Below, piece by piece: positions 1 through 64,000 of a DNA stretch of 64,000 nt (positions within the stretch are counted from its first letter, which is position 1; each line of letters opens with the position of its first letter). This DNA is from Buxus sempervirens. Lineage: Eukaryota > Streptophyta > Magnoliopsida > Buxales > Buxaceae. Under the pieces are notes generated by a model, which was given only the letters and a program-made list of their open reading frames with translations, had not been told where the DNA came from and ran no database searches. The translations under genes were made by a program, and so were the position numbers. The stretch spans positions 5,580,001 to 5,644,000 of the forward strand of contig OX387184.1 in NCBI GenBank assembly GCA_947561395.2, given 5' to 3'.

Positions 1-581
1 TACTTTATAAGTGTTTCTTATCTTAAAATTCCACCCAAATAAAAAAGTTTCTTATCTTAAAAAATTGGTGGTTTTGTTAATCGTGGGCATGATCGTTATT
101 TTTGCCTTCTTTCTTTCTTTTTTTTTGGTCCAGACCTTTTCTATTCGATTGAACAGAACACAATCGTGCAATTTCTTGCCCAAGGACACGCGTATCATGT
201 GAACAATGTAAAAGAGGGGACATCGTACTGTCCGCCTACTTCGTGATTCATGTGATGGCGAGGAGTCCAAGCATTTTAATCGTGATCCTCAAGTTATGGT
301 GGGCCATAACGGGCTTCAATTGTCCAAAAGAGCATCTCGTTCTGTATGAATGCTCTAAGAATCAAGATGCCTTGAACAGATCCTAATTAATAATGGCAAA
401 GTCAAGGGTATGGGGCCATAGGTGGATTTTGGATTAATCTGGTAGATTATAATGTGTTTTGCTTTTTAAAATAGTTGGGGTCTATTGTCTCATTTGTCAT
501 GTCAATGAGATCAAATATATCAATAATAAGCTTCAACAAATGATTCTACTTATTTTACACAACTATTTATAATCTATACTA

Positions 582-800
582 TCTCTACTATATATAAAGC
601 GAAGCACCCCCTTGGGAAGTGTGCTAAGCAAAATGTTCATCTTTCCACAATAGCCTTACATATCCACTACCAATACTTACCAATAAAAGGGTACAATGGT
701 AAAAAAAATGTCTCAAATCTCTCAAAACCTAACAAACCGTTTTAAAACTATTCCCTCCCTTTTTTACATGCGTGCAGGACTGCACGTGGGCCCTGCTAGT
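582..800 (+). mobile_element. Helitron-like short non-autonomous element, copy 1
   Basis: The segment begins TCTCTACTATATATAAAG and ends in a GC-rich stretch followed by CTAGT. That matches the usual plant Helitron ends (5' TC, 3' CTRR preceded by a small hairpin such as GCACGTGGGCCCTGC). It is only about 220 bp, has no coding capacity and no target duplication, as expected for Helitrons. It is followed directly by a second copy in the same orientation. The family assignment rests on the termini only. Confidence 0.55.
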
Positions 801-1022
801 ATATATATATATATATAAAGCGAGGCGCTCCCTTGGGAAGTGTGCCAAGCAAAATGTTCATCTTTCCACAATAGCCCTTATACATCCATTGCCAATACTT
901 ATCAATAAAAGGGTAAAAATGGTCAAAAGTGTCTCAAATCTTTCAAAACCTAACCATCCGTTTTAAAACCACTCCCTCCCTTTTTTTTTTACATGTGTGC
1001 AGAGCACGTGGGCCCTGCTAGT
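801..1022 (+). mobile_element. Helitron-like element, copy 2, head-to-tail with copy 1
   Basis: This is a second copy of the preceding element. Most of its length lines up with copy 1: shared blocks include CTTGGGAAGTGTG, AAAATGTTCATCTTTCCAC and GCACGTGGGCCCTGCTAGT. The TCTCTACTA start is missing and is replaced by a run of TA repeats joined directly to the CTAGT end of copy 1. This looks like a tandem dimer or an end-to-end insertion. Confidence 0.5.
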
Positions 1023-1196
1023 ATATATAATGAGAACAGGCCTTTGAAACGTGCCAACAACTATGCACGATTTTCTCAAAAAGCCCTTATCGTTTGTTGT
1101 TAAGGCATAATTCATATAAGATTAAAATAGTCATAACTTTGCCTATTAAAAATTTGGACAATTGTAAAACTGTTCCTTATGTGCACCTTGCTAGTT
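1023..1196 (+). mobile_element. Possible third, diverged Helitron-like unit
   Basis: After copy 2 the pattern repeats weakly: a TATATATAA start, a GAAACGTGCCAA block resembling GGGAAGTGTGCCAA, an AAAGCCCTTAT block resembling the second copy, and an end GCACCTTGCTAGT. Sequence similarity is otherwise low. It may be a related family member or coincidence. Confidence 0.25.
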
Positions 1197-3630
1197 TGTA
1201 AAAAGGGAATACGTGACATCAACAAATATTTTTATCTAACGCAATCGGATCTCTCTCTCTCTCTCCAAAGCATGAACAACTCAAATAGGTTTCACTCAAA
1301 GAACAAAAAGAAAAAAAAAAGACAGAAAAGAAAACTCAAATAGGCTCACAACGACAAAACAAGCAAAAAGTGTGTTGTGGCCTTGGTAGAGCATTTTGCT
1401 AAAATCAAGCCTGTTCTGATTCTGTTGTTTTCTTTCATTTTAAAAACTTATTATGATGCTCAAAATCCATTTGCGACGTTAGCTAATGCATATCCTATGC
1501 TCCAACAAATAATCCCAATTGGAATATCTCAAGGAGGATGGAATCATCTGTAATGTTGTGCTGCAGTAATTTTTGTTATTGGAATTAATGTTTTTCATTT
1601 TTTGTCAATGCTTTTATGTGAGGCACCCTTAAAAAAAACACTTAGTCATATGATGCTATAAGGGAAAGCATCCTACTTTTAACAACAGGAACCAATGCAG
1701 CCCAACATTGGAGATGATTCCATTGGATCTCAGACAATGATTTGGCACTTCTTTACTTTATTAAATTTTAATTTAACAACATGGTATGAAAAAGGGCCAT
1801 CAACACTCATAAATTAATTTATTGGATATAATAGAAAAACAGAAAATAACCTTAAACCACATTGGTTTAGTGGATAAACCAATAGATTCTTCTTTGTTAC
1901 CACACTTTCTTTTGAGGCCGATAATACAAGGAATGTGACGTGACGACGATTATCCCATTTGGAGCCCTCATCCTCATGCCTAGTTCGCGCTGATACGTGT
2001 AGATTTTTAATTGTCTTCTATATTTTATTGTTATTTTTTTAAAACGTTGGGAGCTTAATGCGATTTGCGAATTTGAACTATCCGATCTGGTGATTTTGTT
2101 GTCATTGATATGTATAGATAGGAAATTTTTAGGCCATGAATGATCATATCCATGATCAGGAGGGAGCTGCATGGTTATCCATATACACAAGTATGTTTTA
2201 CATATGCATAGGAGGGAGCTGGATGGGAGAAATATTCATCTGCTTCATTGGCTATAATGGCTTCATTTCTTCTGTTCATAGGCAGTGTGTGATTAGTGGA
2301 TAATCCATACAACGAGGAGAAGCTAGAAGATAGTATTTCCTGTAACCTGTTGAAGGCCAATAAATGATTACCATTACTAACCTACATCAACAACCTGCTA
2401 TGCATGGATTAGACTATCTCTCTGGTAGGAATGACTGGAGAGGTTTCAGATTTCCCAAATTCATCATCTTTAGGCAGTTTTCCGTCCTGATTGCATACAT
2501 CAAACTGATTCTATCAATTTGATGGAAACTGTACTGAGAAATACCATCCAGATTTTAATAATTATTCTATGGTTTGATGGTTACTTTTTCACATGTTAGA
2601 TGGCACATATAACAATGAAAGTAGATGCTTCATAAGTATAGTGAATTTTATGTAGGTTTAAGATGGCCCCTGTTGTGGATTTGAAGTAATTGCAGATGGT
2701 CCATTTGGCATTTCCCGTTGCACTTACTGTTGTACAGGGCACCAAGTTCAATTAATATTCTGGTTTTCAGACTTAAGGTCTCTTGTACATGTTATTGAGG
2801 GTCCTGCATGTCATTCAAAGCCCTAACACATGGTGATGGCTTGTTCACTAATTTTAGTTGTTTGTGCTAAATGTGCTTGTGTTGTATATTATAGCATGCT
2901 GAGCAATCTAAACAGAGAACAAGCACATTCAGAGACAAGTCAGAAGAGGGCAGCTAGTTGGTTAGGGTCAGAAGGTCTTGGAAACTCAACATTGATAAAC
3001 CCTAGTTTGTTCTTGGCTCTGAGTGCTCTGCGGACATCTCTGGACCAAGAAAGATAGTTTTCAGGGGTCAATGGTTCAGTTACTAGGGAAAAGGCGGGGT
3101 TATCACTGTTATCTAATCGATAGGGATTGGTAACATCAGTGAAGTTTAGAAAACGTGAATAGGTTTAGATTGCTCAGCATGCTGTAATATTGTACTCCTA
3201 CATGTTATTCAGATTTGTGCTAAATGTGCTTGTGTTGTACTCCTACATGTTATTCAGAATTACGTGGTCTGAATCCACAACCATAAGTGTAGAAGACAGT
3301 TGTTTTTCTCTTATTGACCACTTGGTAGACCATAAAAACTGGTAATCTGAACAGTTGGGAGTCCCTAAAAGTTATTAAATGTTTGTGTTTCAATGAATTG
3401 TTTAAGATTTCTCTTTCCTTTATGTGGCCCTATAATTTTGCTATTTTACTTGAACTCAAGCTCTACCTATGCCACTTTCTCTTTCCTCCATGTGGACGCT
3501 TAACTTTTGCTTTTAATTTATACTATTCTACTTGAACTCAAACTCTGCTTTCAATTTTTACTCTTAATTGAACTCAAACTCCATGTGTGTGAGATTCGGA
3601 GCCTCAGATCATACTCTTTCTTCCAGATCT
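1197..3630. other. Intergenic, no convincing gene
   Basis: AT-rich sequence with a short CT microsatellite near 1250-1265 and A-rich runs. No open frame here looks like a conserved protein. It contains a shuffled duplication: a 26-base block at 2861-2886 recurs directly at 3214-3239, and the adjoining block at 2886-2913 recurs inverted at 3163-3190. Confidence 0.5.
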
Positions 3631-3636
3631 TATCAA

Positions 3637-4869
3637 AGAGAACTCAGAAGGCTTCTTCAAAAATAACGAAGGGTAGCATACTGAAACACCAGGTAATGTT
3701 CCACTGTCCAACATTGGCAATTGCGTGAATGGATTTGACCTTTTACGCCTTGCTTTATATTGTGGCGCATTATTGAAGATGGATGCTTATTCTTTAGGAA
3801 AAACAATTGCGTCTTTCAAGCACCAGTGAACTTAAGTTTGAAGTTTCATCTTTGATTTCCAGAATATGAATCAAGGATATCCAACTGAGAGCTTGGTTCA
3901 GTTTCTCAAGGTCAGAGACTAGAGTGTTGCTGAAGTCCATAAAATGTTTAGATCCACTTTCTTCAAAAGAGAGAGTTCTGTTTTCACTTCATCAAATTTT
4001 ATTTTGTTTTTATGCTACTGAAACCTTTTGTATGGTTCCAGTTGTTTGGTTATTTGAACTAGAGGATAAAAATGAGATTGAAAATATATTGGGGGGTGAG
4101 TTATATGATACTGAAATTCCAAGTTAGAATATTACCTATTGCTCAACAAGTCCAAAATATGATCTGTTTGTTGCTTATGTATAATTTGGATGCCTGCATC
4201 GGGGATGATTCTTTCTGTTATACTATTTTGGTATACGATTTCTTTCATCAGCCAAGGTGGATTCCCATATATGATTTTATCCTCTATTGTTGGTTATGGA
4301 ACCTAATAAATTGTCTCATGGCAAAACATATACAACTTCAGAGACCAAAACTTGAGGGTTTCCATGTTGGTGAAGGTAGATGTGCTTCATGAGAGGAGTT
4401 CATTTCTATAAGTTTCATCCCCATCAGCATCTGTAACTTTGATGAGCACTTCTACTGAAGAAAGGTCACGTGGACCGACCAAATTTTAAGTGAAACCCGA
4501 CTTGCCTCTCCCCGCAAAAAAGATAAACAACTGTGACTTCTGTTGAATATGGCAACGTACTATGACAAAGAAATATAGCCAGGTTTGGCTTTGCTACAAC
4601 GGGTGAGAGTCTCTTATTTAGCAGAGAAAAGCAACCCTGGTAGCTAAATTAATTTTCAAAAGTTGCATACACTGTATAATGGGCCCATATCATATGCTTC
4701 TTGTCATTATATTTTTGACTTCCATGTGTAGAGCATTATTGAAAAAGCCCTTTGATTTTTGTAGCAAGCAGCATGTCATTTTGTTATTAAATTGACTAAT
4801 ATTTCTTTATACAGAAGCCGATGATTCCTGTTGAATTGTTTAGAGCGGTGCGAAATTCAGTTTTTCAGG
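3637..4869 (+). other. Cluster of exon-like segments, unrecognised
   Basis: Three short stretches look like internal exons on the plus strand. They are 3637-3702 (after TTCTTCCAG, before GTAATG), 3863-3910 (after TTGATTTCCAG, before GTCAGAG) and 4816-4869 (after CTTTATACAG, before GTTACTC). Each has a length divisible by three and an open phase-0 frame, giving about 22, 16 and 18 residues with an ordinary protein-like composition (for example GYPTESLVQFLK and PVELFRAVRNSVFQ). I do not recognise the protein and found no convincing first or last exon. The Harbinger-like element starts just downstream. It could be a decayed gene, part of a small gene, or chance. Confidence 0.25.
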
Positions 4870-5381
4870 TTACTCAAATGCCTTATGCCTTTGATTTTCT
4901 TAAAACTAGTAGTGTGCATGTGCATAACTATACTTAGGGGAGGGAACAATTGCAACTGTCCACAGTTTTAAACCTAAAGAGTGGATAGAGAGGTGGTTAT
5001 ATGTTGGCATTATTTTGTTGGTAGAGGGTAAAGTTTGGAAAAAAAAAAAAAGAGGACCAGAATCAAAGAATATTCTTCCATTTTCTCTTTAATAATAGTA
5101 TAGAATATGTATCCGTGCTTGTAAAACAACTAGTATGTACATACAGATACAGGGCCCCTTGCAAAATAATGTAGATAGATCTGATCAAGTTTCTGAAACC
5201 CTTGCGTGTGGCACCTAGTTAGCCAAGTCTTTGTTTACTTGTGGGTCGGAGGTCAACAAATTTCGCAGGCGAAGCTTCTTCGGTTATTTCCTTGCGGATG
5301 TTTTGGACGACATGAACCGACCAAATATCTCCGTGAGTACTCGGTTGGCCCACTTTCATGGTGGTTTGTGGAATAATCTTA

Positions 5382-6753
5382 GGTGGCGTTTGGCTCTGCT
5401 TGTGCTTATGGATAAGCACTTATGTACAAGTGGCTTGGCAAAAGGTATTATCCGGAGAGGTAACCAATCACCTATTTAAAAGAGGCAGGTGTTTGGTAAT
5501 GCAAGTTTTTCCCTCTGAAAGAGACAAAATCCACGTGAGAATTTTCATTGTAAATAAGGGTAACTTGTTCATTCAAATTCCAACATATTTACAGGCGTTC
5601 ATCCCGTTCTTTCGGCATTCCCCTTCGTGAAAATGAAAAAACCAAAGAGAGAAAGAGAGAGAGAAGCGCAGCATTGGTGAACCCAACAAGAACTGAACCA
5701 TAAAACGAAGTTGTTGAGGATTGAAGCTCATCAACGCTGCACTCAATTATGCTCTTTTGATCTGGGTGTCTGCTAATCTTGCTTGCTTCTCTTGTCTTGG
5801 ATCCTTTGTCTTCTTCCTTGGCACATCTAATGGGAAGGCGGAGGCAAGGCGGAGATCAATGTTAAAGAATTGATATATAAACTCATAAGAGGAAGAAGAA
5901 AGTACCTTGTGATTCCGCCTGTACAGATGCCAAGAAGAGAAAAAAAAATGAAGTACGTTGATTCCGTTGTACCTTCTTCTCTTTTGCTTTAGGTTTGCCC
6001 TGTCTTGCTCGAGCATGAACTCTGCTATTTTCTTAATAGGTAAATTTTTTGGTTTCTAATCATCGTTGATCCTTGTATTTGCTACATCTTGAGTTAATTC
6101 TCCAGATTTACAACTGACGGCAATTGTTTTCTGGAAAATGATTCCGAATTAGCATTGAGATCCAAAACCACGTTCTCCTCAACATCCTCGTCCTGCTTCT
6201 CCCTCAATTTGACGCCGTGGTTAACTTCCCCGAAATCGTTGCACCGAAACGACGGTCTCCAACTCGCATCCTTCTCCGTCGGCTCGCGTCTGTGATCGCC
6301 ATTAGTTCCGTTACCCTTCTCGAAATACCTGACAGCCTCATGTATTCATTGGAGAATTGCATAGAACTCCTCCACTTCGTCATCCATCACTACGGTCTTC
6401 CCTTCGTTAGATTCCCGGCGCTTACTCCTCCTCCCAGAGTCTTCTTCGCAGCCGGATCTCTTCTTCCCATCTTCCATTTTGGGCAAGTTCCCGTCCGAGA
6501 TTCCTCCGTTGGCTTGTGAGAAAACCTGATAGATGGCCCTCTCCTGTCGAAATCGTCAAATACTTCCCTGGGTAAGCACAAGTGGGAGGAGAAGCTCCTA
6601 ACAACCGCTTCTCCTTACGGGCTGTCTTCCTCTACTGCTTACGGATAATTACTTACCCGTTTAGCATAACCAAACACGTTTTTAACTTATTTAAGTGCTT
6701 TAATAAATTATAAGTTGAATTAAGCACTTAACTAAGCAACCCCAAACGCAGCC
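5382..6753. mobile_element. PIF/Harbinger-like non-autonomous element
   Basis: The left end GGTGGCGTTTGG and the right end CCAAACGCAGCC form 12-base terminal inverted repeats with ten matches. They are flanked on both sides by TTA, the three-base target duplication typical of PIF/Harbinger and Tourist elements. Subterminal motifs of the AAGCACTTA kind occur near both ends. The interior (about 1.37 kb) has open frames on both strands up to 100 codons, but none resembles a Harbinger transposase or Myb-like protein. It is probably non-autonomous. Confidence 0.6.
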
Positions 6754-7138
6754 TTAACCATCCAAGAAACGGACTTATGGCTTCTGATGTGTTGATCAAC
6801 TGATCTGAAGTCTGAACTGTCCGATGGAGTTCCATACAAACTTGTATTCCGCGACGAAGTCAAGTCAACGAGCACAAACGTTTACTTGTTTTAAGCGTTC
6901 AGCAGGAAAAGGCGGCACAGGCAATCCTCTGCATCCCCATTTCCACGGTTTTTGTCGACTTGTCTTCACTTTTAAGATTCAGAGATGCATTACGAAACTC
7001 TTCCTCTAAGAAAAGTCAGTTTAAAATATTCCACTGAATTGGTGGAAAAACGTGTGAGCTTTCCCCATTGTTGTATGAACAACCTACTCCCCAAGGCACA
7101 GAGTACAGGCCCTTTCAGATCTTTGCAATTTTCCTCCG

Positions 7139-9028
7139 ATGGGTTTCAAGTCGCTCATCGTTTCTATCTGCATTCTCTTTCTTATTGCTTCGTCTTCTTT
7201 GGTTCTTGCTCAACAACCTTATGTAAGGAAGGCCACCACCGCTTGTGGGAACTCTGATAATTCAACTTCTGTTCTTGGGTACACCTGCAACGGTCCCCCA
7301 ACTTGCCAATCCTACCTGATTTTCAGATCTCAGCCTCCATATACCACTGTTTCTTCCATTTCCAATCTTTTGGCGTCGGACCCTTCTCAGCTCTCTCAAA
7401 TTAATTCAGTTTCCGAGACTGAAGCATTCGACACAAACAAGCAGGTGATTGTCCCCGTCAACTGTTCCTGTTCAGGTGAGCACTATCAGACAAACGCATC
7501 TTATGTTGTCAAACCTGGAGATACCTATTTCATCATTGCAAATTACACCTACCAAGGTCTCTCCACATGTCAAGCTCTCCAGAATCAAAACAAACACTCC
7601 TTCCGAAAATTACCTGACGGTTCGCGGCTTACAGTTCCTCTTAGGTGTGCTTGTCCCACAAAGAACCAAAGTGATGGGGGTGTGAAATATCTGTTAAGTT
7701 ATATAGTTGATTGGGGTGATTCTGTTTCAGTAATCAGTCGGAGATTTGATGGGAAGACTGGTAGGACTCTTGAAGCTAATGAGCTCTCTGAACAACATGC
7801 CACGATTTTTCCTTTTACTACGCTTCTTATTCCTCTGGAAGTTCCTCCATCGAGGAATCAAACCATAGAACCACCACCTCCGCCATCTCAACCACCACCT
7901 CCTTCCTCACCTTCGGGTAATAGTTCCAAGAAAACATGGGTTTATGTTGTTTTGGGAATTGTGGCAGTAGGTGCTTTTCTGTCGGTCATCTTTGCTATCA
8001 TCTTTTGCATCTTTTTCCGTAAACATAAAAAGGGAAAGGCTGATCCCGTAACTGTGTCAAAGAGCTTCAAATCATATGATAAATCACCTACAAAGTTGGA
8101 AGAAGAATCTGAAGAATTTCTCAAGAACATCACTGATATTGCTCAGTCCTTCAAAGTGTACAAATTTGGGGAACTGCAATCTGCAACCGATAATTTCAGC
8201 CCCAGTTGCTGGATCGAGGGAGCTGTCTATCGTGGTACAATTAATGGGGACTTTGCTGCCATTAAGAAGAGGAATGGGGACGTTCTGATGGAAATAAATT
8301 TACTCAAAATGATCAACCACTACAATCTCATTAGGCTCTCAGGTGTTTGTTTCAATGAGGGACATTGGTATCTTGTTTATGAGTATGCAACAAATGGACC
8401 TCTGAGTGATTGGATCTATTACCAGAGAAATTCTTCAAGGTTCTTGGGCTGGGCACAGAGAATACAGATTGCTTTGGATGTGGCCACGGGACTTAGATAT
8501 CTTCATGAATATACCAACCCTCCATATGTCCACATGGATATAAAATGCAGTAACGTCCTTCTTGACAGTGATTTCAGAGCTAAAATTGCTAACTTTGGTC
8601 TAGCAAGGTCTGCAGATGGGCAGGAAGGTCAGTTTGCATTAACAAGCCACATTGTTGGAACCAAAGGATACATGGCACCTGAATATTTGGAGAATGGTTT
8701 TGTCTCTCCAAAGCTTGATGTTTATGCCTTTGGGATTTTGATGCTGGTGATGCTTACTGGCAAGGAGCCTGCAGTTGCATATGGCGGAAGAAATGCTCAC
8801 TTGTCAGAGGAGTTATCAAGTGTCATCCATGAGACGCGTGAAAAAGAGGAGCTGAGAAACTTTGTAGATCCTTCTCTGCAAGGGAGTTATCCCTTAGAAC
8901 TTGCTCTATTCTTTGCCAGATTGATTGAGAGCTGCTTAAGAAAGGAGCCAGCCACCAGGCCAGGGATGGATGAGATTGTGCAGTCTTTGTCCAAAATTTT
9001 AAATTCTTCACTGAATTCAGAATTTTAA
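7139..9028 (+). CDS. LYK5: LysM receptor-like (pseudo)kinase, LYK4/LYK5 type
   Basis: Intronless gene for a 629-residue plasma-membrane receptor-like kinase. Residues 1 to about 25 are a hydrophobic signal peptide ending near LVLAQQP. The ectodomain carries three LysM units separated by CxC pairs (NCSCSG, RCACPT), then a proline-rich juxtamembrane stretch, a transmembrane helix at about 266-292 and a kinase-like domain. Family members (Arabidopsis LYK4 and LYK5) bind chitin oligomers and work with CERK1 in immunity. The ATP-site lysine is present (K376 in AAIKK), but the glycine loop is degenerate, HRD reads HMD (465-467) and DFG reads NFG (from 485), so little catalysis is expected. The activation segment (GTKGYMAPEY) is retained. 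The gene is convergent with the NFP-type gene about 1.1 kb downstream. Assignment to LYK4 versus LYK5 is by remembered similarity. Confidence 0.93.
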   Translation: MGFKSLIVSICILFLIASSSLVLAQQPYVRKATTACGNSDNSTSVLGYTCNGPPTCQSYLIFRSQPPYTTVSSISNLLASDPSQLSQINSVSETEAFDTNKQVIVPVNCSCSGEHYQTNASYVVKPGDTYFIIANYTYQGLSTCQALQNQNKHSFRKLPDGSRLTVPLRCACPTKNQSDGGVKYLLSYIVDWGDSVSVISRRFDGKTGRTLEANELSEQHATIFPFTTLLIPLEVPPSRNQTIEPPPPPSQPPPPSSPSGNSSKKTWVYVVLGIVAVGAFLSVIFAIIFCIFFRKHKKGKADPVTVSKSFKSYDKSPTKLEEESEEFLKNITDIAQSFKVYKFGELQSATDNFSPSCWIEGAVYRGTINGDFAAIKKRNGDVLMEINLLKMINHYNLIRLSGVCFNEGHWYLVYEYATNGPLSDWIYYQRNSSRFLGWAQRIQIALDVATGLRYLHEYTNPPYVHMDIKCSNVLLDSDFRAKIANFGLARSADGQEGQFALTSHIVGTKGYMAPEYLENGFVSPKLDVYAFGILMLVMLTGKEPAVAYGGRNAHLSEELSSVIHETREKEELRNFVDPSLQGSYPLELALFFARLIESCLRKEPATRPGMDEIVQSLSKILNSSLNSEF

Positions 9029-10136
9029 TTGATCTCCCAGGTTACCAAAATTTTAACGATAGCTTTTGATGGAACCATTATTGTAACAGTTTATACCAAT
9101 CCAATCTAAGAAGTTTCAGCAACTTCATTTTCATTTTTGTTAAGTTTCCAATTTATTACATTTAATTTATCTTACAACATTTGCATATTCTGTGTCAGTT
9201 TTTCCACATCTATGGTCCGTTTGAAATTTTATGTTCTGCCTTTATTCCAAGACTTATTTACACCAAGGAATGGTTAGGAATTCTTCTATACTTGACTTGT
9301 GAGCTCAAGCACTGAGATTGTAAATTGCTGTCATGGAAGATCAGCAGAGAGGCTCACAAATTGTGTCGTCCGCATGAGTAATTCTGGGGGCCAGGTTGGT
9401 GATGTCCAACGTTGACATCTATGCCTTGAGTTGTGATGTTGGAACTAGTTAGAAGAAAAGATATTACTATTATACAAGACGGAAGTGAACTGGTAATATC
9501 AGCAATGATACTACCTTCCGCTAATAGTGGAAAATTCATAAGCCAGGCAAATGCCTTATGGTTCTTATGTTTCTAATAAATTTCTATGGAACTTGCACTG
9601 CAGGTAGCAGCATCACATGCTTCATGAGAAAATTTGGCAAAGTGACCAAGCAGGGGCAAGGTAATCTTGCCTTGAGGTTTTTAATGTATTCATAAAATTA
9701 AAAGATTTTATGTTCATCTGGTTCAAAGGTATGGTATTCCTTTTCTTTTTCATTTTTTTTATTTTTCTTGTTGTTCTGACATATTTACTAAAAAAAGGAA
9801 TAAAGGAGAGAATTGTTCTGATAAAAATCTGTGTCCCCTCCCTCCGAAAAGAATCCTATTGTTGCCATAACTAAGGAAATATAAATTCAAAAATTGGACT
9901 CATTTCAGTTACACGGCTGGTTGCATGGGAGCTGACAAAATGCTTTTATTTTAATTTATACTTTTGGAAGGTAAGTAGTATTCCATTAATACGAACAGAA
10001 TATACAGGGGAATCAAAGACCAAGCCTTTCACCACCCCCAAAAAAAAAAAACCCAAAGAACACGCCCCTACGGCTATGCCTAACTAGTTGAGTATGAACA
10101 AAATGCTTTTATTTAGATCAATCCACACTTACTGAA
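9029..10136. other. Convergent intergenic region between two LysM receptor genes
   Basis: This region must hold the 3' ends of both LysM receptor genes. It is AT-rich, and no further gene or delimited repeat was seen. Confidence 0.5.
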
Positions 10137-11984
10137 TCAACGAGCTGTTATCGGGCTAATAATTTGAATGCTTTCCTCTCCTACACCAGAAGTCCAAGAC
10201 CTTTCTTGTGATAGAGAAGATGTCTGACAGAGAACAGAGAGGTTAAAGACTACTTCTCCCATGGTAGGCCTAGCTGAAGGCTTCTCTGAAGTGCATGCTC
10301 TAGCCAAAGCTGCTATGCTCAGAGCATTTTCGATCGGATAATTCTCCAAGCGTGGATCCATCCATCTTCGTAGCCTCTTCTCTCTCTTCTCTTCAAAATC
10401 CAGGATCCCCCTTATATCCTTCCACAGCATGACCATGTCACCAGCTTCTTTTGTTTCCATGGCCTTTTTTCCTGACAGCAATTCCAGCAGAATGATGCCA
10501 AAAGCAAAAACATCAGCTTGTGGCATCAAAGATTCTGTAGCTGCTCTGGCCATAAAAAAATTTGCTATCTTGGCCTTGAATCTGGAGTCAAGAAGTATGT
10601 TACTTGTTCTTATATCCCTGTGGACAATGCTTGGATGAGTGTGTTCATGCATGTACTGAAGTCCATTAGCAACATCAAGTGCTATGCTCAACCTCTGATT
10701 CCATGTGAGGCAAGTCACGGAGCTTGAAGATGAGGAAGCCTTGGGGTACAACCACTTGCCAAGTGACCCATTTTCAGCAAATTCATAGACCAGGAAACAA
10801 TTCCCTTCTGTGTCAGATGAAAAACCCATCAACTTCACCAGATTTGCATGATTCACTTTCTGTAATATCTTCAACTCCTCTGTGACATCTTCTCTGGTCT
10901 TCTTTATTGCAAAGGTCTCTCTGTCAATTATTGCCATGTATACTGATCCTCCGATCCTGTACTGCTCATTCAGATTCAAGGTTGCTTCCATAATCACTTT
11001 AATGTCATACATGACAGGCTTATCTAGATAGTCTGAAACTCCAATCAACAGTTTATCCTGTATGGTCCTAGGACTTAAATTCTGGTCTTTAGATTCTTTC
11101 TTCAATCGAATCAGATCAATGATCTGCAAAGGAGATTCATCGGGGTCTGAAGTTTTCTTCCCGTAACACATGTAAAAATATATAGACAAGACCACCAGAA
11201 GGAAAACCACAATAGCACCTCCAACACATAAAACAATGATGAGTTTCCAGTGAGGTTTGGATTTTTCTCTCTCAAGAGCAGGGGAATGAGAAGGTTGAGA
11301 CAATACTGGTAATCGTGATACTGGAAAGAGCACCGGAAGGCCTACTGCAGTACTGAAATTTGGGTACTTATTTTCAGTTACAACATCAGATGTTGATGCC
11401 TCTAGTCTTCCACTCAATATCAGTACATCATCTCCGGGTTGCCAAACGTAAGTAAGGAGGAACTTAAGATTTTTCTCCAACTGAGCTTTTGTGGGGCACT
11501 TGCAGAATACTGGAAAGATCACTTCGACATCAATCTGCAAATTATTTGGATTCAGTTTGGGATTCAAATCTTGTACTACAAGATAATTGGTTAAGTTCTC
11601 AAATGCATTGATCGAAACCAAGTAGAAACTGTCACCCTCCTTGATATGATAGGAGATGTTTGCAAAGAAATGGTTACCAGTGCAGCCACAAGATACAGGT
11701 ACCAGTACTAATTGGTCAGGAAGAAGCTGAATTTCCTCTGATGCAAGATTACTAGCTCTCTGGATTGATAGTTGACTGACCCCAAAAAGATCTGATATCC
11801 TGGCAAGATCCAGGAAGTCTGGTGACTGAGCACGGTATAACACGTAAGTGTCACAGGATGCAGGTGAATTTGATGAGCATGAAAAGTCTGTGCCATTGGA
11901 AGGAGGTGATTGAGCTGTAATATGGGAAGTGCAACAGAATAGAAGAAGGGAAGAAAGAGCTCGCAGGGTGAGAAGTATCGCCAT
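10137..11984 (-). CDS. NFP: LysM receptor-like pseudokinase, NFP/NFR5 type (LYR clade)
   Basis: Intronless gene for a 615-residue protein. It has a signal peptide (about 1-25, ending THITAQ) and three LysM units with CxC spacers (PVSCGCTG, PVFCKCPT). A transmembrane helix follows at about 248-272, then a kinase-like domain. The ATP-site lysine (K361, FAIKK) and the HRD motif (455-457) are kept. DFG is replaced by NFF (from 475), and the sequence then jumps within about a dozen residues to DVFAFG, so the activation segment and APE motif are absent. This deletion is a hallmark of legume NFP/NFR5 and their relatives, which perceive lipo-chitooligosaccharides together with a LYK-type kinase in rhizobial or mycorrhizal signalling. 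The loss is a family trait, not decay: the frame is intact throughout. Whether it is a true NFP orthologue or another LYR needs a tree. Confidence 0.9.
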   Translation of the reverse strand: MAILLTLRALSSLLLFCCTSHITAQSPPSNGTDFSCSSNSPASCDTYVLYRAQSPDFLDLARISDLFGVSQLSIQRASNLASEEIQLLPDQLVLVPVSCGCTGNHFFANISYHIKEGDSFYLVSINAFENLTNYLVVQDLNPKLNPNNLQIDVEVIFPVFCKCPTKAQLEKNLKFLLTYVWQPGDDVLILSGRLEASTSDVVTENKYPNFSTAVGLPVLFPVSRLPVLSQPSHSPALEREKSKPHWKLIIVLCVGGAIVVFLLVVLSIYFYMCYGKKTSDPDESPLQIIDLIRLKKESKDQNLSPRTIQDKLLIGVSDYLDKPVMYDIKVIMEATLNLNEQYRIGGSVYMAIIDRETFAIKKTREDVTEELKILQKVNHANLVKLMGFSSDTEGNCFLVYEFAENGSLGKWLYPKASSSSSSVTCLTWNQRLSIALDVANGLQYMHEHTHPSIVHRDIRTSNILLDSRFKAKIANFFMARAATESLMPQADVFAFGIILLELLSGKKAMETKEAGDMVMLWKDIRGILDFEEKREKRLRRWMDPRLENYPIENALSIAALARACTSEKPSARPTMGEVVFNLSVLCQTSSLSQERSWTSGVGEESIQIISPITAR

Positions 11985-13520
11985 TTTTGTGTGCCTGGTT
12001 TGGTTGAAGAACTCTTTTTTATGTCGGTAAGCTCAATGCAAAGCGAATAAGGTTTGTTAGTGTGGTTCTTTCAGTCTCAATAAAATAACATTCTGCCTAA
12101 TAAGAATCGGAGGGGTTCCTTGTCTTGACTTCCCTATGAATGATTCTCCTTAGTTCCTTCTTAGAAGATGCTATATGATATTTTTGAGTAATAAATTATA
12201 TAATAATATATGCTGTTTGATAATTATGCAGTAACAGCATTTGAGTTATGAAAGCAATAATTTGTTCCAAGCTGACACCAAAAGCAACAAGATGGTGCAC
12301 GAAACCTATTCACCAATAGATGCATGTACAAGAGTTCTTGATCATATTGAACACGGCATGTGCTCTGTTTATATGGAAAAGGCAGAAGATATATCCCATT
12401 TTTGAACTATATCTTGCCAATAGCAGTGTTCTCATAACACAATTTTAAGAAAGACTAGATTGAAACGATATTATCTTGCACTCGTTTAGTTTTTGCTCAC
12501 CTGAACCAAATTCCAAAAACTGAACTTTTTTCTTTTTCTTTTTGGGTCCTTTTTTTGCGGTGACGAATCTGGGACTAAATTTTTTTCTCTTTTAAAATTA
12601 ATGCACTGAGGCCAGTTTCTACTTCATTTTTTTTCCTTTACCCTTTTTTCAATCTTATTGTGTCCTGTTACATTTATTTTAGTCAACATCATCATCACCA
12701 TAAACATAAGCCAATTCCCACCAAAGTAAGGTTGGCGATATGAATCTTTTCTCTCCATATTGTTCTAATTTAGGTTAATGTTTAAGTCTTGTTTTATTAA
12801 CTTTATGCATGTCTTTTTAGGTCTACCAATCTCTTAGGGCCCTTCAATTTACATCATCTCTCACTTTCTTACAAGTACATCTCTAGGTCTTCGCTTTATA
12901 TGCCAAACCACCTTCACTGTTTTATCCCTAATGCATGCTATACTTAACCACTTTTGAATATCTACACTTTGTATTTTGCCTTTTATAGTTTTATCACACG
13001 TCTATCTTAGCATCCTCTTCTCATATAGAATTTTAGAGGAAATGTTTAGTATAATCAGGGATTCTGGCTCAAGCAATTCACTGGGTAAAAATTAAGTTTA
13101 TTAAGCAATAGCTAAACCAATTTCCCAAGATGCAAAACAGAAAAGCATATTCCCAACAGAAATTATTCTGAAGATCCTCAAATCTGTAACGTCTTAGCTA
13201 CTGACTTGTAGCCTTGCAACTGGGGAGAGAACTGTATTTTATTATTGGTAAGAGTACAAACTTGATTGTCAAAAAAGCAACAAGAGCATACAAACACAAT
13301 GAAAAGGTTTAAATTTAGCTTTATTATATTTTAATCAGTCTTTGGCATCTGAAGATATAATCTATCAAAGGGATTGGTTTACTTCCAAAGGGTATAATTT
13401 TCAGTAACTTCTAATCATAAGGTTTAACTTGTATATGCTTATGCCCCAGGCTGTAATAAGATTGGACAGAGCTACATGTCGTGTAAAGAAAAGGTGCTAA
13501 CAGAAAAATAGCTTAATGAT
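11985..13520. other. Upstream region of the NFP-type gene and 3' flank of the DAR1-type gene
   Basis: AT-rich non-coding sequence. The first few hundred bases are the presumed promoter of the minus-strand NFP-type gene. A LINE 3' fragment lies at 12675-13040. Confidence 0.45.
12675..13040 (-). mobile_element. LINE 3' fragment (RTE/L1-like), antisense
   Basis: Read on the minus strand, this contains a short peptide pattern of the extreme C-terminus of a plant LINE reverse transcriptase (…KVVWHIKRRPRD… and GRPKKT-like residues). It ends in TTTGGTGGGAATTGGC and a GATGATG tail. The same tail occurs in the plus-strand fragment near 16160-16375. The fragment is 5'-truncated and its frames are interrupted. 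Confidence 0.45.
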
Positions 13521-16500
13521 TCAATAGGGGAAGCTCCCAGTCATGCGAATATGGTCAAGTGTAATCCGGAGGCCATATTTGAGCACTGCTCGATTACCGG
13601 CTCTGAATCCGTTTCCATATGCCGGAGAAGTATCTGACTCAATCTGGTGTTTAAAAAACTCCCCAAGCTGCCTTTCAAATTCAGATCGTTTGCCTTTCTT
13701 GGATGAAGTGGAAGTAGAGGATGATGAAGAAGTTGATGCAACATTACTGCCACTCCCTGCGATTACCTCTGAGTCCAGCCACATGTGAGCTAGCACCTGG
13801 CAGATACCTTCTTCAACATCCGGACTAAGAGAACGGTACCCTGACAAACAGCATCAACAAAATCAGCATCTTAGGTGTCAAATTCATACCAAAAAAATGG
13901 AGTACCTTTAAGCCGCAACCAAGCATGCATCAGCTCATGAGCCAGAATTGACCCAGTCAGCAACCTATATGCAGAAAGGTGAGAAACCATGCATCAAAAC
14001 ATTTCAAACAAGTATCATTCAAATAGAACTGATGATGATGTCAATCACATTATCACCAAAAAAAAAAATTTTGGGGGAGAAAGACTTGTAGACAACAAAA
14101 GTCTGCTGGAGTACAATGATCAGAAGCAGTACCTAGGGAGTCCATACAAAATAAGAATAGCTGTAACATCACATTGACGGATAAGCCTATATGGTTCTGT
14201 CATCATGCTAAGGATTCGTCCAGCCCCAAACAATGGCCTCCTCAGAATCTAGTATTTTCAAGGGAGAAAAAGAAATAGTCCTCTATGCAATAAAAAAATT
14301 TTTTATCAAATTTTCACTGTTATTCAATTGTTTATAGATAATGAAATTGAAATTTTCTTACAGTGCTGACAATCTGTTCCTCTGACAGGCAGAGTCCTCG
14401 AGTCTCAGGCAAGTGATGATGACCCTATCCATGAAAAGGATTAGCTTATATATAAAGGCAGAGCACATGGATTGAGATTAATACATAAGTGTTTACATAA
14501 TTATATCCTTACATTCTTTTCCCCCTCTATGGCCTCATTCAGTGCTTGTCTCTCAACCAGAAGTAATGGAATTTGCTGTTCCACTTTCATATTTAAACCC
14601 TCATAAAATTCTTGTATATCTATGTAAAGGGGTTGGCATTCGTGGGTATCCATGATCGAGGAGTCCAAACACTCAAGACAGAGCTTCCGCCCATCATCCA
14701 GGGATAAGTATCCAGTGTCTCTTGGCTGCACATAGGGAAGTGGTCAAAATTTCTTAGCAAATCTTGGGATACCATTGTGCTCCTTTGTCAGCTTGAAGAG
14801 ATGTCTTTCAAAGTTAAAAAGTACTTAATTCCAACTGACCTCCATTCGTTCACAACTACAACACCTAGGAGTACCATCATGCTCATGTGAGGGACAGTAT
14901 TTTTGAGCCCAAAATGGATGCGCCCGATATTCAACAAGACCAGCAGCATTTGTAGGAATCTAAAAGAAAATTCACAACCGTCACAGGCACACAGTCGGTA
15001 CGTATATCAAAGATAATAAATAAAATAGTAAAGCAGATGATAGAAGTGAAATGTGCAGCAGGAAAAAATGTCACAAAACATTATCACAAACACAAAACAT
15101 TCTAAAAGCAAAGGTATCATGGAAAACATTCTGATACTGTAAGCCTAGAACTATAGAAACACCTAAAGGAAGGCAACAAATCTTTTTCTCTGTTGAAAAA
15201 GTGAACCAGTTGACTGAAAACTGGGTATAAAAACTCAGAAAATCAACCAACAAACTATAATGACCAACCTGTCATCTCTAAGACAAGGAGACCACATTGG
15301 TATGGATGGTTGATGGTGAATCCATTATCACCATTTTGATAAGGTATAAGCTTTTGGGAGATGGGAATATAGCCTCCACATTTTGGCAAGTGAGCCATGC
15401 AATTTGTTAGGTTTTTATTTGAATGGCACTTCAGAGCTGGGAGACTAGAGAGGATGGGCAAAAGTCACTGATTTGGAATAACAAAAAACTGTAACTGCTC
15501 CTCAGATTCTGTTTGAACGGATTTACAATTTATATAATCACATTCTCGTTTTACCTTACGTAGTATCAGATTGATTTAGTAATCAATTTCCATTTTCCAA
15601 TATCCTAAGGCATACAAGAACTTGTAGCACTCTTTGATTTTGACACCTGATGCAAACCTCAAGTAATGATTAAACAGGGTCTTGAACTTTTAGCTTTTAA
15701 GCATTCCTGAAAAGGTAATATACACCAGTGGGTCATAATTAGATACTTACAAATTGTTTGCAAACATCACATTTTGGGTGATAAAGCTCCTTGTAGCAAG
15801 ACTTGTGATATGGGTAATCCCCAGACATAGAGAACTGCAGAAGAAACCAATCAGATGAGACCACTTACACCAAAGAAGGATCTGATAAGAATTAGAGCAC
15901 CTTGTTAACCAGTTCCAATCCAAAATAACACTAGATGATTACAACAAGATTTTGCACCTCATGATCAGAAATTGGCAAATTGCAACCATGACAAAGAAAG
16001 CATTCTGGATGCCAAACTGCACCCATGCAACTCAGATATCGTCCATGACCAATCTCACGATTACAACCAGCACAAGTCCTACAAAATTGTAGCATTAGAA
16101 GCGATGGATTAGTAAGGAGGGGAATTAACAAAACAATGAGAAAAGGTCTATACTTTTTCAGCACTTGTAAGAAGGTGTGAGAGGATACATATTGAGGGGC
16201 CTAAGAGATCAAGAGGAAGACCTAAAAAGATATGGAGGGAGTTAATATAACAAGAACTACATAAACATAAATTAACCGGAGATATAATTTTTGATAGAAC
16301 AGGAAGGAGAGACAAGGTTTGTGTCGTTGACCCCACTTTGGTGGGATCTGGCTTATGTTGATGATGATGATGGTGTAGCTAATTTTTATTTTCAAAGAAA
16401 CCAAAGTGACATATCATGGTTTTTGTAGACAGGTTCAACATATGATGCAGATGAATTATTACACAAAAAGGTGCGAAACTTTTTCTTTTGGAGGAAGAGA

Positions 16501-18295
16501 GGGAGGAGGGCGGGTGTTGCGGGGAAAGGGAGATCCCAGTTGAAACCCAAGAACCCAATACCTAAACCCTGTAATAAAGGAGACTGGTATTGGTATTGGA
16601 TGAGAACTATTTCCGCTTTCATGTCGAGGGGGAGACTCCATGTTCAAACTTTCTTGCAGAGCTCTGGCAAGTTGTTCATCTTCCTCCAGATGAGATCCAT
16701 TATCAATATCTAAAAAGGGAAATAATAAATAGTGAAAAAATGGAGCATATTAGTACTTTTATTTCACCATATAAGAAATGTATTTAAGTAAAAGTGTCAT
16801 AAGGTTAACGATAAACAATGGAGGTATAATGTTAAAACACAGCTGCAAAGACTCGCTTAGTAGCTTAGTCAATGGTAGACAAGAAATTTTTTTAATAAAA
16901 ATTATCAATCCACTGCTCATTCTATCCAATAACAGGAAAGGAAAAATCTTCAATGATTAAACAGCAACTCCGATGACATAAAGAAGTGTCCACAACCAAC
17001 AGCATCAGAAACAAACCATTGAATATGCTTTTTCTTTCTTTCTTTCTTTTTTTTTCCGACTGACACACAAACTCTCTCCTTTCTCTGTGCGTGTGTATTC
17101 GTATGGATGCAAGATTTTGTTGGACACTAAAATTAGCTATAGAACATTCTTTTGGACAGGAGAATCCATGCTAGCAAACATTCTTTCTGAAAAATAGAGA
17201 AATAAACACATAAGGGTGCCAAATTTTTTACTCCATGTCCAGTACATGTAGAGGTGTAATATAATGGTTGGTAATTGACCTCATTACAAGTTTCCAAAGC
17301 ACATTAATCACAACAGGCTCCCACAAATCCTGGTATTTCATGAAAAATCAAGAGTCCGTCATGAAATGGAAAAGCGTATACATCTGTCTTAGAAAAAAAA
17401 ATCATATAATAGCAACTAAACAAGCATAAAACCATTACACATCATATAGAAAACATTCTGTTACTTCACATTTTTCAGATTTATTTTTTGATGTTTAATT
17501 TCAAACCAATTTCAGATTTTTACAAACAAATGAAGTAAAGAACATCAACTATATCAACCAACTTTCATCTTTACTCACCAATCACATTTTTCCCCTTCTT
17601 CTCTACTTCTGAAAGAGAGATCGCAATAGCACGATCTATGTCTTCATTCTCAGACTCTGATAAAGCATCCTATATTCATGTTAACCAGCGAAACAAGTTT
17701 ATCAGGGGAAGAACATGGCTAATAGACACAATCATACTATCGTCTAACCAAAGGAACATTACATACAAGAAATACCAGACACAAGGTATCCTCTTTGCTG
17801 CCATAACTTGAGAAAAATGTAAAGTGGAATCCTATTTCCAGATAAATGTGAAAGAAAATGTAGCATAATAATACAGGAGTTACGATCTCAACAACATTAG
17901 ACCCTAACTAGTTAAGCATAAGAGAAAGAGACAGACATGGTCAACCTTGGATTTTACTAAGACATTAGAATGATTTTATTATAAGGGTTTGAGATGACTT
18001 CAATAATGTTATTCTACATCATCCTAATGCATAATTAAAATATATAGCATTCCAGATATTAAAAAAATTAGTTACTGTTTCATTGAGAACTCCAAGAATA
18101 ATGGCTAATGATGGGTTATCTCTCAACTATTATATATGCATTAACATGATTCCAAATTATGCAAGCAACAATATGTGAAATTACCACAGAACAAGAAGGC
18201 TCATTCCAAACTCCATCATCTCCATATTTTCCATGATATTGACCTTGTGAAATCCTATGGCTGGAACCTTTGAAAATTTTGCTCAGCCAACCCAT
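13521..18295 (-). CDS. DAR1: DA1-related protein (DAR1 type): UIM, LIM domain, zinc metallopeptidase
   Basis: Eleven coding exons: 18295-18185, 17669-17579, 16709-16562, 16078-15958, 15834-15751, 14959-14840, 14725-14513, 14424-14362, 14248-14133, 13964-13906 and 13840-13521. They sum to 1446 bases (481 residues) with every phase consistent. The start [13 protein letters not shown] is the characteristic N-terminus. Two ubiquitin-interacting motifs lie at about 45-62 and 76-91. A LIM domain opens at CAGC (about 119) and a second zinc-binding module follows. HELMH at 365-369 is the metallopeptidase motif (HExxH). DA1 proteins are ubiquitin-activated peptidases that limit organ growth by cleaving growth regulators. 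The remembered sequence fits DAR1 better than DA1. The protein lacks the long charged insert of Arabidopsis DAR1 and so is shorter. A good acceptor at 18323 suggests an intron within the 5' untranslated region. Confidence 0.93.
16160..16376 (+). mobile_element. LINE 3' fragment (RTE/L1-like) in a DAR1 intron
   Basis: Lies in the intron between the third and fourth coding exons of the DAR1-type gene, on the opposite strand. A short frame reads [11 protein letters not shown], the pattern found near the end of plant LINE reverse transcriptases. It is followed by CACTTTGGTGGGATCTGGC and a (GAT)n tail. Only the last ~200 bases of the element are present. Confidence 0.5.
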
Positions 18296-18321
18296 ATGCA
18301 AATGTTTCCTGTACAGTTTTG

Positions 18322-21300
18322 CCTGGAGTTAAGAGAAAAATATCTATTTATGCACGAGGAATACAGAATGTGGAATGGAAAATAATATAGCTGCTTAAAA
18401 CGTTTTGAACTACTAAAAAGAAATTCACATATCCTTCTGATTGAATATGATATAATGAGAGGCCTCTATGCAAGCACACTTCAAAGTCACCAAAATCTCA
18501 GGTGTCACAGATCTTAAGGTTGCAACTAAATTGAACATGCTATGTGACTGTACTGAGGTGATTACTTCAATAAGTGTTACCAACTCGTCAAGGAATATTG
18601 AAAAAGGAAAAAAAGAGAAGAAGAAGAAGGCAATTTTCACTCCGTTTACATCCAGCCTAGTTAACTCAGGGAAGCAAGGCAGCGAGTTTGATGAAACGGG
18701 TATCTAAATCCAATCCAATCATATGAGTACTACATCAATTAGCATATCAAAAACAAAGTAAGGTCATCATCTATCAGATATAAGTAACTTAAAATCGCTC
18801 GGATATGATATCAATATTCGTATTTCTGTAACCAAAAAGATGAAATTCCTCCCGCCGACATCTGCTTTAACTTCGTAGTATATAGCACATGAAAATTTTC
18901 AATAAAAAGGAGAAATAAATCAGACCATGATCAGCAATTCACCTCAGAAATACTAAAATCTGCAGAAATAGTGGAAATATACGAGACCCATGTTAAATGA
19001 AGTATCCAATTCGCTACATGGGATTATCACGAGGAAGAGATGCAGTCAGAAGATTGTCTCAATTGGAGCTGTTTAACCAGAGAAGAATCTAATGGATCAA
19101 AATGTTCAAGGGGGAAAAGAAGAGGAAGAAAAAAACGAGAGAGAGAGAGAACCACTCCACGATCCTTCTTGGGCCTGCATATGCAGTGGAACATTCCAGT
19201 AAAAATAAACCCAGAAAGAAAGAATGGAAGAGGCCTCAAATTTCCCTCACATCCAAGTCAAAAGCTACAACAACCAACTGATAGTCCTTTTTTTTTTGGT
19301 CCTTTTCCTAGTATCTTTGTTCAAATCCCAAAAGGGTGCAAGGAAAAGGCCTCAGAATTCAGTTGGGTATTCCATCCGCATTTCTCTTGCTTTTTGCATG
19401 TGGGTCCCCCAACTTTTGTCAAAAAAAGTCTTAAAATGGTGGGGAGAGAGAGAGAGAGAGCAACGACTGCTAATATTTTATCTCGATGTAATGGGTTCTG
19501 TGATGCAGTCTCATACTTGGTTCTGTAGACGAGGGAAGTAAAAAATGAAAGAAGGGTTAAGAAACTCAACAATCTGGTTTCTGAAAAAACTGAGACAAGT
19601 GGTTGTCTGCTTGTAAAGATTAGTAATACTAAAAGACCAACTATTTGATAAGATTCCCAACTCAACTACCAATAAAACAAGACAAACAAAGAACGAAATT
19701 AATGAAAATATGATTTCACCAAACAGAAGTTTTGAAAATGATCCCTGGAAGGAAAAAATTGGCACGACTTTCCCGTCCTGGTTTTCACAAATGGTCTTTT
19801 CTCTTTCTACAGAAGTTCGTGTAGGAAGAGAATGCCATAAGCAAGTCATCCATGGATTCAGAATTAGGCCTCTAAATTATTCTGAATACCGGTTCTCCTT
19901 TTTTACTCAACTTTGTTTCCCATTTTCAGTTTTCCAACATACTCTCTTATAACTCCATTTTTTTTTCCTTTCTTATTATAATGAAACCTGGATGTGCAGT
20001 GTAATAATTCAATAATGAGCAAGTGGAACGCATATATGGGCAGGTACCCATGATTCCATTGGTCCCCATCAACACATAGATGGAACCCTGACTAATAGAT
20101 GGTAATGGTCCTGTAATTCCAGACTTTTCCGGATTCTGCACATAAATATTACATCCATATAAAAGTGGCCAAAACATAATGAGGTAACGAAAAAAAAAAT
20201 CAACGGCATGAATGAAGAAGAAACAAGAGATGAAAAGCAAGAGAACCAAAGAGAAGTATTATTGTTCATCACAATCTCCACTTACGAAGAAACAAAACCA
20301 AGATAGCAAACAGAGTACAAGTCAGGTAAAAAGGGTCTTTCAAGTTAAAGAATCTGTCTTTTGCAAACAAAGTCAATATTGCCGGCTTTCTATTGTCCCC
20401 AACCCCAAGTTGACGAGGTTCAAACCTCATGAATAGCATAAGAAAAATTCTACAGCACCCTAAAGAGACCAAGATATCTCTTATAAGAAATTCTTAACTA
20501 GGCCTTGCTGTTGCTGCTATTGGGTTTCTGAGTAATTCCTTTGTAATCTACCTTTTAAAATAGGCTGGGAATGTTCTGATTGGCAGCTACATATATATAT
20601 TATTTTGGGGATTTGGTAACTGAATATAGAGATTCTCTCTTCAATTTTCACATTCACTTTAGCAATGTAGTAAAAACATGGATGCACAGGATCAAACTGA
20701 AATCTCTCTTTTCAGATAGAAAAGCTAAAAAGAGGTAGCCTTAAGAAAGGTGAGAAAGATCTGGTAATCTTTTTAATGTTATTTGGTTACCAAAACAAAT
20801 TGATTCTTGATTATTATTTTAATACTTTATTTTTATGTAAAGGTATTGTCAAGGCAATTTTGGATTCTTCTATTTTCCCATCTGGCGTATAATGATCTGG
20901 AAGCAATCAAAGTTGCTCTAACGTACAATAATGTTACAATTTATCTTTTAATGCTTACAACAAACACCGAGATTCATTTTAATTATTTAACCTGTAAGTG
21001 TTTTAGAATTAATTTGAATAGGAGGGAATACATTATCTCATGACTTCAGTAGGGGAGTAGGAAGAGACACTGAGAACAAATAGTCCAATAAAGTGTCATG
21101 ATCATCAGTGCCTTACATTTATAATCAAAGCCCACTTTCTTTATAAGACAAATTATTCTTGTTCGGACTTGGGTACTGAGCTTTCAACCTGAAAATGACT
21201 TGTTCATTCTTGCTCTTCTTAATAACAATAAAATAGAATTTCAAAAAATCAAACAGAACCGGTTGGTCAAACCACTAATTTCATATCTCAAATGGTTCTA

Positions 21301-21600
21301 GTCGAAGCTCTGTTCAGAGCTTGACTGCAGAACCAGTGCCAACTAATAAAAACCAAGGATTTCCATCCTCCAGTTCATGGTCTAGTTTTTAAAAGATCGA
21401 TAAAAATGCCTTTGATGCCATCTAATTGAAAAGTAAATTGGTCATTTTGATTCATAAAAAAAAATTAAATAGAAAGAAACAAACACACTCCTTGCCGACC
21501 TTGCTTTGTGTCCCTTTCACATAATTTATTCCAAGACCTCGTTTCCTACCTCCAACTCTCTCGTCATTTACCAATTCTCAGGCGTTAGCGATGGCTTCAG
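18322..21600. other. Upstream region of the DAR1-type gene
   Basis: Probably holds the 5' untranslated exon(s) and promoter of the minus-strand DAR1-type gene. On the minus strand the stretch near 19130-19160 is CT-rich, as many plant leaders are, and a GA microsatellite lies near 19444-19461. An open plus-strand frame of 162 codons at 19040-19528 is purine-biased and unlike any known protein, so I do not call it. The first transcribed exon cannot be placed without RNA data. Confidence 0.35.
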
Positions 21601-22522
21601 CCACTAGCCTTAATCCCTTTTCTGCAAGAGCAATCTCAAGGGTTTATGGTCGGAATTATGTTTCTCAGTTAATTAGCATCTGTAATATGTTGATAGGGTC
21701 ATCTTGTATTTTCTCCGTTTTGGTTTTTGTTGATGTACTCTGGATCTTTTTGAATGAAAATGCCTAGGTATATTTTTCCTAAGAAAAAAAACTCTCGTCA
21801 CCCTGTTCTTTTCCATCAATGTGGCTTTCATTCTCTCTCTCTCTCTCTCGGCATTTGATCTTTCGGTATGCAACATGATTTGATAATATTCATCTCCATT
21901 TATTGCTTATACTGTGGTACCCAAACAGTGATTTGATTTAAAAGTATCAGGCAGTCCATATGATGATGCTTACTTGACAGATTATGATATGAATATTAAT
22001 GAAGAAATAGTTTTAAAGGATGATGTAACATCACCACGCGTCTAAAATGTGTAGAAAAATTTAAGGATTCATGGAATTGTACTTCCAATCTTGCGACTTT
22101 AAATCCTTTTTAACTCTCATATAAAATATTCATGGGTAAAAAGATTTGATGGGCTGATGGATTAAAGAAGGAAAAGGGTTTGGAGTTCATAAAAGAGTTT
22201 ATCTTGAATCTTTGATTAACGGTTGTGGAAGTGTGCACGTAAGAAAGCAACCTGACCTGCTGCAGTGGCTTTCAACCCTCATTAAAAAACAAGAGGTTCA
22301 AAACGTTGTTTTCACGGATTTGTCTTCTGAAAAAGATTGCAATTAATCAGAACTATTCGAGATGCGAATTTTGAGATTAGGGCCTACATGTTCAGTGGTC
22401 TTGGTGGCCGAAGTGATGGGGACAACAAAAGGTGACTCATGTTTGCCGAGCAAACTTTGGGTAAAAAAAAAGGCCAAATATATCAATGGAAGCGTTGTTG
22501 CGTTAAATCGATTGGTCTTGGC

Positions 22523-23101
22523 AAGGATCTTCTGTGAAGCGCAATCCAACGATTCAAACATTGGATCAAATTAAATGAAGGCTATCAAATATGGGGTACC
22601 TCAGGTACCTCTGTCAAATATTGTGGTACCTCAGGCAAACATAGGGGTACCCGATCATCTTCATGGAAGTACCTTCGACCTAACAATGGGGTATTTCTGT
22701 CAAATACGGATGGAGGTACCTTCGGCCTAACAATGGAGTACCTCTGTCAAATACGGGGTACCTTAGGTACCCCACTATAACCTGAAGCTACCTCCCTAAA
22801 TCGTGGTAGGTACCTTCCAAAATAAGTTTAAGGTACCCCATTGTAAGCCCAAGGTGCCCTCAAGTAAGTCTAAGGTATTTCCATATAAGCCTAAGGTACC
22901 CCCCATGGTAAGCCATATGCAGTCACCAAAATTAGCCTAAGGTACCCCCTTCTAAGCCTAAGGTACTCTAATATAAGTCGAAGGTACCCCAATATAAGCC
23001 GAAGGTATCTCCCTCCCTACAGAGAGGATCGGACCAAATTAATTTGGTCCGTTGGATTGCGCTTCACAGAGGATCCTTTGCTTCACAGAGGATCCATTGG
23101 C
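22523..23101. mobile_element. Mutator-like small TIR element with a GGTACC-rich core
   Basis: Flanked by the 12-base direct repeat ATTGGTCTTGGC (22511-22522 and 23102-23113), which fits the long target duplications of Mutator-like elements (usually about 9 bases). The ends are inverted repeats around CTGTGAAGCGCAATCCAACG; on the right side the outer CTTCACAGAGGATCC block occurs twice. The core holds about a dozen exact GGTACC hexamers and many near copies, often in the context AAGCCTAAGGTACCCC, forming a degenerate tandem array of roughly 20-25 base units. No coding frame. Confidence 0.55.
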
Positions 23102-23113
23102 ATTGGTCTTGGC

Positions 23114-24232
23114 CCACCAGATCTTTCAAATCTATTAGGCTTTTCAGGAATTGGGTCTAAACTCTGGCCCACACTGAGCACAGGTTGGAACGAATGCTGT
23201 TCTTGATTTGTTAAATTTGGAATGGGCTGACGAAAAAGGCTTCAGAGTAACATATCCTTTTTTCATAATTTGGTTAAGAAAATAACATTTCACTGCTTAC
23301 AGGCAATGATTTCTGATTTAAAAATGGTAAATACAATCACACAATCTATAACAACAGAAAAGAAAAAAGAAAAGCCACCCCACCCCTACTCACAAGCAAT
23401 AATGACACAAAAATTTTCAAAAAGAAGTAATATAACAAAATTTTGCTTAAGATATGCATATTTGAGCTTGTTTTACACATGAAGTAACATTCAAAACAGG
23501 GTCAGGCTTTAATATGCCTAGCCCAAGCCCAAGTTACACAGGGCTGAGATCTTCAGGCCTAAAATTGCCACCCCTACTTTGGAATACTTGACCGAGTTAA
23601 ATTTATTGAGTTGCTAGTTGAGTTTACCTAGCTAACTTCTCCTTTTAATGATTTGTGATGATTAATTAGTTTTTGGGCGAAAGTATCGACGAATTAATTA
23701 CCACATATTCCTCGTTTATCCCTTAAATAACTTTTGTACATGTTAAGATATTTTTATAATGACCAAGCTGGTAACTCGGGCCAAGTGACCGCATAACTCG
23801 GACAAATACACTCGTAAGTTACCAAGCCTGACTAAGTTTTTAGGTTATTATATTTTTTTTTCGGAAATTGGTTTTTAGTGTTAGTTTCTAAAAATAACTT
23901 TGATCGAGTTACCAGCAAATTCCTGGTACGTAATTGGGAATTAGTATTATTTTTTTAAAATATTTGAGAATAAGTATCATTTTACCGTTGACTTCTTCTA
24001 AAATTGCCCTCAAAATACTTTTTAACCTCGTTCAGAAATGATAGCTAACAAACTTTTTTTAAAACTATGTTGAGGACATGCATTTTTTAAGAAGTACTAC
24101 TAATTTTCAGTTACAAAGAGTTTGGTGGCTGAATCAGGATTATGCTTATAAAGCATCACTAAAAATCAATTTTTCCAAAACAAAATTTGGAAAATTGGTT
24201 TTAAGTGATACTTTTCAACATAATTTGGCCCA
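23114..24232. other. Intergenic, AT-rich
   Basis: No gene seen. From about 23880 onward there are diverged repeats of AATTGGGAATTAGTA-type sequence that resemble the hairpin element at 24234-24434. Confidence 0.4.
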
Positions 24233-24233
24233 A

Positions 24234-24434
24234 TTCTTGGTAATTGAGAATTAATGATATGTTGTAGAATAATTGAAAATTTTCTTCCAAAAATGCCCTC
24301 AATAGCACTTCCTAAGTGAAAAGGTTTTTAAAGTATTTTGAGGATATTTTCAGAATAAATCTTTTATTAACAGTGAAATGATATTGATTCTCAATTATTC
24401 TATAAAGGTATTACCAATTCTCAATTACCAAGAA
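24234..24434. mobile_element. Small hairpin (MITE-like) element
   Basis: The left end TTCTTGGTAATTGAGAATT (24234-24252) is the exact reverse complement of AATTCTCAATTACCAAGAA (24416-24434). Inner sequences (AGAATAATTGA against TCAATTATTCT) also pair, so the 200-base segment can fold into a long hairpin. No clear target duplication was found, so the superfamily is unknown. Confidence 0.45.
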
Positions 24435-24762
24435 TTTTTTTTTTCTTAAGCGCATGTACAATTATATTTTCGAATCTTTTTTTACCTGTATTATACATCA
24501 GGGGCGTAATCCTGGCCTTTTCAAGAAGGAGAAAAAAAAAACAAGAAGATAATAAATACGGATGTCCGTTGCACACGATCCACAGTCCTCGTCCAACTCC
24601 AATGCGAACTCTATATATCAAAGGGCGAAATATTTCAAATTTCAAGTAGGACTAGGAGTCCACGTCTATATACATAGCTAGGAAGCCTTCAAACAATGTA
24701 GAATTAATACACTGATTTGGGAAGAGAAAGTAACGAACAACGACGGAAATTGCTAATACAAG

Positions 24763-25113
24763 ATGGAGGAGGAACCGAGCTATGATGCAGGATTTTCTGA
24801 CGCTCCGCTCCCGCCAGCAAATGTAAGGTTCTCGAAACTCTATCCATGGCCGGCAGCAGCTGCAGAGTTTGTGCAGATCACATGCATGAACGAACCCATC
24901 GCTTCCTCGTCTCTTTTTGCTTCTCCTTCTGAGAAGCCCGATTTTCACGTAATTTACACCGCCAGACAGAGGTTCCTCAGGAGCTACCCCTTCAGCAAGA
25001 AGGAAACGATCTTAGACAAAGCTAAGAAGTGGTTTAAAGAGAAGAAGAAGAAGAATAAGAAGAACAAATCCAAGAAGGAATGTGATAATGGCTATCGGTC
25101 TAGCTTCTTCTAA
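24763..25113 (+). CDS. Small basic plant protein, function unknown
   Basis: Intronless frame of 116 residues beginning at the first ATG after a TATATATA-containing upstream region (near 24667). The N-terminal half is acidic to neutral (MEEEPSYDAGFSDAPLPP). The middle carries ARQRFLRSYPFSKKET, and the C-terminal quarter is very lysine-rich (WFKEKKKKNKK and on), like a nuclear-targeting or nucleic-acid-binding tail. The RFLRSYPFSKKE pattern followed by a Trp-containing basic tail reminds me of small uncharacterised plant proteins, but I cannot name the family. There is no signal peptide or membrane segment. Codon use and an uninterrupted frame favour a real gene. Confidence 0.6.
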   Translation: MEEEPSYDAGFSDAPLPPANVRFSKLYPWPAAAAEFVQITCMNEPIASSSLFASPSEKPDFHVIYTARQRFLRSYPFSKKETILDKAKKWFKEKKKKNKKNKSKKECDNGYRSSFF

Positions 25114-26311
25114 AGATGCTTGAAATTAAGTTTCTATTTTCTTGCGTGGGTACGCTGTACAGTAGATATAGAGTTCATGACTCTCTAGATGAAGTTTCGT
25201 ATAGGAGATGTTAGTCGTCAGTGGATTTCTTCTGTGTCTTCTTTTTACATTTTCTTTGTAGGAAAAGTTGGCAAATTTTTTTTTTTTTGGAAGGTAAAAA
25301 TACGTAGACATCAGTTTGTTTTCGGTTATCACGGAGGTGGAGCAAAGATTTTTTTTTTTCAAAAATATATCATCATCAAGAGTTAATTTAACTCTTGTTT
25401 TATAGACCTCATCTATAGCTTCTTCGTTTTGATCTTTTAAGCTAGCCTTTTAATACGCATCCTCTCATACTTTTATTTCTTACTTTTAATTTTTCTAGCT
25501 TTGTCACACACATATTAGCATCCTTTTCTTCTAAACATGCTTTTTTTCATTTTCTTGCCGATGATGTTTATTATTCCTTTTTTTTTTTTTTTCTGTTAAC
25601 TTTAATGATGATGCGTAAGCGGTAAGCACGCAACCGGGGATATTAAAATCAATTCGAAAAAGGCAAAAAAACGCACTACATATTTTTGTGACCCTCAAGT
25701 AATACACTACCTTACAAGGGATATGAAAAATAGAAAAATAGCAGACTAAACTATAATCATATCTATTTACGCCTAACTCACTAGTTTGCCCAGAGAAAAA
25801 CAGCGACACGTGGCATGTGCGGTGGATGCCGGAATTGATCTGATTCTAGCAGAAAACTTTACTATCAATACACAAACGAGTAATTCCCTACAAATTTCAG
25901 TTGTGCTTCATCACCATCGAACTCTCTCCCTCCTTGGTTGTTCCACTTCAAAGGCTTATGGCTGAAATTGTTCAAACATAAGTGCCTATTTAAATTGGTA
26001 TTATTTAAATGACAAAAATTTATAATCTTGGCGTAAGGCAGTGCCAGAAACAACTCCTAATTACCAAAATTTATGCAGGTAATTTCAAAAATTGGAACCG
26101 CATAATGATACAATTGAATATCCATGTCAAATCGTGAATGGATTCAAAACCCTTCTTCTCCATTACATTGCCTTTGAGCAACCATTATCAATCGGAAACA
26201 TGTTCTCCTTTATACATGTTCCATTTCAGGAGTGAAACTCTTCATAAACACCCTAAACATAAACAGAACCCCCCGTTCATATATATTGCAAATATAACAG
26301 CATGACGTTGT
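25114..26311. other. Intergenic between the small-protein gene and the methyltransferase gene
   Basis: AT-rich, with several T runs. It contains the 3' flanks of both convergent genes. No other feature was recognised. Confidence 0.4.
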
Positions 26312-29300
26312 TCAATTGTGCAACTCCTCAACATTCACTCCAAAAATGTAGTCCTCCCTCTCAAATTCCTCATGAAGTAAACAAATAGATGGTGGGTTGA
26401 TTCTTTGTTCCTTGCTGAATATTTCAGTGTCTATAGACCTCCTTCCCTGGACAGCAATGAAAAATACAAATGCATTTCAAAACATCCAGATGATTATTTA
26501 CCAATACAGGGAATTGATCAGCATAATGATAATTCGATGAGGTGATACAGTCAAGAGGCTCTTGCTTGGTTTGGAACTGTATTAAACTGATTTTAGATTT
26601 CTTATCCCCTCCCCCAAAATAATGAAGAAACACTCCCTTCTTTAGAAGCCGGAAAACAGTTTCAATTTTCGGCATCAAGGGTGGCAGTTTTGTAAGAAAG
26701 GAAATAGAAACTTATTTTATTTCTTGTTTTGGGTATTGAAATCCTAAAGCCTCAAAGCACATTTTTCCTCTTCCAACTGCTTTTCTTCTTCCATTCAGTT
26801 TTCAATATATTCCCCAATTTATCAGAAGATTAATAGATATTGATTTTTTTTCACAACATAAGTGATCTAAACCTGCAGAATTGAACAATCTAGGTATTTC
26901 TTTCCATTGCAATGGATTTCTTCTTCTCAAGCACAAAAAATTTCTCCAAAATCTCCTAACTATTTTAGTTCAATCTTTATAATAAAAAAACTTGGATATT
27001 CAAACAATTTAGTTTAGGATTTGAGATTTCATCTAATCTCATATGTTCATATTTTTAGTTAGATTCCAAATGGAACCGGAAATTTCACCAACTGCTACTT
27101 AATGGGTTTCTGGCTCTAGTTTGGAAAGCTCAAAACCATTTGGTTTTTAAATTGTTTTTAAAAAAAGCATTACCAAACTTCTTTGGCAAAACTGTAATAG
27201 ACTTTCCATAATATGTGGCAGTCATCATGATAACCACAATATCTAATGCTACCTCATTAAATATCACCTCTAGATACATATAATAGTTCTGACTGCTTAT
27301 CTTACATACCTTCCTCAAGATATAGAAGAAATAATGGAACCCATCACCAAAAGTATTCCACTCAATTGACCAGGTAAACACCTGAGCTTCAAACAAAGGA
27401 CGCCTGAAGTGTGGCTGTCGGAAAACAAATTACGACTAAGAAAAGTAAACAGGGGAAAAAAACAAACTGATACACGTTTTAAAATTGATTACCTGGCCAA
27501 AAGATATTGAGAGGAAGATGCCATCAGGTTTCAAAACCCTATGAACTCCTTCTAGCATTGCCATTGCCTTGGTTATTGTCCCAGGTCGTGGATTCCAGGG
27601 ATCACCACTGTCCACGAACAATACATCCTTCAATTCAAACATTTTACATGCTTGATTCAATCAAAAAAGAAATATTTAAGCAGTATATCAAATGTTAACC
27701 AGATAGATATTTTGAATAGCCAATTGCACTTTCAATAAAAGCAGGAGGAAAGATGCGGTGCCTTATGCATTTACCATGGTTCCTTTCTCAATAACCACAT
27801 CAAAGCACTCATTGCCAAAAGGCAGGTCTAACATGTCAGCCTCCACAACTTTAATATCTGATGATACGAAGACATATGATGAAGACAAAATTAGGGGTAA
27901 ATTAAATTATCTCAGGGCAAGAACAGAGCTTCTGCAAAATCATTATCAGGAATCAACTACTTTTCTTCAATTCATAACTCTAAGAAACATTAGACCAAAA
28001 AACAAGAAAAGAAATATTCATACATTACTCAAGCAATAGAGTTGATCCTCTACATATTTACGATGCAGAGCTACCGCAGATCTCTATTTTTTTTAAATTT
28101 CTCCAATGACAGATGTATATTCAAAACTTGGTTAGAAATTACGACTATGGATTTTGACTCTGGCAGTGAGTTTCATAGAAGTAACAGAAAATAGATCACC
28201 GACCACATTTTTCTTAAAAGATGCTGTAATGTCTATTTCAAAGGCAGAATGCAGGCACAGCAAAATACAATTCAAACAAGTAGCTAGAAGGTATACCGTA
28301 ATGGGTAGCATAAGTCCTACCTACACACCTTTATATCCATTGACAAGCAAACGTCTTTGCATTTTATCCACAGCAACTGGGGACAGATCAATGCAAGTAA
28401 TTTTGCTGATCCCATCTTTGTACAATTCCTCAGACAACTGGGAGTTCCCACAACCAATCTCCAATACCTGTATTCTCATAGTTTTTTTTTTCTTATCAGT
28501 ACCTGTATTCTCATAGTTTGTCTCAATTCCATGAGATAACACCATATAAAGTGTATTAATGGACTTAATAGTAAGATACATTTCATAGAGAAACAATAAA
28601 TGAAAAAAAAAAAAAAACAACCTTCGAATCACAAGGCATACTTTTCTTTTTTACTTTTATCCCTTCCATGAATAGAGAAATACACGAGATTTAACAGGCC
28701 CCTGACCAAAATGACAAAAATAAAAATAATCATGTAAAGAATACTGCCACTTTGGTGAGAACTGGCTTATGATGACCATGTAAAACAAACTAGAAAGCGG
28801 CTTAAATACCCACAACAAAAAGAAAAAAAAAAAAAAAAGCTCTCCATCCACGCAATTCATTTTCAAGCTATATTCAAATCTAGAACAATTGATCACAAGA
28901 TAATTTATCATATATTGGTACAATTACTTAATACCATTTAGAAAAAGTTTATTTGTAAAAAGAGGGCATCAGCATTAATCTATTTGCCTCTTCAGCATGT
29001 AACTGAGAATCATAATAAAAAAGAACCGGGCAGCTTGAATCTGCAATATACATGATTTCCTAATGGTTAAAGAGGAAAGTCTCTTCTCTTGTTGAGTATA
29101 TGAATCGATCATCAAAATTTACAACTTTATGGCGTTTCGATTGAAATAGATCATAATATATGACACTAAACGATTATGAAAAAGACACATACAATATGCC
29201 AGAAAGGGTTGTCTCGAGGATTGAACATCGGAACGCAAGCAAAAGACAGAACCGACTAGAACGATACCTTGAAAAATCTATGGTTTAAAACGGCAATTAC

Positions 29301-29678
29301 AAGTGGATTATAACTGTCGAATCAGAAAATTTCAGCAATCAACAATAAGTGGAGTGATTAGTATTAATAAATTCTGCCGAGGTCGAGCATTAGATAATTT
29401 GGAAAGGGACACAATACGTACCGATGAATTAGGTTTGACATGGTTCAGAAGAAGATGTCGGAAGTGAGAGTAGTCCTTTAACCACTCATAGTGCTCCTCA
29501 GATGAGAATCGTTCATCCCTGAAAACAGAATAATAAGAAAGAGCAAAGTCAAAGATCAAACTAAAGATTAGAAAGTGATGTGTGTGAGAGAGAAAGACCA
29601 ATAGCGAGGGTCGAGGTAAGCCAGTGCGGTCGACGGAATGCTTTTCTGCTGTTCCTTGGGGCTAGGATTTGGATCCAT
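26312..29678 (-). CDS. Class I SAM methyltransferase, EEF1AKMT4/METTL13-like
   Basis: Seven exons: 29678-29599, 29518-29422, 28467-28329, 27857-27775, 27627-27493, 27414-27310 and 26446-26312. They sum to 774 bases (257 residues) with all phases consistent. The protein opens MDPNPSPKEQQKS, then has YWDERF and a Trp/Tyr-rich segment, and the SAM-binding motif I VLEIGCGNS at about 60-68. ITCIDLSPVAV (acidic end of the second strand), DMLDLPF, FDVVIEKGT and VLKPDGIFLSISFGQPHFRR follow. The closing IEWNTFGDGFHYFFYILRK matches the end of animal EEF1AKMT4, which methylates a lysine of elongation factor 1A. The plant substrate is inferred, not known. A duplicated 3' splice site lies at exon 3. Confidence 0.88.
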
Positions 29679-29849
29679 GATAGTCGGGAGATGGCGGGAT
29701 TCTGGACTGGGAACACAACTAAACTGAAAGGAATTTGTGAAAAAAGGAAAAAACGAACCCTAACGTGGGTCGATCTAGGGCTCAAGTTTAATCCGTTACG
29801 ATTTAAGTAACAGAAAATATAATTAAAAAAATAGAAAAGATATATATGT

Positions 29850-29922
29850 TCCATTGCCGGGATTTGAACCCGGGTCGCCTGGGTGAAAGCCAGGTATCCT
29901 AACCGGACTAGACGACAATGGA
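29850..29922 (-). tRNA. tRNA-Glu (anticodon TTC)
   Basis: On the minus strand the 73-base sequence starts TCCATTG and ends CAATGGA, giving a perfect seven-pair acceptor stem. The anticodon arm is CCTGG-CTTTCAC-CCAGG with anticodon TTC, and the T arm is CCGGG-TTTGAAT-CCCGG. The D arm carries the TAGTCCGGTTAGGA pattern of plant tRNA-Glu. No intron. A T run follows about 13 bases downstream, suitable for Pol III termination. It lies about 170 bp upstream of the methyltransferase start, on the same strand. Confidence 0.93.
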
Positions 29923-31988
29923 TATTGTCCAACATAGCCAATGGTTTTTATAAAACAGATAAAGTATCTACCACATACAAAATAAAATATATATGACTTA
30001 TTGTTCATGAGAATTAAGGGCTTAAAATTTTCCAGAACGGCTTCTTTAGAATGTAAAATCTAAGAAACACAAACTTACCACTATGGAAATGTATCGTAAT
30101 TAGTGATTGCAAATGTTCGGTTTCTAGAAAATTCAAAACCGAACCTATATGTATATACTACAAACTTAGGGTTTTAGGGTTTGTCACAAAAATTAGGTGG
30201 CCTAAGCCTGGTGAACCAAGGCAAAGCAAGAAGAACTGGAGCTAGATAAGCTTCGCGCTAGCTGCATGTGTTTTATTGAGACTTCGTTAAACAGCGCAAA
30301 TGCGGATGCGGCAAAAGCTTAATTAAATGGTGGCTGCAATGTTCCATGGTGGGACTTTGTTGACATCCTTATAAGCCTAGTTATGATTTTGTTAGCGTAA
30401 ACCCCCTCAAACCAAACCACGTCTGCTGCTAAAATATTTAATTACGAGAGGAAAGAAGCCATCCAGAGAATGATAATTTATCAATACAGGTTTGGTCTTT
30501 TTTTTGGTGGGGAACAGCTCAAACTTTATATTATTAGAATCTCGGAATACATAAACAGACATTCGGTTGCTAATAACACGATCATCATAGCTGTAGATTT
30601 TCTGCAATTGCTTTGTACTTCCACTGTCAAAGTCCCGGAGTCAAAACCTTCTTGCTCTGCGTGTGTGCCGGCGCAGTGCTTACTGGAATCAAAAGAGGGT
30701 CAAAGTCCTCATAATGACCTCTGATCTTGGGTGTCCCATGGTAATTAATTTGGGCGCTCTCCCTCTCCCTCTTAATTAATTGAAGCCCAAGCCGCCCCTT
30801 CACTGCATGGAGCAGAAGCTACCAAAATGACTTAGATAGGAGCGTCCTTGTCATTTCACTTGAAGAGCTCCATTACAACAGTAGTCCATCAATCAAATAT
30901 CCTATTCTCGTTATTAGTTTATAACCACCAAATCCAGCAAAGAAAATAGGAAAAACAAGTTGTTACAATGGATTCATGGCGACATTCAATAATCATTCCA
31001 AGTTTTCTTCATTAACAGAATAACTTCAAGATCAAGTAGAGTCATGGGATTATATATTGTATCAAAACAACTTAATCAAACTGAAAAACTTTGGTAGAGT
31101 AAATCCCATAATTAATTAGTAAATGATTTTTTTTCCCCTCTTTTGCTAGGTGGCGTATTTTGTATAATTGAAGCAACATATTAGGTGAAAGGTATGGTGG
31201 ATCTATGGGATTGTTTCGACTTTAAGAAACCTTCATGTGGTAAACCAATAAAATAAAATTAGAAATTCCAAGTTGATAAGAATTTTCCCGACGTCCAACC
31301 TAACAACTAATTATATGTTTTCTTGTAAGATCATGCACGTCAAAGTAAGCACCTAACGTTTTCTTCTTATGGAGTAATGGCTCCCAAACATTTAAAATAT
31401 AATAATATATGACGCTATACGCATATCACATTTTTAATTTATATTATTTAGGATAGAGGTAAAGTTGATTATTAATTGATTTCAGGTAAATCAAATGAGT
31501 TCAAGTTACACCTTAGGTACCATAAGCCAATCTTAGCCACTCGTTTTTAGCTTATTAATTAGATGAACCTTCGGCTTCTAAATAATGCTAAACCAGAGAA
31601 CAAAGAGCACAAACCTAAAATGCAATCATGATTACAAAAGAATGCTTTTATATGAAGTTTTTATGAACAGCAGATAAATAAAGTTTCTGTCAATATGGCT
31701 TCTGGTTTACACACTTTAGCTTCTATCATAGACAAGCTGTTTTTTAATGAGATACATAATTTAATAAAATACATAAACATTAAGGTACAAAATCTTAGCT
31801 AGGTTTACAAAACCAAAAATGTTCAAAGTAATAGATCACTATACAAATAGAAATGATCTAAGAGATCAAGTAACTATCTATTGCTACGTTTCCCATTCAA
31901 ATATTCTCTCCACAGGGAAAAAAAATAAGAAAGGAAGAAGATATATAGAAGCAAATGACACGAATTCCTTTTATATTTATTTGGTGGT
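29923..31988. other. Intergenic between tRNA-Glu and the BEL1-like gene
   Basis: AT-rich. A short GTTCGGTTT…AAAACCGAAC stretch near 30116-30165 resembles the inner sequence of the hAT-like elements at 60-61.7 kb and is probably a remnant. No gene seen. Confidence 0.4.
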
Positions 31989-33219
31989 CTAATAGCCCCC
32001 AAAATCTCCAACCGAAAACCGGTTCTTCTCCGGCAAGTTCCCTGCATGATGGAGCCCGAGAGTGAGTGACACGTCACCCGCAGTGTTACCGAATGTGACG
32101 AGGCTAGACTCAAGATTGTCATTGGCGGAAGTGGTCCCGTAATCGGTGGCAATGATGCCTGCATATCGACACGTGTCATCCCGGTGATGGAGATCGTACC
32201 TGCCTGTGGCCGTCGACAAGACGCCATCAGGTGACGCTGTAGTGGTAGCGGTGGTGGTGGGCATAGCAGTTGCGTTCGCTAGGGTTGCTTGGTTTTCCGA
32301 GAAGCACTGTGTATTAAATGCCTCAAGTGACGGGTCGTTGTCGGGGACATTGATTTGGGATCTTTTGCCTGCTGTTTTAGTCATTGTTGGAGATGCTGTT
32401 GCCGCTGCAACTGCAGCTACTGTTGCTGGTGTTGTGGGCGTTGGAGTCTGTGCAGGGCTGCTGGTTTGGCCTCGTTGATTTCTTCCACTTTCTATCTCTT
32501 CGGGCTCCTCTTTGGCTTCCTCTTGGTACATTTCTTCCACCATGGGTTTCCATAACCGAACCCTGGCATTAATAAACCAGTTCGACACCTGAAAATGAAA
32601 TTAAAACAGATTTTCAAGAAGAGGAGATGAGATTGGATGGTGAGTCATTAAATAACCTGCATTGAGTTCCGCATCAGTATATAGGTGCAGACTGAGAGAG
32701 AAGAGAGACAGAGAGATACAGCGACGGAGACAGATAATCATGTTTGAATTGAATGACATAGGATTCGATGCAAAAAAGCTTGTATTTTTGTTGGCATATT
32801 AGCTTTTACTATGATTTGTTTTATTATATGTGATGGAATGGCATTTTGTTTCCTTTCAATTAAGATAGGGGAAGTTTGGACTTTTCATGGAGAGGAGATC
32901 AAGGGCTTAAGGAGAGAGGAGAGAGAAAGAAACAGAAGAACAACCCAGAAAACAATACTCAATGGTTTTTTTTTCCCGTAAATTCAATTTTTTAAACTAA
33001 ACAAGAACAAAAAAAAACACAATTTCATGGAAAAGAAATTATACGCTTCATTTCATCCTGGAAAACAGCTGCAAAAACTTAAACGAAGAAACGTCGCAAA
33101 AAGGACAAGAAATGAAAACAAAATTTTTTATTTATTTTTGGTAATACAAGAAATGAAACATAATGTCAAGAACATGCAGTCACTTTAATTAATCACGTTT
33201 TTGTTCAGAGTTCTCCACT

Positions 33220-33251
<32 letters not shown>

Positions 33252-36200
33252 TCAAAGTAGCAAACATTCATTTCTTGTTTCGTCTGTACGTCTGTGTGCT
33301 GTAATTGTGTGTGGTTATTCACCTAACATGTTTCAGCTCTCAGTGAATCTGTCGTGAAAGAAGGAAAACTAGCACTAGAAAAGAAGGAAAAACATCGCCA
33401 CTTTTCCTTCGCAGTAACAAAGAAGAGAAGAAAAGGAAAGCATACGCCCATGCAAGTCCCCTAATAAACCTGCAGATAGCCCTCGCCTAGGATTTCGCCT
33501 TTACACTTTTTCTCTTCTGAGTTTCTGTACGAAACTCACCAAGCATCCCCGAAACAGTTTTCTTCTCCGTTCCGGTAAATAATTATTCTTTCGTTCCAGG
33601 TGGGTGTTTTTGAGAAGGTGAAAGAGAGGTAGAGATGGGGAAGAGAGGAAGAAAGGACGAACCTGATTTCTCGATAAACCAGTCTGTCGCGACAACAAAT
33701 GCTTATCTGCGTCGCTTGGATACCTGAAAAAGACCAGTACATGACATCAGATCCGTAAGCGACAGCAAAAAGAGTCCCCGAGCTTTATGTACCTGCAGAT
33801 GCATGCGATTGAACAATTTTTTCTTTTCCTGCTAAGGCGTGAAAATCTAACAAGAAGAACAGCTACATCTGCTGCTGCAAAGCTGCAGCAGAAGCAAAGA
33901 ACATAACTGCACCCGCAGATTCAAAATTGCAAGACTTGGTGAACTTGCTGTCGTAAGAGTTCTTTCGTCGATAACTAATCTAGGGGTCAATATGAGACTA
34001 TTTCATCTGCTCCATTTCAGGACAAAAGCAAATTGCAGAAGGAGAAGCTTTGCTCCAGCTTTTTCTTGTCTAGACAACATCCAAGGACACTAAGTTGCTA
34101 CTTTTACAGTTTTACTCAATTAAAAAACAACAGTGAAACACATTGGATTTCTAATTCTTAATAAGCAAAGTAATATGTATGCATGACTTGTGAGGGAAAT
34201 ATAGCAATTAGGGCTGTTTCGCTTGTCATTTTGCAATAAAGGATTGTTTTCTTTAATATCTGTTCATTAAGATCATGAAAGAGAACGTACGGGTGGAGGA
34301 AATGCTCAAAAAGCCAAGCTCTCAAAATGTTGACAGAACGCTCAGGCAAGCCTCTTTGCGGCCTCCAAGCTTCTTGATCCATCATCCCCATGTGTTGAAA
34401 TGCTCTTTGTTGTCTAAGGCTTTGCTCTAGAATCCGAAGCCTTGGTGTTTCTCCTTTTGTAACGCCTGATGACCCTGGCATTTCTTTCTCCCCAAGAAGC
34501 TCACAAGTCTGCTTCAATTGCGCCGCTATTGCATCCTTTAAGCATCGAAAGTGCCGAGACATTGCCTTCCGAGCCAGTGCTGTGTAAGGAGTCGCAGCTC
34601 CGAATCCCATCACAGAGTCGAATGAGTTCACCACCATTTGCATTTGTTCGCAGTAATGATTGTATCTTCGATCCACCTGCAAAACCCACGAATCTCTAGA
34701 ACAGTTAGAATGGATTTATACCTTCAAACCTTATATATATACATAAACGAAGAGAAATAGGTCATCAAATCGAAGTTTTCATTAAAAAAAAATGGAAAAT
34801 CATCAATTTACAAAACTATATCAATTCCTAAAATCATGATAACAAAAGAAAGAGAATTGTGTACAAAGAAAGAGAGCTTATATATATCATTGATATATAC
34901 TGTTCTATTAATTAATTAAGCTTCAGCTAAAGGATTATACGGAATCAAGTCGATCTCCTTTTCCTATATTCTTTTCTAGTTTTCTCTTCCTTACTGAACT
35001 TGGAAACGGGAACTGTTGACAAGAAGAAAATTCAGATCAAGTGAAGCTTGAAACTTGAGTCTTGAGAGATGTGTCTGTGTAGAAGGAAAATAGGAGGGAG
35101 GAGAAGGGGTGTGGCGGTGCACGGCCGGGGGGCGGGCGAAAGAAAATTGGGGTAGAGAAGAGACGAGGCGATGACATGTTCCCTATTGTTACATGGAAAT
35201 GAACGGAACTTTGTTATTTTTAGGATTTATGATTTTGATCAGAAGAAAACCAGGATACGCTCATTGAATGCAAAAATCAAAACAGTTCCGGTGAAATGAT
35301 TGTTTTGAGAAGAAAGGAAATTGATTTTTATCCTTTTTGCTATCATCCTTTGAAGTAGGACAAAAACAACACAATCACAAGGCCAGCTAAGGTTAAAAAA
35401 ATGAAGGGCTGCAGAATAACTATGATGGGAAATGGATCTCTTTCAGGCTGAACTCGCAGTTCTTCCCAAAAACTTGCGTATTGTAGAGGATGGTTAGTGG
35501 CGATCTTCCCAACGAAAATGGCCGTCCATTTCCCATTGGACACATGCTCCTAATGGATCTCTCTTATGCTTCATCTAAGAGATAATCCAAAGTACACAGG
35601 ACTTCGTTAATCAAATTTGGATGATGAAGTATGAGATATTAAATTCATATTCTATTCAACTCAGGCTACTCAGCTGGCTTGAGTCCAAAGCAACCCAATT
35701 CATCAGCCGGATTTCTTGATAAAAATTTCCTAAAAAATTGCCGGAGTACGTTTTTTTCTCGGGTAGATTTGAAAAACAACAGACTAAAGAAGAGATAAAA
35801 GGAGGGGCTAGCTAGGTATGTTAATGGGTATGAGTCCAATTGCTCGTAAGTGAGGGGGGAGAGAAAGTTGAGGAGGAGAAAGAAAGAAAAAAATGAGAAA
35901 GTTAGAATGAGTGATTACATGCCTCATCAAGCATGGATAATAGCTTCACCTTCCTCCTCTGATATTCAACCCTATCAGCAGCTGACAAAGGTTGGAGATC
36001 CTTTGAAGAACTCCCACGACCACCACCACCACCAGCAGAAGGACCACCAGGATTAGAATTAGGGTTTGTGTTTTGCCTTCCAAGATTGTAATTCTTCAAT
36101 TGGCCTCTTCCAACACTGCAGAACTCCTCCAACAAATCTTGGGCAGCCTTGGCATACTTAGAATTCCGCAGAACGTTCACCACGCCATATGATGATCCAA

Positions 36201-37221
36201 ACCCAACATGGACCTGATGGTTCTGGCTCCCCAAATTCTTTGCCGGGTATGATACTGAAGAATCACGACCACCTTGATTATAAAAGTATATCCCACCGTC
36301 TCCCATCCTCAGTTCCTCAGCCTTGGCAGCTTCCAATTGCTGCAAGGAAGATGACATTAACGATAACGAAAGGCCTTGACTTTCAACAATTCTTCCAATC
36401 TTGCTACTGTTATGGAGTTGGGAACCCGTATTAATCTCTCCTCCAACACTGCTTCCGGGGAGCCATGTGAATTGGGGCGGAGGGATTGCACTATTACCGA
36501 AAGCCTCACCTGATGCGGCAACTAAGCCGACCGTCTCAAACCCTTGTAGAGGAGGTGGCGGCGGCCGCGGAGACGGTGATCTCGGTCGAGGATTCATAAG
36601 GAAAAGTTGCATGGCCGCTGCTTGGTCCGCATGAATGCTAGAAATCTCATGATGATGGGCTATGCTGTCACGGTTATCACTGTGAGGGTTCTTTGCGTCA
36701 CCCAAATGACCTAAGCTGCCTACTATCCCTGGTCGGTTCCCATACCAGTGACTGGCCATTGCCGCCTGTGGTGGTCTTTGCAGTCGGTAATTTGAATGGA
36801 TCGGATTCTCCAAGATATCCACAGCGGCCGCAGCTGCTGATGTCCCGGCATGAAAATTGAACATTTCGGATAGCATCCCTCCTGTTTCGTAAGCTGGTAG
36901 CTCCCCGGATTCTGCCTCTTCTATTGCCACCAGCGGTGGTGGCGGCTCGAAACCTTGCACCCTCAATTTATCCCTCCGATTTTGCTGTGCAATGTGCTGC
37001 GAGTGCTGTGGCGGTAGTTGCTGTTCGTGCGGAGGTGGCGCTGATCTCTCGAACCCATTCGAGAAAGTGAAGATCCCTTGATGGAAACCTTGGGACATAG
37101 AATTTGCAAAATTAGGCTTGTTCGAGGCGGATAGGATTTTTGATATTTGAACTGAGTGGTGACCCTTTGAGTGAGTCGAAAGAAACGGAGGTGGCGCTGG
37201 TGGTGGTGTTGCTACTTCCAT
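31989..37221 (-). CDS. BLH2: BEL1-like homeodomain transcription factor (SAW1/BLH2 type)
   Basis: Four exons: 37221-35923, 34676-34291, 33723-33663 and 32588-31989. Together they make 2346 bases (781 residues) in a continuous frame. The SKY motif is at about 354-356 ([19 protein letters not shown]), and the BELL domain runs from about 415 to 500 (across the exon 1-2 junction, [13 protein letters not shown]). The TALE homeodomain spans about 537-598 ([11 protein letters not shown]… [14 protein letters not shown]). Short LSLSL-type motifs occur before the BELL domain (GLSLSLMSS) and near the C-terminus ([13 protein letters not shown], about 753-765). BEL1 proteins pair with KNOX proteins in the nucleus; SAW1/SAW2 repress KNOX genes in leaf margins. 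Intron 1 can only keep the frame with a GC donor (GAG|GCATGT). The 781 residues are within the range for the family. SAW1 versus SAW2 cannot be settled here. Confidence 0.93.
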
Positions 37222-37760
37222 ATCAGTATGCTCTTCATCATCATCTCTTTCTTCTGCGTCGAAGACACCAATTCCATCTGTTGCCGCTGCTCATGTTAGC
37301 CATCGAACATTTAGGTAGAAGGAAAACAACAAATATTAATTAGGGATAAGAGAAACAATAGAGAGAAGAAGAAAGAAAGTAAAGGAAAAAAAAAGAGGAT
37401 CTTTATTGGTTCTTCTTCTGTCTTGTTCTTTTCATTTTAATTTTTTATTAAGTTCTACCTTTTTCATATATACCTCCTAGAGTTGCAGGATTTGAAAGGG
37501 AGTAAAGCTCCTACACATCGTTTTCCTTCTGTGAAACTGAAAGCATCTTCAATTCTTCCATCTCTGTTGTCTCTGTGTGTCTGCGTCTCCCTCTTTTCCT
37601 TTCCCTTTCTCTCCTTTTCTTTCTTGGTTCTTCTTGCAGAGAGTGCACTACAATCGCCTTCTGAAAAGAGGGAAGAAGATAAAATAATTGATGCCCCGGA
37701 TAACTCTCTCACTCTCTCTCTCTCTCTCTCTCCCGCTCACCACATAGCCAAGAGCGAAGA
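37222..37760 (-). promoter_or_regulatory. Probable 5' leader of the BEL1-like gene, with CT/GA repeats
   Basis: Upstream of the BEL1-like start the minus strand is GA-rich, with a (CT)n run at 37707-37732 on the plus strand and GAAGAAGAAAG stretches near 37360-37380. Such tracts are common in leaders and promoters of plant homeobox genes, where they can be bound by BPC/BBR factors. Assignment as a leader is inference from position. Confidence 0.35.
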
Positions 37761-40700
37761 GAAAGAGAAACGGTCGCTATTCTTCCTATTGGCCTTTAAA
37801 ATAAATATTGCAAAAACTACCTACGCTAATAATTATTAGTGTGATACGGAATTAAATAAATACATTTTTGCGATTTTTCAATAAAATTAACCATTGTTGT
37901 CATCAACTAATTATTTAAATTTTAATCAAAACTATAGTATTGGATCTTTTAAAATTACCAGAATGCCATTCCAAAATACCACATTTGTCGGTCTGTGTAT
38001 GTTTTTAGGAAACAACGGATGCAAGTTAATATAAAAGGATTGAAGTCAATACCAACACCAAGTCACAATTTTAAATTCGTTTTCTAAAATTTAATAATTC
38101 TAAAACTATACCACCTCTCTCTTCCTAATGTGTTTCTTCTTGTGCGTTATAATCCATGGTGCCGTGCTACCACCGGTTAGGATGGGGTTAGTGGTTGTGA
38201 CCCCCTATTGATATGGCCATCCATCCGTCCGTTTCACGCTGGTATCATGGAGTGGTATGGGAGGAAACAGTCTCCTCTATTTGAGGATCAGGGCGTTCCA
38301 ATTGGGAGATGCTGACATGGTGGAGGCCATTTGGGTCATTTTCGAGATCTGTTGGCATTAATTGTCTAACAAATGCAAGGTAGGCAAAGCGACTGGAAGG
38401 GGACGGCAAACCAAAACAAAGGGAGCTCCTTAACTGATGCCAAGCACGTGCGAGATTCGAAAACCATGTATAACTGCTTTAGGGTGGGGTTAGAGACTTA
38501 TAGGTTACTTATTATAGCTTTACCGAAAGTTTTTTTTTCCTTTCAATTAACTGTTTGAAGTATTTTATATGTGGATAGGTAGAAAGGTGAGCATCTAACA
38601 AACAAAATATGGTCAAATAATATAAGTATGATTGTGATATTCTATGGCAATTGCTTGCAACATAGGGCTAGATACTAAGCTGTTCACGTCGGTAGGTACC
38701 CTAATATGCATCCATCATGAAACCTTATTTGCAGTTCCAAGTACCACACTATATATGGACGATCGACTTAGACTCGTTAGAAATATTTGAGATGTACTAC
38801 CAAACAGAAGTACTAACACGAAATGATTTCACACGTGGAATATAAGTTGCTTTTGGACTTCACTTATCATGCACTCTTTCACACTCTTCACATATGTATA
38901 TTGAGCTGTAAATCTAAATCGGACCGCCCAAAGCACGCCCGACCTAATTAACTGAACAAGAGATTGAACTAAGCATTTTAATTTGGGTATGAATTTAGGC
39001 TTAGGCTTCATTTGTAGCTCGGAGTTGAGTCTTGATTGTATTCGTGCTTATGCTATACAACCTAAAAAGCCTGATTCGGACTAACTTATTTATATGTATA
39101 AATTAATATATAAATACATGCATTTATGTGCACACACAATATCTATGTATATGTACCATATTTATTTTTTTGTTTTATAATGTCTTTGTTGTTATGTAAT
39201 CAACTATAGAACATAAGTTTATAACAAATTTGTGAATTATATATATACACACATTATGCTACAATGAATATGATATTCAAACATTTGCACTCATAGCAAA
39301 AAATAAAATAAAATAAAATGAAACTATTCAAAAGGCTATATTTTGTTTGAGCTAGCCCGAACACAAATAATAAAGTTTGTGTTGAAGTTGAATTTAATGA
39401 GTTTGGGTTAGGGCGGACCAAGTCGAGTTAGGGCTAGCAAGGTTTAGATTGGATTGAACCTAACCTACCCTATGTCACAACTATAATATATATATATATA
39501 TATATATTGTCAATCTCATATTATATTACACGTGAGGAAAAATTTATATCTGCATAACGCTTACTGATAAATGGTGACGATTACACGTAGTAATCATTCT
39601 TTGTAATGAAATAGATCGATCATGGCTCACTAAGACACTAGATTTGTAGAATTAATATATTTATTGTTCTTGGCAATTCTTTCTTTATTTTTTTAATCAT
39701 GGTTAGGTATATATTTATTTACTTTTTTGAGTAACTATTGAGTTGAGGATGAGGTATACCTATTTAGTAAAATAAATCTTTTACTTCCACATTTTAATTT
39801 AGTAAACGAATTATAACTTTTTCTCAAAGGATAGACATGTCTCGTGAAATAATAGGCTTTAAAATTAGTGGATGCTAATTTTATTCACAAGTTGATTACT
39901 TAAAAGCCCAATATTGTGATAACTGAATTTTTTTTTCCTACTTTTGTAATTTATTTGTTTTTTCAATTTTATTACTAAATTAAATTAGGAAAAAAAGAAA
40001 AAAGGTTTCTCCATTTTTGTAGTGTTTACTACTCAAGAGGGCTAGGAGGATATTTGAGGTTGGAGGAATACCTTAAACTGCAATTATTCCCAAGTTAAAA
40101 ATTGTAATAGCTCAGCTCATGATGTGACTTTATAACAAGAGTACTACTAAAGATAATTTATTTTCTTCTAGTGTTTCTTGTATTTTATGACGAAAATTAC
40201 CAGCTAAACGCATTTTTGCATCAAAATTTTTCTGAAGACACACGAAAGGCATGGGCCCTTTGTGGTTTCGCACAATCCAAATGGACATCAGATACAAGAA
40301 ACCAATCCTTCTCTCACTAACAAAACACGACCTTAAGGAATGTATAAGGGAGAATGTAGTAATTAAAGGAGGGTAAACTATTTTTGGACATTTGATATTG
40401 AACCCTTTTATTGAAATTGTATTCTATAACTAGAAGGGTGAATGGTATTCTTTTAGAAATAGGATATTGATCTAGAATTCCTTGCATTCCCTTTGTATAA
40501 AATTAAAGATTAGTAGTATATATAGTAAATAATAAGTTTATATACTCAACCCAAATCCGTCTATTCAATAAAGTGGTGTAGAAGTGCAAGTCTAAGTCCA
40601 ATTCACTTCAACTCATAACATCTACCACTTAATCCTATTGTAGACCCTGCCGCGTAGGTAAGATGCTCCCGCGTATAGCATCTCACAATCACTATTTTTT

Positions 40701-42859
40701 CGTATTTCAATATTCAATTAATGTGAAGTCTTTAATTACACCGACGATAGCATCTCACAATCACTATTTTTTCGCATAACATCTCACAATCACTATTAAA
40801 TTTGCATTTCCTGCCTTCCTTGTAAAGTCTTTAATTACACCAATGATATATCAAATACAAATTCATTAAAAATGTTGGACTAAACATACCTCTATTCCTT
40901 TTATACGATGAACTTACCAGTTTCTTCCTAGGTCAAACTACGAAAGGCAAAATGTGAACTGCTTTTTTTTTCTGGAATGATCCATAGTAATGAATACTGT
41001 GTGTGATTACCATAGAGGAGGCACGGATGATGTTGTCAACAATCAAAGACCTACTATATGCGGCTGGAATTAACAATCAACTATTACATTAATTAGACTA
41101 TATGATACCTTGCAAGGCCATTTTGCATGCGGCCATTAACTACATTCAAAAAAAAAAATTTTTGTTTTCTTTCTTTGGATATTTCTGCCTTTTTGAATAA
41201 AATTATACAATTTTTCCTTTTCATAATCAAATCAAATAGCGACTAGTCGTAACATAATTTTAAAGCTCCCTCTCAAGTCTGAATCCATATGTTGATATTT
41301 AAGATATCTTCAATACATTTTACAACTAAAATTGACGTGTGGGATAATCAATTTCAGACATATGTATGGTTACTAACAAAATCTTGACTCCAACCCATTA
41401 CCATATTTGGACCATTTAGCGGTTGAGAAATTTTGTTGTTGTTGTAAATGCAAGGAAGTTTTTCTTGTTAAAATAACATTAATTAATTGTATGTTTCATG
41501 TGACAGTATCTCTCTTAAAGAACAGAATTAACGGGAAGAAAAGTCCGAGAGAGTGTTAAACCCATCTTGTGATCTGTGTTTCGCTCTCGTTACAGTTGCA
41601 GGGGCTTTTCAAATATGTGGGCGAATGAATGATAAGAGGCAATTACTGAGTTGGATGATTAAGCGTTTAAAGGCACAAGAATGTAGAGAAACTGATCGAG
41701 TTTCTTTCAACATGGTTAATTACAGCTTTGAAGAATATGAATTTGGCAAATATCATTCGTTTGGTAGCTTTAATCGAGTCTTCACACAAAATTAAGATTG
41801 AAAGCAATATTTAAAAAGGGTGAGCTACTCCTCTTCTGAGGACTGAGGTTAAGGCCATTAAGCAAACGAGCAATCGTACTCTAGTTGTTTCCTCCTGTAC
41901 ATGAAATCTGAATGGGATTAAAAGAAAGACAAAAAAAAAATATTTCTATCACCTAATGACAGCAGACTATAACCAACCATTTTCCCTTTGGATGACATGG
42001 TTGGTACCCACAGGTACTAAATATGATTATGATAGCAACCGACGACTTGATTTTTTATTTACACTCAAGCCGTTTGGGTGTTAACTCCCCACCAAACCGT
42101 AGGCCCTTGTGATTCAGCCATCCCTTCCATTGGTCCAAGTAGTTGAATCTTATCCCTGTTGACACATTTTTTTTATTTTTTTTTGTGAAAATTCACTATA
42201 ATATGGTTGATTTGGTGGCCTCTTTCAAAGGTGCCAATCATGTCACACGATTGCCTTAAAAAGTGTCAAGTTGTTTCTTTAAAGGCAAAAAAATATCACA
42301 CAAGAATAAAAAAATATTCCTATAGAAGGTCAGGTGAAAGATATCAATCACCTCGTTTGAGCCCAGAAAGTTTTCTATTACTCTTCATAGTAATACATGA
42401 ATTAAAGATTCATCTTATCCTTCTGCCTTGTCATTACTGAAAGCAATCGTTAGCAACCCTTGATCCCCTCTTCCTACAAGATTCTACGGAACCTCACAAT
42501 CTTCCAAGTCCAATTGATTTGGTTTCTTTTTCACCATCTTTCCCTTTTTTTGTCCTATTTGGTGTAGTGAAGAGATTTTTATTTATAATAATAATAATAT
42601 CAGAGTTTCTTAGGGATGTTAAGATTAAGTTTTAAAAGAAAACTCATTTATTTAACAAGCCTAAGCTTGGCTTAGATGGGCTCCACTTTATTCAAATTCA
42701 TTTTTGATTAATTTATTGTAATAATATATTATAATTTATACTATTTATAAAATTAAAATAATCTTATTATTTAAGTATTATAATTTGTGATTTTCTTTAT
42801 TTATTGCTTTGTATACGTCAGACTCAAAGATTTCTATAGATTTATAATCAATACATCTG
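37761..42859. other. Gene-poor, AT-rich intergenic region
   Basis: No conserved coding frame was found. It includes a TA microsatellite near 39483-39508. A GGGTTAGGGCGGACCAAG-containing segment at about 39390-39480 looks like an old repeat. A compound tandem repeat lies at 40677-40849. An 80-codon frame at 41553-41795 is unlike any protein I know and is not called. Confidence 0.4.
40677..40849. repeat. Compound tandem repeat
   Basis: The block CATCTCACAATCACTATT occurs three times (starting near 40679, 40750 and 40780). The block AAGTCTTTAATTACACC occurs twice (near 40726 and 40827). This indicates a local duplication of a ~70-100 base unit. Non-coding. Confidence 0.55.
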
Positions 42860-43094
42860 GAGAGAGCATTTCGTCTCCTACCACTCGGTGGTACGATCCG
42901 TGATACACTAAGAGATTGCTTTATAGTTAATTGCTCTTCCACACCTCTACATGCTTTATTGTTTTATTTCCTATCGTGTCAGACGAAATCATTATCATTA
43001 ATTCCTTCATTTTGAAATTTGAAAACCAAAAGCATTCTTTCTCTTAATGTATCACGGATCGTACCACCGTGTGGTAGGAGACGAAACACTCTCG
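42860..43094. mobile_element. MITE with long terminal inverted repeats
   Basis: Ends of about 50 bases are inverted copies of each other, with the shared core TTTCGTCTCCTACCAC and GGTGGTACGATCCGTGATACA, separated by about 130 bases of AT-rich DNA. Each end also contains its own small palindrome (CTACCAC…GTGGTA). Flanks read TACATCTG and TACATCAG, an imperfect 8-base target duplication, which suggests an hAT- or Mutator-type parent. Confidence 0.6.
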
Positions 43095-43102
43095 TACATC
43101 AG

Positions 43103-45301
43103 AGATTCATATTGCCTAATTAAAATTTGGATTGGGCAGAGGCACTTAACGAGCCCAGCTTTGGCATATAAAATTCATGAGCATGAGCCAAGGCCAAGCC
43201 TTCTTCAAACTTCATAAACACCAGTCGAGCTACAGATTCAACAAAAAACTCGAGGCCTAACAACCCTAGATTGTCTATGTGCAAAGATCTCTCTTCTTAA
43301 AATTTTAACAGAAGCCATAAAAAATACCTGTTTATCTGAATAATAACATCAGCATTCAGATAGATACTTTAAGCATTTGTTAATGCATTCCATTCTCTTC
43401 CTGCAAGTAACAGCGAGAATGTCGACTATTTGATTCCTCCTCTATGTCACCGCCTGTATCGATGCCTTCAGTCCCTCACTTTCACTTAGTGGCCTGTGGG
43501 CTTCGGAAATCAAACCACTACATCCTTATCACTTGGGTCGCTTTCCTCCCCGAGTGCATTTAAAAAGAACCAACATACTCATGGTATGGCCCCACTCAGT
43601 GGTATTTTACTTTTTTAATCCCAAATTTTAACTTGTACTGTAGATATTACGAAATCCGAAAGACAGCACTTTCCGATGAAATTAGCGAGACAGCAGATGT
43701 GGGCTGGCTCCATGAGGTGGTCCTCTATTTCTTTCCGTGTGTCCGCATGGGGCACGACCTGCAAGGTTGCCCCAGTTGCTAGGTGGGGTATCCGTCTCTT
43801 TCTCTCTGTACTGCTCTCCCATTCTCATTTGTCCATTTCAAGCAGTGGTAGTAGAACTTAAGGGCCCGAAATTCTGAAATCACCAAGCATAATGTCACAT
43901 TAATCACATCCTCTCCTGCAACGGTTATATAAGATTAAAAATTTTGGGAGCAGTCCTATCTACCTACAATGTGACCTTGAAAATGTCAATACTTATTGAT
44001 GTCAAGCAGAGCAGCTGAATGACCTGCCTATTTGTTCAATAGTAAGCAGATTAGTAGGTTCATGTATTTCTCATATTCGGAGTGTCTTGCTGTTCGAGGC
44101 AGGACAAATGATGGTATTGTTCTGTTAAATTAATACCGGTTTCAAACCCAAACAGAGATGTTTAATTTAAAGCAAGCTACCATTTGCAAATACCACATAA
44201 TAAAGAGATCATAACGGGGAGAAGAGAGCTAGTTCCAATGATCTCAAGTTTACATGACTATATATAGTTCTAAGTTTTGATTCGCTGAAGAAATAACATA
44301 TAACGACATTGAATGTTGTGTTTCTTCGTTCTCTTGCATTTACTTCTCTCAGATAATAGATATAAAATGTTCCAAGATATTCATGCAATGATGAACTTTT
44401 TTACATGCATACTACACTGAAAAGAAAAGAAAAAAGCATGAAGTTTGCTTTAGTGAAAAACTGCAGATGGAGCTAACAGCAATGCATAACAACAAATCAC
44501 AACAGTGGCTTTAAAACTCAGGCCAGCCCAGCCAGCATATGCCCAAACTTTCAGCCCCACGAGTGGCTAACAAGTAGGACTCTTTCTCAACTACCACGAG
44601 ACCATTTCTCTTTTCTTTTTCTTTTTTTTGGCACAACCAAATTCTGCGTCCACAATTTTGGGATGCATTGGTCCATGCTGTTGGAGTGGGATGCTTCCCT
44701 GTCACAGCTGGTGTTTTTTTTCCCTTTTTGTGAATGTTTATGTGAAGCCAACCTGAAAACACACCAAGCGTTTGATGTTCTACGTAGAAGCAACCCACTC
44801 CAATAGCCAATGCAGCCTTTGAATTGCAGACGATGTTATCCCTAACGCGACATAGACATGAAGCCAAGCCAGTAGATTGCGGGGCCCCACAGTTGGGCAT
44901 CTTGTATCCCAAGATGACTGGATCAAAGTTCCATTACTTTGCTGCTTCCCTCCTAAAGAGAAGGCACTAAGCCAATAAAAATCCCTATCGTTCATGTATA
45001 ACAAACATGGAAATACTTTTAAAGTTGTTAAGGAATACCTGAACTGAAATAAGCCTGAATTTTGGCGAATGATGAGACAGGTTCCGTTCTCCAAGCAGCA
45101 GTTGGGTAGGCTCATGATGGAAAATATTCCCATGTAGAAATTTCTTTACGTCAGTTTGGAAATTTTCCCAGGAAAATAGCGGTGAGTTTTAATACAATCA
45201 ACCAATGCTTCTAAGGCTTATCACCTTGCTGCAGCCTTGTCTAATCTCTAAGCCCAAGGATTAGATAGTATCAACAAAATTCCTGCCACATAAAAAACTG
45301 T
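43103..45301. other. Intergenic, 3' side of the 45.3 kb gene
   Basis: Two minus-strand frames (44511-44912, 133 codons; 44780-45133, 117 codons) overlap in different frames. They have the uneven composition of chance frames, and neither matches a family I recognise. The region just below 45302 is likely 3' untranslated sequence of the minus-strand gene. Confidence 0.35.
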
Positions 45302-45712
45302 CTACATGTTGGCTTTTCTTTCCCATCTTTCCTTTGTGTCAAGCCCCCAGTGTAATTTCTGGCGCTTCTTTGATGATGCTAAGGATGCTGGTGTCTTGTC
45401 CTGTAGCAATGAATATGGGTCCTTAGAATGGTTTTCCTTTGAGGTAGAAACATTAGAATCTTCATAGAATATACTGGTATCTCCATCTTTACTAGCTTTG
45501 GAACTAAACTCCTTCGCATGGGTTTCAACACCCCCACATTTATTCACTTTTGAATTCTTTTGCTTCTTTGATCGTGATTTTATCTGCAAACGTCTCCTAT
45601 GCAATTCTTTGAACTTGCTGAGCTGATCTTGTGACACACTTGCAGACTTGAAGTTGGGTCGTAAAGCAGGGGTTGCTGCAATTGCTGCTTCTCTCCTCTT
45701 ATCCTCCTCCAT
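45302..45712 (-). CDS. Uncharacterised small charged plant protein
   Basis: Open frame of 136 residues from MEEDKRREAAIAATPALRP. It is rich in Lys, Ser, Glu and Arg. A helix-forming segment (QDQLSKFKELHRRRLQIK, about 26-43) is followed by a basic stretch (SRSKKQKNSK) and a disordered acidic/serine middle. The last residues (KLHWGLDTKERWERKANM) have the conserved look of a C-terminal motif. I believe similar proteins are widespread in plants but have no assigned function; likely nuclear from the basic segments. The upstream frame extends seven codons to an earlier ATG, but MEEDKRR looks like the natural start. An intron in the 5' leader is possible. Confidence 0.6.
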   Translation of the reverse strand: MEEDKRREAAIAATPALRPNFKSASVSQDQLSKFKELHRRRLQIKSRSKKQKNSKVNKCGGVETHAKEFSSKASKDGDTSIFYEDSNVSTSKENHSKDPYSLLQDKTPASLASSKKRQKLHWGLDTKERWERKANM

Positions 45713-47722
45713 GTTGGATTGCTTTTTATGCAATGATATCAGTGTATAATTCTAGCAAACAAATAAATAATCAGTACAAACAAGTACATTCTTAAAATTT
45801 AAGTTCTAGGTCTCACTCAAACAACAAAAGTCAATCATTGTTATCCATCAACAGGTACAAACTGTTTGTTAGATTTAACTCTAATGAAATTGAAAATAAA
45901 AAAGATTGATATACCTCAATAACAAAAATTTATTGATCTAAACAAACTATTAATTTTGAATAATGGATGAAGACCACCTGCGTTTTCACACTTTGGTTAA
46001 ATAAAGCTATTTGTCACAGATGAAAATGTCTCTTCATTGGACATCTTAAAGCAGAATATTGTAAAGATTTTATTTCAAATTTCTGCAATGACATTTATTT
46101 TAAATTATTTTATTGATAAAAAAGATAGAATAGCAGAGCTTCTAGAGTACTAACCTGGTGGATTGCAGGCAAAAAAGAAGTACCAAGAAAATATATTTAT
46201 ATCATTGAGGAATCATACATGGAAACAGTAATGAGTGCGAGAATAGTCAGTGAATATTTACCTTTCCTTTTGCTTGATTATGGAAGAATTGAAGCCACAA
46301 GTTCAATATGAATTGCCTTGGTATATGTTATTTCCAGAAATGACGAATTATTGGACCAAATTAAAGTTACTAAATGCAAAACTAGAATTGTGATTTAAAA
46401 GCTGGAATCAAAAGGTTTCAGAATAGAATCATCTAAGACTATTCAAATTAAGTACATGAAATGAATTGCGACCATCAAGATGAAAAGTGAATTGCATAGC
46501 ATCAGACGTTAGACATGCTATCATGCAAGGAGTATAAAGATGCCACAAATTGATAGGATTAGCCTATGTGAGTAGCCCCACCAAGATATGAAACAACAGA
46601 ATGTCAAGTGTGATGATTCAGGTCTCAAAAACAAAGACTTTCAGAGGCCCCTATGAGAAGGTTCAAGATGATGCAAGTAACAAGTAAATATTGGATTCAG
46701 GATACCACAAATGACCTCGATGGAGTCAACCATAAATGATTTAAAATCACAAATTCTAAGAGAAGAAAAAGTTTTTACCAATTAAGATACAAATTTTATA
46801 ACATCTACCTATTTGAATACTTACAGTCATCCCAAATTCGATTATAATTGTACAAAAAGAAAATACACTTACCCAACGGATATGGAAGAGAAAGGGGAGA
46901 TCAAACACAACATATACATAGCATTCACGTAATCAATAATAGTAGTTTTATAAGTATTCTCAACAATAATAATAAAGGCAATTTATGCCATGCATTCCGA
47001 CAACTATTTAATCATGAAAAATCCAAACATATAAACCCCGCAAATTATCACTTTTTCATTGGATACCCTCAGTCATCCCCTGTCAACGTAGAACAAAATC
47101 ATCAGCGCCAATAAGACTCAAGGAATCTCTTACCAAGTTGAAGCAAATTCACGGATGAATGCATTCTTTCCCGATGCACATGACATCATATAGAAAATCA
47201 GCAATATTCTTGATGCATCAGGAGAAAAAAAAATTGCTAAAAATGCAAGAAGATCCTCCGCTTCCTTAGTATGGTTTTTCAAAGATAGTCCTTAGTGAAG
47301 GCACCATGATTCATTTTTCTTGCTTTGATTCCGTTTGATGATTAGAGGATTATCATTTGCAAATGATCCTAGCATTACATCCCTGAATGGTCACTCAATC
47401 CAACATGCTTAAACAAAACAAAATAAGCTGGCACTTTAAAAAAATGGAAGATAAAAAAAAGGTGCTAAGAAAAACAAATACAAAAAGAAAACAGTGTCTG
47501 AATTGGCAAATGAAGACATTAGATTCTTAATTGCAAAGACATACTAAATTGGAAGTCGGTATTACCAGCAAATACATATACAACTTTTCATAGACTGGAC
47601 TGACAACAGGATATTCTGCAAGTTCCAACAAGTTGGATGGCATCATTAAAGAACTGATTGTACATTGGACAATGCACTTGGCTGAACTCATAAGTTGGAC
47701 AAGCAAGTCTCAAACTTGCTTG
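45713..47722. other. Upstream region of the 45.3 kb gene
   Basis: AT-rich sequence without a convincing exon. It is bounded on the far side by the solo LTR. Promoter and any 5' untranslated exon of the minus-strand gene should lie here. Confidence 0.35.
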
Positions 47723-47727
47723 ATCAT

Positions 47728-49802
47728 TGTCAGAACGCCAATTTTGGGGGTTTAATTTGCAAAACAGAAAAAGGAACTTGTTGAGATAAAAGCTGGAAAA
47801 CAGGGGAAGAGGGAAAATTTAAAAATTAATTTTTAACTCTGACCTTCTTAAAATAACAAGAGAGGATTTAAATTCTTTAAATTTACAAAAGTCTGCCCCA
47901 ATTATTCCACGAACGAAAACTTGCTGTTTTCATTCGTGGGTTGCCATTTTGCAACCCAAAATCAGTGGGAATCATCTAGAAATAATTCCCACGTTTTAGA
48001 AAAGAAGATTGGAAGAAAAAGAGAAGGGTTTTCAAATCAGAAAGGAAATTTTTTCAATTTAGAAACTCGCGATCAACCGTTTGGACAGTCGATCAAACCA
48101 GAAAATTCCTAGGGGATTCTCGATTCTTCCTCTCTTAATAAGACTTTCTGAAAGAATAGAAAGTTCCCATTCCTCTCTTGATCAAATATGGCAACTCGTC
48201 CCTTTAAAAAGGGACGATTAGCTCCTGTCGAGTGGATGAAAAAAAGAAAAAAAGAAAAGGGCTCAGCTTTCTCTCTCGATCGCTCGCTCACTTTCTCTCT
48301 CTCGCAACTCCCCCCTGCGTCAACCCCCTTTCACCCAGCTCTCTTACTATCACCTTCTGTTGAGGAGGAGACTCTTTATCGAGAGGAAAAAGAAAACTCT
48401 CATCTGTGGGAGAGATTCAGCAACGAAACCCCTCTCTCGCCTGCTCTCTCGCTCTCAATCTCTCTCGCTCACTGTCGCGGCCCTAACCGCAAACATCTGC
48501 AGCACTGTGTAAGGATCTTGTCGTTGCATCCTTCTATCGCAGCCCACCTTGTCGCATTTTTAGCTTCCTTCTGCTATTATTCTAGCCAGACGAGCTCATA
48601 GGTAAGTGCCGTAAATCCCTTATGGTATTCCTCTGGTTAATCATAACATGTTTGCTAAATTCCTCGGCTGAAATGATTCTAGGGTTGGAGAGAGCTAGTT
48701 ATTCAGTTTTTGTGCTGTTAGCCGTGTGTTCATCAGTGTGCTGTAATTGTAATACTTTCTGAAATTTTTTTTAATATACTTCAAATTGGTGAATAAATTC
48801 TAATCTTTTCTACAAAATGGAAGTGATCGATTATTTTGTTCTTTAGTTATAATATTCGTGTTTATTTACTCCAGGGATATCGTCACAATTATAGTAGTGT
48901 TTAGTTCTTTAATAAACAAAACAAAAAAAAAAACAAATAAGAAAAAAAGAGTAAAAGGAAAAATCAGAATTTTGTATTATAGGAAATTTAAGTTTAATAT
49001 TTTGTTAGGTATTTAAAATTTAGGAATTTTGCATATATATAAATTTTAGAATTTTAGAAATATTTACCTTGTATGAAACTTAACAAAATTAGAAATTTCC
49101 CTTTTAGGTTTATAGAAACATTTAGAAAATTCCCTTGTTTTAGAAAATTAGAAACTTTTCTTTTAAAAAATTTAGAAATAATTACCTTGTATGAAACTTA
49201 TCAAAATTAGAAATTTCTTTTTTTAGATTTATAGAAACATTTAGAAACTTTCCTCATTTAGAATATTAGAGCCTTTCCTTTTTAGTAAATTTAAAAACTT
49301 TCCTTGTTAATATTTAAGAATTCGTAAAATTTTAGAAATAATTTTTTTGTATAAAATCTAAGAACTTTAGAAATATTTCCTTTTTAGGATTTGTATATTA
49401 ATAAATTTAGAAACCCTTAGAAGTTTAGAAACCTTCCTCTTTTAGAACCCTTTTTTAGAAATTTGTAAAGATCTTTTTTAGAAATATTTCACTTGTATCA
49501 AATTTAGCACACTTAGGAACTTTCCTTAATATTTGTAAATATTTAAAATTGTAAATAAATAATTTCTTTTTAGGGTGAAATCTAGATAAGGTAACTGGTT
49601 CATTGAACCAGGGGTTGTTGGGTGCCTAACACCTTCCTAACCACTTAATTGAACCCCCTAATCCAGAAATCTGGTTGAATCAAATTTGAAACTCCCATGA
49701 GATTAATTAATTTTTCTTGGTGCCCATCCACACCCGAAATTGAACCACGGATGGTGGCGACTCTATTGACCCGAACCGACCCCCATGGGCCGTGTTCTCA
49801 CA
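47728..49802. mobile_element. Solo LTR of a Ty3/Gypsy element (Tat/Ogre-like)
   Basis: A 2075-base segment beginning TGTCAGAACGCC and ending GTTCTCACA is flanked by the perfect five-base duplication ATCAT (47723-47727 and 49803-49807). Near the right end it has the stretches GGGTGCCTAACACCTTCC and GGTGGCGACTC, which I associate with LTRs of the Tat/Ogre branch. No second LTR or internal region is present, so it is a solo LTR left by recombination. A 137-codon frame at 48188-48601 lies in the CT-rich leader part and is not a gene. Age cannot be estimated from one LTR; the intact target duplication argues against great age. Confidence 0.75.
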
Positions 49803-49929
49803 ATCATGATAAAATTGTAAAGCACACACAATTCAGATAAATAGTTTTTGCTCCTAAATCCTGCTAATTCTTAAGAAATTACTTTTATTATTAATACCAC
49901 ACTCCCAGTAATCTCTAGATAAATAGGAA

Positions 49930-52260
49930 TACTGAGAAGCTGGAACAAGTAGTTTGTGCAAGCTAGCAACCATTATTATAGTTGTCTTGTAAGAATGGTC
50001 TAGGTGTCACATCCATGTGGCAAGGGCACATAAAACAAAGAACAAAAATAAAGGAAACTTATTATAAAATCCAAAAATAAAGGAACAATATGTGATGCAG
50101 GAGATATTTAGAAACTACCAAATAAAGCTAGCTGTCTAGAGATTTTGTTTCAATAGTTTCCTATTCCAACAATTTCCTATTTCAATATTAGGAAAGACTT
50201 TCTATTTTCTATTTCAGTTTAGGAAAGTAGCTGTAGTTTCTTATTTTGATTGTTTCCTATTTCCGTTTTAGGGAAGTTTCTATATTTTGTTTTTGTATTA
50301 AGAGATTTGGAATATTTCTATTTCAACTTTAAAAAGTTTCTATTATTCCTTTATAGAAAGTTTTGTAACCTCTATAAAAAACGGAATAGTTTCATAATGG
50401 ATCATTGGAGAATTATACAGCAAATCAATTGTTTAAGGAGAGATTCCTTAGTCTAAGCTCAAGGTGAGAAGCCAAGAGCTTGGGGGGTGAGATGCCTTCC
50501 CTTGGTTCTTTTTCCTCTTAAGTTTTCTGTTCTAAAATTCCTGGGTCTCCTAGCTTGAGAATTCCATCCTATATTCTTAAGCCACATCAGTTGGTATCAG
50601 AGGCGAAGTATCAGAAAACTCAATCATGTTTTTATTGAGGTGAGACTCCTCTAATTCTCCAGTAATGGTTAGACTCCATTACCTGATAGTGGTGAGACTC
50701 TGCTATCAATCCTTGTTAAAGGTTGGTGAGACTCCAATTCTTTCAAGGATCCATTTCTTGGCTATGGTGAGGCTCCATTTCCAAGCCCTAGTAAAGTTTG
50801 GTGAGGCTCCATTTCCAAGGGTATGTTTTCCAACATTATTTTTGAAGCTACTTGATGGTGTGCAAATCAACCCAACCGTTAATATGACGAACCTTACATG
50901 TTACTATGGAGATGATGGAAATTCAACAAGCACAACATATCCATGAGTTCCAGGTGTTCAGCAACAAAAGGAAGAAGTTGAAGATATTTTGGATGATCAA
51001 ATTGTTGCCACTCGTAAAGGTGGTTATCAGAAGTTTCTAGTAAAGTTGAAAGGGTGTCCGGTGTTTGATTGTTCCTAGATTACTACAATGGAATTGCAAA
51101 ATCAAGCTCCTGATCTTTATGAGTGGTACATTTCCTTATACTCATCGAAGTCGAGTCTTGTGAAGAGAGGAAATTGATGCAGGAGATATTTAGAAACTAC
51201 CAAAAAAAGCTACAAGCTGTCTAGAGATTTTGTTTCTAAAAAGTTTCTTGTTTCAATAGTTTCCTATTCCAATAGTTTTCTATTTCAATATTAGGAAAGA
51301 CTTTCTATTTCCTATTTTAGTTTAGGAAGGTAGCTGTAGTTTCTTATTTTGATTGTTTCTTATTTCAGTTTTAGGAAAGTTTCTCTATTTTGTTTTAGTA
51401 TTAAGGAGTTGGAATATTTCTATTTCAACTTTAGAAAGTTTCTATTATTCCTTTATAGGAAGTTTTGTAACCTCTATAATAAAGGGAAATAGTTTTATAA
51501 TGGATCATTGGAGAATTATACAGTAAATCAATTGTTTAAGGAGAGATTCCTTAGTCTAAGCTCGATGTGAGAAGCCAAGAGCTTAGGAGGTGAGATGCCT
51601 TTCCTTGGTTCTTTTTCCTCTTAAGTTTTCTGTTCTAAAATTCCTGAATCTCCTAGCTTGAGAATTCCATCCTAAATTCTTAAGCTACATCAATATGAAC
51701 ATAGAAAGTCCATTAAAAATGTCTAATCCACACGTCATAAATCCATCATTGTCCAGTACATTGGCAACCCATTAGTATATGCTTGTAGTTTCCATATACA
51801 TAAGAAATAAATTGAAGTATGAGCCTAAATCTTCTGAAGATACATCAAAATTTTAAGCTAGAAGAAAAAGGCAGAAACTGTAAAGCCATGTAAAAATAGT
51901 AGACAAGTGTAAGAAACTAAGAAGCTGAAACAAATAATTTTATGCGGCAAGGGCACACAAAATAAAGAACAAAAATAAATGAAACTTATTATAAACTCCA
52001 AAAATAATTGAACACAAAGACAGAAAACCCACTAAAAATGTCTAATCCGCACAAATCAAAAATCCATCATTGTACAGTATACTAGCAGACCACTTACAAT
52101 ATGCTTATAATTTCTATATAAACAACAACAACAAAAAAATTTTGGAGTATGAACCAAAATCCTCTGAAGATTCATGAAAATTTTAAGCTAGAAGAAAAAG
52201 GCACAAACTGTACATCCATGTAATATAGTAGATAACTGTAAGAAATTATCATTTTGGAAA
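49930..52260. repeat. Tandem duplication (~350 bp unit), first unit split by an LTR element
   Basis: Unit 1 starts near 49930 (GAGAAGCTGGAACAAG), is interrupted at 50092 and resumes at 51698. Unit 2 starts near 51915 (AAGAAGCTGAAACAAA) and runs to about 52260. Shared landmarks are GGCAAGGGCACA, GAACAAAAATAAA, AAAATGTCTAATCC and TTTTAAGCTAGAAGAAAAAG. The end of unit 2 overlaps the left arm of the large inverted repeat. Non-coding. Confidence 0.7.
50093..51692 (+). mobile_element. Short broken LTR retrotransposon with chromovirus-like remnant
   Basis: The 5' LTR (50093-50589) and 3' LTR (51175-51692) both start TGATGCAGGAGATATTTAG and end in CATCA. The whole is flanked by the target duplication ATATG (50088-50092 and 51693-51697). 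One base after the 5' LTR comes TTGGTATCAGAGG, a primer-binding site matching initiator tRNA-Met. A purine-rich AAGAGAGGAAAT precedes the 3' LTR. The internal part is only about 585 bases and retains what looks like a remnant of the end of a Gypsy polyprotein (chromodomain-like). It is non-autonomous and broken. The LTRs differ by scattered substitutions and small indels, so it is moderately old. Confidence 0.85.
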
Positions 52261-53361
52261 GTTAAAAAAAAAAAAAGAAAGAGGCTAAATCATATATGAT
52301 GGAAGCATAAAGAAATTATTATTTTAGAAAGCCAAGAACCTATTAGTTCACCCCCTTGGTCCATTTGACATTTTCCTCATCTCAGAAGCCAAACATGTTG
52401 CAAATGCATTCTTTAATGGGAGATAATCATATAGTGAAGAGAATCAAGTGGCAAACTATTATGGAATTCTCATTTCTAGAAAGTATTAATGAGCAATGAT
52501 TTGGTGGGAACTGGCTTCTGATGATGATTTAATTGGTCGAACACGACACTTGGTAACATCAAATTCTATATTTGAATTATCAATGAAATGTCTTTACCAC
52601 CCCAAAAAAGAAAAAAGGAAAAAAAATAAAAACGAAGAAGAACAAGAAAAGCTAATCAATAAAATCCAGTTTGTCATAGTCTAATCAATCAAATACACTA
52701 AGAGTGATAAGTTGGATCAGAAAAAGCATGGGTTAAGCCAACACTGAGACATCGAGACGACAAACACAAAGGATGGGAACATAAAACACTACAACAGAAA
52801 CGAACATCACACCCATGGAAGCACCTAAATAAAGTGATAATAAGCTTATTAACTAACAAACTCAGCATCAGTCCTAAGGAACCAATAATAAAATATATAT
52901 AACCTCGAGATCTATCAAAACAATCAAGTACGACATGCCATTCAAATCAACAATACTCAGACACCATATCGAAAACCATCTATATTTGAGATCGACGAAA
53001 TCAATGAAATATATCATGCCGTTCCGATCAATTTTATTCAAGCACCAAATACAGGAATCAATAAATAAGAAATTGAAGAAATTTGAGCCAGCCATACCGT
53101 GGTGAAGATCAACCGTATTCCAAGCCCCACTGTACAACAATTGGCTAATCCCAATAATCCTCGTCACTTAAACCCTAACCCAAGCTTCAAAAACCGCAGA
53201 AAAACATCATTCATGGAGGGTTAGAGATTAATCTACGTTACAGGCTAATACCAAACTTGGCTTTGAGTACTAGTCGGTTGCGCTTTTTTCTGTAGTTTAT
53301 TTATACTTTATACTCTCCAGGTCCAAGGCATTCGTCTTCCGAAGAATCCGAACCCGAATGT
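52204..53361. repeat. Large inverted repeat, left arm
   Basis: About 1.16 kb that is the near-perfect reverse complement of 53468-54637. On the minus strand it carries a TATA-like box (complement of 53307-53312), a leader-like stretch and an open frame at 53167-52874 (97 codons, MTRIIGISQLLY). That frame closely matches the frame in the right arm. A LINE-type 3' tail (TTTGGTGGGAACTGGC, near 52500) lies near its outer end. Confidence 0.85.
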
Positions 53362-53467
53362 GTAAAGGCTAGAACCAGGACGTCCGGGCGGATAACATCC
53401 ATTTAGTTTATTTTCCAAAACTAGCCTTCACTTTTTTTTATTTTCTCTTTATGCCCAGTACTTTAAT
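53362..53467. promoter_or_regulatory. Spacer of the inverted repeat, possible divergent promoter
   Basis: About 106 bases of single-copy sequence between the two arms. TATA-like boxes face outwards on both sides, at 53307-53312 (minus) and 53517-53522 (plus). The arms next to the spacer contain CGTCTTCCGAAGAATC and its inverted copy. If transcribed, two near-identical transcripts would leave in opposite directions. Promoter function is inferred from position only. Confidence 0.3.
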
Positions 53468-54637
53468 ACATTCGGATTCAGATTCTTCGGAAGACGAATG
53501 CCCTGGACCTAGAGAGTATAAAATATAAATAAACTTTAGAAAAAAAGCGCAACCGACTAGTACTCAAAGCCAAGTTTGGTATTAGCCTGTAACGTAGATT
53601 AATCTCTAACCCTCCATGAGTGATGTTTGTCTGCGGTTTTTGAAGCTCAAGTTAGGGTTTAAGTGACGAGGATGATTGGGATTAGCCAATTGTTGTACAA
53701 TGGGGCTTGGAATACGGTTGATCTTCACCACGGTATGGTTGGCTCAAATTTCTTCAATTTCTTATTTATTGATTCCTATATTTGGTGCTTGAATATAATT
53801 GATCGGAACGGCATGATATATTTCATTGATTTCGTCAATCTCAAATATAGATGGTTTTCAATACGGTGTCTGAGTATTGTTGATTTGAATGGCATGTCAT
53901 ACCTAATTGCTTTAATAGATCTCGAGGTTATATGTTTTTATTATTGGTTCCTTAGGACTGATGCTGAGTTTGTTGGTTAATGAGCTTATTATCACTTTAT
54001 TTAGGTGCTTCCATGGGTGTGATGTTCGTTTCTATTGTAATGTTTTATGTTCCCATCCTTTGTGTTTGTCGTCTCGATGTCTCAGTGTTGGCTTCACCCA
54101 TGCTTTTTCTGATCCAACTTATCACTTTTAGTGTATTTGATTGATTAGACTATGACGAACTGGATTTTATTGATTAGCTTTTCTTGTTCTTCTTCGTTTT
54201 TTTTTTTTTTTTTCCTTTTTTCTTTTTTGGGGTCGTAAAGACATTTCATTGATAATTCAAATATAGAATTTGATGTTACCAGGGGTCGTGTTTGACCAAT
54301 TAAATCATCATCATCATCAGAAAACAGTTCCCACCAAATCATTGCTCATTAACACTTTCTAGAAATGAGAATTCCAGAACAGTTGGCCACCTAATTCTCT
54401 TCACTATATGATTATCTCCCATTAAAGAATGCATTTGCAACATCTTTGGCTTCTGAGATGAGAAAAAGGTCAAATGGACTAAGGGAGTGAACTAATAGGT
54501 TCTTAGCTTTCTAAAACAATAATTTCTTTATGCTTCCATCATATATGATTTTGCCTCTTTCTTTTCTTTTTTTTTTTTACTTTCCAAAATGATAATTTCT
54601 TACAGTTATTTACTATATTACATGGCTGTACAGTTTG
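53468..54637. repeat. Large inverted repeat, right arm
   Basis: Reverse complement of the left arm with scattered differences. The plus strand has TATAAA at 53517-53522, then a leader-like region with an AACCCT motif. An open frame at 53663-53980 follows (105 codons, MTRMIGISQLLYNGAW…). I do not recognise the peptide. The frame differs from its left-arm partner at roughly one residue in ten over the shared part and diverges at the end, so coding selection is uncertain. Confidence 0.85.
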
Positions 54638-55882
54638 GAACTTGCATCGTCTACAGCTTAAGGTTAACAGCGTTCACCACAGCCTGTAGGAGGCGATGAC
54701 GCGTGGTCAACTTGTCTCGTGACAAGCACGAGACAACTTAACTGGTATCTCCATCCCATTAGTTCACAGTAAACCAAAAATACAAAAATAAAATAATGAA
54801 ATGAAAAAAAAGGAAATAGGCGGGCTACAAAAGCGGATCACACTCAAACAGTTTTAGGTTGTCTGTGATCCTGGATTCTGGGGAATTAAATTGCTCTTTA
54901 AGGTAAAGAATAGAGATTAAGAAACAAAGTGAAAAACATTGAAACGTGGTAATCTAAAAGGAAGCACTTTATTGAAGCTCTTAAAATCCAATCTTTTTAA
55001 AAAGAGTAAAACATATATGCTCAGCACATAATTTGTAAACAAAATTTAATGAAATAGCAAGGAATCTAACAATGTAGACATAGAGGGTTGGTAGATATCA
55101 CGTCACAACCATGGATTCAAACAGCAAACTCAAAAAAAAAAGAAAGAAAGTGTTTTTAGGCATATTTTGAATCAAACTAGAAAGAAAAAAACTCTTTTCT
55201 CTCTATTTTTTTCATCTCCCTCCCCTAAAAACCCTAAAGGGAAAAAGACCTTAAGCATAAAAAAATTTCCCCTTCTTTCTAAAACCCTAAAAGTAAGAAA
55301 CCTACCACACCAAAATTTTCCTATCAAATTACGATTCACAGTTCTTTGTTTTCCACATATGAAAGATGAAAAACAGGTAAATCCACGTGAACGTACCAGA
55401 GAGATCAATTCAAAGAGAGAATACAAGGAGAATCTTCTTGTCAAAGCCGCTTCAGCTGGTCCTTCACAAGGCTGACTCGTCGTCGAACATTCGAGCGGAA
55501 TACACTCGCAAGCTTGATGGCAAGATTACGTTCAGCCGTTTAAAAGGTTGCAAGGCGAAGATGCGCACTGAAGGGTTTGAGCTTGCTTTTGGAGCAAACT
55601 TGCAGGAAATGAGGTTGAAGACGATAGACTTTTTTTTTGATAATCATGTTGAAGACGATAGACAAAAACCCATCAAAGGAGAAATTTTATATTTTATACA
55701 TTGTTTTCCAATTTTACCCCCAGCAGCAACCGTAACCAAAAAAAAAAGCAGCCGTTAACGGGACGGACGGTCTTTTGTCCCGTTAAGTTGTCTCTAGGGC
55801 TTTATCTCTGTTTTTTTTTGGTAATGCTCTGGGGCTTTATCTCATAGATCAATTTCCAGAAAACGTGAGAGAGAATAGGAAA
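54638..55882. other. Upstream region of the plastid RPS9 gene
   Basis: Contains overlapping open frames on both strands (for example 55167-55475 and 55387-55758), none with a recognisable product. AAACCCTAAA motifs near 55227-55290 resemble telo-box elements common in promoters of ribosomal-protein genes. A small hairpin around GTTAACGGGAC / GTCCCGTTAAG lies at 55754-55790. Confidence 0.35.
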
Positions 55883-58800
55883 ATGGCGATTTCGTTGTCC
55901 TCTCTTGCATTTTCCTTATCGTCTCTCTCATTTTCTTCCCAAATTTCTTCAAAACCGCAAAACATGTCGTTTGGCCGGACCAAGTCCTTCCCGAATTCCC
56001 TTATTCTAAAAACCCCACCTCTCGTTGTGGTTGCTTCTGCCGCCGGGGTCGCTTCTCCGGTCGACTTAGAGACCACAAACCTTAAGAAATACGTGAAGTC
56101 CAGGCTTCCAGGTGGGTTCGCTGCTCAAACAGTAATCGGAACGGGTAGACGGAAATGCGCAATAGCTCGCGTTGTTCTCCAGGAAGGAACTGGGAAAGTT
56201 ATCATCAATTATCGCGAGGCCAAGGTGCGAATTTTCTTTCTTTTCTGCCTTTTGTTTCCCAGATTTTGATCCTTTAAAGCACAACTGTAATCTTAGATTT
56301 GGAGTTGTAATTCAAAGGTGTTCAGATCAGGAGTGAGGAGTTGATGACACTAGTTTAATACAGGAATTGAGAACAAATGTATCTTGTCAGTGTGCATTAG
56401 TGTGGTATTCTTGTAATACTCCTGTGCATCCTTGTGATAAGTATGACGAAGAGTACATGGAATGCAGGAGTGTCGGGGTATTTAATTAAATTAGGGCTAG
56501 AGTATTTTGCAAAAGACAAAACTCTAGTTTGGCTTAAGCAGCAGGTACTGTTAGTGGTTTCTGCCGGTAGAAATAGGAAGAGCAAGCAAATGGGGATGAT
56601 GGGCTACCCAGAGCAAAAGGAGGGACCTGAAAGAATATGACTTTTAGGGCTTTAATGTGGCCGTTTGGATTATGCACTCCCTTTTGTAGCCCTAAACTTG
56701 GGGGAGCTTTGTCATGATCCCAATAGTTACAGATGAAGAGTAGTGTGACCTTGGAAAAGCATGTAGCAAGGTGGCTGAATCTTCAGAAACATGCTGCAGT
56801 TAGTCATTAGAATAGGAAAACTAGAGGAATTAAATAAATCTGCAAAGATTTGGAAACTTTCAGGAAACGAGGGAGGATTATCTGACCTTCAAACTTCTGT
56901 CAAATTCCTACATACAATAGCAGGAATTATCAACTGGTTGCTCCACAAACACTTTGTCTAGTAGAAGAATGTGAGATGACAATCACTAAAACCTTTAAAA
57001 TATTTTAAACATTCTAGATAAATAGCTAATTTAAAATAATAGATCATGAGAACATAGTTTTCTGAATCCTATGATTATAAACTAATATCTGATTGATGTA
57101 TGCATGTGAATTAGGGATGGAAACAGTTCGGTTTTGAACCAAACTAGCATGTAATACAAACCAAACTAAACCAAAAATTAATACAAACCCAAAACCAGTC
57201 CTAATATGTTTGGTTCAGGATAAACCAACTGTAGTTGTTGTTCTGACTATATATATCTGGTTCATTTTGGTTTATCAGATTTAACTGAACCATTTTCATC
57301 CGTAGCCCCAAGGCTTAAGATTCTGTTTGCTTCTCAGAGTCTTAGGGGTCGTTTGGAAGGGTTTCTCGATTTTGGATTCAGCTAGAATTCAAATCTAGAG
57401 CCCAGTTAAGCTGTTTGGCATGGATTTTGAAAGTTAGATTCTTATATCAGTTTTTAAAATCAGACCAAAAACCAAAATCCATATTTTACTAGCTTCTATG
57501 GATTTTGATGCTTAATAGCATAGAACTCAAAATCCGGATTGTTACGAATATTGGAACAAGCCTGACTGTCGTGACCTGTTTCTCATTGCTTATTGGGTCT
57601 TCTTCAACCTTTTCCTCTGTAGCAAAAAAACCAGGTACTCTCTCTCTCTCACCCTCTTCTCTCGTGACATTTCCTTTTCCTCTTCCCCTATTCGCTGCTC
57701 CCTCTTGAAACCCTCAACAATAGTCCAGCAGCCTTTGACATTTCCTTTCCTCTCTCTCGTCAATCCCTCTTGAAACCCTCAACAACAATTAGCATCCATG
57801 ATTTGTACACTGTTGGGAGGGAACGAGGTATCGTTCATGAAATGGAGCAAGTGCGATGAACATGGAGCTATACGAGATCTTCTAGGATTGATGGTGCAGC
57901 AACAGGTGTCCAAATCATCTCTGTATATAACAGGTGTACAAATCAACATGGCTTTTGGTATTGATGGTGCAGCAACAGGTGGTGCTACAACAGGAAGGGA
58001 TTGGAACACCTGACAAGAGGGCTTGGGTTTTTGTCCGGCCAAAAGCCAAGGGGGTTTGGATTGTCCGGCCAACAGCAACATTTGGCTCCTTCTTGTGCTT
58101 GGGTTTTTGTCAGGCCAAAAGCCAAGGGGCCTTGGATTGTTAAGAATGTGATGAGGTCTCCCACTTGATTTTTTTTTCTTGTTGTGAACGTGGGAATGTT
58201 GGTGCTGTTTCTGGTGATCGGCCATTTGAAAGAAAATGGTTTAAAGCTATGAATTTGTCCAAAAAATCAGGTACACCAAATGCTTGTTAAAATGTTTGAA
58301 TCAATTTACATTTCCAAATTCATTCTTTTTGTTCAGTTTTTTTGTCTTATCTACTTCTTTTCGTGCGATTGAAATTTCAATCTACTCCAATTGAAATTTC
58401 AAACAAATGCAATTATGGATTTTGGTTGCCAAAATCAAATTTTAAAATCAGTGTATCCAAACAAGATTCGCGATTTTAAAAATTAGCATTGAGAATATGG
58501 TTTTTTTAAATCCAAATTATAATCCATAATCTAGAATCCAGAAGCTCTACCAAATGACCCCTTAGTTTTGAGCTTCTGGAGTTTGAGATTCTAAATTTGC
58601 AAGTTGGAACTCGAGGTCTATGTTTCATAAGTCTCGAAGATACTGCAATTGTCCTTTTAGTTTATCTCTGAACATACCATTTGATTGTTCAATTGGGATT
58701 TTTGTGCTGTGCAGGAGTATCTTCAAGGAAATCCACTTTGGCTTCAATATGTCAAGGTCCCATTGGTAACTTTAGGATATGAAAGTAGTTATGATGTTTT

Positions 58801-59002
58801 TGTTAAAGCTCATGGCGGTGGTCTCTCTGGTCAAGCTCAGGCAATTTCTCTTGGCATTGCTCGTGCCTTGCTCAAAGTGAGCGAAAACCACAGAGTACCT
58901 TTGAGAAAAGAAGGCCTTTTAACAAGAGACTCAAGAGTTGTTGAGAGAAAGAAAGTTGGTTTGAAGAAGGCTCGGAAAGCGCCCCAGTTCTCCAAACGTT
59001 AA
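55883..59002 (+). CDS. RPS9: Plastid ribosomal protein S9 (nuclear gene, uS9c)
   Basis: Two exons, 55883-56224 and 58715-59002, joined in phase 0 (NYREAK | EYLQGN) give 209 residues, the length of the Arabidopsis protein. The first ~50 residues are Ser-rich and poor in acidic residues, a chloroplast transit peptide. The mature part has [23 protein letters not shown], then [23 protein letters not shown] and the C-terminal [12 protein letters not shown], the signature of the S9 family. That C-terminal tail reaches the P-site tRNA in the small subunit. The 2.49 kb intron contains a Harbinger-like element. I chose the ATG at AAAATGGCG because it starts the transit peptide; an upstream in-frame TTG-type extension is not used. 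Confidence 0.96.
57345..58561. mobile_element. PIF/Harbinger-like non-autonomous element in the RPS9 intron
   Basis: Ends GGGGTCGTTTGG and CCAAATGACCCC are inverted repeats (11 of 12 match), flanked by TTA on each side (57342-57344 and 58562-58564). Inside, a ~45-base block with GGGTTTTTGTC(C/A)GGCCAAAAG occurs twice (near 58024 and 58103), and GATGGTGCAGCAACAGGTG also occurs twice. No transposase frame was seen; the 148-codon minus-strand frame is a chance frame over these repeats. Confidence 0.65.
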
Positions 59003-60180
59003 GGGTACAACTTTGCATCATCACTGTTGTATAAATTTTTTCCATCTTTATGTGATTCTTAACCAACTTGCCCATTTGGGTTTTATGTAACTCATGATTT
59101 TTTTTTTTTAAAACTCTCATATTGGAAATTGGCTTTATTACGTTTTTTTGCCTTTCATATGTTGATCAGAATAAAACTTCATAGTTTTATTATAGAATTG
59201 TAGGTTCCTGTGGCTGTGTTTTGAAGTTTGAACATCTGCTCCAACTCTTACCCTGTTTCTGTCTTGAAAGAGCAAAATAAATAAATAAATGAAAAAGACA
59301 CCCACACAGGAAACAGGTCCATCAATCAAGTTGCGAAATCTTTGTGATAGTTTTGGGAAAAAACCTAAAGAAATCTCTTTAGATGTTGAACATAGGTATA
59401 CTGCTCTATAATTTATAGATGTACTTCCACATTCTTGTAGAGCAAAAATCCAACATTGTTTAAGAGATTTTTTTATTTACATTAATATCTGTTAATTTAT
59501 CTTTTCTCATTTATATTCTTTCTTTGAAATTTAATGATAAAAAATGGATCAGATGGGCTGGGTATAGCATGGCAGAGCCCACTAAGGCATGGACCAGGGG
59601 CCGTGCCTTAGCCGCACAATCACAAAAAACCCTAACGTTGGGCTGAGCCGGCCTATTTGACTCGCCTATTAATTTGATCCATAGTCCAAGACTAGCACAT
59701 AAATGATGGGCGGTTTCTACCAAAAAATAAATGATGGGTGGTTTCCACCAAAAAAAAACAAAAAAAATGATGGGTGGTTGTGTATTATTGTACTTGGAGC
59801 CTGTACGCGTGGTATATTCAGTGCGATTAAATTCCACAATCATTCAAAGAGGAAAATGCGTTCCTAGTTCTTTTAACGTCCTCCCCCCGCCTATATTGAT
59901 GCAAAATAGACTTTTAAATTCCACTAACCTCCTCTGCCCCAAAGTTCGGTGATGCAAACTAGTACTTACTTTCTTTGTATAGAATTCTAAACGATTTTTT
60001 TTTCTTTTTTAGTAATGTATATAGAATTCTAAAAGATGAAGAAAAGTCTATTAGCAATTTAAATAAATTAGGCACATATATGAATTATTTTACGACGTGA
60101 CTGATGGGATAGTATGGTCAAAAATTTGCAAACGAAAATAAAAAATAAAAAATCAACCTTTTACAATCAACTTAAAGGAG
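59003..60180. other. 3' flank of RPS9 and intergenic sequence
   Basis: AT-rich. A short tandem repeat of AAATGATGGG(C/T)GGTTTC(T/C)ACCAAAAAA occurs near 59700-59775. No gene seen. Confidence 0.4.
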
Positions 60181-60188
60181 GTCAACAT

Positions 60189-60940
60189 TAGGGCTGCAAC
60201 TTTCGTCAGTTAAAATCGAAACTAAATTGGTCCAACCCGACTTTGGGTCGGTTTGGTTTGGGTTATATAGTCTTTGGGTAGGTTTTGGTTCTAAAAATAT
60301 AGAACCGAATTTGTTTGGTTCGGTTTTGGGTTGAAGACTCAAGTTAACCAAACTGAATTTCCTAAGTATAAAACCGAACCGAACCAAACCGAAATATAAT
60401 AATATATATAAAATATACAATAGATAAAGTTGTAATAATAAAATATAACTTATAAATTATAAGTTATAAGTTATGAAATAACGAATAAGATTATTATTTT
60501 ATAAATCTTTGTAATTAATTATTAAATTGATTCACGAGCTCAAAAGTGCGACCTAAAACAATTAACATATAATTTGGGATTCTAAGCTCTTTGCTCTATC
60601 TTATGTATGTATGTGAACTACTTAAGGGATTGGACCGCATGTAAGTGATGATCCTTTAAATTTGTTGTGTATTCTTTAATTTTTTTTTTTTTTTTTTTGC
60701 AAAAGTGAGAATCTCTCTCTTGATAATAGGTTTTAAGTTTAGGAAAATGACCCAAACTAACTCGAATCGAATTTGAGGTCGGTTCGGTTCAGGTTGGGTT
60801 ACGGGTTTTCTTTAAATAATTGGTTCAGTTTTCGGTTTGGGTATTTCGGTTCAGTTCGGTTTTGGGTTGACCATCAGTAACCTTGGTTAGGTCTTGGGTT
60901 GAGGCCAACTCGAACCAAACCGCATTGAGTTGCAACCCTA
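60189..60940. mobile_element. hAT-like MITE, 752 bp
   Basis: Ends TAGGGCTGCAAC and GTTGCAACCCTA are inverted repeats (11 of 12). A perfect eight-base target duplication GTCAACAT flanks them (60181-60188 and 60941-60948), typical of the hAT superfamily. Both subterminal regions are built from repeats of GGTTCGGTT / AACCGAACC, so the arms pair extensively. No coding frame. Confidence 0.75.
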
Positions 60941-61029
60941 GTCAACATGGGATGAAATCTTTTGTTATGTTTAAATGAATTGGTCCCTACTTTGGCTGTG
61001 AAATGCTGTTATGTGGAGCATCTTACAGT

Positions 61030-61220
61030 TAATATTTTTTCATTGTTGTAAATATTTCAAGTGGGGTCCACAAAAAAAATATTAATCATGAGATGCTCCA
61101 CAGATAAAGCAAAAGATATCATTCTTGTCAATATTTCAAGTGGGGTCCACATAAAAAAAAATACTAACCATGAGATGCTCCACAAACAAAGCAGAAGATA
61201 TCATTCTTGTCAACATCGCT
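61030..61220. repeat. ~100 bp tandem duplication between two hAT-like MITEs
   Basis: Two adjacent copies share ATATTTCAAGTGGGGTCCAC, CATGAGATGCTCCACA and AGATATCATTCTTGTCAA. The flanking GTGGAGCATCTTACAGTTAA (near 61014) is a partial inverted copy. Non-coding. Confidence 0.6.
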
Positions 61221-61228
61221 ATTAGCAT

Positions 61229-61721
61229 TAGGGGTGCAACTCAGGTTGGTTCGGTTCGGGTTGAGGTCAACCCAAAGACCAAACTGAAAATATATATAGT
61301 CAAAATCGAACTGAATTGAAAACGAGACAACTAAACCAAAAACTGAACCGAATATATATAGAAAAATCGAAACCGAACCGAATTATATGAAAACTATTTG
61401 GTTCTGTTCGGATTAGGCCAATATATTCTTATGCTCAAACAAGGGTTCTTTAGTAATATCCTTAAAGTTTAAAGGTAAACTTCGAAAGTTTAACATATAT
61501 TATATTTTATATATATAAAATATAGATTATATGTTATAATATATATATATGAATTTGGTTCGGTTTAGGGAAATACATGAATTCGATTCGGTTTCATGTT
61601 CAGTTATAGGAATTTTTGGACCAAAACCAAACCGAACCATTATAAAAACTGAACCAAACCGAACCGAAGTTGGTTTGGGTCGGTTTGAGTTTGGTTTTAA
61701 TTGGACAAAGTTGCACCCCTA
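61229..61721. mobile_element. hAT-like MITE, 493 bp
   Basis: Perfect 12-base inverted ends TAGGGGTGCAAC … GTTGCACCCCTA. They are flanked by ATTAGCAT (61221-61228) and ATTAGCGT (61722-61729), an eight-base target duplication with one mismatch. Its subterminal GGTTCGGTTCGG / CCGAACCGAA arms show it belongs to the same family as the element at 60189-60940, although the interiors differ. Confidence 0.75.
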
Positions 61722-61729
61722 ATTAGCGT

Positions 61730-63334
61730 ATCAGAGGGATAGCTTTGTTATTTTAAGAAAGCAGTAAATTATTATACTAAGCCTTGGAGCCTGGAATTTG
61801 TCGACTTGAATATTAAAAGGTATTTTAGTTGGCGTGGCATCGCAACTGTACGTTAAACTTTAGGTTTTTTCCTAAAAACCTTGCGTAAGCGTGGCTTAGG
61901 TTGTCAAATTATCACTTCTAACCGTTTGGGAAGCCATATTGATAACGCTTTAAGCCCGACAAAGCTTTTTTTATATAAGAGATATTTGGGTCAAATTTTT
62001 ATTCGGTGCGAAAACAATCTCCATCATCTTAATAGCTTTGCAATTATCGACGATAGAGTTTTATAATTGTTCTTTTTCTTTTCTTTGTGAAAAAAAAAGA
62101 ATAATATGTATATCAATGGTACATAATTATATATGTACAAATACATACTTACATATATCATATATGTACGTGTATGCACATAAATATTTGTATACATATC
62201 TATAAAAGATCTTAAATTATTAGATATGTTGATTCTGTACCTTTTACATGTATGGATCTCATTTCACCATACAAGTGTATGTATTTGAGAGGAATGAACA
62301 TGTCCCATGAATATAAAAAATGACTCTTCTTCAAATTTCATCTTTATTTCCACAGATGACACCTTATAACAAAATTATTTGTTATGTGTAACTTTCCACT
62401 TGATGCAAAAGCAATCCTTTAAAACTACTAGAAATCTCATTTATTACACAATTATTCTTCTTTTGTTTCCAAATGTAGATAAAAATAGAAAAAACTGACA
62501 TCTAAAAGCAGAGTTTTGGAAATGAACACATCTAAAGCTCTGTTTGGGATTGCTTAATTAAGCATGTATTTTCGATTTATAACTTATTTAACCATTTTTT
62601 ATAACGCAGCCTGAATGTTTAATAATTTGAAGATGTTTGTATGGATGATTGTAAGTGATTTGAGGGTAGAGGCTTCAGAGGATGTTTATGATTTGTGGTA
62701 TAGATATATGTATATATATGTTTATGTATGCAGTAAAGTCAATCCAAATCATGCTTTTAGGGTTCCGAACTCAATTCAAAGTCAACTTTAAACCATAAAT
62801 GAACCCTGGACCGAATCGAAATGCAAACTAAATGGTAAGTACAAGCTTTTATTCGAGTTGGGTGGGGTGCCCTTTGGCCTGATTTAGATTTACGGCTATA
62901 CTTTTTTTTGGGTAAGCTGATTTACGGCTATACTTATCCCAATGGTCACGGTTACATTTACATCATACTTCCAAGTTACAAACAAACCTGCACGGTGATG
63001 TTCCGTTCCCTCGCGCGCACGAACACAGCCGGATTAGTTGCGGTTTCCGATCATCGAAGGCCAAAAGAGCCTCTCACGTGTGAATCAGGAGCAAGTTTCC
63101 AACTGGGCAGACTCACGAGGCCATCCGCCCGGTTTCCTTTTTGCACAGGGAACGGGTATTGGTAATTTGGTATTGCAATACTACTCATTTTCTTCGCTTT
63201 TGCTTCAAATCCAAGTCCTCCTCCTCCGATATACCGACCCTACTGGAAAAACTCTATTGTCGCTCCAATCCGATCGCCGTAATTGATCGGCACATCGATC
63301 CGCGAATTTTTCTCCCTGTTCTTTCTTCCTTTAA
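61730..63334. other. Intergenic upstream of the ARIADNE-type gene
   Basis: AT-rich with TATATG runs near 62100-62220. At about 62536 the sequence GCTCTGTTTGGGATTGCTTA closely matches the right terminus of the Harbinger-like element at 5382-6753 read inwards; no partner end was found, so it is a truncated copy. Confidence 0.4.
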
Positions 63335-63454
63335 ATGGAGGATTACATGAGCAGTGACGCAGAAGATAATTATTCTGATCAAGATTCGCTTGGCGGACTC
63401 GAAAACGAGGAAGATGATTTCCAGTGGCCATCTGCGAAGGCTTCGTCGAGTAAG
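63335..63454 (+). CDS. ARI2: ARIADNE-type RBR E3 ubiquitin ligase, first exon (gene runs off the window)
   Basis: A 40-codon exon from ATG to a GT donor (TCGAGTAAG|GTGAGA) encodes an acidic N-terminus: MEDYMSSDAEDNYSDQDS, then LGGLENEEDDFQWP. It closely resembles the start of Arabidopsis ARI1/ARI2/ARI3 (DYFSAEEEACYYSSDQDSLDGIDNEE). The RING-IBR-RING catalytic part would lie in exons beyond the window; 63455-64000 is the beginning of a long intron with nothing else recognised. ARIADNE proteins are HHARI-type E3 ligases acting in the cytosol. The call depends on this short N-terminal match, so the subgroup number is tentative. Confidence 0.65.
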
Positions 63455-64000
63455 GTGAGAATGATTTTAGGTTTAGGGTGAGGATCGTATCCATTTGCTG
63501 GATATGTTCTTGTGACTGTCGTCGTCGCTCCGTTTCTTGGATTTATTTTAATGTTTTACTGCGTTTTAATGGAAAGATAGTAGAATTGTCTGTGAATTTT
63601 GATGTAGCTGAACAATTCTTATTGTTGATTTTGATAATTTGTGAAACGTCAATATCATTTGTTAAATTACTGAGGGTTTCTTTTGGCCTTTGTTATAAAT
63701 ATTTATTGGTTTTAAATGTTGAAAACGTCTTTGTGCGGGAGATTAACCGTAACATGAGGTTTTGCTACTCTAATCATCTATTGACTTTGATAAGTGATAT
63801 CTGCCTTTTCTTCGGGATCAGTAGAAGGAATGCTGTTAGCTATTAGCTTTTACGGAAAACGAATTCTTCTGCTGCTTCTTCTTAATTTTTGCTATAGATA
63901 GTGACATCTCCTTCCTAGTTTAGCCTAGAAATTGTCTTCAGGTGCATTTCTAACAAGTATAATCAATGAGGCATGTCATCTTAACAAGTAACTCTCTTTG

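Follow-up and report, generated by a model that had tools for sequence, protein, structure and literature searches.

Within the window, a 64,000-nucleotide stretch of Buxus sempervirens DNA, two inverted arms lie head to head around a short spacer. The left arm spans 52205–53367 (1,163 nt; assigned to the minus strand, on which its TATA-like box and reading frame read outward), the spacer 53368–53460 (93 nt, no strand) and the right arm 53461–54636 (1,176 nt, plus strand). Alignment of the left arm with the reverse complement of the right showed 1,104 identical bases at 1,162 aligned positions (95.0%; K2P 0.052). The 58 substitutions comprise 41 transitions and 17 transversions, a ratio of 2.4:1, and the 15 gap columns fall mostly within simple runs. 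A preliminary description had reported a near-perfect repeat ending at 52204 and 54637, with arms of about 1.16 kb and a spacer of about 106 bases. The repeat and its arm length are real, but 95.0% identity is not near-perfection; the ends are about right, each lying roughly one base too far out (a Mutator-like element starts at 54637, give or take 1–2 bases), and the spacer measures 93 bases by the arm alignment.

On the left, an old tandem duplication extends with its second unit (51942–52248, plus strand) into the outer 44 bases of the left arm. Its units are 79.8% identical over 228 aligned positions and 90.4% over 73, and its matches in the own-genome search are confined to its own locus. 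The arms, at 95.0%, are more alike than these surrounding old repeats, as had been proposed, and the comparison supports a relatively recent inverted duplication. A small LTR retrotransposon (50093–51692, plus strand; LTRs at 50093–50589 and 51175–51692, 5-bp target-site duplication ATATG, LTR K2P 0.059) lies 0.5 kb left of the arms and is oriented towards them; eight AATAAA words occur on the plus strand from the LTR to the spacer. On the right, the first exon of a ribosomal protein S9 gene (55883–56224, plus strand; end placed by eye) was recognized through the Pfam family Ribosomal_S9, which was found in 2 of 37 frames (best E 6.3e-32; three other families at E 0.03–0.05) chosen among the 187 frames that, from 40 kb onward, run for 45 aa or more without a stop. 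This exon matches itself alone in the genome. The possibility that the repeat sits in an intron of a plus-strand gene with its start at 48.2 kb was also considered and dropped, because 48001–48700 proved to be a dispersed repeat: the 40 candidates scored, of 99, gave 53 matching pieces, the query included.

The outer ends of the two arms have different flanks, and the right arm abuts the Mutator-like element (54637–55794, plus strand); the element's left terminal inverted repeat (TIR) is present and its right one is missing. Inverted ends were found by blastn in all nine copies fetched, measuring about 100 bp or more except at one end of L026 (70 bp). Direct repeats of 9–11 bp, corresponding to target-site duplications, flank seven of nine other copies; since the right end is missing from the copy in the window, this trait is taken from the other copies. 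By analogy with them, GTACAGTTT at 54628–54636 (plus strand) is the presumed 9-bp target site, with its left-arm counterpart at 52205–52213; a second copy was not found to the right of the element. The element tip at 54637, together with the duplications at the other copies, therefore makes the right-arm end look like an insertion point rather than a border of the duplication. The family, with TIRs of about 105 bp and 9–11-bp target-site duplications, resembles Mutator-like elements as characterized previously (PMC3310237), but here the element, which lacks its right TIR, adjoins the repeat and cuts its right arm short, and is not the repeat itself. An earlier leaning towards the left arm as the original copy, based on its continuous flank, was dropped, since the right flank is simply cut by this element.

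Each arm contains a reading frame of about 100 codons, as first described: 97 codons on the left (52877–53167, minus strand) and 105 on the right (53663–53977, plus strand). Both frames exist, but as genes they did not hold up and are probably chance. The longest stop-free frame reached 97 codons in 176 and 105 codons in 105 of 1,000 dinucleotide shuffles, the shuffle means being 81 and 82 codons, which the arm frames exceed. Between the arms, the frame has a Ka/Ks of 0.38, which is below 1 but not significant (Fisher p = 0.14). Thus, neither a length above chance nor significant purifying selection was found for a protein-coding pair. In Pfam, 28 frames taken from 52150–53420 (left arm and borders; minimum length 25 aa) yielded nothing below E 0.033, and four families at E 0.033–0.09 were taken as noise. 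The left-arm 97-codon frame likewise had no match below E 0.033 in the frame sets containing it; one weak DUF5409 match in those sets may be this frame. The 105-codon frame, the one scanned among the right arm's short frames, had no match at E 0.05.

A motif scan placed a TATA-like box, TATAAATA, at the inner end of each arm (53298–53305, minus strand, pointing left; 53524–53531, plus strand, pointing right), which bears out the suggestion of outward-facing boxes on either side of the spacer. The motif occurs 9 times in the window against 5.93 expected, a count reached or exceeded in 13 of 100 shuffles and not significant by itself. A scan of the repeat centre with bacterial promoter and terminator consensus sequences, which are unsuited to plants, returned nothing. 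The LINE tail proposed near each outer end is also real; it measures about 35 bases and lies roughly 300 bases inside the arm ends (TTTGGTGGGAACTG...(GAT)n at 52500–52534, plus strand, on the left; 54303–54338, minus strand, on the right). The arms share this tail with six other loci in the genome, and among 39 frames from these six loci taken together two matched zf-RVT and one matched RVT_1 in Pfam.

The own-genome search covered 676 Mb and skipped simple repeats and very common words, so that uniqueness is not absolute. Four queries represented parts of the arms: 52204–53360, the translated right-arm frame, a 33-base pattern in which at most 3 mismatches were allowed, and 54300–54640; the right arm was thus queried piecewise. 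The first recovered itself, the right arm and five pieces of 35–60 bases; the short extra matches of the arms are the LINE tail and A-rich stretches. A spacer query (53340–53480) had itself as its sole match, and no other long copy was found for the left arm, spacer, left flank, right-arm frame or outer right arm. The parental locus sought elsewhere did not appear in these searches of parts, in which the long matches are the two arms only, and a distant parental locus was discarded on the same four queries. With the Rfam gathering scores as cutoffs, the window gave one tRNA and no described miRNA family. The duplicated DNA is seemingly an otherwise single-copy stretch, either non-coding or like the 5′ end of a gene.

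Folded as a single strand, the repeat has a minimum free energy (MFE) of −1841.5 (plus) or −1914.1 (minus) kcal/mol, compared with −526.5 to −549.2 for three mononucleotide shuffles of the plus strand. Because these values are far below those of the shuffles, a chance origin is excluded and the inverted repeat is genuine. More than 1,100 register pairs form in the predicted fold, consistent with the very long hairpin previously envisaged, as a potential of the molecule. The long, near-identical inverted arms and short loop of a hairpin-RNA locus are present (95.0% over 1,162 positions, 93-nt spacer and the above MFE). Transitions that leave a G:U pair number 29 solely in the minus-strand hairpin and 12 solely in the plus-strand hairpin (binomial p = 0.0115, one of several statistics examined), an imbalance expected under selection for a minus-strand hairpin; the folds contain 30 and 13 G:U register pairs. 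Differences of the C-to-T type affect 16 of 102 CG/CHG sites and 25 of 324 CHH sites (p = 0.02), an excess that hints at some methylation. CpG observed/expected is 0.70 and 0.65 in the arms; both values exceed the mean of the window (0.55) and greatly exceed that of the neighbouring 5′ LTR (0.16), and this argues against long-standing dense methylation.

Transcripts from the two outward boxes would each represent one arm in the same sense and therefore could not pair with each other. Thus, the hairpin and divergent-promoter ideas do not go together: a hairpin requires transcription through the centre, with initiation either past the centre or from outside the arms. The LTR element, with its putative promoter, could potentially provide such transcription.

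We consider it probable that the locus is a mostly neutral, local head-to-head inverted duplication that was later cut by a Mutator-like insertion and a deletion. A local duplication, for instance by template switching over a short spacer during repair or replication, would have set two copies around the 93-base spacer, and the original repeat would have been longer than the present arms. The Mutator-like element may then have entered the right arm, and a later deletion may have taken its far end and the remainder of that arm, up to the upstream region of RPS9. The arms have probably drifted neutrally since. The inner boxes, if used, would produce two separate, non-complementary sense RNAs; were the centre transcribed, the only target found for the hairpin's small RNAs would be the locus itself. 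Against this reading, we counted the 29:12 wobble bias, the CG/CHG bias, the Ka/Ks below 1 (though not significantly so), the frames above shuffle means and the imperfect uniqueness search.

Several of these observations would also suit a working hairpin-RNA (inverted-repeat siRNA) locus, in which a transcript initiated beyond the arms, for instance in the 3′ LTR (51175–51692), or within one arm and then crossing the spacer, would fold back and reach Dicer-like enzymes, and the siRNAs would methylate the locus in cis. The register pairs and fold energies, the LTR element facing the arms and both biases are in line with this, as is the VIM4–VIM2 precedent of Arabidopsis Cvi, for which small RNAs are described (PMC13213937). 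However, no trans target was found in the own genome, the AATAAA words could end a read-through transcript, the arms show no CpG depletion against the window level, and the 5% mismatch differs from the 100% identity of exon 1 and intron 1 in that precedent, all of which makes such a locus unlikely. We give a slim chance to a young hairpin-RNA locus between duplication and MIRNA-like refinement, in which pairing is preserved in a minus-strand RNA that spans the centre (29 wobble against 12 pair-breaking changes); with the arms' own promoters facing outward, the hairpin and two non-complementary sense RNAs would compete from one centre.

Two near-identical divergent units, a young gene or lncRNA pair with a shared bidirectional promoter between the boxes, would account for TATAAATA being kept in both arms, 218 bases apart and outward, and for a GT splice-donor-like site (by eye) kept in both after the first part of the frame. 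We find this decidedly doubtful: the window shows no enrichment of the motif, whose occurrence in the two arms counts as a single event, the frame is of chance length, the 28 left-arm and border frames are without a Pfam match below E 0.033, and no downstream exon was recognized. Long-read artefacts are known to take the form of inverted copies around a short spacer, and a fold-back read or misplaced haplotype would fit this form. Its probability is very small, given the different flanks and the right arm's junction with the Mutator-like element; moreover, the differences between the arms are mostly substitutions, biased towards transitions and with few gaps, and an old duplication is therefore likelier than read or assembly error. 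The long inverted arms and short middle could likewise suggest that the whole repeat is a transposon with long terminal inverted repeats or a fold-back element, but the own-genome searches found no other long copy where several would be expected, target-site duplications do not frame the outer ends, the right end is another element's tip and the left end falls within a tandem repeat restricted to this locus, leaving this reading a negligible probability.

In the inverted-duplication model of MIRNA origin, a founder gene stands at the start and becomes the target. Here, no founder was found outside the repeat itself, the two arms being the only long matches in the own genome. The MIRNA idea would need a target, and none is evident in the genome beyond the locus at the sensitivity of these searches, whose queries were longer than single 21-nt targets. 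What the repeat shares with the model (PMC3237417) is the raw material, an inverted duplication. The closest precedent seen is the VIM4–VIM2 palindrome of Arabidopsis thaliana Cvi, which is head to head around a 50-bp non-palindromic centre, with small RNAs and 5′-extended transcripts (PMC13213937). The present repeat is likewise head to head with a short non-palindromic centre (93 bases), and possible outward promoters stand where gene starts face outward in Arabidopsis. By contrast, VIM4–VIM2 comprises coding genes that are 99.86% identical, with homologous targets elsewhere and measured small RNAs, whereas the Buxus repeat, known from sequence alone, has no recognized gene, 95.0% identity and no other homologue found. 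At the soybean I locus (PMC6418295), a subtilisin promoter reads through into a CHS inverted repeat, and a neighbouring promoter could similarly read into the repeat here; in soybean, however, the chimeric transcript was amplified experimentally and CHS genes are targets, whereas here the LTR promoter is putative and a target was not found.

Overall, the repeat has the look of an ordinary local duplication and not of a functioning small-RNA gene. When the promoters of a head-to-head repeat face outward, this counts against a self-pairing transcript and not in its favour. As it stands, the locus is a clear case of a local inverted duplication later eroded by transposon insertion and deletion. 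If small RNAs are present, it would be a head-to-head hairpin locus without a found homologous target, which would separate cis effects from trans silencing.

The two arms of the inverted repeat were placed by global alignment at 52205–53367 (left) and 53461–54636 (right), separated by a spacer of 93 bases. The repeat claimed in the preliminary description is real, the arms being identical at 1104/1162 aligned bases (95.0%), with a K2P of 0.052. The differences comprise 41 transitions, 17 transversions and 15 gap columns, and differing columns are scattered over the arms at 3 to 12 per ~100. Because the arms differ by substitutions with an excess of transitions, more than by indels, comparison of their sequences argues against a fold-back sequencing artefact and in favour of a genuine duplication.

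Copy number was assessed against the species' own assembly (676.5 Mb in 247 contigs, with the window on contig 4 at 5,580,001–5,644,000) by searches that leave out simple repeats and words of very high frequency, so that some repeats could escape them. Besides itself and the right arm, the left arm (query 52204–53360) matched five short pieces, 35 to 60 bases long; for the outer right arm (54300–54640), the matches beyond itself were the left arm and five pieces of 35–38 bases. The spacer region matched only itself, and the left flank had no match apart from itself, the right arm and its own tandem partner. The parental locus envisaged in the preliminary description did not emerge: no other long copy of the arms, no parental gene elsewhere and no evident trans target was found in this genome at the sensitivity of these searches. 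We conclude that the inverted repeat is a local duplication, moderately old, that set two inverted copies of seemingly single-copy DNA head to head.

Other repeats lie within and beside the arms. As first described, each arm carries a LINE tail, ~300 bases inward of its outer end, with TTTGGTGGGAACTG exact at 52500–52513 (+) and 54325–54338 (−). Three further words in the window (16337–16350, 28751–28764 and 12712–12725) each have one mismatch in the 14-base core; chance alone would give 0.02 matches. Six genomic loci share TTTGGTGGGAACTG and a GAT-repeat tail and are also alike further in, on the inner side; 39 frames from these loci gave two zf-RVT matches (best E 6.5e-7), one RVT_1 match (3e-10) and one match to an unrelated family (E 0.0046). 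Since the LINE tail is present in both arms, it most likely predates their duplication. The left flank contains an old tandem repeat, confined to this locus in the genome, which takes in the outer 44 bases of the left arm; identity between its units is 79.8% (228 aligned bases) and 90.4% (73 aligned bases). A small LTR retrotransposon (50093–51692; LTRs 50093–50589 and 51175–51692, interior 585 bases, TSD ATATG) occupies the first tandem unit and faces the arms; past its 5′ LTR lies GTTGGTATCAGAGGC, presumably a primer-site-like motif. The 5′ LTR belongs to a dispersed family, with at least 41 genome matches including its own two LTRs (best 40 of 219 candidates scored). The LTR pair differs by 19 transitions and 9 transversions over 496 bases, and its K2P of 0.059 places the element near the arms (0.052) in age as counted in substitutions. 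Further left, 48001–48700 is a dispersed repeat, of which contig 22 carries a 98% identical copy, and a tRNA-Glu (ttc) gene lies at 29849–29922 (−).

From 54637 onward the sequence belongs to another dispersed family. In 9/9 fetched genomic copies, ~105 bases recur inverted at both element ends (one end of copy L026 matched over 70 bases only), with tips resembling GGACTTGCATCGTCTACAGC in most copies and GGAACTTGCATCGTCTACAGC in the window. Seven of the nine copies are flanked by exact direct repeats, 9 to 11 bases long, which the other two (L022 and L026) lack; with 200 placements drawn at random for each locus, repeats of ≥9 bases turned up 0 to 4 times. Mutator-like elements are described as typically having TIRs of 100–500 bp and 9–11 bp target-site duplications (PMC3310237). 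The long inverted ends and the direct repeats fit that description; the right arm therefore stops where a Mutator-like element begins, give or take a base or two. The interior of this element is traceable to 55794, and its right TIR gave no match beyond that point. Once the duplication had formed, the element would have inserted into its right arm, and a later deletion would have removed its far end together with the remainder of the arm. On this account the presumed target GTACAGTTT should have lost its second copy, and none was found to the right of the element. Within the element, 54899–55794 is ~77–86% identical to five other copies over 496–965 aligned bases. A captured gene fragment is one possible origin of this interval; the set that held three scanned frames lying wholly or mostly within it had Pfam matches to S9 and noise alone. 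Next to the truncated element (54637–55794), with 88 bases between its end and the start codon (ATG), is a gene for ribosomal protein S9 that looks plastid-type by eye; the first exon of this gene (55883–56224) matched only itself in the genome. Judged by position, the element may supply part of the upstream region of this gene.

The longest frame reaches the 97 codons of the left-arm frame in 176/1000 dinucleotide shuffles and the 105 codons of the right-arm frame in 105/1000. Compared over 90 codons, past which the arms differ by a one-base indel, the frames differ nonsynonymously 8 times and synonymously 5 times (Ka/Ks 0.38; p 0.14 by Fisher's test). At a Pfam cut-off of E 0.05 the right-arm frame went unmatched, and the protein it encodes matched only the two arms in the genome; for 28 frames of the left arm and its borders, no Pfam match fell below E 0.033. 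A 149-codon frame with MEEDKRREAAIAATPALRPNFKSASVSQDQLSKF at 45305–45751 (−) resembles by eye a plant gene first exon, and the Pfam set including it matched S9 and noise alone. The outward TATA-like boxes of the preliminary description hold in that TATAAATA occurs in both arms (53298–53305 (−) and 53524–53531 (+)), but not as an enriched signal, with 9 occurrences in the window against 5.93 expected. By eye, a telomere-motif-like TTAGGGTTT and a GT donor-like site come after it in both arms, an arrangement reminiscent of how a plant gene starts, without proving one. Genome-wide, a search for 33 bases of the putative first exon, allowing ≤3 mismatches, matched the two arms only.

Folding of the region bore out the potential for a long hairpin, with 1113 (+) or 1121 (−) register pairs; the MFE is −1841.5 kcal/mol for the plus strand and −1914.1 kcal/mol for the minus strand, whereas three mononucleotide shuffles gave −526.5 to −549.2 kcal/mol. 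However, the TATA-like boxes point outward, and the transcripts predicted from them would not pair because each contains one arm, in the same sense. A hairpin would need a start beyond the centre, possibly in the LTR at 51175–51692; in soybean, a subtilisin promoter is described as reading into an inverted CHS cluster (PMC6418295). Alternatively, 5′-extended transcripts could supply it, by analogy with the Arabidopsis thaliana Cvi VIM4–VIM2 palindrome, a head-to-head gene pair reported to have a 50-bp non-palindromic centre, small RNAs across the first exons, a 100% identical first exon and intron, and a homologous gene silenced in trans (PMC13213937). The Buxus arms, by contrast, are 95.0% identical, and a homologue was not found.

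Inverted-repeat DNA in plants is reported to draw methylation, which repeat-disrupting substitutions prevent in transgenes (PMC9263138). The CpG observed/expected ratio of the arms (0.70 and 0.65) exceeds that of the window (0.55) and of the 5′ LTR (0.16), a pattern that argues against the arms having been densely methylated for long. Pointing the other way, C-to-T type differences between the arms are denser at CG/CHG positions (16/102) than at CHH positions (25/324; p 0.02); the LTR pair, with few such sites, has no CG/CHG bias (2/20 versus 17/146). Among transitions that keep G:U pairing, 29 do so only in the minus-strand hairpin and 12 only in the plus-strand hairpin (p 0.0115). Both biases are leads, as they come from single weak tests among several and are unpolarised. 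The inverted duplication is most likely neutral.
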